A stretch of DNA of 64,000 nucleotides from Sediminibacterium ginsengisoli (GTDB lineage: Bacteria; Bacteroidota; Bacteroidia; Chitinophagales; Chitinophagaceae): positions 1 through 64,000 of the forward strand of contig CAMDLR010000008.1 in the NCBI GenBank assembly GCA_945901845.1, read 5' to 3'. Within the stretch, counting starts at the first letter, position 1, and each line of letters opens with the position of its first letter. Positions 1-64,000 of this stretch are shown piece by piece. The position numbers and the translations under genes are program-made. Under the pieces are notes generated by a model. That model had not been told where the DNA came from. It searched no databases and worked only from the letters and a program-made list of their open reading frames with translations.

Positions 1-16
1 CTCAAAAAATAAAACC

Positions 17-2419
17 ATGCGCCGTTTTCTTTTTTTAATCATCCTTGTAATTCCTTCGTTCCTATTTGCACAAACAGCAAATAGTTTTTTTGAAAAAACA
101 AAAAACATGAAACGTCAATCTGGATTTTTCACTTTTTTTATAGACGAAGCAACTGGAAAAATATGGTTAGACATTGATAAGTTAGGTCAAGAATTTTTAT
201 TCGTTCATTCATTACCGGCTGGTTTAGGATCTAATGATATTGGGCTAGACAGAGGACAAATCGGAGATACTAAAATTGTATTTTTTGAGCGCGTGGGTAA
301 AAAAATATTACTGGTTCAACCCAATTACGACTACCGTGCAAGTAGCGTCGATAAAAATGAAAAAAGAGCCGTAAAAGAATCTTTTGCAAGTTCTACCATT
401 GCCTCTTTTGTTATCGAAGAAGAACAAACGGGTCATTTATTAGTGGACGCAACCTCCTTTTTTGTGAAAGACACACACGGTGCAGCAGATAAAATTAAAG
501 CTATGCGTCAGGGAACGTATTCGTTTAACGAACCCCGTTCTGCGATGTATTTTAATAATACCAAAAACTTCCCGCTCAATTCAGAATTTGAAGCGAGCAT
601 TACATTTACAGGTGGTGCCGATGCAGGTAGATTTGTAACAAGTGTAACGCCTTCACCAGAAGCGATCACGCTTCGGATGCACTATTCATTTGTTCAACTT
701 CCTGATAATCAGTACAAAATAAGAAAATATGATATTAGAAGTGGATATTTTGGCATCTCTTATTATGATTACAGTTCTGACTTTACAACCCCCATCGAAC
801 AAAAATTTATTTCAAGACATCGACTCGCCAAAAAAGATCCTGCTGTACAAGTCAGCGAACCCGTTACGCCCATTGTTTATTATTTAGACAACGGCACGCC
901 AGAACCGATTAGGTCTGCGCTGTTAGAAGGCGGCCGCTGGTGGAATCAAGCTTTTGAAGCAGCAGGCTACAAAAATGCATTTATTGTAAAAGTACTTCCT
1001 GATAGTTGCGACCCCATGGACATCAGGTACAATATGATTAATTGGGTGCACCGTTCTACCAGAGGATGGAGTTATGGCGCTACCGTAACTGACCCGCGCA
1101 CTGGAGAAATTATTAAGGGTCAAGTAACACTTGGGTCACTCCGGGTTAGACAAGACTATTTAATATTTACTGGATTACTAGCACCATACGAAACAGGAAA
1201 GCCCGTTCCGACCACCATGAAAGAAGCAGCGCTTCAGCGTTTACGTCAACTTTCTGCGCATGAAATTGGACATACCCTTGGCTTACAACACAACTATGCG
1301 TCTAGTTATAATGATAGAGCATCTGTAATGGATTATCCGCACCCTAATATTTTTATCAATGAAAAAGGGGAGATGGATTTTTCTAAAGTGTATACCAACG
1401 AAATTGGAGCCTGGGACAAAAGAGCCATCATGTATGGATACCAGGATTTTGAAAAAAATACCGATGAAACAAAAGCACTTCAAAATTTATTAGCAGAAAA
1501 TACAAAACAAGGACTCTTATTTATTGCAGACGCGGACGCACGAGCTGCGAGCGGCTTTCACCCCAATGCGCATTTATGGGATAATGAAAAAGACGCCACT
1601 GTTGGATTAAAAAATACACTCGCAGTTAGATCAAAAGCGTTGAACCAATTTTCTGAAAATACAATTAGAATTGGCGCACCACTTGCTACACTCGAAGACG
1701 TACTTGTTCCTGTTTATAATTATCACCGCTATCAATTAGAAGCGGTTTGCAAATTAATTGGCGGTATCGATTATAGTTATAGCACCAGGGGTGACGAACA
1801 AAAAAAACCAAGCTTTGTTCCTTTTGCGATGCAACAAAAAGCATTGACTGCTGCGGTAGCTTGCTTATCTCCTACTACCTTAACATTACCAGAATTTATT
1901 GTTGCACAAATTCCACCAAGGCCCCCTTTGTATTATAGTGGCGAACTTTTTGCAAAAAGAACAGGCATGAGTTTTGATCCACTTTCTGCCGCAGAAGCAC
2001 TCGCCGACTTTGAACTCGCGTTTTTATTTAATCCTGAAAGAGCCAACCGTTTAACCATCAATAAAGCCAGAGGTGAAAGCATTGGATTTGCAGAACTCAT
2101 CGATGCAGTGGTTGCAGAAACCTATCAAAAACCTTTAGGGAAAGGATTACAGGAAGCCGTAGGATTACAAACACAACAAATGGTAGTAACCTGGCTTTTA
2201 GGGGTATCTCAATCAGAGCAAAGTAATTACATGGTAAAATCTATTTGCCATGAAAAATTGAACGCACTAAAAAAATGGGCAGTTGAACAAGTAAAATTAA
2301 ATCAATACAAAACGCATTTCGCGTATTTGATAGAACGCATAGAGCACCCGAAAGAAATAAGTTTACCAAAGCACAAAGAAATTGCACCAGGCGCACCCAT
2401 TGGATGTGATATGGATTAA
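17..2419 (+). CDS. Secreted zinc-dependent metalloprotease (metzincin-like, DUF4953/DUF5117 type)
   Basis: An 800-residue exported protein. Residues 1-18 form a signal peptide (two Arg, a hydrophobic core, then FAQ). The extended zinc motif HExxHxxGxxH is seen with H415, E416, H419 and H425, followed by a Met-turn SVMDYP (M438), the hallmark of metzincin peptidases. The length and the N-terminal region before the motif fit the large Bacteroidota zinc-dependent metalloproteases annotated with DUF5117/DUF4953; substrates of that family are not known to me. No type 9 secretion C-terminal domain is obvious, so a periplasmic or outer-membrane-associated location is inferred. The ATG lies 16 bases from the window edge, so its promoter is not visible. 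The next gene is convergent. Confidence 0.85.
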   Translation: MRRFLFLIILVIPSFLFAQTANSFFEKTKNMKRQSGFFTFFIDEATGKIWLDIDKLGQEFLFVHSLPAGLGSNDIGLDRGQIGDTKIVFFERVGKKILLVQPNYDYRASSVDKNEKRAVKESFASSTIASFVIEEEQTGHLLVDATSFFVKDTHGAADKIKAMRQGTYSFNEPRSAMYFNNTKNFPLNSEFEASITFTGGADAGRFVTSVTPSPEAITLRMHYSFVQLPDNQYKIRKYDIRSGYFGISYYDYSSDFTTPIEQKFISRHRLAKKDPAVQVSEPVTPIVYYLDNGTPEPIRSALLEGGRWWNQAFEAAGYKNAFIVKVLPDSCDPMDIRYNMINWVHRSTRGWSYGATVTDPRTGEIIKGQVTLGSLRVRQDYLIFTGLLAPYETGKPVPTTMKEAALQRLRQLSAHEIGHTLGLQHNYASSYNDRASVMDYPHPNIFINEKGEMDFSKVYTNEIGAWDKRAIMYGYQDFEKNTDETKALQNLLAENTKQGLLFIADADARAASGFHPNAHLWDNEKDATVGLKNTLAVRSKALNQFSENTIRIGAPLATLEDVLVPVYNYHRYQLEAVCKLIGGIDYSYSTRGDEQKKPSFVPFAMQQKALTAAVACLSPTTLTLPEFIVAQIPPRPPLYYSGELFAKRTGMSFDPLSAAEALADFELAFLFNPERANRLTINKARGESIGFAELIDAVVAETYQKPLGKGLQEAVGLQTQQMVVTWLLGVSQSEQSNYMVKSICHEKLNALKKWAVEQVKLNQYKTHFAYLIERIEHPKEISLPKHKEIAPGAPIGCDMD

Positions 2420-2435
2420 ATAATGAGTGAAACAG

Positions 2436-4082
2436 TTACACGAGCATTCTTAAAGGCTCTTCTAACAGAGACTTAAGGGTTTGTAAGAAAGCTGCTCCGG
2501 CTGCACCATCCACAACGCGGTGGTCGCAACTGAGGGTTACTTTCATTACGTTACCAGGCACTACTTGTCCATTTTTTACAACCGCCACTTGTGCAATACC
2601 ACCTACTGCAAGTATACATGCATCTGGAGGATTGATGATGGCTGTAAATTCATCTACGCCAAACATACCTAAGTTAGAAATGGTAAATGTGCTGCCTTCC
2701 CAATCTGAAGGTTGTAGTTTTTTGTCTTTTGCTTTTTGCGCAAACCCTTTTACTGCAACACCAATTTCACTGAGTGATTTGGTATCTGCAAAACGTACAA
2801 CTGGAACGAGTAAACCTTCGTCTACCGCAACAGCAATGCCAATATTTACATGATGGTTGGTGCGAATAGAATCACCGAGCCAACTGCTATTAATTTTTGG
2901 ATGTTGTTTTAATGAAAGTGCTGTTGCTTTAACAACCATATCATTGAAACTAATTTTTACCGGTGCCACTTCATTAATTTTTGCGCGCGCTGCAACAGCG
3001 GCGTCCATATCAATGCTCATGGTTATGTAAAAATGCGGTGCCGTAAATAAACTTTCGCTTAAGCGGCGCGCAATTGTTTTACGCATTTGAGAAACCGGTT
3101 GGTCTTCAAAATGCACAACACCTGGGTGTGCAGCTTGAACTGCTACTGAAGCAGAAGCACCCGTTATTGGAGTAGCGGCCACAACTGAAGCAGATACTGG
3201 CGTGTAGCCGTCTATATCATATTTAGTGATACGTCCATTATCTCCGGTTCCTTGTACATATTTTAAATCAATGCCACGCTCTTCTGCCATTTTTTTGGCA
3301 AGTGGGCTAGCAAAAATTCGACCTTCATTAACAACCGCCTGAACTGCAGGTGCAGCAGGTGTTGGGGCAGCAACTGGCGCTGGTGTTGAAGGAGCCACAG
3401 CAGTTGCAGTTGCAGGCGCAGATGCACCCGCACTACTTTTTACAGCGGCAACAATTGCATCAATATTAGTACCAGCAGCACCAATCACACAAAGTAAATC
3501 GTTCACTAAAATTTTCTCTCCTGCCTTAGCACCTTGGTATAATAAAATACCATCTTTATAACTTTCAAGTTCCATGGTAGCCTTATCGGTTTCGATATCT
3601 GCTAAAACATCTCCTTTTTTAACCGTATCTCCTACATTTTTTTGCCAACCTGCAATCACACCTTCTGTCATGGTATCGCTTAAGCGTGGCATAAGCACCA
3701 CTTCTTCCATTGCAGCCACATCCATTGTAGCACTTGCAGCGGGAGCTGCAGTTGCTGAAGCTGCTGCAGGAGCAGTCTCAGTAGCAGTTACTGTAGCAGG
3801 CGAATTCGCTCCAACAGATGCTATCAGTGAAGCAACATCTTCACCAGCCTTCCCAATAATAGCAAGCAAATCATTGACTTGCAATTTGCCTCCTTTTGTA
3901 GTTCCTATATGTAACAAAAAACCCTCTTGGTAGCTTTCAAGCTCCATGGTTGCTTTATCTGTTTCGATTTCAGCCAATAAATCACCTTTTTTTACCGCAT
4001 CGCCCACATTTTTGTGCCAAGCTGCAATAACACCTTCGGTCATTGTATCACTTAAGCGGGGCATTAAAATCACTTCAGCCAT
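2436..4082 (-). CDS. pdhC: Pyruvate dehydrogenase complex E2, dihydrolipoamide acetyltransferase
   Basis: 548 residues. It transfers acetyl groups from lipoamide to CoA in the pyruvate dehydrogenase complex (cytoplasm). Two tandem lipoyl domains (about 1-78 and 127-203) each carry the ETDKATMELES motif, with lipoyl-lysines K43 and K167. Ala/Pro-rich linkers follow each. A peripheral-subunit-binding domain lies at about 255-291, and the CoA-dependent acyltransferase domain at about 320-548 with catalytic DHRVVDG (H521, D525). The two lipoyl domains and the pyruvate-type sequence favour PDH over 2-oxoglutarate E2, which usually has one lipoyl domain. E1 and E3 genes are not adjacent. A possible -7 box TAATTTCG lies at 4112-4119 on the minus strand. 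Confidence 0.93.
   Translation of the reverse strand: MAEVILMPRLSDTMTEGVIAAWHKNVGDAVKKGDLLAEIETDKATMELESYQEGFLLHIGTTKGGKLQVNDLLAIIGKAGEDVASLIASVGANSPATVTATETAPAAASATAAPAASATMDVAAMEEVVLMPRLSDTMTEGVIAGWQKNVGDTVKKGDVLADIETDKATMELESYKDGILLYQGAKAGEKILVNDLLCVIGAAGTNIDAIVAAVKSSAGASAPATATAVAPSTPAPVAAPTPAAPAVQAVVNEGRIFASPLAKKMAEERGIDLKYVQGTGDNGRITKYDIDGYTPVSASVVAATPITGASASVAVQAAHPGVVHFEDQPVSQMRKTIARRLSESLFTAPHFYITMSIDMDAAVAARAKINEVAPVKISFNDMVVKATALSLKQHPKINSSWLGDSIRTNHHVNIGIAVAVDEGLLVPVVRFADTKSLSEIGVAVKGFAQKAKDKKLQPSDWEGSTFTISNLGMFGVDEFTAIINPPDACILAVGGIAQVAVVKNGQVVPGNVMKVTLSCDHRVVDGAAGAAFLQTLKSLLEEPLRMLV
2526..4079 (-). repeat. Tandem lipoyl-domain duplication within pdhC (residues 1-80 and 126-205 of the protein)
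   Basis: The first and second lipoyl domains are about 370 bases apart in the gene and match over nearly their whole length, including MPRLSDTMTEGVIA and ETDKATMELESY. At DNA level the copies have diverged at synonymous sites, for example around 3555-3595 and 3930-3970, so this is an old domain duplication rather than a recent repeat. The span given covers the gene region holding both copies; the repeat itself occupies roughly 3465-3705 and 3840-4082. Confidence 0.7.
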
Positions 4083-4207
4083 AAGATTCGGTTGCGCTTT
4101 TAATTAAGCCTCGAAATTAAGGAAAAAAGGGATTGAGCGCCCCCAAAAAGCCCGTTTATTTGACTAATAATAACCGAAACCTTACTTTTACGTCAAAGTG
4201 GCCACCT

Positions 4208-4594
4208 ATGACATCCATGATTTCCGAAGGCATCGAAATAAGTGTAGAAACTTTCTACCAATCGGACTACAGTAGTGCCGTTTCCAACGAATTCATGTTT
4301 GCATACCGCATTACCATCGAAAACCACAACCATTTTAATGTTAAACTGCTGCGTAGGCATTGGGAAATATTTGATAGTTGCGGCGAACATAAAGTAGTAG
4401 ATGGCGAGGGTGTGATTGGTATTCAGCCCATTATCAAACCTTCCGACCGTTACCAATACATCAGCGGCTGCAATTTAAAATCGGAGCTTGGGCGTATGCA
4501 GGGCAGTTATGAAATGGAAAATGAAAACAACAAAACCTTGTTTACAGTTACGATTCCAGGTTTTGATCTGATTGTGCCATCTAAATTAAACTAA
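4208..4594 (+). CDS. apaG: ApaG domain protein (Co2+/Mg2+ efflux-associated)
   Basis: 128 residues from ATG 4208, the usual size of ApaG. The conserved block NEFMFAYRITIENHN, then KLLRRHWEIFDS, GEGVIGIQPIIKP and SGCNLKSELGRMQGSY, is typical of the family's fibronectin-like beta sandwich. The family is linked genetically to cobalt resistance and magnesium efflux in enterobacteria; its biochemical role is not settled. The frame is open back to a TTG at 4133, but the extra residues lack family similarity; ATG 4217 is another possible start. The divergent neighbour is pdhC and the convergent neighbour is gldB. Confidence 0.9.
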   Translation: MTSMISEGIEISVETFYQSDYSSAVSNEFMFAYRITIENHNHFNVKLLRRHWEIFDSCGEHKVVDGEGVIGIQPIIKPSDRYQYISGCNLKSELGRMQGSYEMENENNKTLFTVTIPGFDLIVPSKLN

Positions 4595-4618
4595 TCGGCT
4601 TCTATTCAGCGCCTATTT

Positions 4619-5617
4619 CTAGGGCTTGTATTTGGCCTGTTCAAAAATTATTTTTGCAGGCGTTTTCATCACTTTATCGAGTGGCAATTCTTTATTTTTT
4701 TGAAGCCAGGCTTCTACAATTCTATACCCAACAAACTGCCCTATAAATCCAGGAGATGCATCACCAAAAACGGCCGTATTAGGGCCATCCTGCATGTAAT
4801 CGCCAATTAAAGAAGGATCTTTTTCGAATAATAAATTATTTTGAATAAAAAATGACCAAATATCTTTTTCCCTTTTATAACAACCTTCTAGTTGCGCAGC
4901 CGTATATCCTGTTACAAGACTATCTTGCTCGCTAGGTAATACTTGTTTTAAAAAATACAAACGTTTTCCTGCTTCTACCATTTGTTCACAAAGTGGTGCA
5001 CCTGCATCTTGCAAAGGAAACATATCATCGCGTATATTTTTGATGCAATTGGTGGCCATATAGGATGGCTCAAAACGCCTTGAAACATATATAGGATAGA
5101 GGCTTTGGCCTTCTTCAGATAAATAAATGGGATCATTTTTACCAAGGTACATTTGAAGTCCAATAGCGAGCGCGTCAATGGTGATGATATTTCCAAAACT
5201 ATTGATGGGCCCAATAAATGTTATCAGTTTAGTAGGTAACTTGTAATCCGGAAAATAATATTTTATATATTTCAAGCCTTCTTTAATTGCTTGCTCTTGT
5301 TTTTGAATGGAAGAAAATTTACTACTAGCTTGTTTGTATAACGATTGATAAGCACTAATAAATTGAGGTACATCTTTCGTTGCTGTTTCTGGCGTTGTTG
5401 CCAAAATATTGTATAAAAAATCTTGTGTAAATAATGGTTGTTGTCCAGCTAGTTTTTGCAAAGAAGCATCCAAACGAAGTGTGTCGATTGCAAAAAAAGA
5501 TTGTTCGTACCGGACCGTTGCAAGGGGCACTTCAATAGCACTAATGTCTGGTGTTTTTTGAAACGAATTACAGCTTAGTAAAATAACAATGGCAGCGGCT
5601 GATAGAAACTTGGTCAT
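4619..5617 (-). CDS. gldB: Gliding motility lipoprotein GldB-like
   Basis: About 332 residues from ATG 5617. A short lipoprotein signal peptide ends in the lipobox ILLSC with C16 as the lipidated residue. The body (YFPDYKLP, FIGPINSFGNI, YLGKNDPIY, YPIYVSRRFEP) is GldB-like. In Flavobacterium GldB is a membrane lipoprotein needed for gliding; distant members also occur in non-gliding Bacteroidota. The upstream in-frame start at 5635 would put six residues before the signal peptide, so 5617 is preferred. It diverges from nadE and is not beside other gld genes. The window also has a PorX-like protein, consistent with a type 9 secretion/gliding organism, though that link is inference. Confidence 0.8.
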   Translation of the reverse strand: MTKFLSAAAIVILLSCNSFQKTPDISAIEVPLATVRYEQSFFAIDTLRLDASLQKLAGQQPLFTQDFLYNILATTPETATKDVPQFISAYQSLYKQASSKFSSIQKQEQAIKEGLKYIKYYFPDYKLPTKLITFIGPINSFGNIITIDALAIGLQMYLGKNDPIYLSEEGQSLYPIYVSRRFEPSYMATNCIKNIRDDMFPLQDAGAPLCEQMVEAGKRLYFLKQVLPSEQDSLVTGYTAAQLEGCYKREKDIWSFFIQNNLLFEKDPSLIGDYMQDGPNTAVFGDASPGFIGQFVGYRIVEAWLQKNKELPLDKVMKTPAKIIFEQAKYKP

Positions 5618-5710
5618 GCAATAAATTTGACACAAAGATGTTACTTAAATTCGTTAAAAAATAAACAAGATTTAAATGAGGCAGGTGGTATTTGGTATGT
5701 AAAAGTTACT

Positions 5711-5718
5711 GACCTTTG
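5711..5718 (+). promoter_or_regulatory. Possible -7 box of nadE
   Basis: GACCTTTG, one mismatch from the TAnnTTTG consensus, with TTTG at 5691-5694, 16 nt upstream. The start codon follows about 20 nt downstream. The spacing is slightly short. Confidence 0.35.
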
Positions 5719-5738
5719 CAGCCACCGCAGTTATCCCT

Positions 5739-7418
5739 ATGAAAATAAGTATCGCGCAACAGAACTACCACATTGGAAATTTTGAAGAGAACACAGAGAA
5801 AATGCTGTGTGCCATAGAACTTGCCAAAAAAGAAGGCGCCGATCTTATTTTATTTAGCGAAATGAGTGTTTGCGGCTACCCTGCCCGCGACTTTGTTGAG
5901 TTCGACGATTTTATCAACAAATGCTACCAAAGCATTGATACCATTAGAAAAGCGGCCGATACCATTGGCGTGCTTATTGGTAGTCCAGCGCGTAATCCGG
6001 GTAAAAAAGGGAAAGATTTATTCAACACCGCCTTTTTCTTATACGAACAAAAAATTGTAGCTGAAATTCATAAAACATTACTTCCTACCTACGATGTATT
6101 TGATGAAAACAGGTATTTCGAAGCAGCTAGCAGCTGGGAAGTGATCCCATTTAAAGGAAAAAAATTAGCGGTAACCATTTGCGAAGACATTTGGAACCTC
6201 GGAGACAATCCACTTTATACCATTTGTCCAATGGACGAACTCATGAAGCAGTCGCCAGATATCATGCTCAATTTAAGTGCTTCCCCTTTTGATTATACCC
6301 ACGACGAAGACAGAAAAGCAACGATTAAGGCCAATGTTTTAAAATATAAAATTCCGCTTTTTTATTGCAACGCAGTAGGTAGTCAAACAGAAATTGTTTT
6401 TGATGGAGGCTCTTATGCATTTGATAAAGACGCTAATTTATGTGGTTCGCTACCCATGTTTAGATCAGAACTTTCTTTTTACACTTGCAATGATGATGGC
6501 ACCATGCAAGAGCCTATTATAGAACCTGCAAGTCGCGTTCCCAATAAAGAATTAAACCCAGCAACACTTATTGCAGATTTAAACATCGATCAAATATATC
6601 AAGCACTCGTACTTGGCATTAAAGATTATTTTACAAAAATGGGTTTTACCAAAGCCATACTAGGTTCTTCGGGCGGTATAGATTCGGCGGTAACCCTTGC
6701 TATTGCTACTGATGCGCTGGGTGCACAAAACGTATTAGCAGTACTCATGCCTTCCGAATTTTCTACGGAGCACTCGGTGGCAGACGCTGTATTATTAAGT
6801 GAAAATTTAAATAATCCTTGCCATATAGTACCTATTAAAAATGTGTACCATTCTTTTTTAGAAACACTAGCACCTATTTTTAACGGCATGCCTTTTTCAC
6901 TTGCCGAAGAAAATATTCAGAGTAGATCTAGGGGAAATATTTTAATGGCGATTGCTAATAAACTGGGCTACGTTTTACTCAATACGTCTAACAAAAGTGA
7001 ACTGGCTACCGGCTACGGAACTTTATATGGAGACATGGCTGGTGGTCTTGGCGTACTAGGTGACCTTTATAAAATGCAAGTGTATGAATTAGCCAAATAC
7101 ATCAACCGCGAAAAAGAAATTATTCCTACAAATATTATGACCAAAGCACCAAGTGCCGAGTTAAGACCAGATCAAAAAGACAGTGATAGTTTACCTGATT
7201 ATAGTGTGTTAGATCAAATTTTATACCAGTACATCGAAAAACGTGCCAACCCTTCGGCCATAATAGCTATGGGTTACAACAATGAACTTGTACACCGTAC
7301 TTTAAAAATGGTAAACACCAACGAATACAAGCGCCATCAGTTTTGCCCCATTATTCGCGTATCACCAAAGGCATTTGGTGTAGGTAGAAGAATGCCGATT
7401 GTTGGAAAATATTTGTAA
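5739..7418 (+). CDS. nadE: NAD(+) synthase, glutamine-hydrolysing
   Basis: 559 residues making NAD from nicotinate adenine dinucleotide, with glutamine-derived ammonia. The N-terminal half (about 1-260) is a nitrilase-type glutaminase with FSEMSVCGYP carrying the catalytic Glu, the KTLLPTYDVFDE lysine region and the nucleophile C148 in VTICEDIWN. The C-terminal half has the ATP pyrophosphatase P-loop SSGGIDS (S311-S316), then NKSELATGYGTLYGDMAGG and the KAPSAELRPDQKD loop. This is the two-domain glutamine-dependent form, so ammonia is supplied internally. It ends immediately before the convergent thiolase gene, with no spacer. Confidence 0.95.
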   Translation: MKISIAQQNYHIGNFEENTEKMLCAIELAKKEGADLILFSEMSVCGYPARDFVEFDDFINKCYQSIDTIRKAADTIGVLIGSPARNPGKKGKDLFNTAFFLYEQKIVAEIHKTLLPTYDVFDENRYFEAASSWEVIPFKGKKLAVTICEDIWNLGDNPLYTICPMDELMKQSPDIMLNLSASPFDYTHDEDRKATIKANVLKYKIPLFYCNAVGSQTEIVFDGGSYAFDKDANLCGSLPMFRSELSFYTCNDDGTMQEPIIEPASRVPNKELNPATLIADLNIDQIYQALVLGIKDYFTKMGFTKAILGSSGGIDSAVTLAIATDALGAQNVLAVLMPSEFSTEHSVADAVLLSENLNNPCHIVPIKNVYHSFLETLAPIFNGMPFSLAEENIQSRSRGNILMAIANKLGYVLLNTSNKSELATGYGTLYGDMAGGLGVLGDLYKMQVYELAKYINREKEIIPTNIMTKAPSAELRPDQKDSDSLPDYSVLDQILYQYIEKRANPSAIIAMGYNNELVHRTLKMVNTNEYKRHQFCPIIRVSPKAFGVGRRMPIVGKYL

Positions 7419-8594
7419 TTACAGATTTTCAATAATGCCTGCAATACCCTGACCGCCACCAACACAAGCGGAGACCATCGAATATTTTTTATGTAACCTT
7501 TTTAAATCATGCAGTGTTTGCACCGTTAATTTAGCGCCTGTGCAACCCAGTGGATGACCCAGTGCAATGGCGCCACCATTAATATTTACTTTATTGGTAT
7601 CTAAATCTAGTTGTCTGATAACAGCTAAAGATTGTGCAGCAAAGGCTTCGTTGAGTTCAATTAAATCAATGTCTTGCATGTTCATATTTGCTTGACGCAA
7701 TACTTTTGGAATAGCCGCTACCGGACCAATACCCATGATGCGCGGATGCACACCAGCAACTGCAACATTGACCAACCTTCCGATCGGAACAAGTCCTAAT
7801 TCGAGCATCATTTTTTCAGACATCACTACCACAAAAGCAGCGCCATCACTGGTTTGTGACGAATTACCAGCAGTTACGCTTCCATCCACCGCAAAAGCAG
7901 GTTTTAATTTTGCAAGTGCTTCGATACTTGTGTCTGCACGCACACCATCGTCAGAATCGACCACATAAGAACGCGTGGCTTTTTTACCTTTTTCATTGAC
8001 ATACACTTCTTCTACCGTGATAGGCAAAATACCATCCTTGAAATAATTTTCTTGTTGTGCAGTCATTGCTTTTTGATGCGATGCATATGCAAAAGCATCT
8101 TGGTCAGCTCTTGAAATCGTATATTCTTTGGCAACTGCTTCGGCAGTTAATCCCATACTTAAATAATAATCTGGATCGTTGTTGGCAATTTCATAAGAAG
8201 GCACTGTTTTCCATCCAGCTGTTGGCACCAAACTCATGCTCTCTGTTCCGCCAGCAATAATGCAATCGGCCATACCGGATCTGATTTTTGCGGTAGCCAT
8301 CGCAATACTTTCAAGTCCACTCGCACAGTATCTATTAATGGTAATACCCGCTACATCTACGCCAAGGGCTCTTGCAGAAATCATGCGACCAAATTGCAAA
8401 CCCTGTTCCGCTTCGGGTACGGCGTTTCCAACAATAACGTCATCTACACGCGCTGCAGGTAATGCAGGCAAGGTTTTCATGAGTCCTTGAATGAGTTGAA
8501 CGGCTAAATCATCGGGTCTAAAAAAACGAAAACCGCCTCTTTTACTTTTTGTTACGGCTGTTCTAAATCCGGCTACAATGTAAGCTTCTTGCAT
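7419..8594 (-). CDS. Acetyl-CoA C-acyltransferase (thiolase)
   Basis: 391 residues. Thiolytic cleavage of 3-ketoacyl-CoA in fatty acid beta-oxidation, or the reverse condensation. All three catalytic signatures are present: nucleophile C90 in NRYCASGLES, H347 in ALGHPLGCTGAK and C377 in SACVGGGQG. Family length is normal. The sequence resembles FadA-type enzymes of Bacteroidota; a biosynthetic acetoacetyl-CoA thiolase cannot be excluded from sequence alone. No fadB-like partner lies beside it. It is head-to-head with pyrD and convergent with nadE. Confidence 0.92.
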   Translation of the reverse strand: MQEAYIVAGFRTAVTKSKRGGFRFFRPDDLAVQLIQGLMKTLPALPAARVDDVIVGNAVPEAEQGLQFGRMISARALGVDVAGITINRYCASGLESIAMATAKIRSGMADCIIAGGTESMSLVPTAGWKTVPSYEIANNDPDYYLSMGLTAEAVAKEYTISRADQDAFAYASHQKAMTAQQENYFKDGILPITVEEVYVNEKGKKATRSYVVDSDDGVRADTSIEALAKLKPAFAVDGSVTAGNSSQTSDGAAFVVVMSEKMMLELGLVPIGRLVNVAVAGVHPRIMGIGPVAAIPKVLRQANMNMQDIDLIELNEAFAAQSLAVIRQLDLDTNKVNINGGAIALGHPLGCTGAKLTVQTLHDLKRLHKKYSMVSACVGGGQGIAGIIENL

Positions 8595-8677
8595 GGCTAA
8601 TTATTTACCCCTCAAATGTAGTGATTTTTTATAAAAAGTTGTTTATGCAACTAAATTCTTCTTTGGGCGTACAAACC

Positions 8678-8685
8678 TATCTTTG
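8678..8685 (+). promoter_or_regulatory. -7 box of pyrD
   Basis: TATCTTTG matches TAnnTTTG exactly. Only 7 nt separate it from ATG 8693, which predicts a very short or absent 5' leader. No clear TTG lies 19 nt upstream. Confidence 0.55.
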
Positions 8686-8692
8686 CGGGGTT

Positions 8693-9730
8693 ATGATCTA
8701 CCGCCTATTAAGAAACCTCTTGTTTTGCTTCCCTCCAGAAGCCGTACATTATTTTTCAATGAACTGGCTCAAGCGGCTTTGCGGTATTTCCTGGATCAAA
8801 AAATGGCTAACACAAAGTTTTGGCGTTTCAAATCCAACACTTACAAAAACAGTGTTTGGACTTTCCTTTACAAATCCAATTGGCCTAGGCGCCGGATTTG
8901 ATAAAAATGCGCTTTACTTACATGAACTAGAAATTCTTGGTTTTGGTGCCGTAGAAATTGGTACCGTTACGCCAGTTGCGCAAGATGGCAACCCAAAACC
9001 ACGCTTATTTAGATTACCAAAAGATAGGGCCCTCATTAATAGAATGGGTTTTAATAATGATGGTGCAGATGTGGTTGCTGCGCGCGTTGCGGCATGGCGC
9101 AACCAGAACCCCAATAGCAAACTCATTGTAGGTGGCAATATTGGAAAAAATAAAATGACCGCCAACGAAGATGCTTGGAAAGATTACCAGATTTGTTTTG
9201 AAAAATTATTTGATGTGGTCGATTATTTTGTGGTGAATGTAAGTTCACCAAATACGCCCGGCCTTCGTGCACTTCAAGATAAAGAAGCGCTACATGAGAT
9301 CTTGTCAAATTTGCAAAAAATAAATGCGACAAAAAATTCGCCAAAACCCATCCTGTTAAAAATTGCCCCCGATTTAACAGAAGCACAACTAGATGATATC
9401 ATTGCACTCAGTACCGAATTACAATTAGATGGACTTGTTGCTACCAACACCACAATTGATAGGCGTGGTTTGTATACCAACGAGAAAAAAATAGAAGCCA
9501 TTGGCATGGGCGGCCTATCTGGCAAGCCGCTAACCAATAGATCCACGGATGTGGTACGCTATTTAGCAAAAGGATTAAACGGACAAATTCCAATCATTGC
9601 AAGTGGTGGAATTTTTACAGCCGAAGACGCTACCAATACATTAAATGCTGGCGCTACACTCGTTCAGGTATGGACCGGATTTGTATATGAAGGACCTGGC
9701 ATTGTAAAAAATATTTGCTCAAAATTATAA
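8693..9730 (+). CDS. pyrD: Dihydroorotate dehydrogenase (quinone), class 2
   Basis: 345 residues from ATG 8693. It oxidises dihydroorotate to orotate in pyrimidine synthesis, passing electrons to membrane quinone. The N-terminal amphipathic stretch (YRLLRNLLFCFPPEAVHYFSM) is the class 2 membrane-association segment. FMN-binding motifs GLGAGFDKNA and IIASGGIFTAEDA are present, with the catalytic serine region VNVSSPNTPGLR. The frame is open to 8621, but 8693 starts just before the conserved N-terminus and just after a consensus -7 box, so it is chosen. terC follows 9 bases downstream and may be cotranscribed. Confidence 0.94.
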   Translation: MIYRLLRNLLFCFPPEAVHYFSMNWLKRLCGISWIKKWLTQSFGVSNPTLTKTVFGLSFTNPIGLGAGFDKNALYLHELEILGFGAVEIGTVTPVAQDGNPKPRLFRLPKDRALINRMGFNNDGADVVAARVAAWRNQNPNSKLIVGGNIGKNKMTANEDAWKDYQICFEKLFDVVDYFVVNVSSPNTPGLRALQDKEALHEILSNLQKINATKNSPKPILLKIAPDLTEAQLDDIIALSTELQLDGLVATNTTIDRRGLYTNEKKIEAIGMGGLSGKPLTNRSTDVVRYLAKGLNGQIPIIASGGIFTAEDATNTLNAGATLVQVWTGFVYEGPGIVKNICSKL

Positions 9731-9739
9731 GGTATAAAA

Positions 9740-10513
9740 ATGGAATATTTATTCACGTCAGAGAGTTTGATTAGTTTTTTAGTACTCGTTATTTTAGAAA
9801 TAGTACTAGGTATTGATAATGTCATTTTTGTGAGCATTATCATGAACCGTTTACCAAAAGAAAAACAAAAAAGAGCCAGACTTATTTGGATGGCGATGGG
9901 TATATTAACGCGCTGTGCACTTTTATTTGGACTCAGCTGGTTACTTGCACAAAAAGGCATCACAGTACTTCGTTTATTTGGCAATGATTTAGATATTGCC
10001 AGTATTGTAATGCTTGCGGGTGGTTTATTTTTACTCTATAAAACAGTAAAAGAAATTCACCAAAAATTAGAAGGTGAAGCAGATGAAGCAGCGGGAATTG
10101 CCTCAAAGCCACTAGCCTTTTCTACTGCCATTTTTCAAATCATTTTAATTGATATGGTATTTAGTTTTGACAGTATCATTACGGCAGGTGGTACAGCAAA
10201 GCATATAGAAATTATGATTGCCGCTGTTGTTATTGCTATGATTGTTATGTTTTTATTTAGCACCCATATTTCAAGTTTCATTCACAAACACCCTACACTA
10301 AAAATGTTGGCTCTTTCGTTTTTAGTGATGATTGGCCTCGTATTAATTGTAGAAGGTTGGGATCCAAAAAATGCACATGAAATGCATTTAAAAAACTACG
10401 TTTATTTTGCGATGGCATTTTCATTTAGTGTTGAACTACTCAATATGCGCATGCGTAAAAAGTATGTGAAGCCGGTTAGCTTGAGAGAGCCTCAAATAAA
10501 AAGTGAAGATTAA
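9740..10513 (+). CDS. TerC family integral membrane protein
   Basis: 257 residues with about seven hydrophobic helices. The family signature LEIVLGIDNVIFVSII near the N-terminus and a second Asp-containing helix (IDMVFSFDSIITA, about residues 136-148) carry the conserved acidic residues of TerC/Alx proteins. TerC relatives are linked to tellurite resistance and, for Alx and MeeY/YkoY, to manganese export; this one's substrate is not known. No ter cluster surrounds it. It lies 9 bases after pyrD. A weak hairpin plus T-run at 10527-10551 may end the transcript. Confidence 0.88.
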   Translation: MEYLFTSESLISFLVLVILEIVLGIDNVIFVSIIMNRLPKEKQKRARLIWMAMGILTRCALLFGLSWLLAQKGITVLRLFGNDLDIASIVMLAGGLFLLYKTVKEIHQKLEGEADEAAGIASKPLAFSTAIFQIILIDMVFSFDSIITAGGTAKHIEIMIAAVVIAMIVMFLFSTHISSFIHKHPTLKMLALSFLVMIGLVLIVEGWDPKNAHEMHLKNYVYFAMAFSFSVELLNMRMRKKYVKPVSLREPQIKSED

Positions 10514-10526
10514 GTTGTAGACCAAA

Positions 10527-10551
10527 ACGAACAATCATTCGTAAGGTTTTT
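10527..10551 (+). terminator. Weak candidate terminator after pyrD-terC
   Basis: A 5-bp stem (ACGAA / TTCGT, 6-nt loop) is followed within 5 nt by six T. The stem is short, so this is tentative. Confidence 0.3.
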
Positions 10552-10567
10552 TGAAAAAGATACGGAC

Positions 10568-10597
10568 AAAAAAAGGTCTCACTTTTGGTGAGACCTT
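10568..10597 (-). terminator. Intrinsic terminator downstream of the HhH operon
   Basis: A perfect 10-bp stem (10573-10582 with 10588-10597, 5-nt loop) followed on the minus strand by a run of T at 10572-10568. It lies about 150 bases past the stop of the minus-strand gene ending at 10745. Confidence 0.75.
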
Positions 10598-10633
10598 AAT
10601 ATAAGCAAGCAATCGAAAAGAGACTTTTTTGAA

Positions 10634-10659
10634 AAAATGGGGTGTTTAGGCCTCATTTT
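10634..10659 (-). terminator. Second hairpin in the gene-free stretch 10514-10744
   Basis: A 9-bp stem with one G-T pair (10634-10642 with 10651-10659, 8-nt loop). On the minus strand it runs into six T. It could be an extra terminator for the same operon. I see no gene, RNA gene or promoter match in the rest of this stretch. Confidence 0.4.
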
Positions 10660-10744
10660 AAATGTCAATACTACACAATTTTTAGAAATTAACAAGTTTT
10701 TTTGATTTTTTTTGGTGCGCCCAGCCCAAGCAGCTTTAACCGCT

Positions 10745-11620
10745 TTATGCGATGAAAAAGAGCCGCCTTAGCGCGGCCATACTGGCCGCGCTAAGGCCCT
10801 CAAAATTTTCCAGCTCATCAAATGTTACAAAAGCTCCATTTTGTTGTCGCCACCGCACAATTGCCTGCGCCACAACTACTTGTAACCCAGCTTTTTGTAC
10901 CAACTGCAGCACTGATGCCTGGTTTAAATTAGACTTTGGCACACGGCCCACATCAAGGCGCAAATAAGGTGTAAGCGCCTGTAGTAGGCTATCTTTTACG
11001 CCATATACCTGTAAAATGTCTTGAACTTTCACAAAACCACCCTGTTTTTCCCGAAATCCAACAATCCGGGCCGCCAAAACTGGGCCAATGCCCTTAAGCG
11101 CCTCAAATTCTTGCACAGACGCGGTATTAATATCAATAGGAGTGGCCTGCGTATAAGCTGGCTTGTAGGCCGTAGCCCATGGCTTGGATGCGGTGTTTTT
11201 AATGGAGGTGCGAACATAAGGCGCCAAACGGGTGGCTAAGTCAGGCGGCATGCCCCATATTTTAAATAGGTCTTGACCAGATTTAATATACCCTCCTTTT
11301 GTGCGGTAATGTTCGAGTGTAGAGGCCAGCTTTACACTAAAGCCAAGTGATTGAAGCGTGGCTACAGAAGCCGTGTTGGGGTCAAAAACAAAAGGCGCCT
11401 TATGAGCCGCAACCTCTACAAATGCATCACGCATATACATCGTATCAATACCAAACTGTTCGAGCGCCAGTGGTATGAGCAAGTCTGGCTTTTGCTGCCA
11501 TAAAAATTTTGGAAGTACCAACACCATACCAATCATAACAAGCAAAACAAAGGCAGCCCATCTTTCTGGTTTAGAAAAATAAAAATAAGTACGCGGTTTA
11601 TTTGGATGGGATGCAGACAC
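10745..11620 (-). CDS. Helix-hairpin-helix (ComEA-like) membrane-anchored protein
   Basis: 291 residues. One transmembrane segment (about residues 20-42) follows a basic N-terminus, so the rest is probably periplasmic. Three ComEA-type helix-hairpin-helix units follow: FDPNTASVATLQSLGF (about 85-135), DINTASVQEFEALKGIGPVLAARIVGFR (about 165-215) and a degenerate NLNQASVLQLVQKAGL unit (about 230-285). Such repeats bind DNA backbone non-specifically; ComEA proteins pull DNA in during natural transformation. Competence is therefore possible but unproven. It is last in a minus operon, 8 bases after the MBL gene. Its final codons encode a strong hairpin (see 10765-10797). Confidence 0.8.
   Translation of the reverse strand: MSASHPNKPRTYFYFSKPERWAAFVLLVMIGMVLVLPKFLWQQKPDLLIPLALEQFGIDTMYMRDAFVEVAAHKAPFVFDPNTASVATLQSLGFSVKLASTLEHYRTKGGYIKSGQDLFKIWGMPPDLATRLAPYVRTSIKNTASKPWATAYKPAYTQATPIDINTASVQEFEALKGIGPVLAARIVGFREKQGGFVKVQDILQVYGVKDSLLQALTPYLRLDVGRVPKSNLNQASVLQLVQKAGLQVVVAQAIVRWRQQNGAFVTFDELENFEGLSAASMAALRRLFFIA
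10754..10797 (-). terminator. GC-rich hairpin inside the 3' end of the HhH gene
   Basis: A perfect 15-bp inverted repeat (10765-10779 with 10783-10797) with a 3-nt loop, followed on the minus strand by GGCTC and five T that are the final Leu-Phe-Phe codons. The stop codon is at 10745-10747. It looks like an intrinsic terminator or stability hairpin embedded in the coding sequence. Confidence 0.5.
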
Positions 11621-11628
11621 ATAGCAAA

Positions 11629-12405
11629 CTACAGGCTAATTTGAAGCCCGTCATAAGCCAAACAAATATTTGCGGGAAGTTCATTTGAAACAGCCGTATG
11701 ACTACCCAACTGATGAGAAATATGCGTCAAATAAACCCTCGGGATTTCAAGGGCATTGCCTAATTCTATGGCTTCTGATAAGGTAAAATGAGAAAGGTGT
11801 TTTTGTTTGCGCAGCGCATTAATCACAAGCACTTTAGAACCTTTTATTTTTTCCTGCTCCTGTGGTTCAATATAATTGGCATCGGTGATGTAGGTAAAAT
11901 CGCCCATTCTAAAACCAAGTACCGGCATTTTATGGTGTGCCACATGTATGGGCTGCACTTTTATATCCCCCACCATAAATGGATCACGGTCTATTCCTAT
12001 TATATTTAAATCTGGCACACCCGGATAACGGGTTTCTGTAAATGCATAATAAAAATCGCGCCTTATGGCTTCTTCGGTATTGGCACCCGCATAAATATAA
12101 ATGGGCTTTTTAGAAAAATGATTAAAAGCCCTAATATCATCTAGGCCAGCAATATGGTCTTTGTGGGGGTGGGTATATACAATAGCGTCTAAATGCTCCG
12201 TTTTTGAGCGGAGCATCTGGTACCTAAAATCGGGGGTGGTATCAATAACAAACCTCGTGGTTCCAGAAGAAACTAGAATGCTAGTTCTTAAACGGTTGTC
12301 TTTGGGATCTTGGGAACGGCAAACATCACAATGACATCCAATCATGGGTACGCCACTACTTGTTCCGGTTCCTAAAAAATTAATATTTAAAGTACCGTGT
12401 TGCAA
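11629..12405 (-). CDS. MBL-fold metallo-hydrolase (PhnP/RNase Z-like phosphodiesterase type)
   Basis: 258 residues. The N-terminus LGTGTSSGVPMIGCHCDVC, with a CxCxxC cluster, matches PhnP-like members, where the cysteines hold a structural zinc. The metal site HxHxDH is at H79, H81, D83, H84 (YTHPHKDHIAGLDD), with later His residues in VAHHKMP and LTHISH. PhnP cleaves cyclic ribose phosphates; relatives cleave other phosphodiesters, so the true substrate is open. The gene lies 3 bases after the 92-aa small protein and 8 bases before the HhH gene, so the three are probably one operon. Confidence 0.87.
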   Translation of the reverse strand: MQHGTLNINFLGTGTSSGVPMIGCHCDVCRSQDPKDNRLRTSILVSSGTTRFVIDTTPDFRYQMLRSKTEHLDAIVYTHPHKDHIAGLDDIRAFNHFSKKPIYIYAGANTEEAIRRDFYYAFTETRYPGVPDLNIIGIDRDPFMVGDIKVQPIHVAHHKMPVLGFRMGDFTYITDANYIEPQEQEKIKGSKVLVINALRKQKHLSHFTLSEAIELGNALEIPRVYLTHISHQLGSHTAVSNELPANICLAYDGLQISL

Positions 12406-12408
12406 ATT

Positions 12409-12687
12409 TTATGCAGCCACTTCGTTAATGGCTAGCTTTAAAACCGACTCGTATAATTTTTGAGATTCGAGTGTTAATTTATCGTACTCGATATTTAATT
12501 GTGGGATTAATTCAAGCAAAGTATTAATCCGTCCTTCTGTATTTAAAAACTTATTTAAGACTACAATTTTTTTGGATTCCAATAAACACCAGCCACTCTG
12601 AAAAGTTCCACGCTCATACCTTACCACATATTCAGATTCTCCTAAAATATCGCCTAACTTATCTAAATTGGTTTGTGTGTATTTCAT
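12409..12687 (-). CDS. Small uncharacterised protein
   Basis: 92 residues from ATG 12687; an open frame upstream to 12744 adds only a hydrophobic, unlikely extension that would span the promoter. No known domain recognised. It has a compact alpha/beta look (SEYVVRYERGTFQSGWCLLESKKIVVLNKF) followed by a helical C-terminus, and no signal peptide. It heads the three-gene minus operon with the MBL hydrolase and HhH protein and follows a well-formed promoter. Function unknown. Confidence 0.75.
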   Translation of the reverse strand: MKYTQTNLDKLGDILGESEYVVRYERGTFQSGWCLLESKKIVVLNKFLNTEGRINTLLELIPQLNIEYDKLTLESQKLYESVLKLAINEVAA

Positions 12688-12714
12688 AGTCAATAACAAC
12701 AAAAATTGTTCTAA

Positions 12715-12744
12715 CAAAAGTAAGCGACTATTCCACCATAACAA
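12715..12744 (-). promoter_or_regulatory. Promoter of the small protein-MBL-HhH operon
   Basis: TACTTTTG (12715-12722) with TTG (12742-12744) exactly 19 nt upstream: the best match to the Bacteroidota housekeeping sigma promoter in the window. ATG is about 27 nt downstream. Confidence 0.7.
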
Positions 12745-12770
12745 GATTTCAAAAAAAGTATTTATTCACA

Positions 12771-14336
12771 TTAATTGCCCTTTGGAACCATTTTTATGAC
12801 CGGTACAATCATTTCTTCTAAACTTATCCCCCCATGTTGAAAAGTATTTTTATAATAGCCTACAAAGTGGTTGTAGTTATTGGGATAACATAAAAATCCA
12901 TCTTCCTTTGCAAACACATAACTAGAGTTTACAGTTGGCACAGGTAAGCCTGCTTTTGTAGGATCTTTAAATGCTAAAACATCTTTTGCATCATAGTCTA
13001 AATTGCGACCATGCTTGTAGCGTAAATTAGCCGTGGTTTGTTTGTCACCCACAATTTTATTAGGGGTGTTTACACGCACACTTCCATGGTCTGTGGCTAG
13101 TACAATTTTAATTTTTTTATCCGCAATTTTTTTGAGCGCTTGAAATAAAGGACTGTGTTCAAACCAGCTTTTGGTAAGGCTTCGGTAACTAGATTCATCA
13201 CTTGCTAGTTCTTTTAAAACTTCCATTTCAGTTCTTGCATGACTTAGCATATCTACAAAATTATAGACAATAACACTCAGGTCATTTTGCAATAAATTGT
13301 GCATATTAGCTAGCAGCTGTTGTGCGTCTGCATGGTTCACGATTTTATGATAGCCAACGCGTAAGTCATCTTTTTTTAACTTGGCAAGATGTGCCCGCAT
13401 AAATGTTTCTTCAAATAAATTTTTACCCCCTTCATCATCGTCATTTTTCCACTCCTCCTTAAACTTTTTTTCTATATCAATGGGTAATAAACCGGAAAAA
13501 ATAGCATTTCTACAATAGTGGGTAGCCGTAGGTAAAATAGAGTAAAAAGTATCTTCCTCGAGCACCCTAAAATATTCTTGAAAAATGGGTTGAATGGCCT
13601 TCCACTGATCAAAGCGTAAATTGTCAATTAAAATAAAAAAAGTACTCGTTCCCTTTTCTACATGGGGCAGTACTTTAAACTGCAACAATTGATGACTCAT
13701 AATGGGTGCATGTGCAGCACCTGGCGCTACCCAGCGCTCATAATTTTTACTGATGAATTTAAAAAATGCAGCGTTAGCCTCCTTTTTTTGTGCTTGTAAA
13801 ATTTCACGCATTTCTGGGCTATCCGATTTCTCCATTTCGAGTTCCCAATACACCAGTTTTTTATAAATTTCCATCCACTCATGAAAATCCGGATTCTCCT
13901 GAAGCTGCATAAATAGTTTGGTAAACTCTTGTTGATAGGCGGCCGTAGTAGAAGCGGCTACTAGGTCTTTTTTGTCCATTATTTTTTTAAGACTCAGCAG
14001 CACCTGATTTGGATTTACGGGCTTAATCAGGTAATCGCTGATTTGCCTTCCAATGGCCTCATTCATGAGGTTTTCGGTTTCGTTTTTAGTGATCAATACA
14101 ACAGGTAAATGCGGGTGGTCCATTTTAATGCGGCTCAGTGTTTCAAGGCCACTCAAACCGGGCATGGTTTCATCCAAAAGCACTACATCAATAGCATTAG
14201 ATCCCAAATATTCAATGGCGTCATATCCATTGGTAAACGTAACTACTTCGTAGCCCTTTTGTGTTAAAAAGATTTGTTGAGATTGCAAGCTATCTACTTC
14301 ATCATCAACCCATAATATCCGTCCTAATTGCATCAA
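12771..14336 (-). CDS. porX: PorX-type response regulator with PglZ phosphatase domain
   Basis: 521 residues. A CheY-like receiver (1-120) has DD at 11-12, phospho-acceptor D55 (VVLLDETMPG) and K105. After a helical linker, residues about 200-515 form a PglZ/alkaline-phosphatase-like domain (IDNLRFDQWK, ILPTATHYCRNAIFSGL, VYNFVDMLSHAR, VLATDHGSVRV). This architecture is that of PorX, the response regulator partnered with kinase PorY that controls type 9 secretion genes; its PglZ domain is a metal-dependent phosphodiesterase on cyclic oligonucleotides. No porY or sigP lies in the window. It appears monocistronic, divergent from the HD gene. Start 14336 or the next ATG, 14333. Confidence 0.92.
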   Translation of the reverse strand: MMQLGRILWVDDEVDSLQSQQIFLTQKGYEVVTFTNGYDAIEYLGSNAIDVVLLDETMPGLSGLETLSRIKMDHPHLPVVLITKNETENLMNEAIGRQISDYLIKPVNPNQVLLSLKKIMDKKDLVAASTTAAYQQEFTKLFMQLQENPDFHEWMEIYKKLVYWELEMEKSDSPEMREILQAQKKEANAAFFKFISKNYERWVAPGAAHAPIMSHQLLQFKVLPHVEKGTSTFFILIDNLRFDQWKAIQPIFQEYFRVLEEDTFYSILPTATHYCRNAIFSGLLPIDIEKKFKEEWKNDDDEGGKNLFEETFMRAHLAKLKKDDLRVGYHKIVNHADAQQLLANMHNLLQNDLSVIVYNFVDMLSHARTEMEVLKELASDESSYRSLTKSWFEHSPLFQALKKIADKKIKIVLATDHGSVRVNTPNKIVGDKQTTANLRYKHGRNLDYDAKDVLAFKDPTKAGLPVPTVNSSYVFAKEDGFLCYPNNYNHFVGYYKNTFQHGGISLEEMIVPVIKMVPKGN

Positions 14337-14381
14337 TTGAAGGTATTTAGTTAAAAAACGCTCCGTAAATCTATTTCATTC

Positions 14382-14411
14382 TTTGCTATCGAACTTCTAT
14401 TTGTATTTTCG
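14382..14411 (+). promoter_or_regulatory. Promoter of the HD gene-lpxD unit
   Basis: TTTG (14382-14385), 18-nt spacer, then TATTTTCG (14404-14411), one mismatch from TAnnTTTG. ATG is 41 nt further on. Confidence 0.6.
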
Positions 14412-14452
14412 CAGTAGCTAATAAGTGGCAGTTTAACAATTTAACAACAGGC

Positions 14453-15667
14453 ATGGCAGCACCCAAAAGAAAAATCATCAACGATCCGGTGTACGGATTT
14501 ATCACCATCAATCATCCCCTGATTTTTTCAATTCTTGCCCATCCGTATTACCAAAGATTAAGAAGAATTACCCAAATGGCTATGGGTCAGCTCGTGTATC
14601 CGGGCGCCGTGCATACTAGATTTCACCATTCACTCGGCGCTTATCATTTAATGGGCAACGCGGTTAATGAATTAAGAAGCAAAGGCACAGAAATTACCGA
14701 AGAAGAAGAGATAGCAGTGAAGGCGGCTATTTTATTACATGATATTGGACATGGGCCTTATTCCCATGCACTCGAACATGTGGTTGTAAAAGGCGTGCAC
14801 CACGAAGCACTCTCGCTTCAAATCATGCACGAAATGAACGCCGCATTTGATGGTCAACTCACCCTCGCCATAGAAATTTTTACGGGCGCTTACCACAAAC
14901 CTTTTTTACACCAGCTCATAAGTGGACAACTCGATATGGACCGCATGGACTACCTCAGTAGAGATAGCTTTTTTTGCGGCGTCAGCGAAGGCGTGATTGG
15001 TTACGATCGTATTTTAAAAATGCTCGTCGTGGTAGATGGTCAACTTATGATTGAAGAAAAAGGAATTTATTCGGTCGAAAAGTTTTTAGTAGCACGTAGG
15101 CAAATGTACTGGCAAGTATACCTGCATAAAACAGTTTTATCTGCCGAAAAAATGATGGTTAAAATTTTAGAACGCGCGCGCAGTTTGTATACAAGTACCG
15201 ATGCAGCCATGCAAACACAGTCGGCGCTGGATTATTTTTTAGGTGCATTTACGGGTGTTATGGATTCATTTGGATTAGCGCAGTTTTGTGCGTTAGACGA
15301 CCATGATATTATGCATGCCATAAAGCGGTGGAGTGCACATCCAGACAAGGTTTTATCGCTTTTGTGTAGCCGTTTTTTAACACGTAAGTTATACAAAACA
15401 ACCATACAATCGGAACCATTTTTAGCAGCGACCATTGCAGCCAAACAAAAAGAAAGTTTAGCAACTTTTGAATTAGACCCTTCCGAAGTTGATTATGTTT
15501 GTTTCACCGGAGAAGCCACCAATACACTCTACCAAACCAAAGACGAACGCATCAATATTTTATTTAAAGATGGAAGTATTAAAGACATTTCTGCAATAGA
15601 CAATGCTTTAATTCACCAAAACTTATCTGCTGCCGTTAAAAAAAATTACATTTGTCAACTACTATAA
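14453..15667 (+). CDS. HD-domain phosphohydrolase (dGTPase/SAMHD1-like)
   Basis: 404 residues. Metal-site motifs TRFHHSLGAYHL (H59), LLHDIGHGPYSHALEH (H96, D97) and LDMDRMDYLSRDS are arranged as in dNTP triphosphohydrolases and SAMHD1-like proteins. It may hydrolyse nucleotides, but substrate assignment is inference. No signal peptide. Only 9 bases separate it from lpxD, so it probably leads the lipid A transcript; the same head position in other genomes would be worth checking, as it may link nucleotide levels to envelope synthesis or be chance. Confidence 0.88.
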   Translation: MAAPKRKIINDPVYGFITINHPLIFSILAHPYYQRLRRITQMAMGQLVYPGAVHTRFHHSLGAYHLMGNAVNELRSKGTEITEEEEIAVKAAILLHDIGHGPYSHALEHVVVKGVHHEALSLQIMHEMNAAFDGQLTLAIEIFTGAYHKPFLHQLISGQLDMDRMDYLSRDSFFCGVSEGVIGYDRILKMLVVVDGQLMIEEKGIYSVEKFLVARRQMYWQVYLHKTVLSAEKMMVKILERARSLYTSTDAAMQTQSALDYFLGAFTGVMDSFGLAQFCALDDHDIMHAIKRWSAHPDKVLSLLCSRFLTRKLYKTTIQSEPFLAATIAAKQKESLATFELDPSEVDYVCFTGEATNTLYQTKDERINILFKDGSIKDISAIDNALIHQNLSAAVKKNYICQLL

Positions 15668-15676
15668 TTTTCTAGC

Positions 15677-16726
15677 ATGCAATTCACTGCACAACAAATA
15701 GCCTTACTCGTTTCCGGTACCATCGAAGGTAATCCGGACACCACGGTTACTTCATTTGGTAAAATAGAAGAAGCTACAGCTGGGCAACTTTCTTTTTTAG
15801 CCAACCCTAAATACGAAGACTATTTATATACGACAAAAGCGTCCCTTCTTATTGTAAATGAAAACTTACAATTACAAAAAAACATAACGGCTACACTGGT
15901 GCGTGTTAAAGATGCGTATACCGCTTTTGCTACCTTACTTTCAACGTATCAAAATTTAAAAGCCCAGCAAAAAAAAGGTATTGAAACACCAAGTCATATT
16001 GCTTCAACTGCTTCGCTAGGCACCGATGTTTTTGTGGGCGCCTTTGCATACATAGGAGAAAATGTAACGATTGGAAACAATACCAAAATTTTTCCGGGTG
16101 CTTATATTGCAGAAAACGTTTCTATAGGAAACAACAGTACGGTACATGCGGGTGTGAAAATTTATGAAGATTGTGTGATTGGAAATGATGTGATCATTCA
16201 CGCCGGAACCGTGATTGGAAGTGATGGCTTTGGCTTTGCACCTCAACCCGATGGTAGCTATCAAAAAGTACCTCAAATTGGCAATGTAATTATTGAAGAT
16301 CAGGTAGAAATTGGGGCAAATACCGCAATTGATAGGGCCACAATGGGTTCTACTATCATTAAAAAAGGCGTGAAACTCGATAACCTCATTCAAATTGCCC
16401 ATAATGTAGAAATAGGTAGCCAAACAGTGATTGCCGCACAAACCGGCATTAGTGGCAGCACCAAACTAGGGCAAAAAATTATGATTGGCGGACAGGCAGG
16501 TATTGCAGGACATTTAACCATTGCAAACGGCGTTAAAATAGCGGGTGGTGCTGGTGTCACCAAAAATTTAGACGGTGAAGGAAAATCCTACGCAGGCTTC
16601 CCAGCCGAAGACGCCAAACAGTCATTAAAAACCCAGGTTTACACCAGACAACTACCAGAATTGGAAAAAAGGGTTAAAGAATTGGAAAAATTAGTGACAC
16701 AATTGCTTCAAAATGGGTCTAAATAG
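15677..16726 (+). CDS. lpxD: UDP-3-O-acylglucosamine N-acyltransferase
   Basis: 349 residues. Third step of lipid A synthesis: N-acylation of UDP-3-O-acyl-glucosamine from acyl-ACP. The N-terminal uridine-binding domain (about 1-100, [22 protein letters not shown]) precedes a left-handed beta-helix of hexapeptide repeats (about 105-310). The catalytic histidine is H242 (QIAHNVEIG). A C-terminal helix closes the trimer. The stop codon lies within a small hairpin (16716-16729). It is followed by lpxC/fabZ after 71 bases containing a separate promoter. Confidence 0.95.
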
Positions 16727-16758
16727 ACCAAAACAGTGGTTTAACCACCCATAAATCA

Positions 16759-16766
16759 TATTTTTG
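16759..16766 (+). promoter_or_regulatory. -7 box of lpxC/fabZ
   Basis: TATTTTTG, a full TAnnTTTG match, 31 nt before ATG 16798. A GTGG-TTTA palindrome at 16736-16748 sits where the -33 element would be; it could be an operator or coincidence. Confidence 0.5.
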
Positions 16767-16797
16767 CGCTAGATTTTATCGAAATTAACATTCTAGC

Positions 16798-18213
16798 ATG
16801 GACCAACATTTTAACCCAGACAAGCAACATACCCTAGCAAGCTCTATTGGTATCAGCGGAACTGGATTACATACAGGCGCACTTGTAGACATGACCCTTA
16901 AACCTGCCAACCCAGGTTTTGGATTTCAATTTCAAAGAACCGACTTAGAAGGACAGCCTATTATCAAGGCCGATTGTGACTTGGTAACAGATACTAGCAG
17001 GGGTACTACTTTGCAAGTTGGCGATGCAAAAATTAGCACTGTCGAACATATTTTAGCAGCACTTGTGGGCATGGGTGTAGACAATGTACTCATCCAAGTA
17101 AACGGTCCAGAAATTCCTATTGTAGATGGTAGCTCGACTCCATTTATTGAGCTTATCGATAAAGCAGGTGTACTAGAACAAGATGCAACCAAACAGTGGT
17201 ATAGCATCGATGAAAACATTTTTCATTACGACGAAGATAAGCGTGTAGAAATGGTGGTGTTACCAGCACTTGATTATCAAATCACAACACTTATCGATTT
17301 TAATAGTCCGGTATTAGGAACGCAACACGCGGGTTTAAAAACCATCAAAGATTTTAGAACAGAAATTGCACCTTGTCGTACGTTTTGTTTTTTACACGAG
17401 CTGGAAGCCTTACTAGATAACGATTTAATCAAAGGTGGTGATATCAACAACGCCATTGTAGTAGTAGACAGGCCAGTTACTGATGATGAAATGACGAGGC
17501 TTGCAAAAGTATTCAAGCGCGAAAAAATTGAAGTAAAAAGCGAAGGCTATTTAAATAATTTAGAACTCCGTTTTCCCAACGAACCTGCAAGACACAAGCT
17601 ACTAGATATTATTGGTGACCTAGCACTTATTGGCTACCCTATCAAAGGAAGAATCATTGCGAACAGACCAGGTCATAGCAGTAACGTTGCTTTTGCTAAA
17701 AAAATTAAACAGTACATCAAAAAAAATAAACACGTTAAAGATGTACCGGTTTATGACCCTACTATTCCACCCGTACTGTCACTGGTGCAAATAGAAAAAA
17801 CATTACCCCACAGACATCCGTTTTTACTTGTAGATAAAATCATTGAATTAACAGACACGTACATTGTAGGTGTAAAAAATGTTTCCTTTAACGAATGGTT
17901 TTTCCCGGGCCACTTTCCAGGTAATCCTGTTATGCCAGGTGTGTTGCAAATTGAAGCACTCGCACAAACAGGCGGAATCCTTTGCATCAACTCCATGCCA
18001 GAAGGACTATACGATACTTACTTTTTAAAAATAGATAATTGTAAATTCAAACAAATGGTAAGACCTGGTGATACCATGGTTTTAAAATTAGAATTTACGG
18101 GGCCTATCAGAAGAGGTATCTGCGAAATGCGTGGCACCGTTTATGTAGGCGGAAAAGTAGCTACCGAAGCAGACCTTGTTGCGCAAGTGGTTAAAAGATC
18201 CGAAGCACTTTAA
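16798..18213 (+). CDS. lpxC/fabZ: Bifunctional UDP-3-O-acyl-GlcNAc deacetylase / 3-hydroxyacyl-ACP dehydratase
   Basis: 471 residues, a fusion typical of Bacteroidota. The LpxC part (about 1-310) removes acetate from UDP-3-O-acyl-GlcNAc, the committed lipid A step; zinc ligands H84, H266 and D270 and the conserved H293 (RPGHSSN) are present. The FabZ part (about 325-471) dehydrates 3-hydroxyacyl-ACP for fatty acid elongation, with H372 (FFPGHFPG) and E386 (LQIEALAQ). Joining the two puts lipid A commitment and fatty acid synthesis, which compete for hydroxymyristoyl-ACP, under one expression control. lpxA follows after 9 bases. Confidence 0.97.
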   Translation: MDQHFNPDKQHTLASSIGISGTGLHTGALVDMTLKPANPGFGFQFQRTDLEGQPIIKADCDLVTDTSRGTTLQVGDAKISTVEHILAALVGMGVDNVLIQVNGPEIPIVDGSSTPFIELIDKAGVLEQDATKQWYSIDENIFHYDEDKRVEMVVLPALDYQITTLIDFNSPVLGTQHAGLKTIKDFRTEIAPCRTFCFLHELEALLDNDLIKGGDINNAIVVVDRPVTDDEMTRLAKVFKREKIEVKSEGYLNNLELRFPNEPARHKLLDIIGDLALIGYPIKGRIIANRPGHSSNVAFAKKIKQYIKKNKHVKDVPVYDPTIPPVLSLVQIEKTLPHRHPFLLVDKIIELTDTYIVGVKNVSFNEWFFPGHFPGNPVMPGVLQIEALAQTGGILCINSMPEGLYDTYFLKIDNCKFKQMVRPGDTMVLKLEFTGPIRRGICEMRGTVYVGGKVATEADLVAQVVKRSEAL

Positions 18214-18222
18214 AACAAACAC

Positions 18223-19020
18223 ATGACACATCCATATACCTATATAGATCCTAATGCAAAAGTTGCCCCCAACGCAAAAATTGATCCATTTACCGTTATC
18301 CACGGTGATGTTCAAATTGGAGAGGGTACATGGATTGGAAGTAATGTAACCATCATGGATGGAACACGTATTGGAAAAAATTGCAGAATATTTCCAGGAG
18401 CTGTACTTGGCGCTGTACCACAAGATTTAAAATTTGATGGCGAAAAAACAACCGTAGAAATTGGTGACAACACGACCATTCGTGAATTTGTAACCATCAA
18501 TAGAGGTACTACCGATCGTTGGAAAACCAAAGTGGGTAACAACTGTTTAATTATGGCCTACTCGCACGTAGCACATGACTGTGTTATTGGCGACAACTGT
18601 ATTTTAAGTAATAGCGTTCAATTAGCGGGTCACGTTGTACTTGGTGATTGGGTTTGGATTGCAGGCGTGAGTGCAGTGCACCAATTTGTAACCATTGGCC
18701 AGCATTCTTATATTGCTGGAGGTAGCCTTGTAAGCAAAGACATTCCTCCATACATTAAAGCAGTACGCAACCCTTTAAGTTATGGTGGGGTAAACAGTGT
18801 AGGACTTAAACGCAGGGGATTTGAATTAGAAAGAATCAATCACATTTTAGATATCTACCGTATTATTTTTAATAAAGGACTTAACACCACACAAGCCTTA
18901 GAATTTATCGAAGAAGAATTACCAGCCAGCGATGAGCGCGATGAAATTGTCACTTTTATCAGAGAAAGCGGACGCGGTATCATCAAAAGATTTGTAAAAG
19001 GCGCAAGCGAAGAAGATTAA
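18223..19020 (+). CDS. lpxA: Acyl-ACP--UDP-N-acetylglucosamine O-acyltransferase
   Basis: 265 residues. First step of lipid A synthesis. Hexapeptide repeats from residue 8 to about 190 form the left-handed beta-helix, with the catalytic histidine H118 in SHVAHDC, then the C-terminal helical region (about 195-265, RRGFELERINHILDIYRIIF). Family length is normal. It lies 9 bases after lpxC/fabZ and 4 bases before an ABC ATPase, so all are likely cotranscribed. Confidence 0.96.
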   Translation: MTHPYTYIDPNAKVAPNAKIDPFTVIHGDVQIGEGTWIGSNVTIMDGTRIGKNCRIFPGAVLGAVPQDLKFDGEKTTVEIGDNTTIREFVTINRGTTDRWKTKVGNNCLIMAYSHVAHDCVIGDNCILSNSVQLAGHVVLGDWVWIAGVSAVHQFVTIGQHSYIAGGSLVSKDIPPYIKAVRNPLSYGGVNSVGLKRRGFELERINHILDIYRIIFNKGLNTTQALEFIEEELPASDERDEIVTFIRESGRGIIKRFVKGASEED

Positions 19021-19024
19021 TACC

Positions 19025-19642
19025 ATGCACATCCAACTCGAGCAAATCGGAAAAAAATACAATCGGGAATGGATTTTTCGCGGACTCTCCTATACATTTC
19101 AAGCAGGTAAAAAATATGCTATTACTGGGCCAAATGGCGCTGGTAAAAGCACACTACTTCAAACTATTGCAGGTAGCACTGTATTATCTGAAGGAACTAT
19201 CAAATACAGCATAGCCGGACAAGAGATACTTCCAGAAAATGCTTTTACTAGCCTTAGTATTTGCGCTCCTTACCTCACACTTATAGAAGAAATGACGGCG
19301 CTGGAATTTTTAGTTTTTCACCAAAGCTTTAAATGTTTTATGCCCGGCATCACACCAGATACGGCATTAGAAATAATAGGATTAACGACTGCTGCCAATA
19401 AACAAATCAGGTATTTTTCAAGTGGCATGAAACAGCGTATAAAATTAGCACAAGCTATTTTTTCAGATGTACCTGTTTTATTTTTAGACGAGCCGTGTAC
19501 CAATTTAGATGAAACTGGTTATATACTTTACCAATCGCTGATTCAAAACTATGCAGCAGGTAAGTTGGTGATTGTAAGTAGTAATGATAAAGCAGAATAT
19601 CATTTTTGTGAAGAAGTGATAGATATCAAAAAGTACAAATAA
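19025..19642 (+). CDS. ABC transporter ATP-binding protein without a permease
   Basis: 205 residues with Walker A GPNGAGKST (about 38-46), signature FSSGMKQR (about 138-145) and Walker B VLFLDEPCTNLD. It is shorter than most ABC ATPases and lacks membrane segments. No permease gene is near; the following gene is anmK, 2 bases downstream. The position after lpxA suggests an envelope-related transport role, but that is inference. It may pair with a distant permease. Confidence 0.85.
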   Translation: MHIQLEQIGKKYNREWIFRGLSYTFQAGKKYAITGPNGAGKSTLLQTIAGSTVLSEGTIKYSIAGQEILPENAFTSLSICAPYLTLIEEMTALEFLVFHQSFKCFMPGITPDTALEIIGLTTAANKQIRYFSSGMKQRIKLAQAIFSDVPVLFLDEPCTNLDETGYILYQSLIQNYAAGKLVIVSSNDKAEYHFCEEVIDIKKYK

Positions 19643-19644
19643 GC

Positions 19645-20814
19645 ATGAATCCAAATATCAAAGCGCTTTATCAAATTGCAGGTAGCCATGAAAGAACCAT
19701 TATTGGACTCATGAGTGGCACTTCACTAGATGGACTTGATATTGCTGTTTGTAAAATTTCAGGAAGTGGTAATCATACCAAACTTAGTGTTACCCATTAT
19801 ACAACCATACCTTATACCGAAGATTTTAAAACTGCCATTCGAAAAATTTTTTCCATCAAAGCCGTAGATTTAGAAGCCGTAACTCTCTTACATGCCCATC
19901 TAGCAAGGGTTCACGCTACTATGGTTTTATCTGCACTTGAAAGTTGGCATCTTCCAACTACAAGTATCGATTTAATTGCAAGCCATGGGCAAACCATTTA
20001 CCATGCACCAAAATTTTTGCACCCTACAAGCGAATTCGGTAATGCTACATTACAAATTGGAGATGGTGATATATTAAGTGCTGCAACGGGCATTATAACT
20101 TTAAGTGATTTTAGACAAAAGCATATTTCAGCTGGTGGCGAAGGCGCACCTCTTGCATTATTTGGTGATACAATTTTATTTTCTAGTGCTACCGAAAATA
20201 GAATCTTATTGAATATGGGCGGTATTGCCAATTTTACGTACTTGCCTGCCGGACAAACCACAAATATTATAAGCACAGATGTTGGTCCCGCTAATACACT
20301 CATTGATGGTTATGTGAAAGCAAATTATCCTGGCCTGAGTTACGATGCAAACGGTGAAATTGCAAATACCGGTATTATCAACGAGGCCTTTATAAACGAA
20401 GTATTAGCGCATCCATTTTTTAGCGCAGGGTTTCCTAAAACAATTGGACCGGAATTATTTAACCTAGATTTTATTGCAGACGCTTTAAAAAATGCCGGCA
20501 TTGTTTCAATGGCACATCAAGACATGGTGGCATCACTAAGTTATATTACCGCCCGTGTAATTGCCGATGGCATCATTAAAGTGGTAGGTGATGCTACTAA
20601 AAATATGGTGATTTATGCAAGTGGTGGCGGTATTCACAACGCCTATATTATGCAGCAGCTACAAAACATGTGCCCGGGGGCTTCTTTTAAAAATTTAGAA
20701 ACATTGGGGGTGCATCCAGACGCAAAAGAAGCCGTATTGTTTGCGGTTTTAGCCAACGAAGCACTTGCAGGATCACCTACACTTAGCATGGGAAAAATTA
20801 GCTTCCCACAGTAA
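19645..20814 (+). CDS. anmK: Anhydro-N-acetylmuramic acid kinase
   Basis: 389 residues. It opens and phosphorylates 1,6-anhydro-MurNAc to MurNAc-6-phosphate in cell-wall recycling (cytoplasm). Phosphate-binding motif GLMSGTSLDGLD near residues 21-32, the SHGQTI motif, the STDVGPANTLID segment and the IYASGGGIHN motif are all seen. The N-terminus is about 15 residues longer than in E. coli. It ends the plus-strand lipid A transcript and overlaps the 3' end of the convergent isomerase gene by 17 bases. Confidence 0.93.
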   Translation: MNPNIKALYQIAGSHERTIIGLMSGTSLDGLDIAVCKISGSGNHTKLSVTHYTTIPYTEDFKTAIRKIFSIKAVDLEAVTLLHAHLARVHATMVLSALESWHLPTTSIDLIASHGQTIYHAPKFLHPTSEFGNATLQIGDGDILSAATGIITLSDFRQKHISAGGEGAPLALFGDTILFSSATENRILLNMGGIANFTYLPAGQTTNIISTDVGPANTLIDGYVKANYPGLSYDANGEIANTGIINEAFINEVLAHPFFSAGFPKTIGPELFNLDFIADALKNAGIVSMAHQDMVASLSYITARVIADGIIKVVGDATKNMVIYASGGGIHNAYIMQQLQNMCPGASFKNLETLGVHPDAKEAVLFAVLANEALAGSPTLSMGKISFPQ

Positions 20815-21736
20815 AATTATCTGCGTTTCGGTACGCATTAATAAGTGCGATTTCGCCTTCTTTTCCGCCACCAGCTTTACCATGTTCCATACCATAAATA
20901 CCCCTGAAACCCTTATTGTGAATATGTTTGAATAAATTCTGGTAATTCATTTCACCGGTTCCTGGTTCGTTACGGCCCGGATTATCACCTATTTGAAAAT
21001 AAGCAATTTCGTCCCAGCATAAATTAATGTTAGCGATAATATTTCCTTCATTTCTTTGCATGTGGTACATGTCAAATAGAATTTTACAAGATGGGCTATT
21101 AACCGCTTTACAAATCGAATAGGTTTGATCGGTATGTCTTAAAAACAAATCGGGCGTATCACTAAGTGGCTCCAATACCATGATTAAATTATGCTTTTCT
21201 AAAATATCGGCACCATACCTGAGCGACTCTATTACCCGAGCGGTTTGAATACCCATTGGAAGTTTGCGATCAAAATTACCAGGCACTACGGTCATCCATT
21301 TGGCATTACAACGCTTGGCAACTTCAACAGCATCATTACAATATTTTATAAATTTTTCACGCCACTGCTTATCGCCACTTGTTAAAGAAGTTTGTAGCGG
21401 CCAGTTATCATAGGCAATCACAAACACCCCCATACGCATGTTTAAGCTAGCCAGTGTATCACCTATTTTTTGTTGCATAACTGGCGTTCTAGACATCATG
21501 CCATTGTCTTCGATGGATCTAAATCCAACACTATGCGCAAATTTAATTTGCTCAATAAAATCAGGGCCAGCATGCGCACTAAACATACCATCATGAAAAG
21601 CATAATCCGCAGTAAATGGTTTTGACGCCAATACCTGAGGGGTAGCAGCTACAGCCTTACCCATAAAAGGTAAGGAACCGGCAGCAAGTGCAGCCCCAGA
21701 TAAAATATTTTTCTTTAAAAAATTTCTTCTTTCCAT
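20798..21736 (-). CDS. Exported TIM-barrel sugar isomerase/epimerase (hydroxypyruvate isomerase-like)
   Basis: About 312 residues from ATG 21736; a TTG three codons upstream is also in frame. The N-terminus (ERRNFLKK, then a hydrophobic Ala/Gly-rich stretch to about residue 33) looks like a twin-arginine signal, so export in folded form is likely. The rest is an AP endonuclease family 2 TIM barrel with metal-site residues in VLEPLSD and ILFDMYHMQ, as in hydroxypyruvate isomerase-like proteins. Substrate unknown. It lies 18 bases downstream of ald. A tatA gene occurs elsewhere in the window (59514-59699). Confidence 0.82.
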   Translation of the reverse strand: MERRNFLKKNILSGAALAAGSLPFMGKAVAATPQVLASKPFTADYAFHDGMFSAHAGPDFIEQIKFAHSVGFRSIEDNGMMSRTPVMQQKIGDTLASLNMRMGVFVIAYDNWPLQTSLTSGDKQWREKFIKYCNDAVEVAKRCNAKWMTVVPGNFDRKLPMGIQTARVIESLRYGADILEKHNLIMVLEPLSDTPDLFLRHTDQTYSICKAVNSPSCKILFDMYHMQRNEGNIIANINLCWDEIAYFQIGDNPGRNEPGTGEMNYQNLFKHIHNKGFRGIYGMEHGKAGGGKEGEIALINAYRNADNFTVGS

Positions 21737-21754
21737 GATGATCAATTGATAAGA

Positions 21755-22969
21755 TTAACGCCTGCTAGCAATCAATAAATTAAGGTCCGTGTATTTTAAA
21801 TCAAATTTTTGACTGATATAAAAATCAGTTAATGCCCCTTTAAATAAATAAATACCCTCTCTCACATTTACATCATGCCAAAGCATTTCATCAAGTCCAC
21901 CCTCGTCACTAATCGTAAGCATGAGTGGCATGAGTACATTGCTAATGGCTTGGCTCGCCGTTCTTGCAAAACCAGATGGAATATTAGGTACACCATAATG
22001 TATCACACCATGCTTTACAAAAGTTGGTTTTTCATGACTTGTAAGTTCACTGGTTTCAAAACAACCCCCTCTATCAATGGCTACATCGATAATAATACTA
22101 CCGGGCCGCATGGCTGCAACCATTTCTTCGGTAACAACAAGAGGCGCTCTGCCATATTCGTTGCTCAGTGCACCCACCGCAACTTCACATGTTTTTAATT
22201 GCTTGGCTAAAATTTTAGGCTCTAAGACAGAAGTCCAAACGCGCTGCCCTAAATTATTTTGGAGTTGCTTAAGCTTGTAGATATCATTGTCAAATACTTT
22301 CACCGATGCGCCTAATGCAAGTGCATTGCGGGTAGCACTTTCACCAACAATACCAGCACCTACAATGACTACTTTAGTAGGCGGAATACCACTAATACCG
22401 CCGAGTAATACCCCTTTACCTTTATTAAAACTGCTCAGGTACTGGGCTGCAATAAGCATAACAGCACTACCCGCTATTTCACTCATGCTGCGCACAATAG
22501 GATAGGTACCACTAGCGTCTTTAAAATTTTCAAAACTTAACGCTGTAATTTTTTTCTCCATCATTTTTTGAATATCCGCTTGTTGCAATGCAGAATAATG
22601 GATGGGAGAAATAATAATTTGATTGAGCTGTAATAAGGGTAAATCTTCAGAAACAATGGGCGCACTTTTTACAAGAATCGGACACTTATAAATTTCATGC
22701 CTATCAAAAACAATTCTTGCCCCCGCTTCACTATAATCTGCATCGGAGTAATGACTTCCCTCCCCCGCCAGATGTTCAATAGAAACTTCATTGCCATTGG
22801 AAACCAAAACACCAACGGCTTCCGGAGAAAGTGCAATTCGATTTTCTTGAAACGCCGTTTCCTTTGGAATACCAATATGCAATTTGGCGCCATGTGGTTT
22901 GATGTCTAATGTTTCTTCGAGGGTTTCGTATAAAAAAGAAGTAGAAATAGTTGGTTTACTAGTAGCCAT
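21755..22969 (-). CDS. ald: Alanine dehydrogenase
   Basis: 404 residues. Reversible NAD-dependent deamination of alanine to pyruvate and ammonia. The N-terminal substrate domain begins after an extra 30 residues (PKETAFQENRIALSPEAV), and the Rossmann motif VVGAGIVGESATRNALALGA is at about 205-225. It is longer than the typical 370 residues, with an N-terminal extension and a C-terminal tail. The fold is shared with proton-translocating transhydrogenase alpha subunits, but no pntB is near, so alanine dehydrogenase is favoured. The next gene downstream in the same direction is the TIM-barrel isomerase. Confidence 0.85.
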   Translation of the reverse strand: MATSKPTISTSFLYETLEETLDIKPHGAKLHIGIPKETAFQENRIALSPEAVGVLVSNGNEVSIEHLAGEGSHYSDADYSEAGARIVFDRHEIYKCPILVKSAPIVSEDLPLLQLNQIIISPIHYSALQQADIQKMMEKKITALSFENFKDASGTYPIVRSMSEIAGSAVMLIAAQYLSSFNKGKGVLLGGISGIPPTKVVIVGAGIVGESATRNALALGASVKVFDNDIYKLKQLQNNLGQRVWTSVLEPKILAKQLKTCEVAVGALSNEYGRAPLVVTEEMVAAMRPGSIIIDVAIDRGGCFETSELTSHEKPTFVKHGVIHYGVPNIPSGFARTASQAISNVLMPLMLTISDEGGLDEMLWHDVNVREGIYLFKGALTDFYISQKFDLKYTDLNLLIASRR

Positions 22970-23012
22970 AATTATTTGTATTTGCTAGTATCTAGCTGGG
23001 TTACTTATAAAG

Positions 23013-23429
23013 TTAAGATATTACGGCAGAATAAATATGTCTCGTTTGTTCATCTACCCGTGATAACCGAATCTCAAAAACAGGACCCGTTAACAAGGCT
23101 GGTACATTTTCGGGCCATTCAATCAAACAAATATCGCCACTGTGCAAATGTTCGTCAATACCAGCCCTAACAGCCTCCTCCAAAGATCCAAGGCGGTACC
23201 AGTCCATATGAAATAGAGCGCCTCCCTGATACTGGTATTCATTTACGATGGCAAAAGTTGGACTACTCACCGCATCCTGCACACCAAGCATTTTACAAAG
23301 CGCATGGATAAACGTGGTTTTACCTGTACCCATGGGTGCATAAAAAGCCCAAATTGGCGTATCCTTTCCTTCGGCCCAAGCGGCAGCTACCACTTCATGT
23401 ATTTGGTCTAAGGTAAAATTTTGCTCCAT
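23013..23429 (-). CDS. tsaE: tRNA threonylcarbamoyladenosine biosynthesis ATPase
   Basis: 138 residues from ATG 23429, the normal family size; the frame is open to 23540 but that part overlaps copA. P-loop APMGTGKTT, Thr/Ser in SSPTFAIVNEY and HMDWYRL are all typical. TsaE is the ATPase of the complex (with TsaB, TsaD) that makes t6A at position 37 of ANN-decoding tRNAs; it is essential in many bacteria. It diverges from copA, and a -7 box lies only 4 nt before its ATG. Confidence 0.93.
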   Translation of the reverse strand: MEQNFTLDQIHEVVAAAWAEGKDTPIWAFYAPMGTGKTTFIHALCKMLGVQDAVSSPTFAIVNEYQYQGGALFHMDWYRLGSLEEAVRAGIDEHLHSGDICLIEWPENVPALLTGPVFEIRLSRVDEQTRHIYSAVIS

Positions 23430-23433
23430 CAAA

Positions 23434-23441
23434 CAAATATA
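23434..23441 (-). promoter_or_regulatory. -7 box of tsaE
   Basis: TATATTTG on the minus strand, 4 nt before ATG 23429: predicts a leaderless transcript. It is back to back with the copA box 23 nt away. Confidence 0.45.
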
Positions 23442-23464
23442 CAAACAAAGGCCTCCGAATGAAG

Positions 23465-23472
23465 TAACTTTG
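23465..23472 (+). promoter_or_regulatory. -7 box of copA
   Basis: TAACTTTG, a full consensus match, 16 nt before ATG 23489. No metal-responsive palindrome is evident next to it. Confidence 0.5.
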
Positions 23473-23488
23473 TAGCAAATTAAGTCGT

Positions 23489-25618
23489 ATGGAAAAAGTG
23501 AATTGGAAGGTAAAAGGCATGAGCTGTACCAACTGCGCACTTAGTGTAGACAAAGTAGTTACAGGCCTCGGTATGGAGGAAGTAAAGGTAAATTTCATGG
23601 GTGGAGAATTAAGTTTTAATGCCCCAGCAAATACCAATAAACAAAATATACAAAAAAAAATAGAAGCACTTGGTTATGAGGTAGAAGGAGAGGGTGTAGA
23701 TGCCGCAAAAAAATCAAAAAAAATATTTAGTTCGCCGCTACAACGCTTTTGGTTTTGTTTTGTTTTTACAGCGCCCCTTATGCTACATATGATTCCTGGC
23801 GTACATATCCATGTACTCATGAATCCATATGTTCAACTAGGCTTAACCATCCCCGTATTTATTGTTGGCATGGGCTATTTTGGAAAAAGTGCCGTATTAA
23901 GTTTATCCAAAGGGGTTCCTAATATGAATGTGCTTGTAGCGCTTGGAGCGCTTGCTGCATTTGGCTATAGTTTGTATGGTACTATTATAGGAGAAGCCGA
24001 AAATTATTTATTTTACGAAACTACGGCCACTATTTTAACCCTCGTTTTTTTGGGTAATTTGCTTGAAGATAGATCGGTACAAACAACACAAGCTGCTTTG
24101 AAAAAATTAGCAGTATCTCAAAAGACAATGGCGAACCTCATTGCCTTTGATGAAAATCACCAAGAACTTGTTTTTCCTGTCGAAAATACCAGTTTAAAAG
24201 TAGGCGATATTGTACTGATCAAAAATGGAGAAACAGTACCCATGGATTGCAAAATTTTGTGGGGTGAAGCCAGCATCAACGAGGCCATTATTTCTGGAGA
24301 AAGCGTACCTATAATTAAAAAAATGAACGACCTACTTATTGGAGGTAGTATGGTGGAATCAGGCACCATCAAAGCATATATCACTGCCGTTGGAGAAAAT
24401 ACAGTGCTTGCTAATATTTTACAACTTGTAAAACAAGCACAAACAGAAAAGCCGCCCGTTCAACAACTGGCAGATAAAATAAGCGCCATTTTTGTACCTA
24501 CTGTTATTGGTATTGCATTACTAACTATTGTAGGAAATTATTTTTTTGCTTCCCTGCCGTTTAGCAGTTCATTACTTAGAGGTATAGCCGTACTCGTGAT
24601 TTCTTGCCCTTGCGCCATGGGCCTTGCAACGCCTGCTGCCATTGCCGTTGGGCTTGGCAGGGCCGCTCGAAATGGTGTACTATTTAAAAACGCTAGAAGT
24701 TTAGAGATATTTAAAAGTATCAAGCAAGTAGTGTTTGATAAAACGGGAACGCTTACTACTGGAAAATTTACGGTTACTAATTTTACGTTGTCTCCTACTG
24801 CAAGTATTGATGAAACAAGCTTTAAGCAAATTGCTTTTTCACTAGAAAAATATGCCAATCACCCTATTGCAAATGCAATTGCAGCAGCATGGAAAACAAA
24901 AGAAGATATCAGGTGGCAAAAAGTAGAAGAGCAAAAAGGACTTGGCATGTTTGCCACTGACAAAGAAGGCAATACTTACATAGCGGGATCATTTAAAGTA
25001 GCAACACAACATACCACAGACCATAGCCACAATGTTTACGTTTTAAAAAATAATATTTTATTAGGCTATATTGACGTGGCAGATGAAATTAGACCAGAAG
25101 CTAAAGAAGTGATTGCAACACTAAAACGCATGGGACTTCAACCCATTTTATTAAGTGGCGATAAAAAAGAAAAATGCGCACTCGTTGCCAATGAACTAGG
25201 TATCACACAGTTTTATTATGAGCAAACACCTGCAAATAAACTAGATAAAATTGGCGCCTTAAGCCTTCAAATGCCTACTGTCATGGTGGGTGATGGGATT
25301 AATGATGCGCCAGCGCTAGCCAAAGCAACTGTCGGCGTTTCACTAAGTGAGGCATCGCAAATAGCCATGCAAAGTGCACAAGTAGTACTCATGAACCACG
25401 GCATTAAAAATTTACCCCTTGCTCTCGGACTGGGTAAACACACCTATATTACCATCAAAGAAAATTTATTTTGGGCATTCGCTTATAATATTGTTGCGAT
25501 TCCAGTAGCCGCATTTGGATATTTAAATCCAACGTTTGGCGCACTTGTAATGGGACTTAGTGATGTAGTGCTGGCTATTAATTCTATCCGACTTAATTTT
25601 AAAAGGGTAACACGCTAA
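23489..25618 (+). CDS. copA: Copper-translocating P1B-type ATPase
   Basis: 709 residues in the inner membrane. One N-terminal heavy-metal domain has CxxC at C13 and C16 (GMSCTNCA). Eight membrane segments are expected, with the Cu(I) site C373-P374-C375 (SCPCAMGLATP). The phosphorylation site is D417 (FDKTGTLTTG), with the HP motif (YANHPIANA) and MVGDGINDAPAL in the ATP domains. It exports Cu(I) (or Ag(I)) to the periplasm. No copper chaperone or CueR-like regulator is adjacent. recQ follows after 7 bases, possibly cotranscribed. Confidence 0.95.
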   Translation: MEKVNWKVKGMSCTNCALSVDKVVTGLGMEEVKVNFMGGELSFNAPANTNKQNIQKKIEALGYEVEGEGVDAAKKSKKIFSSPLQRFWFCFVFTAPLMLHMIPGVHIHVLMNPYVQLGLTIPVFIVGMGYFGKSAVLSLSKGVPNMNVLVALGALAAFGYSLYGTIIGEAENYLFYETTATILTLVFLGNLLEDRSVQTTQAALKKLAVSQKTMANLIAFDENHQELVFPVENTSLKVGDIVLIKNGETVPMDCKILWGEASINEAIISGESVPIIKKMNDLLIGGSMVESGTIKAYITAVGENTVLANILQLVKQAQTEKPPVQQLADKISAIFVPTVIGIALLTIVGNYFFASLPFSSSLLRGIAVLVISCPCAMGLATPAAIAVGLGRAARNGVLFKNARSLEIFKSIKQVVFDKTGTLTTGKFTVTNFTLSPTASIDETSFKQIAFSLEKYANHPIANAIAAAWKTKEDIRWQKVEEQKGLGMFATDKEGNTYIAGSFKVATQHTTDHSHNVYVLKNNILLGYIDVADEIRPEAKEVIATLKRMGLQPILLSGDKKEKCALVANELGITQFYYEQTPANKLDKIGALSLQMPTVMVGDGINDAPALAKATVGVSLSEASQIAMQSAQVVLMNHGIKNLPLALGLGKHTYITIKENLFWAFAYNIVAIPVAAFGYLNPTFGALVMGLSDVVLAINSIRLNFKRVTR

Positions 25619-25625
25619 GCACCTC

Positions 25626-27530
25626 ATGTCAACTGCACTACAAATACTAGAAAAATATTGGGGGCATAACCAGTTTAGGCCTTTACAAGGAGGTATAATT
25701 GATGCAGTAGTATCAGAAAAAGATGTGTTGGCACTACTCCCTACAGGGGGCGGAAAATCAATTTGCTTCCAGGTTCCAGCACTTTTAAAAGATGGCATGT
25801 GCCTTGTCATTAGCCCCTTAATTGCACTCATGCAAGACCAGGTGAGCAACTTGCAAGAAAAAGGTATCGAAGCAGCTGTTATTCATAGCGGCATGCGCTT
25901 TATGGCCGTTAAAGAAACCTTGCAAGCATGTACAAGCGGTGCTTATAAATTTTTATACCTATCGCCTGAGCGTATCGAATCCAATTTATTTAAAGAGTAT
26001 TTACCAGCACTTGATATTTCCCTCATTGCCGTAGATGAAGCGCATTGTATTGCACAGTGGGGTTACGATTTTAGGCCCCCTTATTTGCGGATTGCTGCTT
26101 TAAGAAATGAACTTCCCGGTGTTCCTGTCATTGCATTAACAGCATCAGCAACCAAAGAAGTAGAAGCAGACATCATTGAAAAATTATCTTTTAAAGCGTA
26201 TGCTATTTTTAGGCAGCCGTATATACGTCCTGCACTTTCGTATAGTTATTTTGAAGTAGACAATAAAATTAACAAGACCCTAGAAATCATAAATAACGTA
26301 AAAGGGGCAGGTATCGTTTATTGTAATACCCGAAAACAAACAAAAGATATTGCCGAACTTTTACAACTTCAAAAAGTAAGTACCGACTTTTACCATGCTG
26401 GTTTAAGCGCAGATGAAAGACAGAAAAAGCAAAAAAAATGGATGGTAGGAGAAACGCGTATCATGGTTTGCACATCTGCATTTGGTATGGGTATCGACAA
26501 GGATGATGTAAGAACTGTAATACATTATGAAATGCCTGACTGCCTCGAAAATTATTACCAGGAAGCAGGTAGGGCTGGCAGGGATGGTAAAAAAGCCTAC
26601 GCCGTTTTATTAGCCACAAAAGCAGACATTACAAACGCCCGTAACCTGCACGAAACAAGGTTTCCAGCCATTGATACCATTAAAAATATTTACCAATCTA
26701 TAGCTAACTATTTGCAATTGCCGGTAGGTATTGGCGAAGGAGGTTACTATAATTTTAACCTACTTGAGTTTTGTAATAATTTTAAATTAGACATACCAGT
26801 GGTAACCCAAACACTAAAAGTGTTAGAACAGGAAGGGCATATCCAGTTTTCAGAAAATATATTTTTACCTACCCAGGTAAGTTTTACTTGCTCCAAAGAA
26901 AGTTTAGAAAATTTTCAGGAAGCATACCCTGTATTTGAACCGCTTATTAGAGCACTTTTAAGAAGTTACCAAGGCATATTTGACAATCGTATTTCGATAT
27001 TTGAAAAAAGAATGGCGGGCATTTGTAAGGAAAGTATTGAAACAATACAAAACCAACTTCAACAATTAGCGGCCATGGGTATTATAGAATATTTGCCTCA
27101 AAAAGAAACGCCTCAAATTCATTTTTTGGTAAATCGTGCACCAGCCGCTTTTTTACACATTGATCAAGACCAATACCATGCAAGAAAAGAGGCTTTTACC
27201 ACGCGTATTAATACACTAATAAATTTTGCAATACATCCAGGCAGCTGCCGTAGTGTTTTTATTGGCAACTACTTTGGAGACACAGACACAAGTGCTTGTG
27301 GGATTTGTGATTATTGCCTCGTGCACAAAAAAAGCAAACTAGAAAGCGCAGCATTTAGTTCCATAGAACAACAACTGTATACCTTACTCACTAAATCCCC
27401 CAGCCCAATTGACCAACTTTTAATGACCTTAGGAAAAGAAAAGGAAGAAGCAGCCTGGGAGGTGCTACACTTTTTAGAATCTGAAAACAGATTGATTATG
27501 AACGAAGACGGCACAATACAACTGGTTTAG
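25626..27530 (+). CDS. recQ: ATP-dependent DNA helicase RecQ
   Basis: 634 residues. 3'-5' DNA unwinding in repair and replication fork processing. Walker A is LPTGGGKS (residues 39-45), the DEAH box is AVDEAHCIAQWGYDFRPPY, and helicase motif VI is YYQEAGRAGRDG. The zinc cluster (Cys in CRSVFIGNYFGD and CGICDYC) sits unusually far downstream, after a long RQC-like region. A C-terminal HRDC domain is not apparent, so this may be the shorter of two RecQ paralogues often seen in Bacteroidota. Confidence 0.92.
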   Translation: MSTALQILEKYWGHNQFRPLQGGIIDAVVSEKDVLALLPTGGGKSICFQVPALLKDGMCLVISPLIALMQDQVSNLQEKGIEAAVIHSGMRFMAVKETLQACTSGAYKFLYLSPERIESNLFKEYLPALDISLIAVDEAHCIAQWGYDFRPPYLRIAALRNELPGVPVIALTASATKEVEADIIEKLSFKAYAIFRQPYIRPALSYSYFEVDNKINKTLEIINNVKGAGIVYCNTRKQTKDIAELLQLQKVSTDFYHAGLSADERQKKQKKWMVGETRIMVCTSAFGMGIDKDDVRTVIHYEMPDCLENYYQEAGRAGRDGKKAYAVLLATKADITNARNLHETRFPAIDTIKNIYQSIANYLQLPVGIGEGGYYNFNLLEFCNNFKLDIPVVTQTLKVLEQEGHIQFSENIFLPTQVSFTCSKESLENFQEAYPVFEPLIRALLRSYQGIFDNRISIFEKRMAGICKESIETIQNQLQQLAAMGIIEYLPQKETPQIHFLVNRAPAAFLHIDQDQYHARKEAFTTRINTLINFAIHPGSCRSVFIGNYFGDTDTSACGICDYCLVHKKSKLESAAFSSIEQQLYTLLTKSPSPIDQLLMTLGKEKEEAAWEVLHFLESENRLIMNEDGTIQLV

Positions 27531-27610
27531 ACCTGTTTTAACAAAATATTGGAAGTTCGCCTGTACCAATACTTATTAATTTATCTTTATTTCACATAAA
27601 ATAGTATCCC

Positions 27611-28309
27611 ATGGAAGAAGCAAAAAAATACAAGATTTTACTTTGTGAAGATGACACCAACCTAGGTATGGTTTTAAAAAACTACTTAGAATTAACAGAC
27701 TATGATGTAACACTTGAGCGCGATGGCCGTTTGGGATTGGCTGCTTTTCAACGTGAAAAATTTGACATTTGTTTGTTGGATGTCATGATGCCCAATATGG
27801 ACGGGTTCACACTTGCGGAATCCATTAGAGATGTAGATCCTGATATGCCATTATTCTTTTTGAGTGCTAAAACCATGAAAGAAGATATTATCCAGGGTTA
27901 CAAACTAGGTGCCGATGATTATATCACAAAGCCATTTGACAGCGAAGTGTTGCTACTAAAAATTAAAGCGATCTTAAAGCGAAGCGAAGAAGAAAATAAA
28001 ATCAACGACAATATTGAATTTGATTTAGGTAACTACCATTTTAACCCAAGACTTCGTGAATTAAAAATTGGTGCAACTGTTCATGTTTTATCGCCTAAAG
28101 AAAATGAGCTCCTTAAAATGTTAGCTGAACATAAAAACGATTTACTCCAAAGAGATAAAGCATTAAAAAAGATCTGGGGCAGCGATACGTATTTCAACGG
28201 AAGAAGCATGGATGTGTATATTGCTAAATTACGCAAGTACCTCAAAGAAGATACACAAATTGAAATCGTAAACGTTCATGGCAGTGGATTTAGACTCGTA
28301 GCACCTTAG
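27611..28309 (+). CDS. OmpR-family response regulator (orphan)
   Basis: 232 residues. The receiver (about 6-122) has acidic pair E13/D14/D15, phospho-acceptor D57 (CLLDVMMPNMDG) and K107 (YITKPFD). A winged-helix DNA-binding domain (about 135-230) ends with the typical SMDVYIAKLRKYL recognition helix and wing. The closest described type is the RprY-like regulator of Bacteroidota. No sensor kinase is adjacent, so its partner is encoded elsewhere. A -7-like box TATCTTTA lies at 27582-27589. Confidence 0.92.
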   Translation: MEEAKKYKILLCEDDTNLGMVLKNYLELTDYDVTLERDGRLGLAAFQREKFDICLLDVMMPNMDGFTLAESIRDVDPDMPLFFLSAKTMKEDIIQGYKLGADDYITKPFDSEVLLLKIKAILKRSEEENKINDNIEFDLGNYHFNPRLRELKIGATVHVLSPKENELLKMLAEHKNDLLQRDKALKKIWGSDTYFNGRSMDVYIAKLRKYLKEDTQIEIVNVHGSGFRLVAP

Positions 28310-28315
28310 TAATTT

Positions 28316-29350
28316 TTATTCAGAAAATAAATTGGGCTTACTAGATAAGCCTGCTAAACGGCCAAGGTGTGTATACGCTTTGGCCGTTACTTCTCTACCC
28401 CTTGGCGTACGCTGCAAAAATCCTTCTTGAATTAAAAAAGGCTCATACACTTCTTCAAGCGTGCCTGCTTCTTCACCAACGGCAGTAGCAATGGTGGTTA
28501 AGCCTACAGGACCACCTTTAAATTTATCAATAATCGTGAGCAAAATACGGTTATCCATTTCATCGAGGCCGTGCGCATCTACATTTAATGCCTTTAGGCC
28601 ATGTTGTGTGATACCTAAATCAATTTTTCCGTCATTTAATACCTGTGCAAAATCTCTTACCCTACGTAATAAGCCATTTGCAATACGGGGCGTTCCTCTA
28701 CTTCTACGCGCAATTTCAAAAGCGGCATCCGTGTTAATTTTTGTATTTAAAATAGTAGCGCTTCTTTCAATAATTTTTTGAAGGGTATCGGCCTGGTAAT
28801 ATTCGAGTCTTGATTTAATACCAAAACGCGAAAGCAGTGGCGCCGTTAATAAACCTGACCTTGTGGTAGCACCTACAAGTGTAAATGGATTTAAATTAAT
28901 TTGAACGCTACGCGCGTTAGGGCCCGAATCAATCATAATGTCAATTCGAAAATCCTCCATAGCAGCGTACAAGTATTCTTCTACCACAGTGCTTAAGCGG
29001 TGAATTTCATCTATAAATAAAACGTCGTTAGGACCTAAATTGGTGAGCAGTCCCGCTAAATCGCCTGGCTTTTCAATAACCGGACCCGAAGTTTCTTTAA
29101 TATTTACACCCAGTTCATTGGCTACGATACGGCTCAGGGTGGTTTTACCCAGTCCCGGAGGTCCATGAAATAATACGTGGTCTAATGCTTCGCCTCTAAG
29201 CTTTGCCGCCTTGATAAAAATAACCAGGTTTTCAATGAGTTGAGGCTGCCCCGAAAAATCATTTATTTCGGATGGACGTATCGTGTTTTCAAACTCCTTG
29301 TCTGCAGAAGTTAAATTGGAGGCGTCGGTATTTAAATTAGCGTTAGACAT
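28316..29350 (-). CDS. ruvB: Holliday junction branch migration helicase RuvB
   Basis: 344 residues. ATPase motor of the RuvAB complex that drives branch migration at Holliday junctions. Walker [10 protein letters not shown] (63-71), Walker B DEIHRL, sensor region [11 protein letters not shown], the arginine finger in SRFG, and the C-terminal winged helix ending [12 protein letters not shown] are present. It lies between the convergent response regulator and the upstream leuS (29 bases), from which it may be cotranscribed. ruvC is 9 kb away; ruvA is not in the window. Confidence 0.96.
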
Positions 29351-29379
29351 TTTTCAAAACTAGTTAAAAAAGAGCAGTT

Positions 29380-32145
29380 CTACACTACCACATTAATCAT
29401 ACGGCCTTTTACAAAAATTAATTTTTTAACAGGCTTTCCTTCCATCCACTTTTGAACAAGCGTGTCCGCTAATACGATGGCCGTTACTTCTTCTTCAGAA
29501 GCGTCAAGCGCAATAGAAATATTGGTACGCAGTTTTCCGTTGATACTTACCGGATATTCTTTGGAAGATTCTGTTACATGCTTTGCATCAAAAACCGGAT
29601 AATGCGCATCTAATACAGACCCTTCATTACCGGTAGCGTTCCATAATTCGGCGGCCACATGCGGCGCATAAGGCGTTAATAAAACCAGTAGCGGAGACAA
29701 CACTTTTAATGAATGACATTTAATATCTGCTAAATCATTTACACAAATCATACATGCACTCACTGCTGTATTAAAACTAAAACGCTCCGTATCTTCTTCA
29801 ATTTTTTTAATAGTACGGTGCAAGATTTTTAACGCCTCTGGTGTTGCTGGCTCATTATTATATACCGCTCCTTTTTCTTCATCAAAAAACAAGCGCCATA
29901 ATTTTTTAATAAACCGGTGTACGCCTTCTATACCCTTGGTATCCCATGGCTTGCTTTGATCTACAGGACCTAAAAACATTTCATACATCCTAAAGGTATC
30001 CGCACCGTATTTTTCTACTAATATATCTGGATTAACGGTATTGAATTTAGACTTCGACATTTTTTCTACTTCAACGCCACAAATGTATTTTCCATTTTCT
30101 AATTCGAAGCTTGCGTTAGCGTATTCATTGTTGCGCCATTTTTTAAACGCTTCGGTATCTAACTCAACGCCATCTACCATATTAACGTCTACATGTAATT
30201 TGTCTACTTCTTGACCGGCTACTAGACCTGCAGAAATAAATTGTTGGGTTCCTTTTTTACGAAAAACAAACCTGCTACTGCCTTGAATCATCCCTTGGTT
30301 TAATAGCTTTCTAAACGGCTCATCAAAACCAATATGACCAAGGTCAAATAAAACTTTGGTCCACATACGACTATACAACAAATGCCCCACAGCATGTTCG
30401 GTACCACCAATATATAGGTCTACCTGATTCCAATAATCACTCACTTTACGGTCGCAAAAACTGTCTGTATTGTGCGGATCCATATACCGCAAAAAATACC
30501 AGCTACTTCCCGCATAACCGGGCATGGTATTGGTTTCCAGTTCTTTTTCTACCCAAGATGGAATGTTGGCAAGCGGCCCTTCTCCTTCCGGACCGGGACT
30601 ATACGAATCTACTGCTGGTAATAACAAAGGAAGCTCCGTTTCAGTTAATGCAACTGCCACACCATTTTTCCATTGTACTGGAAAAGGTTCACCCCAATAC
30701 CTTTGTCTACTAAACGCCGCATCGCGCATTTTATAATTCACTTTGCGTTTGCCAATGCCTCGCTCTTCTAATGTTGCAAGTGCAATTTTGATGGCATCGC
30801 GCATGATAATTCCGTTTAAGAAATCACTATTAAAAAGGGGCGCATCTTTTGTTGAATTGGCTTCCTCGCCATTATAAGCATCACCAATAATATTGGTGAT
30901 AGGAATATTAAAATGTTGCGCAAATTTATGATCGCGCTCATCACCACATGGAACGGCCATAATAGCGCCAGTACCATAACCTGCTAACACATATTCAGAA
31001 ATCCAGATTGGAATTTGTTTGCCATTACATGGATTGACTGCAAAAGCGCCTGTAAAGCAACCTGATATTTTTTTCTCTGCTTGACGCTCTCTATCACTTC
31101 TGCTTTTTACATACAGGATATAATTATCTACTGCAATTTGCTGTTCTCTAGTGGTAATGCTTGCAATGATATCATGCTCGGGTGCTACCACCATAAAATC
31201 CACACCAAAAATAGTATCAGGTCTTGTGGTGTATACTGTTAAAGTAGCATCTGTATCAAGCGCCGCAGAAGCAATTTTAAAATCTATTTCGGCGCCATAA
31301 GATTTGCCAATCCAATTGGTTTGCATTTCTTTCATAGCCTCGCTAAACTCAATGGTATCAAGGCCTGACAGTAATCTATCTGCATAAGAAGTAATGCGTA
31401 AATACCACTGACGTAGTTTCTTTTTTACGACCGGATGTCCCCCTCTTTCACTCACACCATTCACTACTTCATCATTGGCTAAAACGGTACCAAGTGCTTC
31501 GCACCAGTTAACTTCACCATGACCACAAAATGCAAGTCGGTACTGCATTAAAATTTGCTGCTGCTCGGCGTTTGAATACCCTTTCCACTGTACTGCTGTA
31601 AATTGAATAGTAGCATCTGAAGGACATGTATGTGCCGCATTACCATTTTTTTCAAATTCGTTGATCAAATTTAAAATGGGTTCTGCTTTACTTTTTTGGG
31701 TGTTGTAAAAACTATTAAATAGTTGCAAAAAAATCCATTGTGTCCATTTATAATATGAAGGCTCACAGGTTCTGATTTCTCTACTCCAATCGTAACTAAA
31801 TCCAATATTATCAAGCTGCGCTCTAAACGTATCAATATTTTTATGGGTGCTCACCGCTGGATGCACGCCATGCTCAATGGCATACTGCTCGGCGGGTAAC
31901 CCAAAAGCATCATAACCCATCGGGTGCAGTACATTAAATCCTTTTAATCTTTTATACCTACTAAAAATATCGGAGGCAATATAACCGAGCGGATGACCCA
32001 CATGGAGGCCTGCACCACTTGGGTAAGGGAACATATCAAGCACATAATACTTGGGTTTTGAAGAGGTATTGCTTACTTTATAGGCGCCTGCGGCTTTCCA
32101 TGCTGCCTGCCATTTTTTCTCGATTGCACTAAAATTATATTCCAT
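29380..32145 (-). CDS. leuS: Leucyl-tRNA synthetase
   Basis: 921 residues. Class I synthetase that charges tRNA-Leu. HIGH-type motif HVGHPLGY is near residues 47-54; the KMSKS loop (VEKMSKSKFN) is near 700. The CP1 editing domain is present with the threonine-rich TVYTTRPDTIFG segment and the GTGAIMAVPCGDERD loop. There is an extra segment after the editing domain region (FRKKGTQQFISAGLVAGQEVDKLHV) that is common in Bacteroidota enzymes. The C-terminal domain ends at the usual place. The promoter is the leftward half of a divergent pair at 32230-32264, giving a leader of about 80 nt. Confidence 0.96.
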   Translation of the reverse strand: MEYNFSAIEKKWQAAWKAAGAYKVSNTSSKPKYYVLDMFPYPSGAGLHVGHPLGYIASDIFSRYKRLKGFNVLHPMGYDAFGLPAEQYAIEHGVHPAVSTHKNIDTFRAQLDNIGFSYDWSREIRTCEPSYYKWTQWIFLQLFNSFYNTQKSKAEPILNLINEFEKNGNAAHTCPSDATIQFTAVQWKGYSNAEQQQILMQYRLAFCGHGEVNWCEALGTVLANDEVVNGVSERGGHPVVKKKLRQWYLRITSYADRLLSGLDTIEFSEAMKEMQTNWIGKSYGAEIDFKIASAALDTDATLTVYTTRPDTIFGVDFMVVAPEHDIIASITTREQQIAVDNYILYVKSRSDRERQAEKKISGCFTGAFAVNPCNGKQIPIWISEYVLAGYGTGAIMAVPCGDERDHKFAQHFNIPITNIIGDAYNGEEANSTKDAPLFNSDFLNGIIMRDAIKIALATLEERGIGKRKVNYKMRDAAFSRQRYWGEPFPVQWKNGVAVALTETELPLLLPAVDSYSPGPEGEGPLANIPSWVEKELETNTMPGYAGSSWYFLRYMDPHNTDSFCDRKVSDYWNQVDLYIGGTEHAVGHLLYSRMWTKVLFDLGHIGFDEPFRKLLNQGMIQGSSRFVFRKKGTQQFISAGLVAGQEVDKLHVDVNMVDGVELDTEAFKKWRNNEYANASFELENGKYICGVEVEKMSKSKFNTVNPDILVEKYGADTFRMYEMFLGPVDQSKPWDTKGIEGVHRFIKKLWRLFFDEEKGAVYNNEPATPEALKILHRTIKKIEEDTERFSFNTAVSACMICVNDLADIKCHSLKVLSPLLVLLTPYAPHVAAELWNATGNEGSVLDAHYPVFDAKHVTESSKEYPVSINGKLRTNISIALDASEEEVTAIVLADTLVQKWMEGKPVKKLIFVKGRMINVVV

Positions 32146-32229
32146 GTTTCAATTACCCTTTGCTAGCCGTATACTTTACAACTATTTTTTACGTTATACT
32201 TACGTGAAAATTGGTTTTATTTTGGAGGG

Positions 32230-32264
32230 CAAAGGTAAGCTTTTAGCCATAAACACTACCTTTG
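32230..32264. promoter_or_regulatory. Back-to-back divergent promoters of leuS and ftsX
   Basis: CAAAGGTA (32230-32237, the -7 box TACCTTTG read leftward) and TACCTTTG (32257-32264, rightward) form a perfect 8-base inverted repeat with a 19-nt centre. Each -33 region falls on the other's -7 box. Confidence 0.55.
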
Positions 32265-32302
32265 AGCCTTAGCAGAAAAGCGGTGAAAGAACCTTATTTT
32301 AC

Positions 32303-32347
32303 ATGAAATTGAATCTAAATAACCTCAATTTACCTGATTTACTATGA
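32303..32347 (+). CDS. Possible 14-residue leader peptide upstream of ftsX
   Basis: A short ORF starting at ATG 32303 with the sequence MKLNLNNLNLPDLL: six Leu and four Asn of 14. Its TGA (32345-32347) overlaps the ftsX ATG (32344-32346) as ATGA, a classic coupling arrangement. Too short to judge by codon use; it may be chance. Confidence 0.3.
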   Translation: MKLNLNNLNLPDLL

Positions 32348-33219
32348 CGGATAGTGCTAAAATGTCTTTGAAACGCAGCAAACCCAATTACATATATAGT
32401 ATTGTGGGCGTGGCCCTTGTACTGCTTATTATGGGCATTATGGGCTGGTTTTTCTTAAATATCAATGCCGTAGGCAACACATTTAAAGAAGATATCCGCG
32501 TAAGCGCCTACCTCAGAACCCTCAACAAAGACACCATTGGTCAAATACAGGCATTTATAGCAGAACGCCCGTATACCAAAACAGTGACGTATGTAAATAA
32601 ACAATCAGCTCAGGCCATTTGGAACAAAGAAAATACCGAAGACTGGGCTAAAATTTTGGATTCGAACCCCCTTCCAGAAAGCATTGACTTTTATGCCAAG
32701 GCCGAATACGTTAACCAAGACTCATTGAGTAAAATTGCCGCTGAATTAATGGCTAAGTATGGCAATCAACTTACAGACCTTCAATACCCAAAAAGCTTAG
32801 TGACAAGCCTGAACGAAAGAGCTTCTAAAATTGGACTCATCTTTTTAGTAGTGGCCATTATTTTATGTTCAATCGTAATTATCAGTATCGACAATACTAT
32901 TAGGCTTGCTATGTTTAGCAACCGATTTTTAATTAAAACCATGCAAATGGTGGGTGCCACGCGCGGATTTATTATTAAGCCATTAACCATCAAAGCCATT
33001 ATCAATGGACTTATCAGCTCTAGCATTGCTATTGCACTCGTATTTACTATTGTTAGCTGGGCCGAAAGCCAATTCCCACAATTAAAAGCCATTCGTGATT
33101 TTCAACATACTTTACTGTTATACGGTGGACTCATTTTAATGGGCGTTGGCATATCTGTGTACAGCACCCACCGAAGCGTTCTGAAGTATTTAAAAATGAA
33201 ATTAGACGACCTTTATTAA
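32344..33219 (+). CDS. ftsX: Cell division protein FtsX
   Basis: 291 residues. Permease-like partner of ATPase FtsE; in other bacteria it activates peptidoglycan hydrolases at the septum. It has one membrane segment near residues 19-40, a periplasmic domain (about 45-170) and three further segments (about 172-195, 215-245, 258-280), the FtsX topology. The cytoplasmic loop MFSNRFLIKTMQMVGATRGFI is the conserved coupling region. ftsE is not in the window, as is common in Bacteroidota. The gene heads a plus-strand run with DUF3098 and uppP. Confidence 0.92.
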   Translation: MTDSAKMSLKRSKPNYIYSIVGVALVLLIMGIMGWFFLNINAVGNTFKEDIRVSAYLRTLNKDTIGQIQAFIAERPYTKTVTYVNKQSAQAIWNKENTEDWAKILDSNPLPESIDFYAKAEYVNQDSLSKIAAELMAKYGNQLTDLQYPKSLVTSLNERASKIGLIFLVVAIILCSIVIISIDNTIRLAMFSNRFLIKTMQMVGATRGFIIKPLTIKAIINGLISSSIAIALVFTIVSWAESQFPQLKAIRDFQHTLLLYGGLILMGVGISVYSTHRSVLKYLKMKLDDLY

Positions 33220-33230
33220 TCAACGCTTCT

Positions 33231-33238
33231 TATCTTCG
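33231..33238 (+). promoter_or_regulatory. Possible -7 box between ftsX and the DUF3098 gene
   Basis: TATCTTCG, one mismatch from TAnnTTTG, 22 nt before ATG 33261. It could give uppP a second promoter. Confidence 0.3.
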
Positions 33239-33260
33239 AGTTACATACAACTACAATATT

Positions 33261-33509
33261 ATGAGTCAGGAAAAAAATACCTTACCTACCTTATTTACAA
33301 AATCAAATTATACCTGGATGCTTATTGGTGGCATTGTAATCGCTGTTGGATTTTATTTACTTAGTGGTGGTAAAAGTGCGGATCCAGCAGTATTTGACAC
33401 CAAAGAAGTATACAGTAATACACGAATTACCATTGCACCTATTGTTATTATTGCAGGGTTTATTATTGAGATTTACGCCATCTTTAAAAAAGATACAGTA
33501 GAAGAATAA
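33261..33509 (+). CDS. DUF3098 small membrane protein
   Basis: 82 residues. Two membrane segments (about 19-35 and 55-75) separated by a short loop containing DPAVFDTKEVYSNTRITIAPI, the DUF3098 signature. It is a Bacteroidota family of unknown function. It sits between ftsX and uppP (41 and 36 base gaps), which suggests an envelope or division role, but that is inferred only from position. Confidence 0.88.
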   Translation: MSQEKNTLPTLFTKSNYTWMLIGGIVIAVGFYLLSGGKSADPAVFDTKEVYSNTRITIAPIVIIAGFIIEIYAIFKKDTVEE

Positions 33510-33545
33510 GAATTGGCCTACCAATTTTAAACCCAACTATCATCC

Positions 33546-34343
33546 ATGCAGTTATTTCAAGCAGTTGTTATTGCCATTGTAGAGGGCTTAACAGAATTCT
33601 TACCTATTTCTTCTACGGGACATATGATCATTGCGAGCTCCCTTCTTGGCATTGCCGCTGATCCATTTACCAAACTTTTCGAAGTATGCATTCAACTCGG
33701 TGCTATTTTATCAGTGGTGGTACTTTACTACAAAAAGTTTTTTCCGCTTACTAACTGGAAATTTTATTTGAAATTATTAGTTGCTGTTACACCGGCACTC
33801 GCGATTGGATTTGTATTATCAGATGCCATCGACGCATTATTGGAAAGCCCTACCACAGTGGCTGTAACTTTATTATTAGGTGGTATTGTGCTATTATTTA
33901 TAGATAAGCTTTTTAATGTACCTACCATTGAAACAGAAGAAAAAATTACATTTAAAAATGGACTAACAATTGGTTTTTGGCAATGCCTTGCACTCATACC
34001 TGGTATGAGCCGCAGTGCTGCTACTATCATTGGTGGCATGCAACAAAAATTAACCAGAAATGTAGCCGCCGAATTTTCTTTTTTTCTAGCCGTGCCTACG
34101 ATGGCTGCTGCCACCGGCTATAAGTTACTCAAAGCGTATAAAACAACGCCTGAAATTCTACTCAACAAACAAAATTTGATCCTATTAGGCGTGGGCAATC
34201 TTGTGGCATTCATAGTAGCACTTCTGGCTATCAAATTTTTTATTGGATTCCTACAAAAGCATGGCTTTAAACTGTTTGGATGGTACCGTATAATTGCAGG
34301 TATCACTTTATTAACGCTTATCTACACGGGACTGTTAAAATAA
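33546..34343 (+). CDS. uppP: Undecaprenyl-diphosphatase
   Basis: 265 residues, about eight membrane helices. It dephosphorylates undecaprenyl diphosphate for reuse in wall and O-antigen synthesis. Conserved motifs: [13 protein letters not shown] (about 14-26) with catalytic Glu and the PISSTGH histidine, and [13 protein letters not shown] (about 155-167) with the PGxSRS arginine. Length is as in E. coli BacA/UppP. Overexpression of this family gives bacitracin resistance. It follows DUF3098 in the same direction. Confidence 0.96.
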
Positions 34344-34378
34344 TTGGACTACCGCTTTCGTTTTTTACTTGAAGCCCT

Positions 34379-34386
34379 TATCTTTA
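34379..34386 (+). promoter_or_regulatory. Possible -7 box of the MFS gene
   Basis: TATCTTTA, one mismatch from TAnnTTTG, 19 nt before ATG 34406. No good -33 match. Confidence 0.3.
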
Positions 34387-34405
34387 AGAAAACAAAATCG
34401 ACCCG

Positions 34406-35713
34406 ATGCAAACTGCACCTAAAAAAGTAATTAATGGATGGGCCATGTATGATTGGGCCAATAGTGTATATAACCTTGTTATTACTTCTACTATTTTTCC
34501 TGCTTACTACGAAGCCGTTACTGGCGACGGAAATGATGCCACTCTTATAGATAAAGTTAAAATCGGGAATTACGAATTTTCAAATACAGCTTTGTACAAT
34601 TACATACTGGGCATTGCATTTGTAATTGTAGCAATACTATCTCCTGTTTTATCTTCTGTTGCAGATTACCGAGGTAATAAAAAACAATTCCTACGATTTT
34701 TTTGTACTATGGGTTCGATTTCATGCGCTTCCTTGTATTTTTTTGATGAAAACCATATTTATGGTGGATTGATTTCTGTTATTATTGCATGTATCGGATT
34801 TTGGAGTAGCCTCGTATTTTACAACTCCTATTTACCTGAAATTGCTGCACCAGAAGATAGAGACCGCATAAGTGCTAAAGGTTTTATGATGGGCTACATT
34901 GGCTCTGTACTACTTCAATTGATTTGTTTTGTTTTTGTACTGAAGCCGGAGCTTTTTGGTATTACTATTGGCAAAGCTTCTCAAATATCTTTTTTGTTGG
35001 TAGGTATTTGGTGGATCGGATTTGGATGGCTTGCTATTGGCCGACTTCCTGCTGGCAAGGGTGTGAAAGGCGCGCATACAAAAAATTTATTGACGCAGGG
35101 ATACAAAGAATTACATAAAGTATGGTTGGAACTTAAAACTCAACCAACGCTAAAAAGATTTTTAACGGCTTTTTTCTTTTATAATATGGGTGTACAAACT
35201 GTTATGCTAGCTGCCACATTGTATGGTAAGAGTGAATTAAATATCCCAACAAATAACCTGATTTTAGCTATTTTAATTATCCAAGTTGTTGCCATTCCGG
35301 GTGCCCATTTAATGGCTAAGCTGGCCAGTAAATGGGGCAATTTTAATACGCTTATGACAGCGGTAGTAATTTGGATTGGCGGTTGTATCATGGGCTATTA
35401 TTTACCTAGAAACAGTGTTATGCCGTTTTATACTTTAGCCGTAGTTGTTGGATTTGTAATGGGCGGCATTCAATCGGTTAGCAGGAGTACGTATTCAAAA
35501 CTAATGCCTGTTACACATGACACCACCAGCTATTTTAGTTTTTATGACGTTACTGAAAAGATTGCCATTGTAATTGGGATGTTTAGTTTTGGATATATCA
35601 ATGAACTTACTGGATCGCAAAGAAATTCGGTTTTAGCTTTAACACTATTTTTCATTGTCGGTTTTATCTTGCTATACCGAACTTCAAAACTAGATAAACA
35701 TGCAACTATATAG
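34406..35713 (+). CDS. MFS transporter, UMF1 (Atg22-like) family
   Basis: 435 residues and about 12 membrane helices. The N-terminus GWAMYDWANSVYNLVI is the UMF1 signature, followed by the inter-helix LSSVADYRGNKKQ motif. The family is related to yeast vacuolar Atg22, an amino-acid effluxer; bacterial substrates are not known. The stop codon overlaps the ATG of the following MBL hydrolase by 14 bases, so the two are translationally linked. Confidence 0.88.
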   Translation: MQTAPKKVINGWAMYDWANSVYNLVITSTIFPAYYEAVTGDGNDATLIDKVKIGNYEFSNTALYNYILGIAFVIVAILSPVLSSVADYRGNKKQFLRFFCTMGSISCASLYFFDENHIYGGLISVIIACIGFWSSLVFYNSYLPEIAAPEDRDRISAKGFMMGYIGSVLLQLICFVFVLKPELFGITIGKASQISFLLVGIWWIGFGWLAIGRLPAGKGVKGAHTKNLLTQGYKELHKVWLELKTQPTLKRFLTAFFFYNMGVQTVMLAATLYGKSELNIPTNNLILAILIIQVVAIPGAHLMAKLASKWGNFNTLMTAVVIWIGGCIMGYYLPRNSVMPFYTLAVVVGFVMGGIQSVSRSTYSKLMPVTHDTTSYFSFYDVTEKIAIVIGMFSFGYINELTGSQRNSVLALTLFFIVGFILLYRTSKLDKHATI

Positions 35714-36569
35714 CATCAATGCTGGAAATTTTAAATTAGACGGAGGCGCCATGTTTGGCGTGGTGCCAAAAAGTATTTGGAACAGAAGCAACCCAGCAGA
35801 CGACAACAATATGTGCAGTTGGGCGATGCGCTGTTTATTAATCGAAACAGAAGAGCGTCTCATACTTATAGATAATGGTATGGGCGACAAACAAGATCCA
35901 AAGTTTTTTGGACATTATTATTTACATGGAAATGATACGCTTGAAAAATCTTTAGCAGCGCAGGGATTTAATAGTGATGATATTACAGATGTTTTTTTAA
36001 CCCATTTACATTTTGATCACTGCGGCGGATCAATAAAAAAAGAAGGTGATACATTAGTCCCTGCATTTAAAAATGCAATATTCTGGAGTAACCAAGCCCA
36101 CTTCGATTGGGCCACAACGCCCAATGACCGTGAAAAGGCTTCATTTTTAAAAGAAAACATATTACCTATTGAGGCGTCGGGGCAACTATCGCTGATAGAT
36201 ACCCCTGAAAGTCATTTCACAAGTAGTGGCTTACTACATAAAGAATCTTTTATAAAAGATATTGATATTCGCTTTGTGCATGGCCACACCGAAAAAATGA
36301 TGCTTCCTCAAATTAGTTACAAGGGACACACCATTGTTTTTATGGCTGATTTACTTCCATCGGTAGGGCATTTACCACTACCTTATGTTATGTCTTACGA
36401 TATGTTTCCACTAACTACCCTACATGAAAAAAAATCCTTTTTGCTGGAGGCCTATGAAAAACAGTATGTACTGTTTTTTGAGCACGACGCGGTGCATGAG
36501 TGCGTTAAACTTGTACAAACAGAAAAGGGAATTAGAGCGGGAGAAGCCTTTACTCTAGCAGATTTATAA
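35700..36569 (+). CDS. MBL-fold metallo-hydrolase (lactonase-like)
   Basis: 289 residues. The metal-binding HxHxDH motif (FLTHLHFDHCGGS, about 98-110) is present, with VHGHTEKMM as the second His cluster, MADLLPS providing the bridging Asp, and FEHDAV as the terminal His. Overall layout is similar to N-acyl-homoserine lactonase-like members of the superfamily, but the family is broad and a quorum-quenching role cannot be claimed. It begins inside the end of the UMF1 transporter, so the pair probably act on related substrates. Confidence 0.85.
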   Translation: MQLYSINAGNFKLDGGAMFGVVPKSIWNRSNPADDNNMCSWAMRCLLIETEERLILIDNGMGDKQDPKFFGHYYLHGNDTLEKSLAAQGFNSDDITDVFLTHLHFDHCGGSIKKEGDTLVPAFKNAIFWSNQAHFDWATTPNDREKASFLKENILPIEASGQLSLIDTPESHFTSSGLLHKESFIKDIDIRFVHGHTEKMMLPQISYKGHTIVFMADLLPSVGHLPLPYVMSYDMFPLTTLHEKKSFLLEAYEKQYVLFFEHDAVHECVKLVQTEKGIRAGEAFTLADL

Positions 36570-36575
36570 GTAAAT

Positions 36576-37373
36576 TTATCTAGCCTTAACAAGTGAACTT
36601 AATGGGTAACGAAGGTTTTTAAAACTCATCATATCCGCTTTTACACTTCCCACTATAATAGCACTTTCAATACGAACTGGAAGATGGTTAAGGTCGTCGG
36701 TTACCCAAATAGTCATTTTTTCGCCACCTTCAAAAATGGTTCCTTTTAAAAGTAACGGCTTAAATTTTATTGCATTAAAAGTGCCGTACTGGGTTTTTAT
36801 TCGCTCTTTACCAAGGTATTTGATATATACATTGTATACTTGATTGTCTAAAAATAAATTGAAAGGAATTCGCTCATCTACCTTGTATTTATTGAAATCA
36901 ATATTGCGCAAATAATAAATGGAACTCACTACATCTTGAACGCAATTCGGTATTTTGAATACACCCTCTGCTCCACTGGCCGTATTCAATTTTTGATTGA
37001 ATAGGATATTTTCTTGCTTCTTATACGTACCCTCTTCAATATGTCGAACAAATTTAATTGGCTGTAAGTGAATTGTGTCAAAGTATGATTCATAACGGTC
37101 GCGGACTTTAAATATCCAATCGTAACTGCTATTTGATGTACCAATGCAAGTGACGTGGTAAGAAGGCGTCTCATTTATCTTTTCTTGTGCTACCGAAAAT
37201 TTTGCAGTTCCTGCATTAAGATACAAGCCAATTACCGAATAGTATAAGTTGTATTTGATTTCTTCGCCACCTACAAATGCCATATTTCTAATGCCGCAAA
37301 AATCATCTCCCGCCCTTAAAGGATGTACTAGAAAAAAACAAACAAACAAATAGGCTATTATTTTTTTTATCAT
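36576..37373 (-). CDS. DUF3108 exported protein
   Basis: 265 residues with a signal peptide (about 1-21, ends PLRAG). The body (GGEEIKYNLYYSVIGLYLNAGTAKF, WIFKVRDRYESYFD, FNAIKFKPLL, IWVTDDLNHLPVRIES) is the DUF3108 beta-rich fold, a relative of LolA/LppX-type lipid carriers in shape. Predicted periplasmic or outer-membrane-facing. It follows the flippase-like membrane protein by 10 bases on the same strand, suggesting joint handling of a lipid; that is inference. Confidence 0.85.
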   Translation of the reverse strand: MIKKIIAYLFVCFFLVHPLRAGDDFCGIRNMAFVGGEEIKYNLYYSVIGLYLNAGTAKFSVAQEKINETPSYHVTCIGTSNSSYDWIFKVRDRYESYFDTIHLQPIKFVRHIEEGTYKKQENILFNQKLNTASGAEGVFKIPNCVQDVVSSIYYLRNIDFNKYKVDERIPFNLFLDNQVYNVYIKYLGKERIKTQYGTFNAIKFKPLLLKGTIFEGGEKMTIWVTDDLNHLPVRIESAIIVGSVKADMMSFKNLRYPLSSLVKAR

Positions 37374-37383
37374 GAGCGTACTG

Positions 37384-38340
37384 TTAAACCTGTTTCCGAA
37401 AATATTGTAAACGTAGTAAAATGAGTCCGCCTAAACAAGCCGGTATAATTAAATTTAACAACCAAATGCCTCCTGCAGCAGCCAATATACCCATCCCATT
37501 TGAACTATACATACCAAACAAAAGCAAACTCACTTTTCCTCGAACACCTAATTCTGCTAGCGTTAAGGTAGGTATTATAGCAAGAATTAAAAAAAGAATA
37601 GCGGTAAGTCCCATAACTGTAAAAGCTTCTATTGAAACATTACATAATTTAAAAATTAACAAATATTGGAGTAAAAATACAAGGTATCTTACTCCAGAAA
37701 TAAAGGAGAGCTGGACCAACAAACGCTTTGGTATAGTTTGTAATTCAGTTAATAAAAAAACATACTTTAAAAAAAAGGAAACCTTTGCGAGTTTGTTTGC
37801 AAAAAATGGGATTGCCGCATAACAACCAATAAATAAAACAACCACAACAAACAAAGCGCCATACAACATAGATAATTCCATTTCCGACACATGTAACTTA
37901 TCCTGCAATTCAACAGGCATATCAGAAAACATCCAAATGGTCGCAAACAAACCGGCCACAAGAGTTACGATTAGCTGGCTTGCACTTGCCACAAAAGAAA
38001 GCACCACGCCTTTTAAGCGGTTGCCATCAGATAACAACATTGATTTGCCAATGGATTCACCCACTCTATTGATACTAGAAAATGAAAATGCCTGGCCCGT
38101 TAAAATGGCTGCATAAGCGGCCTTAAAACTAAGTGGCTGTAACCTATGCGTTAGACGCTTCCATTTATAGGCTTCAAGACCCCAATTAAAAGCTGTTAAT
38201 AGCGTTATAAGAACCAAGTACCAAAAAGCAGTAGCCGCAGGTATTTGTTGCAATGAAGCGATAAAATTTGGTAGCTGTTCCTGCGCTTTTATTTGATGAT
38301 AAATAGAATAAGATAGCCACACAAATAAAATGGGGGCCAA
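37384..38340 (-). CDS. Lysylphosphatidylglycerol synthase/flippase-like membrane protein (UPF0104 type)
   Basis: At least 318 residues with about seven to eight membrane helices and the conserved RVGESIGKSMLL motif near the centre of the N-terminal half, typical of the flippase-like TM domain family (as in MprF N-termini). No catalytic aminoacyl-transfer domain is attached. The first standard start is TTG 38340, but the reading frame upstream (LQKKINIVFQYLL, to CTG 38376) reads like the natural N-terminus of the first helix and has no ATG, GTG or TTG before an in-frame stop. The true start is therefore probably CTG 38376. It precedes the DUF3108 gene by 10 bases. Confidence 0.8.
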   Translation of the reverse strand: MAPILFVWLSYSIYHQIKAQEQLPNFIASLQQIPAATAFWYLVLITLLTAFNWGLEAYKWKRLTHRLQPLSFKAAYAAILTGQAFSFSSINRVGESIGKSMLLSDGNRLKGVVLSFVASASQLIVTLVAGLFATIWMFSDMPVELQDKLHVSEMELSMLYGALFVVVVLFIGCYAAIPFFANKLAKVSFFLKYVFLLTELQTIPKRLLVQLSFISGVRYLVFLLQYLLIFKLCNVSIEAFTVMGLTAILFLILAIIPTLTLAELGVRGKVSLLLFGMYSSNGMGILAAAGGIWLLNLIIPACLGGLILLRLQYFRKQV

Positions 38341-38460
38341 CAGGTATTGAAATACTATGTTTATTTTCTTTTGCAGTACCTGACTCGTTTATGTGATATA
38401 AAAAGCTTGTACAGCAAAAGTAGGTAGAATCTCAAAGGAAGCTTGTAATTTCACATCAAA

Positions 38461-39024
38461 TTGAAAAAAGATCAAATCATATTAGGCATTGACCCCGGCA
38501 CCCAATTAATGGGTTATGCACTACTCCGGGTTACTGGTAGTACACCACAAGTGATTCTTATAGATGCCTTAAAACTCACTGGACAAAAAGATATTTATGC
38601 CAGGTTAGAAATGATTCATACCAAAGTGGTTGAACTGATTAAACTATACCAGCCTACAACTTTTGCCATCGAAGCACCTTTTTTTGGAAAGAACGTACAA
38701 AGTATGCTTAAATTAGGAAGAGCCCAAGGCGTGGCAATAGCAGCAGCCATGCAAACAGGACTCTCCGTTACCGAATATGCCCCAAAAAAAGTGAAACAAT
38801 CCATTACAGGTAATGGTAACGCTAGTAAAGACCAGGTTTGGCAAATGCTGCAAAGAACACTTCAAATAGAAGTAAAGCCACAATATTTTGATGCTACAGA
38901 TGCCCTTGCAGTTGCACTTTGTCATTACTACCAAAGCTCATCACCATTAGCAGCAGTGGGCGGAAAAGGATTTAAAGGATGGGATGATTTTATTGCAAAA
39001 AATCCGGGAAAGGTTAAACTATAA
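38461..39024 (+). CDS. ruvC: Crossover junction endodeoxyribonuclease RuvC
   Basis: 187 residues. Holliday junction resolvase acting with RuvAB. The first catalytic Asp is D11 (GIDPGTQLMG), the Glu lies in FAIEAPFFGKN, and the C-terminal acidic pair is in FDATDALAVALCHYY. The start is TTG 38461; a stop codon lies just upstream in frame and the next ATG would remove the catalytic Asp. The length includes a C-terminal tail beyond the nuclease core. It stands alone, divergent from the flippase-like gene. Confidence 0.94.
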   Translation: MKKDQIILGIDPGTQLMGYALLRVTGSTPQVILIDALKLTGQKDIYARLEMIHTKVVELIKLYQPTTFAIEAPFFGKNVQSMLKLGRAQGVAIAAAMQTGLSVTEYAPKKVKQSITGNGNASKDQVWQMLQRTLQIEVKPQYFDATDALAVALCHYYQSSSPLAAVGGKGFKGWDDFIAKNPGKVKL

Positions 39025-39039
39025 AGTCCTGTTATTTAC

Positions 39040-39429
39040 TTATAAAGCAGCTACAATTTTACGTTGCACCGACGCCAATAATTCCGGTGTTACCTTAATC
39101 TTATCTCTTGTAAAATTAATATCGTTAGCACTATTAATGGGCATCAAATGAAGATGTGCATGTGGCACTTCAAGCCCTACAACACTGATACCACAACGGT
39201 TACAAGGAAATGATTGTTCAATGGCTTTTGCAATCGGTTTTGCAAATACCAATATTTTTTGAAGGTAACTGTCTTCTAAATCAAAAAATTGATCGGTTTC
39301 ATTTTTAGGGACAATGAGTACATGCCCTTCAACCAATGGAAACACATCTAAAAAAGCATAGAAATATGCGTCTTCCAAAATTTTGTAGGAAGCAATTTCT
39401 CCAGCAATGATTTTAGAAAACAAAGTCAT
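39040..39429 (-). CDS. HIT family nucleotide hydrolase
   Basis: 129 residues. The histidine triad is H90, H92, H94 (PHAHLHLMP). The N-terminus (FSKIIAGEIASYKILED) is typical of the HinT-like branch, which hydrolyses AMP-linked phosphoramidates such as lysyl-AMP. It follows greA by 9 bases in the same direction, as in many Bacteroidota, and is probably cotranscribed. Confidence 0.92.
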   Translation of the reverse strand: MTLFSKIIAGEIASYKILEDAYFYAFLDVFPLVEGHVLIVPKNETDQFFDLEDSYLQKILVFAKPIAKAIEQSFPCNRCGISVVGLEVPHAHLHLMPINSANDINFTRDKIKVTPELLASVQRKIVAAL

Positions 39430-39438
39430 AGCGTACTA

Positions 39439-39915
39439 TTAAACCGTAATGTTATCAATTCTAAATTTTAAAACAGCTGCCGGTGTTTGAATCTCTGCTA
39501 CTTCGCCTACCACTTTACCCATAAGGCCTTTTCCAATTGGAGATGTGCCCGAAATTTTTTGTGCTTTTAAATCCGCTTCTTTTTCTCCAACAAGTTGATA
39601 CGTAACTGTTTTTTTAGTGGCCATATTGGTAATGGTTACCTTGGTAAGTATGGTTACTTTACTGGTATCGATGGTTTTGGTATCTACAATTTTAGAATTG
39701 GCAATTGCACCTTCTAGTTGCTTGATTTTTGCTTCAAGCATACCCTGCGCTTCTTTAGCTGCATCGTATTCGGCATTCTCTTTTAAATCCCCTTTTTCTC
39801 TTGCTTCCCCAATGGCCCTAGAGGCCGCAGGACGGTCTACAGATTTCATCTTTTGTAACTCTTCACGCATTTTTTCAAATGTCTCCATGGTTACATACAT
39901 ATTCGTATCACTCAT
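39439..39915 (-). CDS. greA: Transcription elongation factor GreA
   Basis: 158 residues. It rescues backtracked RNA polymerase by stimulating RNA cleavage. The N-terminal coiled coil (about 1-75) carries GDLKENAEYDAAKE with the acidic tip, and the C-terminal FKBP-like domain ends with the GKGLMGKVVGEVAEI segment. Length is standard. Its promoter lies inside the end of the upstream dehydrogenase gene. Confidence 0.95.
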   Translation of the reverse strand: MSDTNMYVTMETFEKMREELQKMKSVDRPAASRAIGEAREKGDLKENAEYDAAKEAQGMLEAKIKQLEGAIANSKIVDTKTIDTSKVTILTKVTITNMATKKTVTYQLVGEKEADLKAQKISGTSPIGKGLMGKVVGEVAEIQTPAAVLKFRIDNITV

Positions 39916-39937
39916 ATAGTAGCTTTAAGTTGGATAA

Positions 39938-39970
39938 AAAAAGACAACGCCACATTTGACTGCAGCGTTG
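39938..39970 (-). terminator. Terminator of the hydroxyacid dehydrogenase transcript
   Basis: A 6-bp stem (39945-39950 with 39965-39970) extendable by four weaker pairs, followed on the minus strand by TC and seven T. It is 24 bases past the stop at 39994 and overlaps the predicted greA transcription start. Confidence 0.55.
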
Positions 39971-39975
39971 GACGT

Positions 39976-40004
39976 CAAAAATAATTAATTTAATTAGATT
40001 CCAA
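39976..40004 (-). promoter_or_regulatory. Promoter of greA-HIT
   Basis: TATTTTTG (39976-39983), 18-nt spacer, TTG (40002-40004), minus strand. The -33 element lies within the last codons of the upstream dehydrogenase. Confidence 0.6.
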
Positions 40005-40920
40005 GCTTATCTAGTACAATTTTAGCCATTAAATAGAAGGCTTCGTGGCTATAACCGGCAATATGAGGGGTAATAAGCACATTTGGCTGGCTACAGAGCC
40101 AATCTAACTGCACTTTTTCTACCTCCGTATATGAAGCTAATTTCTCGTTTTCTAACACGTCTAAACCGGCCGCTTTTATTTGACCATTTTTTAAGGCAGC
40201 AATAACGGCTGCTGTATCTGTTACTTTACCCCTACAGGTATTGATAAAATACGGTGATTTAACAAGGCTAGCAAAAAAAGAAGTAGATGCGTAATGATGC
40301 GTTTCGGGCGTTAATGGCACATGTAAACTCACTACATCAGCGTTTGCGCAAAGGGTAGCAAGATCCATAAATTCAACATTTTTTAGTACCGTTTCCTGCT
40401 TGTATTTATCATGCGCCATAATTTGCACACCAAAAGATTGCAGCCTACTAGCAAATGCATTTCCAGTATGACCCATCCCAATAATGCCCACTGTTTTACC
40501 CATTAATGCATCGGCACGATTGGGGTCTCTTATCCATAAACCATTTTTCACTTCTGTAAAACTAGAAGTTATTTTATTCATGAGGTTTAATAAAAGTGCC
40601 ATAGCGTGTTCGCCTACTGCGCCTGCATTCCCCTCCGGACTACTTACACAAAAAATATTCTTTGACGCAGCAAAAGTTGTATCAATTAATTCCATGCCGC
40701 TTCCCAAGCGGGCAATCCACTTTAATGATTTTGCTTTCTCTAGTAAGGGTTGATCAATTTTTAAACGTGTACTTACCACAAGGCCAGTAGCCGATGTAAT
40801 ACTATTTTCCAGCTCGTTATACGTGATTGTTTCCGATAACACCACCTCGAAACCCTTTTCCTGCAAGCGTTGTGTTAAATATGGATGAGCCGGTGCTGTA
40901 ATAATTACAATAGGTTTCAC
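39994..40920 (-). CDS. D-isomer-specific 2-hydroxyacid dehydrogenase
   Basis: 308 residues. NAD-dependent oxidation of D-2-hydroxyacids. The Rossmann motif is VGIIGMGHTGNAFA (about 144-157). Catalytic residues: Arg in INTCRGKVTD, Glu in DVLENEKL and His in ITPHIAGYS. It lacks an ACT domain, so it is not a full-length classical SerA; phosphoglycerate, glyoxylate or hydroxypyruvate are possible substrates. It follows rsmA by 8 bases in the same direction and has its own terminator. Confidence 0.87.
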   Translation of the reverse strand: MKPIVIITAPAHPYLTQRLQEKGFEVVLSETITYNELENSITSATGLVVSTRLKIDQPLLEKAKSLKWIARLGSGMELIDTTFAASKNIFCVSSPEGNAGAVGEHAMALLLNLMNKITSSFTEVKNGLWIRDPNRADALMGKTVGIIGMGHTGNAFASRLQSFGVQIMAHDKYKQETVLKNVEFMDLATLCANADVVSLHVPLTPETHHYASTSFFASLVKSPYFINTCRGKVTDTAAVIAALKNGQIKAAGLDVLENEKLASYTEVEKVQLDWLCSQPNVLITPHIAGYSHEAFYLMAKIVLDKLGI

Positions 40921-40928
40921 GGTTAAAT

Positions 40929-41678
40929 TTATTTCATTTTAAATGTGAGTGCTGCAAAATCTGCTACACTTAATTGTTCGGGACGTTTGGTAAATATTTC
41001 TTCTTGCAGCGTCTCTGGCGTAAACATTCCTTTTAATGGATTGCGAAGCATTTTTCTTCGCTGTCCAAAAGCTGCTTTAACAACGGCAATAAAAGATTTT
41101 TCTGATTTCATAGTTACTACATCTGTTCTTCGCGTTAATTTAATAACGCCACTATCTACTTTAGGTGGCGGATTAAAAGAGGAAGGTGGTACATCAAATA
41201 AATATTCGGCGTGGTAATACGCTTGAACTAGTACACTTAGTATTCCATAATCTTTATTGCCCGGACCAGAAACAATTCGCTTGGCTACTTCTTTTTGAAA
41301 CATTCCAATCATAACTGGAACCTGATTTTTCCATTCGAGTACACGGAATAAAATTTGAGAAGAAATATTGTATGGAAAGTTTCCAACCACAGTAAACGAT
41401 TCCAAAAAAGGAGCAGCACAATCTAATATACTCTCATGTATAATTTTTCCTCGGATAGCAGGATAGGTTTTTTCTAGATAAACCACTTTTTCATCATCTA
41501 ATTCTACGGCTTTGAAATCTACCCCAGAAATTTGGAGGATGTATTTAGTAATGGCACCAGCACCCGGGCCTACTTCTAAAAGGCGTTCACAAGCAGGTAT
41601 CGCATCTACTATTGCATGACAAATTTTATCGTCATGTAAGAAGTGCTGACCAAGCGATTTTTTAAGGGTATATTCCAC
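40929..41678 (-). CDS. rsmA: 16S rRNA dimethyladenosine methyltransferase RsmA (KsgA)
   Basis: 249 residues. Dimethylates two adjacent adenines in the 3' hairpin of 16S rRNA, a late 30S assembly checkpoint. N-terminal KSLGQHFLHD, SAM motif LEVGPGAGAIT, and catalytic NFPYNISSQIL are present. The start is GTG 41678: no ATG is found upstream in frame and the conserved sequence begins at once. A -7 box lies 4 nt upstream, so the mRNA may be leaderless. Divergent from pdxA. Confidence 0.95.
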   Translation of the reverse strand: MEYTLKKSLGQHFLHDDKICHAIVDAIPACERLLEVGPGAGAITKYILQISGVDFKAVELDDEKVVYLEKTYPAIRGKIIHESILDCAAPFLESFTVVGNFPYNISSQILFRVLEWKNQVPVMIGMFQKEVAKRIVSGPGNKDYGILSVLVQAYYHAEYLFDVPPSSFNPPPKVDSGVIKLTRRTDVVTMKSEKSFIAVVKAAFGQRRKMLRNPLKGMFTPETLQEEIFTKRPEQLSVADFAALTFKMK

Positions 41679-41682
41679 CCTG

Positions 41683-41690
41683 CAAAAGTA
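41683..41690 (-). promoter_or_regulatory. -7 box of rsmA
   Basis: TACTTTTG on the minus strand, 4 nt before GTG 41678. It predicts a leader of zero or a few nt. Confidence 0.45.
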
Positions 41691-41797
41691 AGCAATTCTA
41701 AAGCCTTAACACGAGTTAGCACATGGAGTGCCCTCAAGCGATAAACATGCGATTATTGGGTCAAATATTCGTAATTTTATCGTCTAAAATAGACCGG

Positions 41798-42889
41798 ATG
41801 AGTATTGAGACGCAAAAACCAATTATAGGATTTTCATGTGGTGACTTAAATGGCATCGGATTAGAAATTATCCTAAAAACGCTTGCCGACAGCCGTATAC
41901 TTGATTTTTGCACTCCGGTAATTTTTGCGAGCAGTAAAAGTGTCAATTTTTATAGAAAAAGCTTGCCAGAATCTAATTTTAGCTATTCTAGTGGCAGGGA
42001 TTTTACAAAACTGAATCCTAAGCAAGTAAATATTTATGCTTGTTGGGAAGAAGAAGTGATGATCACGCCTGGTCAACTCAACGAAATTGGCGGAAAATAT
42101 GCGCTATTATCATTAGAAGCAGCAGGACAAGCATTAAAAGAGGGTCATATTAACGGCCTTGTAACAGCACCCATTCATAAAAAAAATATTCAATCGGAGA
42201 CATTTAACTATAGTGGGCATACCCCGTATTTAAAAAACTTGTTTGGGGTAAAAGATGTTTTGATGCTTATGGTAGCGGAAAATATACGTATCGGGCTTTT
42301 GACTGAACACGTTACTATTTCTGAAGTTAATACATACATTACGGTAGAGGGCATCATGAGTAAACTAAAAATAATGCATACTAGTTTGCAACAAGATTTT
42401 AGTATTGACAAACCAAAGATTGCAGTGCTCGGCCTTAACCCACACGCAGGTGATGAAGGTCTTATTGGTAAAGAAGAACTTGAAATTATTAAACCTGCCA
42501 TTGCAGAAGCACGCAAAAATAATATGCTCGTATTTGGACCATATAGTGCCGATGCATTTTTTGCAAGAGGCCAATATGAAAAATTTGACGCTGTGCTTGC
42601 GATGTACCACGATCAAGGTTTAATTCCATTTAAATCGCTTGCCATTGGAGAAGGTGTAAACTTTACTGCTGGCCTAACAGGTGTAAGAACCAGTCCAGAC
42701 CATGGTACGGCTTTTGATATTGCAGGTAAAGGCATAGCAGACCACAGCTCATTTGTAGCAGCCACTTTTGAATGTATCGAAATTATTAGAACCAGAATGG
42801 GCTATAAAGAAATGCGCATCAATCCGCTACGCAGAAGAAGTGCACGTATGCTTGCTGGTGCAGTAGATGAAAGAATTGAAGAGCAATAA
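41798..42889 (+). CDS. pdxA: 4-hydroxythreonine-4-phosphate dehydrogenase
   Basis: 363 residues from ATG 41798; an open frame back to 41723 adds 25 residues without family similarity. It oxidises 4-phosphohydroxy-L-threonine in the DXP-dependent pyridoxal phosphate pathway. Motifs GDLNGIGLEI, YSGHTPYL (metal His), NPHAGDEG and MYHDQGLIPFK are typical, followed by RTSPDHGTAFDIAGKG. It is convergent with the LolA-like gene, whose end is 1 base away. pdxJ is not in the window. Confidence 0.94.
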   Translation: MSIETQKPIIGFSCGDLNGIGLEIILKTLADSRILDFCTPVIFASSKSVNFYRKSLPESNFSYSSGRDFTKLNPKQVNIYACWEEEVMITPGQLNEIGGKYALLSLEAAGQALKEGHINGLVTAPIHKKNIQSETFNYSGHTPYLKNLFGVKDVLMLMVAENIRIGLLTEHVTISEVNTYITVEGIMSKLKIMHTSLQQDFSIDKPKIAVLGLNPHAGDEGLIGKEELEIIKPAIAEARKNNMLVFGPYSADAFFARGQYEKFDAVLAMYHDQGLIPFKSLAIGEGVNFTAGLTGVRTSPDHGTAFDIAGKGIADHSSFVAATFECIEIIRTRMGYKEMRINPLRRRSARMLAGAVDERIEEQ

Positions 42890-42890
42890 T

Positions 42891-43583
42891 TTAATTAAAA
42901 ATTACCGCAGGAACGCCTTTATTGACAATGTAGTTTTTATAATTTATTTCTACCCTACCTTTTTTATTTTTTAACAGCTGTGCAGCAGATAGTGGCTTGC
43001 TATCATCTTCAAATTCCAGTGTAATCCCCTTTGGTAGTTTGTAATTTTTGGTATTAAATTCAAAAACCACTTGATCAGGTAATCCGAAATTGCTATATGC
43101 ACCATAGTTCATAAGCATCGTATAAGTCCCATTTTCTTTGGTAGTGGTAACCGCTTTTTCAATTAAACTTTCTTTTTCATTGATATACAATGTAGTAATA
43201 ACAACGTCACTTGACTCCTCGTTGGGAAGCAGTTTTATAATCCTTAATTTTTTTGAACCAAGATCTTGTATACCTGCATCAATGGTGGAATAATTAGAAG
43301 ATGCTATGAGTGAACTTAAATTAACAGAAAGCCCCCCTTTTGGAAGTAGTGAGATACCGCCTTCCTTTTTTATTTTAAATAGATTAGGTTTCTTAAAATA
43401 AATTTTAATTTTTCCAATTGGCGCTTTAATAAAAGCAATGTCCGTTTTCATGACACCAGTAGCCTCATAATTATCTACAAGCTCTAGCTTTGCTTTCACT
43501 TTTTTAATGAGCTGAGCAGCATCTTGTGCAATTGCAAACGATGCACAAAAAATAAAGAAAATAAACAAACGACACTTTTTCAT
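42891..43583 (-). CDS. LolA-like outer membrane lipoprotein carrier
   Basis: 230 residues with a signal peptide (about 1-19, ends IAQ). The remainder is a LolA/LolB-type lipid-carrying fold (KAKLELVDNYEATGVMKTDIAF, IKIYFKKPNLFKI, YTMLMNYGAYSNFGLPD, ITLEFEDD). It may ferry lipoproteins or lipids through the periplasm. It follows the ABC permease by 9 bases, so ATPase, permease and carrier are one transcript; a joint export job is plausible but unproven. Confidence 0.78.
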   Translation of the reverse strand: MKKCRLFIFFIFCASFAIAQDAAQLIKKVKAKLELVDNYEATGVMKTDIAFIKAPIGKIKIYFKKPNLFKIKKEGGISLLPKGGLSVNLSSLIASSNYSTIDAGIQDLGSKKLRIIKLLPNEESSDVVITTLYINEKESLIEKAVTTTKENGTYTMLMNYGAYSNFGLPDQVVFEFNTKNYKLPKGITLEFEDDSKPLSAAQLLKNKKGRVEINYKNYIVNKGVPAVIFN

Positions 43584-43592
43584 ACGCTAATA

Positions 43593-44468
43593 TTAACTAA
43601 GGATATCTTTTTTTCTAAAGACCAATACAGTTGCTACAAAAAATCCGATGGTGTGAACAAATAGTACCACAGCCGCTTTAATAATTTTTTCTGGATTTTG
43701 AATACTGCCTATAATGGCTTCGTTTGAATCATTCACTTTTATATCAAAAAATTCTTTCCACCCAATCATATGGGTTGTAAATAAATACGGCTTAATCAAA
43801 TTAAAAATGGGAATGTTAAGGGTGCTTAAAATTGTAAAAAATACAATCACACTCATAGTAGCAACAATAGGCCCGATAGAGTTTTCCGCAAATACAGATA
43901 AAAAGAAACCTAAAGATGCTACCGTAGTCATAGCAAGGGCAGCGAAGCCAAATGCGCCAATGTAACGCCAAAAAACATCTGACTCTTTTAATAAAACCAC
44001 GTAGCTGGTTTTTAATAAAAACATATCGTCGGTGCCAAACAAAAGCATGCTTCCAAAAAGCGCTAAAATAGCGAGCCAAACCAGGAGTAATAAAGTATAG
44101 ATAGTAGCTGCAATAAATTTAGCGAGTAATAAGGTTGTACGGCTATAAGGCTTAATGAGCAGCAAACGAAGCGTCCCCATGTTGGCTTCACCTGAAATCA
44201 TATCGGCGGCTATGAGTGCAATTAAAAGTGGTACGTGCACGAGTAACAACTGCAGCATTACATAACATACCAAATAACCATTTAATATTTTACCATCAAT
44301 TTCAAGTGAGCTACTTAAATCGTTGAGCATAAAATCGAGATAGCTTTTGCCATCTAGTTTTAGGCCAAATTGAATGATACCAATAAGTGCAGCTACTGCA
44401 CCGAATGCAATATAGGTACGTGGGCGTTTAAATATTTTATACAACTCTACTTGAACGAGACTATACAT
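43593..44468 (-). CDS. ABC-2 type transporter permease
   Basis: 291 residues with about six membrane helices (starting near residues 18-37, 72-95, 118-145, 172-195, 203-225, 262-285) and a large loop after the first. It lacks an ATPase domain; the partner ATPase gene overlaps its start by 8 bases. Membership of the ABC-2 / NatB-like group, typically exporters, is by topology. Substrate unknown. Confidence 0.85.
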   Translation of the reverse strand: MYSLVQVELYKIFKRPRTYIAFGAVAALIGIIQFGLKLDGKSYLDFMLNDLSSSLEIDGKILNGYLVCYVMLQLLLVHVPLLIALIAADMISGEANMGTLRLLLIKPYSRTTLLLAKFIAATIYTLLLLVWLAILALFGSMLLFGTDDMFLLKTSYVVLLKESDVFWRYIGAFGFAALAMTTVASLGFFLSVFAENSIGPIVATMSVIVFFTILSTLNIPIFNLIKPYLFTTHMIGWKEFFDIKVNDSNEAIIGSIQNPEKIIKAAVVLFVHTIGFFVATVLVFRKKDILS

Positions 44469-45390
44469 ATTTTTGAGTTGATGTGATTTGTAAAAAATAA
44501 TCTTCCAATGAATGCATGGGCTTTACAGATAATACACCAATACCCATTTCAACTAAATTTTTATGTAAGTTTGGTAAATATTTTTCGTCGAGCTGCATAA
44601 ATATCTCTTTATCTTTAGACCGGTTCACAAGCACCTGCTTTGCCCAGCTTGATTGCAATAGCAGTTCGGTTGCCTGTTTATTATCAAGGGTTTGAATAGC
44701 AACCACGGTTTTACTGGTATCAAATAATTCTTTGCTATCCCCTTCTACTAATTTGCAGCCTTTATCAATAATGATAAGCCTTGTGGCCACCTGTTCTATT
44801 TCAGATAAAAGATGCGAAGAAACCAGCACTGTTTTCCCTTGCTCCCTACTCAATTGTAAAATTAAATTTCTTATATCTGCAATACCTTGTGGATCTAATC
44901 CATTGGTAGGTTCGTCGAGTAATATGAGCTCCGGATCATTAACCATCGCCATGGCAATGGCAAGTCGTTGTTTCATCCCTTGCGAAAAAGTACCCACATT
45001 ATCCTGCGCTCTTGTAGCTAAACCCACCACGTCTAATTCCTGCAATAGCTGCGTTTTGCTTTTTGAAACACCACTTAATGCCGAAAATATTTTTAAGTTT
45101 TGATAGGCAGTTAAATACTCATACATCGCAGGTTTTTCAATAACTGCGCCTACTTTTTGCATGATTGCAGAACGGTTGGCTGCCAGTGGTAAGCCAAATA
45201 TTTCAATTTCTCCGGCCGTTGGCTCAATAAGCGAAAGCAGCATACGAATGGTGGTGCTTTTACCCGCGCCATTTTGCCCTAAAAAGCCATACACATCACC
45301 CTTATGCACAGAGAAGGATAAATCATTAACTGCTGTAAACTGCTGACCAAAATTTTTGGTGAGCCCCCGCACTTGAATAACTGAAGACAT
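44461..45390 (-). CDS. ABC transporter ATP-binding protein
   Basis: 309 residues. Walker A GQNGAGKST (about 38-46), signature FSQGMKQRL, Walker B LILLDEPTNGLDP and the His switch (SSHLL) are intact. A C-terminal extension of about 85 residues follows the ATPase core, as in NatA/DrrA-like exporters. It overlaps the permease gene by 8 bases. It begins 87 bases after the ATP synthase operon end, from which a bidirectional-looking terminator separates it. Confidence 0.9.
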   Translation of the reverse strand: MSSVIQVRGLTKNFGQQFTAVNDLSFSVHKGDVYGFLGQNGAGKSTTIRMLLSLIEPTAGEIEIFGLPLAANRSAIMQKVGAVIEKPAMYEYLTAYQNLKIFSALSGVSKSKTQLLQELDVVGLATRAQDNVGTFSQGMKQRLAIAMAMVNDPELILLDEPTNGLDPQGIADIRNLILQLSREQGKTVLVSSHLLSEIEQVATRLIIIDKGCKLVEGDSKELFDTSKTVVAIQTLDNKQATELLLQSSWAKQVLVNRSKDKEIFMQLDEKYLPNLHKNLVEMGIGVLSVKPMHSLEDYFLQITSTQKYV

Positions 45391-45425
45391 GATATTATAA
45401 CAAACAACCCTGCAAGATGTTCACA

Positions 45426-45458
45426 ACAAAAAAGCCCCCGCAAATGCGGAGGCTTTTT
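45426..45458 (-). terminator. Terminator of the atp operon
   Basis: A GC-rich stem with one mismatch (45431-45442 with 45447-45458, 4-nt loop); the minus strand continues TTGTTGTG after a paired T-run. It is 19 bases past the atpA stop. A matching A/T composition on both sides could also act on the plus strand. Confidence 0.75.
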
Positions 45459-45476
45459 AAAATATAGACAGTGCTA

Positions 45477-47054
45477 TTACTTGTATTGAGGCATTAACCC
45501 TTTAGCTAATTCAACCATTTTATTAAGGCCATCTTCAGGTAAATCTCCTTTTTTGAACGCAGCTAAAACTTCAGGTAATTTGTTTTCCATTTCCATTAAA
45601 AAATGCGCTTCAAATTCTTTTACATTTTTAACAGCTACTTCACGAAGTAAACCTTGTGTACCTAAATAAATGATCGCAACTTGCTTTTCAACAGTAAACG
45701 GCGTGTACTGAGCTTGCTTTAAAATTTCAACGTTACGTGCACCTTTATCGATTACAGATTTAGTTGCAGCATCAAGGTCTCCACCAAATTTAGAGAAAGC
45801 TTCTAACTCACGGTATAAAGCTTGGTCTAATTTTAAAGTACCCGCTACTTTTTTCATTGACTTAATTTGCGCGTTACCACCCACACGACTTACAGAGATA
45901 CCTACGTTAATTGCTGGACGAATACCTGCGTTAAATAAGTTGCCTTCTAAGAAAATCTGACCATCCGTAATTGAGATTACGTTTGTAGGGATATAGGCAG
46001 AAACGTCACCGGCTTGTGTTTCAATAATTGGAAGTGCCGTTAATGAACCACCACCTTTTACTAAATGCTTGATAGACGCTGGTAAATCATTCATATTTTT
46101 TGCAACATCATCATTTGCGATAACTTTTGCAGCGCGCTCTAATAAACGGCTATGCAAATAGAATACGTCACCAGGATATGCTTCACGTCCAGGAGGTCTT
46201 CTTAAAAGTAATGATACCTCACGGTAAGCAACTGCTTGCTTAGATAAGTCATCAAATACAATTAAAGCAGGTCTACCAGTATCACGGAAGAATTCTCCAA
46301 TCGCTGCACCAGCAAATGGCGCATAGAATTGTAGAGGAGCTGGATCTGCAGCTGGAGCAGCAACAATTGTTGTATATGCCATCGCACCGTTGTCGGCAAG
46401 TGTTTTCATAACACCAGCAACAGTAGATGCTTTTTGACCAATTGCTACATATATACAATAAACAGGCTTACCTGCATCGTAGAATTCTTTTTGATTGATA
46501 ATGGTGTCAACACAAATAGCTGTTTTACCCGTTTGACGATCACCAATAACCAACTCACGTTGACCACGACCTACCGGAATCATGGCATCGATTGCTTTGA
46601 TACCTGTTTGTAAAGGTTCTTTAACTGGCTCACGATAAATAACACCCGGCGCTTTACGCTCAAGTGGCATTTCATATAATTCACCGGCAATTGGACCCTT
46701 ACCATCGATAGGCTCACCAAGTGTATTGATCACACGACCAACAACTCCTTCACCAACTTTGATAGAGGCAATCATGCCAGTTCTTTTAACTTTTGCTCCT
46801 TCTTTAATGGAACCACTCTCTCCCATCAATACCACACCCACATTGTCTTCTTCAAGGTTAAGGGCAATGGCTTTTGTTCCATTTTCAAATTCTACTAGTT
46901 CACCACTGCGTACGCCGTTAAGGCCATATACACGGGCAATACCGTCTCCCACTTGTAATACGGTACCTACTTCCTCTAAGTCAGCACTTGCATTAAAATT
47001 GCTTAATTGCTGTCTGAGTATCGCTGATATTTCATCGGGTTTAATGTCGGCCAT
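45477..47054 (-). CDS. atpA: ATP synthase F1 subunit alpha
   Basis: 525 residues. Regulatory nucleotide-binding subunit of the F1 head. P-loop GDRQTGKT (171-178), signature [14 protein letters not shown], and the catalytic-interface arginine within that last motif are seen. Length is slightly above E. coli's 513. It is the last gene of the operon here; atpG (gamma) does not follow, unlike in many bacteria. Confidence 0.97.
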
Positions 47055-47081
47055 GATATTCTATTTATAAATGATGATTTA

Positions 47082-47645
47082 TTATTTTATTTGCGGAACA
47101 AATAAGTTCTGCTGAAATTGTTTTTTAATATCTCTTAAATCTCTTACCACACTTGCATCTACTAGGTTGTTATCAAACTCTAATACAAATCCACCAATTA
47201 ATGAAGGATCTACTTTAGATACTAATTCTACACTTGCAAACGAATGGGCTGTTTTTACTTTTTGCGCAATGGCATGTTGCAATTCGGCGCTCACTTCTAC
47301 AGCAGTAGTAAGGGTCACTTTATGAATGTCTTTTAAAGCATTGTATTGTTCTACAAATGCAGTCGCAATTTCTGGCAAATCACTTTCTCTCCCTTTTCTA
47401 ACGAGTAGGTTATTAAAAGCAGCTGTAAGTTCACTTAGCTTTCCAGTTGTAACCGCAGCTATAATGCTATTTTTTTGATCGGCTTTAATGATGGGGCTAC
47501 GCAAAAGATTTACGAAATCTGAGCTAGCCGCACATACAGCCTGCAAATATTTCATGTCTGCATAAGCTGTATCCAACTGGCCTTTTTCGATGGCTAGGTC
47601 CAATAAACTTTTTGCATACCTGCTGGCTAATCTTGGATTGGGCAT
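47082..47645 (-). CDS. atpH: ATP synthase F1 subunit delta
   Basis: 187 residues. Peripheral stalk protein that links F1 alpha to subunit b. N-terminal LASRYAKSLLDLA, central LLRSPIIKADQK, and the C-terminal VDPSLIGGFVLEFDNNLVDASV segment are OSCP/delta signatures. It is 5 bases after atpF and 27 before atpA. Confidence 0.95.
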   Translation of the reverse strand: MPNPRLASRYAKSLLDLAIEKGQLDTAYADMKYLQAVCAASSDFVNLLRSPIIKADQKNSIIAAVTTGKLSELTAAFNNLLVRKGRESDLPEIATAFVEQYNALKDIHKVTLTTAVEVSAELQHAIAQKVKTAHSFASVELVSKVDPSLIGGFVLEFDNNLVDASVVRDLRDIKKQFQQNLFVPQIK

Positions 47646-47650
47646 TTTGC

Positions 47651-48169
47651 TTAGTTTAATTTAACGCCTTCAGCTAATTCGTTGATATATGTTTCTTGTG
47701 CTGCTTTATTGCTTAATTCTTTGTGCAACACTTTTTCTGCTACTTCAATAACAAGCGCACCTACTTGATTTTTTACATCAGTTAATGCAGCATTTTTTTG
47801 TTGGTTGATGGCAACTTGTGCATCAGCAACAATTGAATCGTACTGTGCTTTTGCTTTTTCTTTAGCATCGGCAACCATTTTGTCGGCAGTTTCTTTTGCT
47901 TCTTTGATCAAAGTAGCTCTTTCTTCACGTGCCTTTGCTAACAAAGCTTCGTTTTCAGATTGCATAGTAGCTAACTCAGACTTCATTTTGTCAGCCCTTG
48001 CTAAAGCATCTTCGATACCTTGCTCACGATCATTGATCGCTTTTAAAATAGGTTTCCATGCAAATTTACCTAGTACTACTAATAGCAAAAGGAATGCAAC
48101 GGTGTTCCAGAATACAAGTCCGATATCAGGTAATACCAGCGGATTGATCTCTAACAACATAAAAGACAT
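47651..48169 (-). CDS. atpF: ATP synthase F0 subunit b
   Basis: 172 residues. One N-terminal membrane helix (about 12-35) and a long Ala/Glu/Lys-rich alpha helix (about 40-160) that dimerises as the peripheral stalk; ILKAINDREQGIEDAL is conserved. A second ATG three codons in (48160) could be the start. Just upstream lies a strong hairpin with T-runs (48180-48235) separating it from atpE. Confidence 0.95.
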   Translation of the reverse strand: MSFMLLEINPLVLPDIGLVFWNTVAFLLLLVVLGKFAWKPILKAINDREQGIEDALARADKMKSELATMQSENEALLAKAREERATLIKEAKETADKMVADAKEKAKAQYDSIVADAQVAINQQKNAALTDVKNQVGALVIEVAEKVLHKELSNKAAQETYINELAEGVKLN

Positions 48170-48179
48170 TTATCTTAAT

Positions 48180-48235
48180 TAAAAAAAATCTTGAAAAAAT
48201 ACAAGGTCTGTTGCCCTTTGCGCGAGACCTTGTAT
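48180..48235 (-). terminator. Terminator-like hairpin between atpE and atpF
   Basis: A perfect 11-bp stem (48199-48209 with 48225-48235, 15-nt loop) followed on the minus strand by five T, then after seven bases a run of eight T. It ends 11 bases before the atpF start, inside the operon. Confidence 0.7.
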
Positions 48236-48248
48236 AACATTTTACGGA

Positions 48249-48479
<231 letters not shown>

Positions 48480-48507
48480 TTATTGAAAAAAAAGTTATTA
48501 AAATATT

Positions 48508-49653
48508 TTAATGATGAGCCGCTTCTCCATGTGCGTCATGGTGATGCTCCTCTGTGGCCATTCCAATATACATCGCAGCAAGCATGGTAAAGATGAAGGC
48601 CTGCAAAAATGCAACCAACAACTCAATTAGACCAATAAACACTGCGAATGGAACAGCAATTGCTGAAGCAAAAACCGTTTTGAATATGAAGATCAAACAA
48701 ATCAAACTTAATACTAGAATGTGGCCTGCAGTAATGTTCGCAAACAATCGAATCATTAAAGAGATAGGCTTTGTAAACACACCAATTAACTCGATGGGTG
48801 CTAAAAATAATTTCATGCTCCAGTGCATGCCTGGCATCCAAAAAATGTGTTCCCAGTAGCTTTTATTAGCGCTCACATTAACCACGATAAACACAAATAC
48901 AGCAAGTGTCATAGTAAATGCAATGTTACCGCTCACGTTGGCCCCACCTGGAAAAAATGGAATAAGTCCTAAAAAGTTATTGATTAAAATCAAAAAGAAA
49001 ATCGTTAATAAAAACGGCATGTATTTGCCCGCTTTTTTTGCACCAATATTTGGAATAGCCACTTCATCTCTTACAAATAAAATAATAGGCTCCATAAAAG
49101 ATTGAAGTCCTTTAGGTGCCGATTTTACACCTGTTTTTTTATACCCTGCAGCAGCACTTAATAATAATACTAGTAAAATAAAAACAGAAACAAATAAACT
49201 TGCTACGTTTTTAGTAATAGAAAAATCCCATAATTGTTTGCTTGCTTCCTCATCAACGTTTCCGCTAGCGTCAACAATTTTTGTTTTGCCTTTAATTAAT
49301 TTATAGTCAAAATTGCCTTTGTAAATCGCTGGTTCGTGGTGCTCGTCTACTAATTTTTCAGAGGAGAAAACCTCGAAACCTTTAGACGTTTTTAAAATAA
49401 CAGGCAAGTAAATGGATGTGTGACCCCATAAATGCCAGCTATGGTCATCTTTGATATGCTCTAAAATGGTTTCGGTAACATTAAAATCACCCTCTTTTTT
49501 AGCACCATGCCCTTCTGTTGCAGGTGTAGCTTCTACACCCGCTCCTGCAGGTGCTGGTGTATGATTTTCCCCAGCAAATGCCTCGGTCGCTAACAGCAAC
49601 GAAAAAACGCTGAAAGTCTTTATCAGTAAAGATTTAATGCTTCTAAACGTCAT
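48508..49653 (-). CDS. atpB: ATP synthase F0 subunit a
   Basis: 381 residues from ATG 49653; the frame is open to 49716, but the internal start is next to the signal peptide and just after the promoter. Unlike E. coli's 271, it has an N-terminal signal peptide (about 1-27) and a periplasmic region of about 110 residues with many His (DDHSWHLWGHTSIY), typical of Bacteroidota. Helices follow from about 145. The essential arginine is in the LMIRLFANITAGH helix. The C-terminus ends in a His-rich tail (EEHHHDAHGEAAHH). First gene of the operon. Confidence 0.93.
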   Translation of the reverse strand: MTFRSIKSLLIKTFSVFSLLLATEAFAGENHTPAPAGAGVEATPATEGHGAKKEGDFNVTETILEHIKDDHSWHLWGHTSIYLPVILKTSKGFEVFSSEKLVDEHHEPAIYKGNFDYKLIKGKTKIVDASGNVDEEASKQLWDFSITKNVASLFVSVFILLVLLLSAAAGYKKTGVKSAPKGLQSFMEPIILFVRDEVAIPNIGAKKAGKYMPFLLTIFFLILINNFLGLIPFFPGGANVSGNIAFTMTLAVFVFIVVNVSANKSYWEHIFWMPGMHWSMKLFLAPIELIGVFTKPISLMIRLFANITAGHILVLSLICLIFIFKTVFASAIAVPFAVFIGLIELLVAFLQAFIFTMLAAMYIGMATEEHHHDAHGEAAHH

Positions 49654-49673
49654 ACCTTTCTCGAAATTTGCGG

Positions 49674-49681
49674 CAAAGATA
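49674..49681 (-). promoter_or_regulatory. -7 box of the atp operon
   Basis: TATCTTTG on the minus strand, a full consensus match, 20 nt before ATG 49653. No TTG at the expected spacing. Confidence 0.55.
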
Positions 49682-49756
49682 GGGATTATACCCCTGAAAT
49701 AAGTAAAAGAAAGCAACTAAAATTGAAGAAAAAAGCGGCTTTTTTTGACGCAAAAC

Positions 49757-51574
49757 CTACACAGAATGGGTGTTTTTTGTTTCGAACTGCATTTCGTACA
49801 AACGGGCATAAAAACCGTTCTTTTGAAGGAGTGATTCGTGGTTACCGGTCTCTTTTACCTCTCCCTTATCAAGAACAATGATTAAATCGGCCTTGCGGAT
49901 AGTGGACAGGCGGTGTGCAATAACGATTGAAGTTCTGCCAGTTATGAGTGTTTCAGTGGCTTTTTCAATGAGCTGCTCCGTTTCAGAGTCGACAGAGGAA
50001 GTAGCCTCATCTAGCACCAAAATAGCTGGATTATAAAGTAGCGCCCTTATAAACGAAATAAGCTGTCGCTGACCTAAACTTAAGGTGGCGCCCCGTTCCA
50101 TCACATGATAATGATACCCGCCAGGTAATTGCATGATAAAATCATGTAACCCCATTAGTTTCGCAGCATTCATTACGTCCGCGTCAGAAATATTGGGGTT
50201 TCGAAGGGTAATATTGTCTAAAATAGAGCCAGAAAAAAGAAAAACATCTTGTAAAACCACACCTATATTGCGTCTTAGGCTTTCTAAAGTATACGCTGTA
50301 ACTGGCTTTTGGTCAAGTAATAAATCGCCCTTGTTTATCGTGTAAAGACGGTTAAGTAGGCTTATTATGGAGGTTTTTCCGCTTCCTGTATGGCCAACAA
50401 GTGCTACGGTTTGTCCAGCGACAACAGAAAAATTTATGCCTTTTAAAACGTACTGCTCCGCTTTGTAAGCAAACCAAACATCCTTAAAATCAATATTTCC
50501 TTGTAAAACGCCAGCGTCTACACTATCGATACTGTCCGGCGGCATTTGATCTGGATTGTCCATCACTTTGAACACCCTTTCGGCGGCCACCATGCCCATT
50601 TGAAGCACATTAAATTTATCGGCAATCACGCGAAGTGGTCTAAACAACTGATTTAAATAGAGTATAAAAGACATAAGTAGCCCAGCGTCAAGTGCATTAC
50701 CTGCAATAAACCAAACCAACAGACCGGTACTAATGGCAAGCACCACTTCGACGATTGGGAAAAACACAGAATAGGCAAAAATTGCTTTGATATTTGCCAA
50801 CCGGTGTTCGGCATTAATTTTTTTAAACTTGTCCAGTTCTCGGCCCTCTGCAGCAAAAGCTTGTACCACCGCCATGCCAGACAAATGTTCTTGGATAAAT
50901 GCATTTAAACTGGCCACAGCATTACGCACTTCAACAAAACTTTTATTGACGCTTTCTTTGAAAAAATAGGTAGCAATAATCATGATTGGAAATGGCGCCA
51001 AGCTTACAAGTGTGAGCTGCCAATTTATCCAAAACATGGTACCTAGTGTAAATACAATCGTAAGTAAATCCGCAATGATTGGAATAAGCCCATCCGAAAA
51101 AATATCATTGATCCGCTCAATATCATCGATGGTTCGAGTGGTTAGGGTTCCAATAGGGGTTTTATCAAATTGACGTAAATGAAGACCGACGATTTTTTCA
51201 TAGACTGCTATCCGCAAATCCTTTACTACCCGCTGTCCTAGGGCTGCTGTCATAAATGAAAAGAAAAACCGAATGGCCGTTTCAACAAATAAAAATACCA
51301 CTTGAAAAAGGGTTACCGCGATGATAAATTTAGAAGCATCGGACAAATGTTGCTCGGCAATAAACAAGCGCAGCCAGGCCGGAATATGCACTGCTTTTCC
51401 GGTGGCCATATCCACTGTCAATTGAATTAAATAAGGACGAACTGGCGCAAAAATAGCCATCACGATAGCCAGCAAAACACTTCCATAAAAAATGACACGG
51501 TAGGGTTTTACAAATTTGAAAACCCGTACTAATAATAAAAAACTAAATACTTTTTTAGGTGCCGACGTGCTCAT
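49757..51574 (-). CDS. ABC exporter, fused permease and ATPase
   Basis: 605 residues from ATG 51574. Six membrane helices in the N-terminal half (about 15-330) and a nucleotide-binding domain in the C-terminal half with Walker A VGHTGSGKTS, signature LSLGQRQL and Walker B LVLDEATSSVD. Family: MsbA/MdlB-type half-transporters that work as dimers. Lipid or drug export is typical, but the substrate is not readable from sequence. It diverges from rel with only 58 bases between start codons. Confidence 0.9.
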   Translation of the reverse strand: MSTSAPKKVFSFLLLVRVFKFVKPYRVIFYGSVLLAIVMAIFAPVRPYLIQLTVDMATGKAVHIPAWLRLFIAEQHLSDASKFIIAVTLFQVVFLFVETAIRFFFSFMTAALGQRVVKDLRIAVYEKIVGLHLRQFDKTPIGTLTTRTIDDIERINDIFSDGLIPIIADLLTIVFTLGTMFWINWQLTLVSLAPFPIMIIATYFFKESVNKSFVEVRNAVASLNAFIQEHLSGMAVVQAFAAEGRELDKFKKINAEHRLANIKAIFAYSVFFPIVEVVLAISTGLLVWFIAGNALDAGLLMSFILYLNQLFRPLRVIADKFNVLQMGMVAAERVFKVMDNPDQMPPDSIDSVDAGVLQGNIDFKDVWFAYKAEQYVLKGINFSVVAGQTVALVGHTGSGKTSIISLLNRLYTINKGDLLLDQKPVTAYTLESLRRNIGVVLQDVFLFSGSILDNITLRNPNISDADVMNAAKLMGLHDFIMQLPGGYHYHVMERGATLSLGQRQLISFIRALLYNPAILVLDEATSSVDSETEQLIEKATETLITGRTSIVIAHRLSTIRKADLIIVLDKGEVKETGNHESLLQKNGFYARLYEMQFETKNTHSV

Positions 51575-51583
51575 AGTGAAATG

Positions 51584-51591
51584 CAAATGTA
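51584..51591 (-). promoter_or_regulatory. -7 box of the ABC exporter gene
   Basis: TACATTTG on the minus strand, 9 nt before ATG 51574. Confidence 0.5.
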
Positions 51592-51616
51592 AGCACAAAA
51601 AAAGCGGGCTAATTCG

Positions 51617-51624
51617 TATATTCG
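51617..51624 (+). promoter_or_regulatory. -7 box of rel
   Basis: TATATTCG, one mismatch from TAnnTTTG, 8 nt before ATG 51633 and 25 nt from the opposing box. Confidence 0.4.
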
Positions 51625-51632
51625 TAAAAGAT

Positions 51633-53894
51633 ATGGATCAGGACCCGCAAATGAGTGCCGAACATGCACTTCCAAAATATAATTTAAACGCCGAGCAAGA
51701 GAAAAACGAAATCGTTAGGCATTACCGTGCACTCTCACGAAGCTTGCGCCCTAAATTAAAAAAAGGCGATAAAGAACTGGTAAGGCAGGCTTTTGAAATG
51801 GCTGCCGATGCGCACAAAACCATGCGCCGAAAAAATGGTGAGCCGTATATTTTGCATCCCATTGCTGTTGCCATGATTTGTGTAGAAGAAATTGGCTTAG
51901 GGGTAAGAAGTACTATTTGCGCACTCTTACACGACACGGTAGAAGATACCGATATTTCGCTTGAAGACGTACAACGTGAGTTTGGTACCGAAATCGCAAA
52001 AATTGTGGATGGCCTTACCAAAATTTCTACGGTAATGGACACCAATACTTCGCAACAAGCAGAAAATTTTAAAAAGATTTTATTAACCCTTACCGATGAT
52101 CCTCGCGTGATACTTATTAAACTAGCAGACCGCTTACACAATATGCGTACGCTAGACCATATGAAAAAAGAAAAGCAATTAAAAATTGCTTCCGAAACTA
52201 TTTGGGTATACGCACCGCTTGCGCACCGAATGGGATTGTACAATGTAAAAACAGAGCTCGAAGATTTATCCATGAAATACATGGAGCCAGAGGGATACAA
52301 AGACATTGCACAAAAATTAGCAGAAACAAAAAGAGAACGTACCAGGTATATCAATGAGTTTGTAAAGCCTATTAAAGAGAAATTAACAAATAGTGGTTTT
52401 GAATTTGAGATACATGGTAGACCTAAAAGCATACACTCCATTTGGAATAAAATAAAAAAGAAAGGTGTTGCTTTTGAAGAAGTGTATGACCTTTTTGCCA
52501 TTCGAATTATTTTAGATTCGGCGCCAGAAAAAGAAAAAGAAGATTGTTGGAAAGTATATTCGACAATCACAGACGAATACATGCCATCTCCAGAGCGTTT
52601 AAGAGACTGGCTGAGTAACCCCAAAAGCAATGGATACGAGGCTTTGCACACAACTGTAATGGGGCCACAAGGCAAATGGGTAGAGGTTCAAATTCGTTCT
52701 AAACGTATGAACGAAATTGCAGAAAAAGGTTTAGCCGCGCATTTTAAATACAAAGAAGGAAACGATTCAGAAGACCGTTTTGATAAATGGTTTGGACAAA
52801 TTAGAGAAGTATTAAGTACACAAGATGGTGCAGGCCTAGATTTTTTACAGGATTTTAAAACTTCGTTTTTAGCGGAAGAAATTTACGTGTACACGCCAAA
52901 GGGTGAAGTAAAAATGCTACCCACTGGAAGCACCGCACTAGACTTTGCATTTGCTATTCACTCTGCAGTGGGATCTAAATGTATTGGTGCTAAAGTGCAA
53001 CATAAATTAGTGCCATTAAGTCATCTGCTTCGCAGTGGAGATCAGATAGAAATTATTACAAGTAACAAACAAAAACCTTCCGAAGATTGGCTCGGTTTTG
53101 TAGTAACGGCGAAAGCAAAAAATAAAATTAAAGATGCGTTAAGGGAAGAAAAAAGAACCATTGCCGAAGATGGAAAATATGTGCTTCAACGCAAATTAGA
53201 GAGTATGGGTGCGACTTATAGCCAGCATAACATAGACGAGCTGGTACATTTTTATAAGCTGCCATCGGGTCTCGATTTGCATTATAAAATTGCGACCAAA
53301 TCTCTTGATTTAAAGGAACTTAAAGACTTTACGGTACATGGCGATAAAATTGAACTTCCAAAGCCAAAGCCAAGTTTGAGTGAGATCAGCACCGAACCGG
53401 GAGCTGGCAAAATCTACTCTAAAAAAGAATCTGAACTCATAATTTTTGGAGAAAGCAGTGATAAAATCAAGTACGCCCTTGGCAGGTGTTGCAACCCAAT
53501 ACCAGGTGATGATGTATTTGGCTTTGTAAGTACCGGCAAAGGCCTCATAATACATAGGACCAACTGCCCCAATGCTACCCAATTATTAGCCAATTACGGA
53601 CACCGAGTTGTTAAAACCAAGTGGGCTAAAAACAAAGAAATATCATTTTTAACGGGTCTTAAAATTGTAGGACTCGACGATGTGGGGGTTATCAATAAAA
53701 TTACCAATATTATTAGTGGTGATTTACGCATCAATATTGCAGGCCTTACCATCGAATCCAAAGAAGGCCTTTTTGAGGGTACCATAAAAATATTTGTACA
53801 CGACAAAGAAGAGCTAGAAGCACTTGTTACTAGGCTAAAAGCCCTTCATGGGATCCAAACCGTAGACCGGTTTGACGCAGAAGCAGAAAATTAA
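51633..53894 (+). CDS. rel: Bifunctional (p)ppGpp synthetase/hydrolase Rel
   Basis: 753 residues from ATG 51633; the frame is open upstream to 51516 but that part overlaps the divergent exporter gene. The N-terminal HD hydrolase domain has LLHDTVEDT, so hydrolysis of ppGpp is likely retained. The synthetase domain follows (YDLFAIRIIL, PKSNGYEALHTTV, EVQIRSKRMNEIAEKGLAAH). A TGS domain (YTPKGEVKMLPTGSTALDFA), a Cys-containing zinc-finger-like region (LGRCCNPIPGDDV) and a C-terminal ACT domain complete the long Rel/SpoT form. It controls the stringent response. Confidence 0.94.
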   Translation: MDQDPQMSAEHALPKYNLNAEQEKNEIVRHYRALSRSLRPKLKKGDKELVRQAFEMAADAHKTMRRKNGEPYILHPIAVAMICVEEIGLGVRSTICALLHDTVEDTDISLEDVQREFGTEIAKIVDGLTKISTVMDTNTSQQAENFKKILLTLTDDPRVILIKLADRLHNMRTLDHMKKEKQLKIASETIWVYAPLAHRMGLYNVKTELEDLSMKYMEPEGYKDIAQKLAETKRERTRYINEFVKPIKEKLTNSGFEFEIHGRPKSIHSIWNKIKKKGVAFEEVYDLFAIRIILDSAPEKEKEDCWKVYSTITDEYMPSPERLRDWLSNPKSNGYEALHTTVMGPQGKWVEVQIRSKRMNEIAEKGLAAHFKYKEGNDSEDRFDKWFGQIREVLSTQDGAGLDFLQDFKTSFLAEEIYVYTPKGEVKMLPTGSTALDFAFAIHSAVGSKCIGAKVQHKLVPLSHLLRSGDQIEIITSNKQKPSEDWLGFVVTAKAKNKIKDALREEKRTIAEDGKYVLQRKLESMGATYSQHNIDELVHFYKLPSGLDLHYKIATKSLDLKELKDFTVHGDKIELPKPKPSLSEISTEPGAGKIYSKKESELIIFGESSDKIKYALGRCCNPIPGDDVFGFVSTGKGLIIHRTNCPNATQLLANYGHRVVKTKWAKNKEISFLTGLKIVGLDDVGVINKITNIISGDLRINIAGLTIESKEGLFEGTIKIFVHDKEELEALVTRLKALHGIQTVDRFDAEAEN

Positions 53895-53917
53895 TTTTTA
53901 TTAGGACTTCCAAGACT

Positions 53918-53925
53918 TATTTTTG
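53918..53925 (+). promoter_or_regulatory. -7 box of purA
   Basis: TATTTTTG, full consensus, 18 nt before ATG 53944. Confidence 0.5.
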
Positions 53926-53943
53926 TTCCTCAAATTTGAATTT

Positions 53944-55206
53944 ATGGTTGACGTATTATTAGGGTTACAATGGGGTGACGAAGGAAAAGGTAAAATAGTA
54001 GATTATTTTGCACCCAATTATGATATTGTTGCGCGCTTTCAGGGCGGGCCCAACGCTGGTCACACTTTATATGTAGAAGGTAAAAAAATGGTACTTCACC
54101 AAATTCCTTCTGGCATCTTCCATCAAAATAAAGTAAACGTTATTGGCGGTGGTGTGGTACTAGATCCAGTAACACTAAAAAGAGAATGTGACGCGGTTGC
54201 TGCATTTGGAATTGATGTACGCAAAAATTTATTTATTTCTGCGCGTACCAATATTATTATCCCAACACACCGTGCACTAGATAAAGCATCTGAACTTGCT
54301 AAGGGTGAAAGTAAAATTGGTTCTACCCTTAAAGGTATTGGACCAGCGTACATGGACAAAACAGGCCGTAACGCTTTAAGAGTAGGTGATTTACTAGATA
54401 AACGCTTTACCACACAGTACATTAAGCTTCGTTTAAAGCACCAGAAATTATTAGACAATTTTCATTTCATTGAAGATATTTCGGCGTGGGAAGAAGAGTT
54501 TTTTGAAGCCCTTGAGTTTTTAAAAACACTCAATGTGATCAACTGCGAATATTATATCAATGATCAAATTAAAGCAGGTAAAAAAGTGTTAGCAGAAGGT
54601 GCACAAGGCAGTATGCTTGATATTGATTTTGGCACGTTCCCGTTTGTTACTTCTTCTAACACCATCTCTGCCGGCGTTTGTACTGGACTTGGTGTTTCAC
54701 CTAAACTAATCAATGAAGTTTTTGGTGTAACCAAAGCGTATTGCACCAGGGTAGGTAGCGGCCCTTTCCCTACCGAATTACACGACAGCGTAGGCGAAGA
54801 GATTAGAAAAATTGGAAGTGAATTTGGCGCGACAACCGGACGTCCGCGTAGATGCGGCTGGATCGATTTAGTAGCCCTAAAATACGCTTGTATGATCAAT
54901 GGCGTAACACAAGTAGTTATGACAAAAGCCGATGTTTTAGATGCCTTTGAAGAGCTACAAGTTTGTACAGCTTACGGCATTGACGGCGCTACAACTAAAG
55001 AAGTGCCTTTCCAGATGTCAAATTTGCAAATTGACCCTGTTTTACAAAGTTTTAAAGGCTGGAACATGGATACCACTCAATTAAAATTGGCATCCGAACT
55101 CCCTGCTACCATGAATACTTACGTAGACTTTATCAATAATTACATTGGTGCACCTGTTACTTATGTATCAAACGGACCTGGACGCGAACAAATAGTAAAA
55201 ATTTAG
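53944..55206 (+). CDS. purA: Adenylosuccinate synthetase
   Basis: 420 residues from ATG 53944. GTP-dependent ligation of aspartate to IMP, first committed step to AMP. N-terminal P-loop-like GDEGKGKIVDYF, the GGPNAGHT motif, IGSTLKGIGPAY and TTGRPRRCGWID loops are present, with TKADVLD for GTP specificity. The ATG at 53944 fits family N-termini (VDVLLGLQWGDEGK) better than the upstream 53923 start. Confidence 0.97.
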   Translation: MVDVLLGLQWGDEGKGKIVDYFAPNYDIVARFQGGPNAGHTLYVEGKKMVLHQIPSGIFHQNKVNVIGGGVVLDPVTLKRECDAVAAFGIDVRKNLFISARTNIIIPTHRALDKASELAKGESKIGSTLKGIGPAYMDKTGRNALRVGDLLDKRFTTQYIKLRLKHQKLLDNFHFIEDISAWEEEFFEALEFLKTLNVINCEYYINDQIKAGKKVLAEGAQGSMLDIDFGTFPFVTSSNTISAGVCTGLGVSPKLINEVFGVTKAYCTRVGSGPFPTELHDSVGEEIRKIGSEFGATTGRPRRCGWIDLVALKYACMINGVTQVVMTKADVLDAFEELQVCTAYGIDGATTKEVPFQMSNLQIDPVLQSFKGWNMDTTQLKLASELPATMNTYVDFINNYIGAPVTYVSNGPGREQIVKI

Positions 55207-55294
55207 GAGAAAAAATATTTTAAATTTTTTTGCAATTTTATTTGGTTAAAAGGAATTTGCGTTGAAATTTTACGGAGTAAATCTTATTAGAAAT

Positions 55295-55732
55295 ATGGCA
55301 GCGAAATCTGATAAGGATCAAAAGTCCTCAGCCCCCAAAACAGCAGCAAAAAATGTTGCGCCAAAAGCTTCTTCCAAAAGCAAAAAGCAATTAGAAGAAG
55401 ATGACGATGATTTTGAAGACGATGACGAAACGACAACGCCGAAAAAATCAAGTAGTAAGTCCGCATCAAAACAATCTGTTGATGACGATGATGATGATTT
55501 TGATGAGGAAGAAGAGAATGATGATTGGAATGCGTCTGAAGAAGATGAAAGCTGGGATCCAGACTTTGCAGAATTTGATTTACCAAAAAGTAAAACCAAA
55601 AAACCTGCAGGTCCAAAAAAGAAAGGTGCCGCTTCTGATGAAGACGACTTTAAATTAGACGAGGACTTCAATGAGTTTAATCTATTTGATGATAAGAACA
55701 GTGGATTTGATGACGATGATGATGATTTTTAA
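55295..55732 (+). CDS. Highly acidic intrinsically disordered protein
   Basis: 145 residues from ATG 55295; an in-frame TTG at 55262 is less likely. No domain recognised. Residues 1-32 are Ala/Lys/Ser-rich, then runs of Asp/Glu alternate with short basic stretches (KSSSKSASK, KSKTKKPAGPKKK). Acidic runs repeatedly end in Phe: DDDDF (36-40), DDDDDDF (63-69), DEDDF (115-119), DEDF (122-125), and the very C-terminus DDDDDDF (139-145). It lies 88 bases after purA and 16 before the pabB-like gene. The C-terminal acid-Phe tail resembles the SSB C-terminal tip. Function unknown. Confidence 0.75.
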   Translation: MAAKSDKDQKSSAPKTAAKNVAPKASSKSKKQLEEDDDDFEDDDETTTPKKSSSKSASKQSVDDDDDDFDEEEENDDWNASEEDESWDPDFAEFDLPKSKTKKPAGPKKKGAASDEDDFKLDEDFNEFNLFDDKNSGFDDDDDDF

Positions 55733-55748
55733 TCATCTGTAGCCTTAC

Positions 55749-57056
55749 GTGAAAAAAAATAAGCAGGTTTTTTTATTAGATAATCCCAATTTATTTAAAG
55801 TGCAAATCTTACACTGGATAAACCAGTTTGAGGTTTGCACTTTTTTAGATACACATGCTTATACGTCACCTTATGCAGTGATAGATTGCATTGCAGCTGT
55901 TCATCCGATTTCCTATATTTCACTTGAAAAGATAGATCCTGCCGCGCTTAACGCGTTTATTCAAGAAAACAAAGGATCGTGGATTTTTGCGCACTTTAAT
56001 TACGAATACCATAATATTACAAAGTCAAACACCAAAACAAATCTTACTGGCTTTCCATTGGCTTATTTGTATACCCCAGCAGTTACTATAGAATTAAAAG
56101 AAAAGCACGTTACCATTGAAAGTGTTCATGACAACCCCCAAGTAATTTTTGATCAAATATATACTTTAGATTTTTTAAGCCTAGGCCATCCATTACCTTC
56201 AATATCAACAACAATTAATCCGTTAGTTCATAAAGCGGATTACATAGAAAATATACATAAAATTTTAGCCCTTATTAGGCGTGGTGATTTTTATGAAATC
56301 AATTATTGTCAAGCATTTGAAGCAGCCCTTACGAATGCACATCCGGTAAATTTATACAACGCGCTAACGGCTCTATCGCCAACGCCTTTTGCTTGCTTTT
56401 ATAAAAATGCTACCGACTATTTATTATGTGCGAGTCCCGAGAGATACCTACAAAAAAAAGGGTCCCGACTTATTTCGCAACCTATTAAAGGGACTATTAA
56501 ACGTAATATCCAAAACGAAATTGAGGATAAACTTCAACTAGAAACATTACAAAATAGCAGCAAAGACAAGAGCGAAAACGTAATGGTGGTAGACCTTGTA
56601 AGAAATGATTTGAGTAGAATTTGTGAACAAGGATCGGTAGCAGTATCCGAGCTATTTGGGATATATACCTACCCGCAGGTGCACCAAATGATTTCTACGA
56701 TTACCGGCAGTGTCAATGATAAAGTTTCATTTTCTGAAATACTAGACGCTACTTTTCCAATGGGTAGTATGACTGGCGCTCCTAAAAAGAGTGTGATGGA
56801 AACCATTGACCTTTTAGAGCCCACAAAGCGTGGGTTGTATTCAGGCACTATTGGTTATATTAATCCAACCGGTGATTTTGATTTTAACGTAGTCATCAGA
56901 AGTATTTTTTACAATAGCCAAAGCGGAAAAGCCAATTATCAGGTTGGCGGCGGTATCACCATTTATTCGGATCCAGAAAAAGAGTATGAAGAGTGTTTAT
57001 TGAAGGCTGCTGCCATCAAAAAAGTACTCTCCAATAATGATAGCACTACTGAATAA
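55749..57056 (+). CDS. pabB: Chorismate-binding enzyme, aminodeoxychorismate synthase component I type
   Basis: 435 residues. Converts chorismate to aminodeoxychorismate (folate pathway) with an amidotransferase partner. The C-terminal chorismate-binding domain (about 165-430) has RRGDFYEINYCQ, SPERYLQ, QPIKGTIKR, DLVRNDLSRIC, FPMGSMTGAPK and VGGGITIYSDPEKEYEEC. Anthranilate synthase (TrpE) and isochorismate synthase share the fold; PIKGT, instead of the PIAGT type of the isochorismate group, and the length favour PabB. Start GTG 55749, the only candidate after an in-frame stop. It overlaps the convergent transglycosylase gene by 11 bases. Confidence 0.87.
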   Translation: MKKNKQVFLLDNPNLFKVQILHWINQFEVCTFLDTHAYTSPYAVIDCIAAVHPISYISLEKIDPAALNAFIQENKGSWIFAHFNYEYHNITKSNTKTNLTGFPLAYLYTPAVTIELKEKHVTIESVHDNPQVIFDQIYTLDFLSLGHPLPSISTTINPLVHKADYIENIHKILALIRRGDFYEINYCQAFEAALTNAHPVNLYNALTALSPTPFACFYKNATDYLLCASPERYLQKKGSRLISQPIKGTIKRNIQNEIEDKLQLETLQNSSKDKSENVMVVDLVRNDLSRICEQGSVAVSELFGIYTYPQVHQMISTITGSVNDKVSFSEILDATFPMGSMTGAPKKSVMETIDLLEPTKRGLYSGTIGYINPTGDFDFNVVIRSIFYNSQSGKANYQVGGGITIYSDPEKEYEECLLKAAAIKKVLSNNDSTTE

Positions 57057-58047
57057 CACCTTCAATAATAGCTCTGACAGAAGCAAGCAGTAATTGATTT
57101 TTTTTAGCTATAAAAACAGCTTCTTTGTCTTTAGAAATACGCATGGCGTATTTTTCACCAGCTGCTAAAGCTTTATCAAACCCAGGATTCCAAGCGTTAA
57201 ACTGCTGAATATTCATTTGTAATTCATTGGCCACCACGAGTGAGTTAAACCTACCTGATACTTCAATAAGCGCAGAACTAGCAAGCTCTTGTGCAGTTAG
57301 GGTAAGCGGTGTATTTTTGATCTGCGTTTTAGCTTGTGCTACCTCGGCAGCTGTCATTGTGGTAAAACCACCAGCACCTTCAAATATCAAATGGGTAGCA
57401 ATAAATTTTTTAACATGATTACGCGTTTCTTCTGGTAAATAATTTTGAAGCTGCCAGAAGTCTTTATTTTTAGCCCTTCTAATCGCAGACCTTACACATC
57501 CATTACCACAATTGTAGGCGGCTACAACAAGCAACCAATCACCAAATTCGGTGTACAATTGCTTCATAATACGCGCAGCCACATGGGTGCTTTTAAAATA
57601 ATCTGTGCGCTGGTCAACATGAGGCCCAACTTGCAAGCCATACTGTTTAGCTACAGCAGGCATTAGCTGCCATGGCCCACCTGCACCAGCCCAAGATAAA
57701 ACAGTAGCGCCTAAATGACTTTCAATGACACTGAGGTATTTCATTTCTTTTGGGATACCGTAATTGACTAGAATTTGATCGTATAAATCAAAATAAGGCT
57801 TACCCCAAACTTTCATTTTCTCTAATGATTTCCCCTGCTTTCTAACATACTCTTCTACAAAAGGTATTGCACGCGGGTTTATTTGCGCTTGATAGGGCTT
57901 ATTAGAAGCTACCTTATTGTATAAAAATAAATTAGCAAAAGGTTTTTTATCATCAATAAGGGTGTCTATCAAACTAGTATTTGCCGATACTTTAAACTGT
58001 ATCAACATGCATAAAATAAATCCTATAAAAAGAAAAAACTTATTCAT
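57046..58047 (-). CDS. Lytic murein transglycosylase (SLT domain)
   Basis: 333 residues with a signal peptide (about 1-22, ends VSA). The SLT domain (about 95-230) has catalytic Glu in VIESHLG, AGAGGPWQLMP, and AAYNCGNGCVRSA, typical of MltD-like family 1 enzymes that cleave peptidoglycan glycans. A LysM-like segment follows near 260-310 (VANELQMNIQQFNAWNP) but is degenerate. It overlaps the end of pabB (convergent) and the upstream gatA by 8 bases. Confidence 0.9.
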   Translation of the reverse strand: MNKFFLFIGFILCMLIQFKVSANTSLIDTLIDDKKPFANLFLYNKVASNKPYQAQINPRAIPFVEEYVRKQGKSLEKMKVWGKPYFDLYDQILVNYGIPKEMKYLSVIESHLGATVLSWAGAGGPWQLMPAVAKQYGLQVGPHVDQRTDYFKSTHVAARIMKQLYTEFGDWLLVVAAYNCGNGCVRSAIRRAKNKDFWQLQNYLPEETRNHVKKFIATHLIFEGAGGFTTMTAAEVAQAKTQIKNTPLTLTAQELASSALIEVSGRFNSLVVANELQMNIQQFNAWNPGFDKALAAGEKYAMRISKDKEAVFIAKKNQLLLASVRAIIEGVIQ

Positions 58048-59473
58048 ATGATTTTTGAATAGCAGTTGAAAGTTGGAGTAATGTTACTTCTTCATATGGC
58101 GCACACATGACCTGAAGGCCAAAAGGCAACCCATTTGAATGCTTATATAAAGGAATTGAAATAGCAGGAATACCTACTAGATTTGCATATACTGTATAAA
58201 TATCTGCTAAAAACATAGCGACCGAATCTTTAGTATTGTCGCCAATTAAAAATGCAGGACTAGGTACAGTAGGTAAAATGATAGCATCATAATTTTTAAA
58301 TAATTGCGCTGCACCATCTACTAATAATTTTCTAATTTGCTGTGCTTTTGTGAAATACGCATCAAAATAACCGGCACTTAAAACAAAAGTACCCAACATA
58401 ATTCTACGTTTTACTTCTTTACCAAAACCTTCACTTCTTGCATTTTTATAGAGTGCAGTAAGATCTTTATTATCGTTAGATCGGTGTCCAAATTTTACGC
58501 CATCATAGCGTGACAAATTACTAGAAGCTTCGGCAGTAGTTAATACATAATAAGTAGGAACTACTAAGTCAAGCATGTCAAATGATACGGCATCTACGGT
58601 ATAGCCTGCTTTTTGCAAATTATCTATAGAAGTATAAATTGCTGCCCTGATTTCAGGATCCAAACTTGGATGTTCGAGTGCTTCTTTAAAATAAGCGATA
58701 CGTTTTTTTGGAGTAGGCTCATGCACAACAGCACTATACGCTGGAACGGGTAATTGCGATACCGTGCTATCAAAGGCGTCAGGGCCCGCAATAATTTCAA
58801 GGACAACCGCGGCATCCCCTACCGATTTTGCAAAAATGCCAATTTGATCAAAAGAAGACGCGTACGAGGTAAGTCCATAACGCGAAATTCTACCATAAGA
58901 AGGTTTAAGACCCACGATACCGCAAAAGTCGGCGGGCTGTCTTACCGAACCGCCTGTGTCAGAACCAAGGCTTATCATGCAGTGATTCATTTGAACACCT
59001 ACTGCAGATCCTCCCGATGATCCACCCGGCACTCGCGTGGGGTCTATTCCATTTTTTACGGGACCATACGCCGAGTTTTCGTTGTTACTTCCCATAGCAA
59101 ACTCATCGCAGTTTTGTCTACCTAAAATAACAGCACCTGCTTGTTGTAATTTTTCTACAACAGTAGCATCAAAAATAGAATGGAAATTTTCTAGCATTTT
59201 AGAAGCCGCTGACAAAGGATGATACTTATAAGCGATCACATCTTTTAAACCCACTACCACACCATGTAATGGTAGTAAAGGTTCTCCGGTAGCAATATGT
59301 TCATCCAATTTTTTTGCTGTTGCTAAAGCTTCGTCTTCATAGATATTAAGCCATGCATTTAAAGAAGCGCCGCTTGTAGCTGTTTCCACAAAAAAACGAA
59401 CGGCCTCCACAACTGTGGTTTGGCCGCTCTGTAAATTGTTATGATAGTCTTTGATTGTTTTGAACCGAAACAA
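58040..59473 (-). CDS. gatA: Glutamyl-tRNA(Gln) amidotransferase subunit A
   Basis: 477 residues. Amidase subunit of GatCAB, supplying ammonia from glutamine to misacylated Glu-tRNA-Gln (or Asp-tRNA-Asn). The Ser-cisSer-Lys triad is seen: K77 (VVGLKDVI), S152 (GGSSGG) and S176 (GSDTGGSVRQPADFCG). The start is TTG 59473 because a stop codon lies two codons upstream in frame and no ATG fits. gatB and gatC are elsewhere. A promoter-like TTAGCCTTTG overlaps the start codon. Confidence 0.95.
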   Translation of the reverse strand: MFRFKTIKDYHNNLQSGQTTVVEAVRFFVETATSGASLNAWLNIYEDEALATAKKLDEHIATGEPLLPLHGVVVGLKDVIAYKYHPLSAASKMLENFHSIFDATVVEKLQQAGAVILGRQNCDEFAMGSNNENSAYGPVKNGIDPTRVPGGSSGGSAVGVQMNHCMISLGSDTGGSVRQPADFCGIVGLKPSYGRISRYGLTSYASSFDQIGIFAKSVGDAAVVLEIIAGPDAFDSTVSQLPVPAYSAVVHEPTPKKRIAYFKEALEHPSLDPEIRAAIYTSIDNLQKAGYTVDAVSFDMLDLVVPTYYVLTTAEASSNLSRYDGVKFGHRSNDNKDLTALYKNARSEGFGKEVKRRIMLGTFVLSAGYFDAYFTKAQQIRKLLVDGAAQLFKNYDAIILPTVPSPAFLIGDNTKDSVAMFLADIYTVYANLVGIPAISIPLYKHSNGLPFGLQVMCAPYEEVTLLQLSTAIQKSYE

Positions 59474-59513
59474 AGGCTAATTTGTTTGTTAGTCAGAAAA
59501 AGTGAGGTAAAAA

Positions 59514-59699
59514 TTAAGCTTGTGTATCTTTTTCTTTGATACCGTCTTCTAATTCTTTTTTCACGTTGTTTTTTGCATCGTTGAATTCACGGATACCTTT
59601 ACCAAGGCCACGCATAAATTCTGGTATCTTTCTACCGCCAAATAAAACAAGTACAACTACTGCAATGAGTAATATTTCTTGAAATCCTAAGTTGCCCAT
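59514..59699 (-). CDS. tatA: Twin-arginine translocase subunit TatA/E
   Basis: 61 residues. One N-terminal membrane helix (about 6-20), [20 protein letters not shown] amphipathic helix and a charged tail, the TatA/E pattern. It exports folded proteins with twin-arginine signals such as the TIM-barrel isomerase at 20798-21736. tatC is not in the window. A -7-like TACCTTTA lies at 59720-59727 on the minus strand. Confidence 0.92.
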
Positions 59700-59760
59700 A
59701 ATGATTTGATTTAAGACTATAAAGGTAGGGGAAAAAGCATGTAAAGGCCCAAATAAAAGG

Positions 59761-59799
59761 CATAAAAAAACGGAAGTAGCCAGATGCTAACTTCCGTTT
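59761..59799 (-). terminator. Terminator of rplS
   Basis: A 13-pair stem with one bulge (59768-59780 with 59786-59799, 5-nt loop) followed on the minus strand by a T-run that includes the paired end and four more T. It lies 19 bases past the rplS stop. Confidence 0.8.
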
Positions 59800-59818
59800 G
59801 TAAAAAGGTATTGTTCTA

Positions 59819-60169
59819 CTAGAAACGTTTTTCTTTAATACGTGCACTTTTACCGCTACGCTCACGTAGATAGTATAGCTTAGCACGACGAACCTTACCA
59901 GATTTGTTTAATTGGATAGATTCGATATTTGGAGATAAGGTAGGAAATAAACGCTCAACGCCTACGCCATCCGAAATCTTACGTACAGTGAATGAAGCAG
60001 TTGCTCCAGTTCCTTGTAATTTGATTACGTCTCCACGGAAACTTTGAATACGCTCTTTACCACCCTCAACGATTTTATAGTTAACAGTGACATTATCACC
60101 AGCCTTGAAGGCAGGATATTGCTTTTTTACGGTTAATTGTTCGTGTACAAACTGAACTGCTGCGTCCAT
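59819..60169 (-). CDS. rplS: 50S ribosomal protein L19
   Basis: 116 residues. Ribosomal protein at the 30S-50S interface. [44 protein letters not shown] and [16 protein letters not shown] are the L19 signatures. Slightly longer than E. coli's 115. Monocistronic: own promoter and terminator. Confidence 0.97.
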
Positions 60170-60191
60170 ATCTTTTAATTTTTGCGGACGG

Positions 60192-60199
60192 CAAAGGTA
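60192..60199 (-). promoter_or_regulatory. -7 box of rplS
   Basis: TACCTTTG on the minus strand, full consensus, 22 nt before ATG 60169. Confidence 0.55.
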
Positions 60200-60239
60200 G
60201 GGGTAAAATTCGAAAATCGGAAGTGATTTCCAATTTTTT

Positions 60240-61805
60240 TTACCTAGCTACGTTTACTGCCCTTTTCTCTCTAATTACGGTTACTTTAATTTGTCCCGGA
60301 TACGTCATCTCAGTTTGGATTTTTTGGGCGATTTCGAAGCTCAATTTATCGCTATCACCATCCGTAACCTTCTCAGCCTCAACGATTACGCGCAGTTCAC
60401 GACCCGCCTGGATGGCATAGGCCTTTTCTACGCCTTGGTAGGCTAAAGCCAGGTTTTCTAGGTCCTTAATACGCTGTAAATATTGTTGCATGATTTCCCT
60501 ACGAGCACCCGGACGCGCACCAGAAATGGCGTCACAAGCCTGAATAATGGGGGAAATCACATATTGCATCTCCATTTCATCGTGGTGGGCTCCAATGGCA
60601 TTTACCACGGCTGGGTTCTCACCATATTTTTCGGCGAGTTTAGCACCGAGTAATGCGTGACTTAGTTCTGTTTCCTCGTCAGGCACTTTACCTATATCGT
60701 GTAATAGACCTGCTCTTTTTGCTAATTTAGGATTCATACCTAACTCAGAAGCCATGATACCACACAAGTTGGCGGTTTCTCTACTGTGCATGAGTAGGTT
60801 TTGACCATATGATGATCTAAAGCGCATTTTACCTACAATACGGATCAGTTCTTTGTGAAGACCGTGGATACCCATTTCAATAACGGTACGCTCTCCTATT
60901 TCCATTACCTGCTCTTCTAATTGTCTGCGTGTTTTTTCTACGACTTCTTCAATACGTGCTGGGTGGATACGGCCATCAGAAACAAGGCGTTGTAAACTCA
61001 AGCGGGCAATTTCACGGCGTAGTGGATCAAAAGAAGATAAGATGATGGCTTCAGGCGTATCATCTACAATTAAGTCTACACCTGTTGCAGCTTCGATGGC
61101 TCTAATATTACGACCTTCTCTACCAATAATTTGACCTTTAATTTCGTCGGTTTCGAGGTTAAAAACAGTAACGGTATTTTCGATGGTTTGCTCTGCTGCC
61201 GTACGTTGTATGGTTTGAATAACAATTTTACGCGCTTCTTTATTTGCTTTTTGCTTGGCATCTTCGATGATGTCTTGCTGCATCGATAAAGCACGGGTTT
61301 GCGCTTCATTTTTAAGGCTTTCAATTAACTGCTCACGCGCATCATCGGCACTTAAATTGGCGATTTTTTCGAGGCGGCGAATATGTTCTTCTTGGTGTTT
61401 TTCTAATTCGGTACGCTTAGCGTTCACCACGTCAATTTGCCTGTTTAGGTTTTCTTTGATGGCTTCGTTTTCTTTGACTTGCTTCTCTAAAGAAGTTTCT
61501 TTTTGGTTAACGGTGATTTCTTTTTGCTTAAGTCTGTTTTCTACATCAACCACTTTGCGGTTGCGTTCTAACACTTCTCTTTCGTGTTCAGATTTTAGTT
61601 GTACAAATCTTTCTTTAGCCTCGAGTTGCTTTTCCTTTTTAACGGTTTCAGCTCTTGATTCGGCTTCTTTTAAAATATTTGCTGCTTGTGTGTTGGCTTC
61701 TTCAATTTGCTTTTTAGTATTTTTTGCGAAGAAAACCCTTCCCGCAACAACCCCTACTACAAGTGAGGTGGCGGCAAGTATTATAGAGACAATCGTCTGG
61801 TCCAT
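60240..61805 (-). CDS. rny: Ribonuclease Y
   Basis: 521 residues. Membrane-anchored endoribonuclease starting mRNA decay. N-terminal membrane helix (about 3-22), long coiled coil (about 30-200), KH domain ([21 protein letters not shown], near 217), and HD domain ([14 protein letters not shown], near 370) with AHHDE. Family length is exact. It lies 91 bases after zapA with its own promoter at 61888-61916. Confidence 0.96.
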
Positions 61806-61887
61806 TTTTAGCTTTTTTTAAGTTGTTCACAATCATTCTTTCACGCATACACATGAAGATTTACTTTAATAAGTAATCGGATAGGAA

Positions 61888-61916
61888 CGAAGATACTTAA
61901 ATCAGCGCTTTATCAA
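61888..61916 (-). promoter_or_regulatory. Promoter of rny within the zapA 3' end
   Basis: TATCTTCG (61888-61895), 18-nt spacer, TTG (61914-61916), minus strand. The -33 element lies in the last codons of zapA. Leader about 75 nt. Confidence 0.5.
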
Positions 61917-62184
61917 TGAGTTTTTCGAGAGAGTTTATCTTTTCGGTAGCTTCTTTCCACTTTAATTCGTGGATGGTGCTGGTGTTTTGCTCGGTGGCAA
62001 ACCATAAAAGAACCATCGCTACATAGTCCTGCATGTCTTTACCGGCCAAATTTTGACGGTACTCGGCTATTTTATCGTTGATCAGACTCGCTGTTTTACG
62101 CACCATTTCCTCCTCGTTTGGCTCAATTCGGATGCGGTAGCTTCGATCAGCAATAACAATATTGATGGGAATGAGTTCAGACAT
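61897..62184 (-). CDS. zapA: Cell division protein ZapA
   Basis: 95 residues. FtsZ-binding protein that bundles protofilaments in the Z-ring. The N-terminal strand region (INIVIADRSYRIRIEPNEEEMVRKTASLINDKI) matches the ZapA fold, followed by a long dimerising coiled coil. It follows the 95-residue coiled-coil gene by 5 bases in the same direction. Confidence 0.9.
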   Translation of the reverse strand: MSELIPINIVIADRSYRIRIEPNEEEMVRKTASLINDKIAEYRQNLAGKDMQDYVAMVLLWFATEQNTSTIHELKWKEATEKINSLEKLIDKALI

Positions 62185-62189
62185 GCTTT

Positions 62190-62477
62190 TTATTTAAGAA
62201 GCGTTAAACAGTGGTCAATTTCTTTGAGGTAGGTATTAATGCGCTTTTCAAGGGCTACTTTTTCCTGATCCGAGTACCCACTTGCAGAACTCACCCCGAG
62301 ACCATCAAGTTGTTGTTGAAGACTTCGCAGCACCTCCTCTTTATGTTGTACCATACCGGTTGCTTTTTCTAGATCGGCGGTTAGTCGCTGATTTTCACGA
62401 AGTAACTGCTGCTGATTTTTAAGCAGCAACTGCAACTTTTCTTGCAATGATTTGATATGTGTTTCGAATTCAAACAT
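62190..62477 (-). CDS. Small coiled-coil protein upstream of zapA (ZapB-like?)
   Basis: 95 residues, almost entirely heptad-like (FETHIKSLQEKLQLLLKNQQ, LLRENQRLTADLEKATGMV). No enzymatic motif, signal or membrane segment. Its length, coiled coil and direct coupling to zapA (5-base gap) suggest a division partner analogous to ZapB, but direct homology is not shown. The pheT stop lies 26 bases upstream. Confidence 0.7.
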   Translation of the reverse strand: MFEFETHIKSLQEKLQLLLKNQQQLLRENQRLTADLEKATGMVQHKEEVLRSLQQQLDGLGVSSASGYSDQEKVALEKRINTYLKEIDHCLTLLK

Positions 62478-62503
62478 GTAAATATGCGTATAAATATAAG
62501 TGC

Positions 62504-64000
62504 TTATTTTCTGATTTCGGCACCTAATTCTTTTTCAAAAGCACTAATTAATTTTGATACCATGCTATCCGTTTCAGTATCTGTCATGGTTTTTTCTTCA
62601 TCTACAAATGTAAAACTAAGTGCCATTGACTTTTTATTGACCCCTAATTTATCACTTTCAAAAACGTCAAACAAACGCGTTCCTTTTAGTTTTGGAAGTT
62701 TTACCGTACCCGCCGCAAGCTCAATAGCAGCATAGGTTACAGAACGGTCTACCACCAGCGCCAAATCACGTTGCACGGCCGGAAACTTAGATACTTCTTT
62801 ATATACGATTTTTTGTTTTTCGGCGGCTGTAACAAGTCCAGCCACATCGATGTCTACAAAAACAACACCTTGTTTGATATCAAATTGTTGACGCTTTTGT
62901 GGTGACACTTCTAGTAGAGTTGCGATTTTAATACCACCCACCACGGCAACAAGTGTAGCAGATTCAGTTCCTTCCAAAGTCCACTGAACAGACGGTAGTC
63001 CAGTAAGCGTAGCAACCGCTTGCAAAATGCCTTTTGCCATTAAAAGGTCTTGCTCTTTTGATTTAACACGCCAGCCTTCTTCGGTGTCCAAGCCACTTAG
63101 GTAAATACACAAATGCTCTGTTTCTGAATACTGCCCAGAACCACTGGTAGCATAGGTTTTACCAAATTCAAATAAACGCAAATTATGGTTACGTCTATTG
63201 CAATTGTAGGCGATTGTTTCAAGTCCGGTTTCAAGCATCGAAGGACGAAGCACGTCTAAATCGGCACTTAAATTATTCATCATTTTAACAGCCGTTTCTA
63301 AAACAGCTGGCGTAAAATATTGACTGTTGGTAATAGAGTTTGTAAAAATTTCTACAAAGCCTTTGCCTACTAAAAAGTTAGCCGTTTTTTCTTTGACAAC
63401 TTCTTTGGCACTTGCTACTTCTATGGCAGGGCTAATGGTAATCGTGGTAGGAATTTCGATGTTATCGAGTCCGTCGATGCGTAAAATTTCTTCTACTAAA
63501 TCGGCGGGAATACTAATGTCTGGTTTGCTATATGGGACGGCTACACGGAGTTCATCAATGCCCTCTTGTATCACTTCAAAACCTAGCGCTGTCAATATTT
63601 TTTTGACGGCTTCGGGATGGTAATTTTTGCCACTTAACTTTTTGATGTAGTGGTATTTGACAGCTACTTCTGTTTTAGGCGTCAGTTTTGGATAGATGTC
63701 GGTAATATCAGAGCTGATGCTACCCCCCGCCACTTCTTTGATAAGTAATGCGGCTCTTTTTAATACCTGAACCGTAGATGCAATGTCAACTCCTTTTTCA
63801 AATCTAGTAGCTGCGTCGGTGCGCAGTCCATGATGCAAAGAAGTTTTACGAATAGTAGTTGGATGAAACCAAGCACTTTCTAAAAATATAGAAGTTGTGC
63901 CAGCATTTACACCACTTGCGGCGCCACCAAACACACCCGCAATGCACATTGGATCTGAAGCATTACAGATTAATAAATCCGTGTCTTGGAGTTTTCTTTC
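62504..64000 (-). CDS. pheT: Phenylalanyl-tRNA synthetase beta subunit (5' end cut by window edge)
   Basis: The C-terminal 498 residues are seen; the frame stays open to the window edge, so the true start lies beyond. PheT pairs with PheS to charge tRNA-Phe. Visible parts: end of the B3/4 editing domain (MCIAGVFGG, ESAWFHPTTIRKTSLHHGLRTDAATRFEKGVD), the B5 domain (about 110-180 of the visible part), the core catalytic-like domain (FVEIFTNSITNSQ, VLRPSMLETGLETIAYN), and the C-terminal anticodon-binding FDX-ACB domain (KFPAVQRDLALVVD to the end). Typical full length is about 800. Confidence 0.96.
   Translation of the reverse strand, partial: ERKLQDTDLLICNASDPMCIAGVFGGAASGVNAGTTSIFLESAWFHPTTIRKTSLHHGLRTDAATRFEKGVDIASTVQVLKRAALLIKEVAGGSISSDITDIYPKLTPKTEVAVKYHYIKKLSGKNYHPEAVKKILTALGFEVIQEGIDELRVAVPYSKPDISIPADLVEEILRIDGLDNIEIPTTITISPAIEVASAKEVVKEKTANFLVGKGFVEIFTNSITNSQYFTPAVLETAVKMMNNLSADLDVLRPSMLETGLETIAYNCNRRNHNLRLFEFGKTYATSGSGQYSETEHLCIYLSGLDTEEGWRVKSKEQDLLMAKGILQAVATLTGLPSVQWTLEGTESATLVAVVGGIKIATLLEVSPQKRQQFDIKQGVVFVDIDVAGLVTAAEKQKIVYKEVSKFPAVQRDLALVVDRSVTYAAIELAAGTVKLPKLKGTRLFDVFESDKLGVNKKSMALSFTFVDEEKTMTDTETDSMVSKLISAFEKELGAEIRK

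What the first reader, a model, noticed from the sequence alone, without database searches (positions are those of the whole stretch)
48180..48235. Strong terminator-like hairpin between atpE and atpF inside the ATP synthase operon
A perfect 11-bp stem followed by T5 and soon by T8 on the transcribed strand sits in the only large gap (79 bases) of an otherwise tight operon. The c subunit is needed in many copies per complex and lies just upstream, so partial termination or 3' end protection here would give an atpBE-rich mRNA. Hairpin and genes are seen; the stoichiometry role is inference.
Basis: partly seen in the sequence, partly recalled or inferred. Interest (0 to 1): 0.62.

Follow-up and report, generated by a model that had tools for sequence, protein, structure and literature searches.

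The report
Conserved pentaloop hairpin after atpE
Between the genes for the c and b subunits of ATP synthase, this bacterium and most of its relatives keep an RNA hairpin whose stem letters change freely while the letters at its tip stay nearly fixed, which points to an undescribed control element of the ATP synthase message rather than a plain stop signal.

Summary
The hairpin is real: an 11-bp perfect stem, 15-nt tip and U-rich tail in the 79-nt atpE-atpF gap. In Chitinophagaceae it sits at this spot in 110 of 110 readable loci (83 distinct gaps, 47 stems): the stem is rewritten by compensatory changes while the tip keeps GC[AMAGG]GC (80 of 83). A covariance model matches 277 of 294 genomes of the family, and the window's genome only here. 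In other families of the class the same gap carries a covarying hairpin with pentaloop GRWUG: 66 of 95 loci, 49 of 74 families; 0 of 20 loci in other classes. Of 317 other terminator-like hairpins in 760 kb none has GRWUG or AMAGG. Rfam has no match; no description turned up in the papers searched. Best reading: an intercistronic 3'-end element (partial termination and/or 3'-end protection of atpB-atpE mRNA) whose conserved pentaloop is read by an unknown factor. That the element is under selection is near certain; the mechanism is inferred, about 0.5.

The parts
48200..48234 (-). Core of the element as matched by the covariance model (stem, apical 2-bp cap, pentaloop)
   Evidence: R1 match 48200-48234, 43.2 bits, E 2.2e-8 in the genome, the only match at E up to 5
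48225..48235 (-). 5' arm of the stem, AUACAAGGUCU
48199..48209 (-). 3' arm of the stem, AGACCUUGUAU
48213..48221 (-). Conserved tip GCAAAGGGC = GC[AAAGG]GC (pentaloop AMAGG closed by two G-C pairs in most of the family)
   Evidence: GCAMAGGGC in 80 of 83 distinct gaps of the family
48194..48198 (-). U5 directly after the stem
   Evidence: U-rich tail conserved in relatives
48181..48188 (-). second run, U8
   Evidence: also in the very close relatives L003, L032-L034 and L103, not in the family at large
48249..48461 (-). atpE, subunit c of F1Fo ATP synthase, 70 aa, gene upstream of the element
   Evidence: used as anchor
47651..48169 (-). atpF, subunit b, 172 aa, gene downstream of the element
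   Evidence: used as anchor
45428..45458 (-). ordinary strong terminator-like hairpin after atpA (GC-rich stem, 4-nt loop, U6), for contrast: different loop
   Evidence: fold of the stretch downstream of atpA

Best explanation
An undescribed cis-acting RNA element of the ATP synthase mRNA in this class of Bacteroidota, placed directly after the c-subunit gene. SHOWN: a covarying stem, a conserved apical pentaloop (AMAGG in Chitinophagaceae, GRWUG in most other families), a U-rich tail and a fixed position between atpE and atpF. INFERRED: when transcribed, the stem plus U-rich tail ends or pauses a fraction of RNA polymerases and/or forms a 3' end that blocks 3'-5' exonucleases, so that atpB-atpE RNA outnumbers atpF-atpH-atpA RNA, in line with the many c subunits per complex. 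The pentaloop is held constant because a trans-acting factor (most likely a protein) or a specific tertiary fold reads it and sets how much read-through or protection occurs.
For: Position: 110 of 110 readable Chitinophagaceae loci have it in this gap; all 53 model-match loci of the family that were read back lie between atpE and atpF. Structure: 97.8% of cells pair and 11 of 12 pairs show two-sided changes, against 24-47% paired when slid (27 distinct rows); in the other families all 12 pairs show two-sided changes (45 chosen rows). Both apical pairs have compensatory replacements: G-C to A-U in L084 and L085, C-G to U-A in L154 and L346. Loop: 80 of 83 distinct gaps keep GCAMAGGGC over 47 stems. 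In the class 72 of 91 best hairpins have a 5-nt loop, 65 of 72 being GRWUG; strict criterion 58 of 95 loci against 13 of 1900 shuffles. Tail: U-rich in 71 of 83 and 32 of 56. Specificity: one site in the own genome; 0 of 317 other terminator-like hairpins with GRWUG or AMAGG. Precedent for intercistronic stem-loops setting subunit ratios: PMC4423207, PMC5927463, PMC10450193 (passages).
Against: No RNA data of any kind. The U tract is broken in many members (AAUCUUUAAC types), so termination there would be weak, and part of the U count lies inside A-U stem pairs. Partial termination also raises atpB, which is needed once per complex. About a third of the other families of the class (25 of 74) lack the GRWUG loop, and four of 95 loci have gaps too short for the element, so ATP synthase can be built without it. 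Half of the foldable gaps of other classes (8 of 16) also fold with z below -2, without such a loop, so a hairpin as such at this border is not special. No factor is known.
Confidence: 0.5

Rival explanations
1. Processing and stabilisation: an endonuclease cuts in the U/A-rich stretch after the hairpin, and the stem protects the new 3' end of atpB-atpE mRNA (selective RNA processing and stabilisation, no termination at all). The loop would be the docking site of the nuclease or of a protective protein.
For: Long stable stem right after the most needed gene; broken U tracts in many members; A/U-rich stretch downstream of the hairpin in the gaps; the mechanism is documented for operons of complexes, where seven such stem-loops predicted as terminators were argued not to be terminators (PMC4423207, passages; see also PMC5927463).
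Against: Does not explain why U residues directly follow the last G/C of the stem in 71 of 83 distinct gaps. No 5'-end or 3'-end data.
Confidence: 0.25
2. Operator for autogenous control: an ATP synthase subunit or assembly factor binds the pentaloop hairpin and feeds back on read-through or on translation of atpF (or atpE), coupling operon output to assembly state.
For: One model match in the own genome and in each of the 55 matching genomes of the family, the 53 read all in the atp mRNA; loop conserved while the stem drifts; loop swap between families (AMAGG / GRWUG), with one Chitinophagaceae genome carrying GAUUG (L345), as expected of a recognised tip that can co-evolve with its reader.
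Against: No candidate reader was identified; the distance from hairpin to the atpF match varies from 29 to 156 nt, which argues against direct blocking of atpF initiation. Seven genomes have a second, unexamined match.
Confidence: 0.17
3. Ordinary intrinsic terminator or attenuator in which the loop matters only for folding speed or stability, like favoured tetraloops of terminators elsewhere.
For: Terminator-like anatomy; two strong non-atp matches of the GRWUG model in family f46 lie outside genes, one followed by a T run (L301), one between converging genes (L300).
Against: Of 241 perfect-stem and 76 capped terminator-like hairpins in 760 kb of eight related genomes, none has GRWUG or AMAGG and one has AAUGG (the same scans find the atp element in 51 of 95 class loci and 76 of 83 family gaps). 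The strong hairpin after atpA in the same operon has another loop. A generic stabilising loop should recur, but the family model finds one site in most genomes.
Confidence: 0.06
4. The loop pairs with another part of the atp mRNA (pseudoknot or switch).
For: In the window the last codons of atpE hold GCCCUUU, complementary to AAAGGGC of the loop; a permutation test gives an excess of own-loop complementarity at one place (0.30 against a 95% limit of 0.19).
Against: The complement is absent or elsewhere in most relatives listed; the position with the excess reaches only 2.99 of 7 pairs on average, and relatedness was not corrected for.
Confidence: 0.02

Closest known systems
Intercistronic stem-loops of selective RNA processing and stabilisation / differential decay (clostridial cip-cel operon PMC4423207; E. 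coli operons PMC5927463; puf mRNA, cited there)
   Same: Hairpin in an operon gap after a gene needed in excess; upstream RNA expected to be more abundant.
   Different: In the passages seen those are characterised by stem stability; here an apical pentaloop is conserved across a class and a U-rich tail follows. Processing not shown here.
Intra-operon intrinsic terminators that set subunit ratios (archaeal ioTTS, PMC10450193; clostridial ABC transporters, cited there)
   Same: Terminator-like site inside an operon of a multi-subunit complex.
   Different: No conserved loop in the passages seen; the archaeal ATP synthase operon was reported to lack such a site.
Protein-protected ends of chloroplast atp transcripts (PPR10, BFA2; PMC6474325)
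   Same: A factor-bound intergenic segment in an ATP synthase operon that stabilises the RNA carrying the c-subunit gene (atpH; gene identity recalled).
   Different: Plant PPR proteins, at other gaps (atpI-atpH, atpF-atpA); no hairpin needed (recalled), no relationship claimed.
Rfam and published Bacteroidetes motifs (Flavo-1, Bacteroidales-1, Bacteroid-trp, GUCCY-hairpin; PMC2864571)
   Same: Comparative-genomics RNA motifs of the same phylum.
   Different: No Rfam family reaches its gathering score here; the main text of the paper has 0 occurrences of 'atp synth'.

Membership tests
Intrinsic (Rho-independent) terminator | Stable hairpin in the transcript | tested here: met
Intrinsic (Rho-independent) terminator | U-rich tract directly 3' of the stem | tested here: met
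   U5 in the window; 71 of 83 family gaps and 32 of 56 class loci have at least 5 U of 8; not in the rest
Intrinsic (Rho-independent) terminator | Transcription ends there | not testable with these tools
   no RNA data; downstream genes need read-through
SRPS / decay-blocking intercistronic stem-loop | Stem-loop at the 3' border of a stabilised operon segment | tested here: inconclusive
   position and structure fit; no transcript abundance data
SRPS / decay-blocking intercistronic stem-loop | Endonucleolytic processing site and more stable upstream segment | not testable with these tools
   needs 5'/3'-end mapping and half-lives
Known Rfam family | Score at or above a family's gathering threshold | tested here: not met
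   window 44500-52000 and 20 loci: no match reaches a gathering score
Protein operator (autogenous control) | Conserved loop letters on a covarying stem, in the target operon | tested here: met
Protein operator (autogenous control) | A protein that binds it | not tested
   no candidate

The most novel reading that the evidence does not exclude
Probability: 0.25. Interest if true: 0.87.

Novelty: new variant of a known kind. Interest (0 to 1): 0.72.

Why it matters
How one operon yields about ten c subunits for each a subunit is a classic question, answered mainly for E. coli by translation rates (recalled). Here most families of a bacterial class keep a structured RNA exactly at the c/b gene border, with a tip conserved over stems that share no sequence. 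That gives a defined target for 3'-end mapping, pull-down and loop mutants, and it predicts an unknown RNA reader in a major phylum. It also offers a candidate RNA family that Rfam release 15 does not hold.

Tried and rejected
Plain terminator with an irrelevant loop: disfavoured by loop conservation and by the loops of other hairpins. The first scan (241 hairpins, 38 stretches, 760 kb, eight genomes; its last group labels are shifted because two of 40 stretches do not exist) needs a perfect stem of 7 bp next to the loop and is blind to the family's own layout: run on the 83 family gaps it finds 0. I therefore repeated it with right labels and added a scan for a 2-bp cap plus internal loop: that finds 76 of 83 family gaps, and gives 76 hairpins in the 760 kb, of which none has GRWUG or AMAGG and one has AAUGG (genome G009). 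Both scans together find 51 of 95 class loci, so they miss about half of those loci (29 of the 95 lack the GRWUG loop).

Loop paired with the end of atpE: present in the window (GCCCUUU), not consistent in relatives.

Repeat or mobile hairpin: a single DNA copy in the genome and a single model match.

Internal promoter for atpFHA in the gap: the Bacteroidota -7 motif TAnnTTTG (recalled) in 7 of 83 gaps, 4.65 expected from single-letter shuffles.

Known RNA family: none. The weak psbA 3' UTR match on the opposite strand (E 4) was taken as chance.

Three weak family-model matches outside the family (G108, G234, G252) are not at atpE (no AtpE in L143-L145).

A tRNA gene before the GRWUG hairpin of L301: it looked like one by eye, but ARAGORN finds none.

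Circularity to keep in mind: one search kept only the best 80 of 560 relatives. A1 holds 27 distinct rows with one layout out of 83 distinct gaps. A2 holds 45 rows chosen for a GRWUG loop and at least 9 of 12 pairs, so its loop letters and percentage paired are partly by construction; the diversity of pair types is not. Of the 45 GRWUG-model matches next to atpE at E up to 0.01, 25 are from genomes not used for the model. Two of the 58 strict hits (L191, L222) are at places the fold does not confirm.

Full report
WHAT IS THERE. The window lies in a 2.1 Mb genome (G000:C8) whose AtpF is 97-98% identical to that of Sediminibacterium and other Bacteroidetes metagenome genomes; Sediminibacterium is in Chitinophagaceae, Bacteroidota. 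'Family', 'order' and 'class' below are the kinship levels of the genome tool; that the class is Bacteroidia is my inference. The operon runs on the minus strand: atpB, atpE, atpF, atpH, atpA. The atpE-atpF gap is 79 nt and holds a perfect 11-bp stem with a 15-nt tip, then U5 and, five bases on, U8. The stretch folds better than 196 of 200 shuffles and the hairpin alone better than 200 of 200. After atpA there is a different, GC-rich terminator-like hairpin with a 4-nt loop and U6.

THE FAMILY: STEM DRIFTS, TIP STAYS. AtpF was used to fetch the best 80 of 560 named relatives and, of 51 matching among 61 genomes of the genus, the best 30 as loci (the sets overlap). Of the 111 loci then held (two of them the window's own), 110 had both genes readable (L048 is cut off by its contig end); all 110 have the hairpin in the atpE-atpF gap. 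These are 83 distinct gap sequences with 47 different stems. The tip is GCACAGGGC in 67, GCAAAGGGC in 13, ACACAGGGU in 2 and GCACAAGGC in 1; a later set adds GCGAAGGGC (L153) and GUACAGGAC (L154). In 69 of 83 the minimum-energy fold pairs the two outer letters on each side, leaving a pentaloop AMAGG; the window is among the 14 others, with a shifted pairing. ACACAGGGU is a compensatory change of the outer apical pair, GUACAGGAC in L154 and L346 one of the inner pair. On 27 distinct rows of one layout, 97.8% of cells pair, 11 of 12 pairs show changes on both sides, and sliding the partner drops pairing to 24-47%.

HOW COMMON, HOW SPECIFIC. A covariance model from these rows (R1) finds one site in the own genome (150 of 453 first-look candidates scored). 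In the order it matches 55 of 57 genomes of the family, once each, and 3 of 141 others, weakly and not at atpE (the 120 unlisted genomes without a match are taken as other families from the order of the list). All 53 family matches read back lie between atpE and atpF. The two missed genomes were read: G178 carries the GU[ACAGG]AC form, and G247 a hairpin with pentaloop GAUUG, the form of other families. In a larger draw 277 of 294 genomes and 87 of 92 genera match; I did not check the place of the newly drawn ones. Seven genomes show a second match, not examined; of the 17 without a match only G178 and G247 were read. Over 100 sources held here, those of the model included, 99 have a match at the expected place, L048 being the cut one; two weak matches lie on the opposite strand of the same hairpins.

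BEYOND THE FAMILY. One to eleven loci per family were read for 74 other families of the class (95 loci) and 16 families of other classes (20 loci). In the class, 66 of 95 loci and 49 of 74 families have a hairpin with pentaloop G-R-W-U-G. The best hairpin has a 5-nt loop in 72 of 91 gaps long enough to fold, and 65 of those 72 are GRWUG: GGUUG 47, GAUUG 16, GAAUG 1, GGAUG 1; the other seven are AAUGG (f31), GCCUG (f38), GCGAU, GCUUG, GUUUA, GUAUG and GUUGA. By a strict criterion 58 of 95 loci qualify against 13 of 1900 shuffled gaps. None of 20 loci of other classes qualifies by either criterion, though L285 (f82) has GGUUG letters between short GG/CC arms. Folding energy is below z -2 in 76 of 91 class gaps and 8 of 16 of other classes, so hairpins as such are not unique to the class; the loop is. 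Misses in the class: four loci with gaps under 35 nt, 25 families without the loop. In the class alignment all 12 pairs show two-sided changes (rows selected, see Tried and rejected). Some members outside the family share its 3x3 internal loop under two apical pairs, for instance AAA/GGA in L181 of family f6 and in L078 or L101 of the family, which suggests common descent with a changed pentaloop. GRWUG, AMAGG, AAUGG and GCCUG all begin with a purine and end with G.

SPECIFICITY OF GRWUG. A model of that form (R2) searched in 148 class genomes gives 51 matches at E up to 0.01; 45 lie just downstream of the AtpE match and 6 elsewhere. Three of the six were inspected: L300, between a gene that looks like an ECF sigma factor (by eye) and a converging gene; L301, outside listed ORFs, with a T run behind and a tRNA-like stretch before it in which ARAGORN finds no tRNA; L302, opposite strand, in the gap or at the start of a plus-strand gene, depending on its start codon. 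L300 and L301 are from family f46, whose G316 locus has only an 18-nt atpE-atpF gap. In 38 random 20-kb stretches of eight genomes, 241 perfect-stem and 76 capped terminator-like hairpins include none with GRWUG or AMAGG and one with AAUGG (sensitivity on true elements 51 of 95 class loci and 76 of 83 family gaps).

FUNCTION. Shown: structure, tip, place, U-rich tail (71 of 83 in the family, 32 of 56 in the class, against 9.8% of background positions in the first 100 nt after atpE of 115 non-family loci; in the family the count includes U of A-U stem pairs). Inferred: partial termination or 3'-end protection in favour of atpB-atpE RNA, tuned by something that reads the tip. In the family the hairpin starts 8-27 nt after the atpE stop in 77 of 83 distinct gaps and ends 29-156 nt before the atpF match, so it is tied to the end of atpE rather than to the start of atpF. 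I found no consistent pairing partner for the loop and no promoter signal in the gap.

LITERATURE. Nine searches showed no description of this element. Passages only were read of PMC4423207, PMC7366714, PMC10994844, PMC2864571, PMC9723704, PMC8040213, PMC5927463, PMC6474325 and PMC10450193. Two B. thetaiotaomicron maps have no occurrence of 'ATP synthase' or 'atpE' in the main text. The 2017 list of 224 candidate RNAs is not held, so prior listing there is not excluded.

VERDICT. The hairpin is not a chance terminator: it is one member of a conserved, apparently undescribed RNA element of the ATP synthase operon in this bacterial class. Its kind (intercistronic hairpin that shapes an operon's RNA) is known; its conserved pentaloop and its wide, one-place distribution are new as far as I could search.

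Noticed in passing
L345 (genome G247), atpE-atpF gap: A Chitinophagaceae genome whose hairpin has the GAUUG pentaloop of other families instead of AMAGG, a natural loop swap within the family.
   Followed up: partly
L300 2535-2563 (-) and L301 1394-1422 (+): GRWUG pentaloop hairpins outside the atp operon in two genomes of family f46, one between converging genes, one with a T run behind and a tRNA-like stretch before it (no tRNA by ARAGORN); the G316 locus of that family has only an 18-nt atpE-atpF gap.
   Followed up: partly
L231 (family f31) and L238 (family f38), atpE-atpF gap: Further pentaloop variants at the same place: GGC[AAUGG]GCC and AGC[GCCUG]GCU.
   Followed up: no
L285 (family f82, another class), atpE-atpF gap: GG[GGUUG]CC letters inside a hairpin outside the class; it fails both criteria used here, but hints at an older origin.
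   Followed up: no
window 48170-48182 (-) and relatives: An AUUAAGAUAAA-like string just upstream of atpF recurs in many close relatives; perhaps part of the translation start region.
   Followed up: no
G465, G482, G488, G523, G618, G673, G679: Seven Chitinophagaceae genomes show a second match of the family model; not examined.
   Followed up: no
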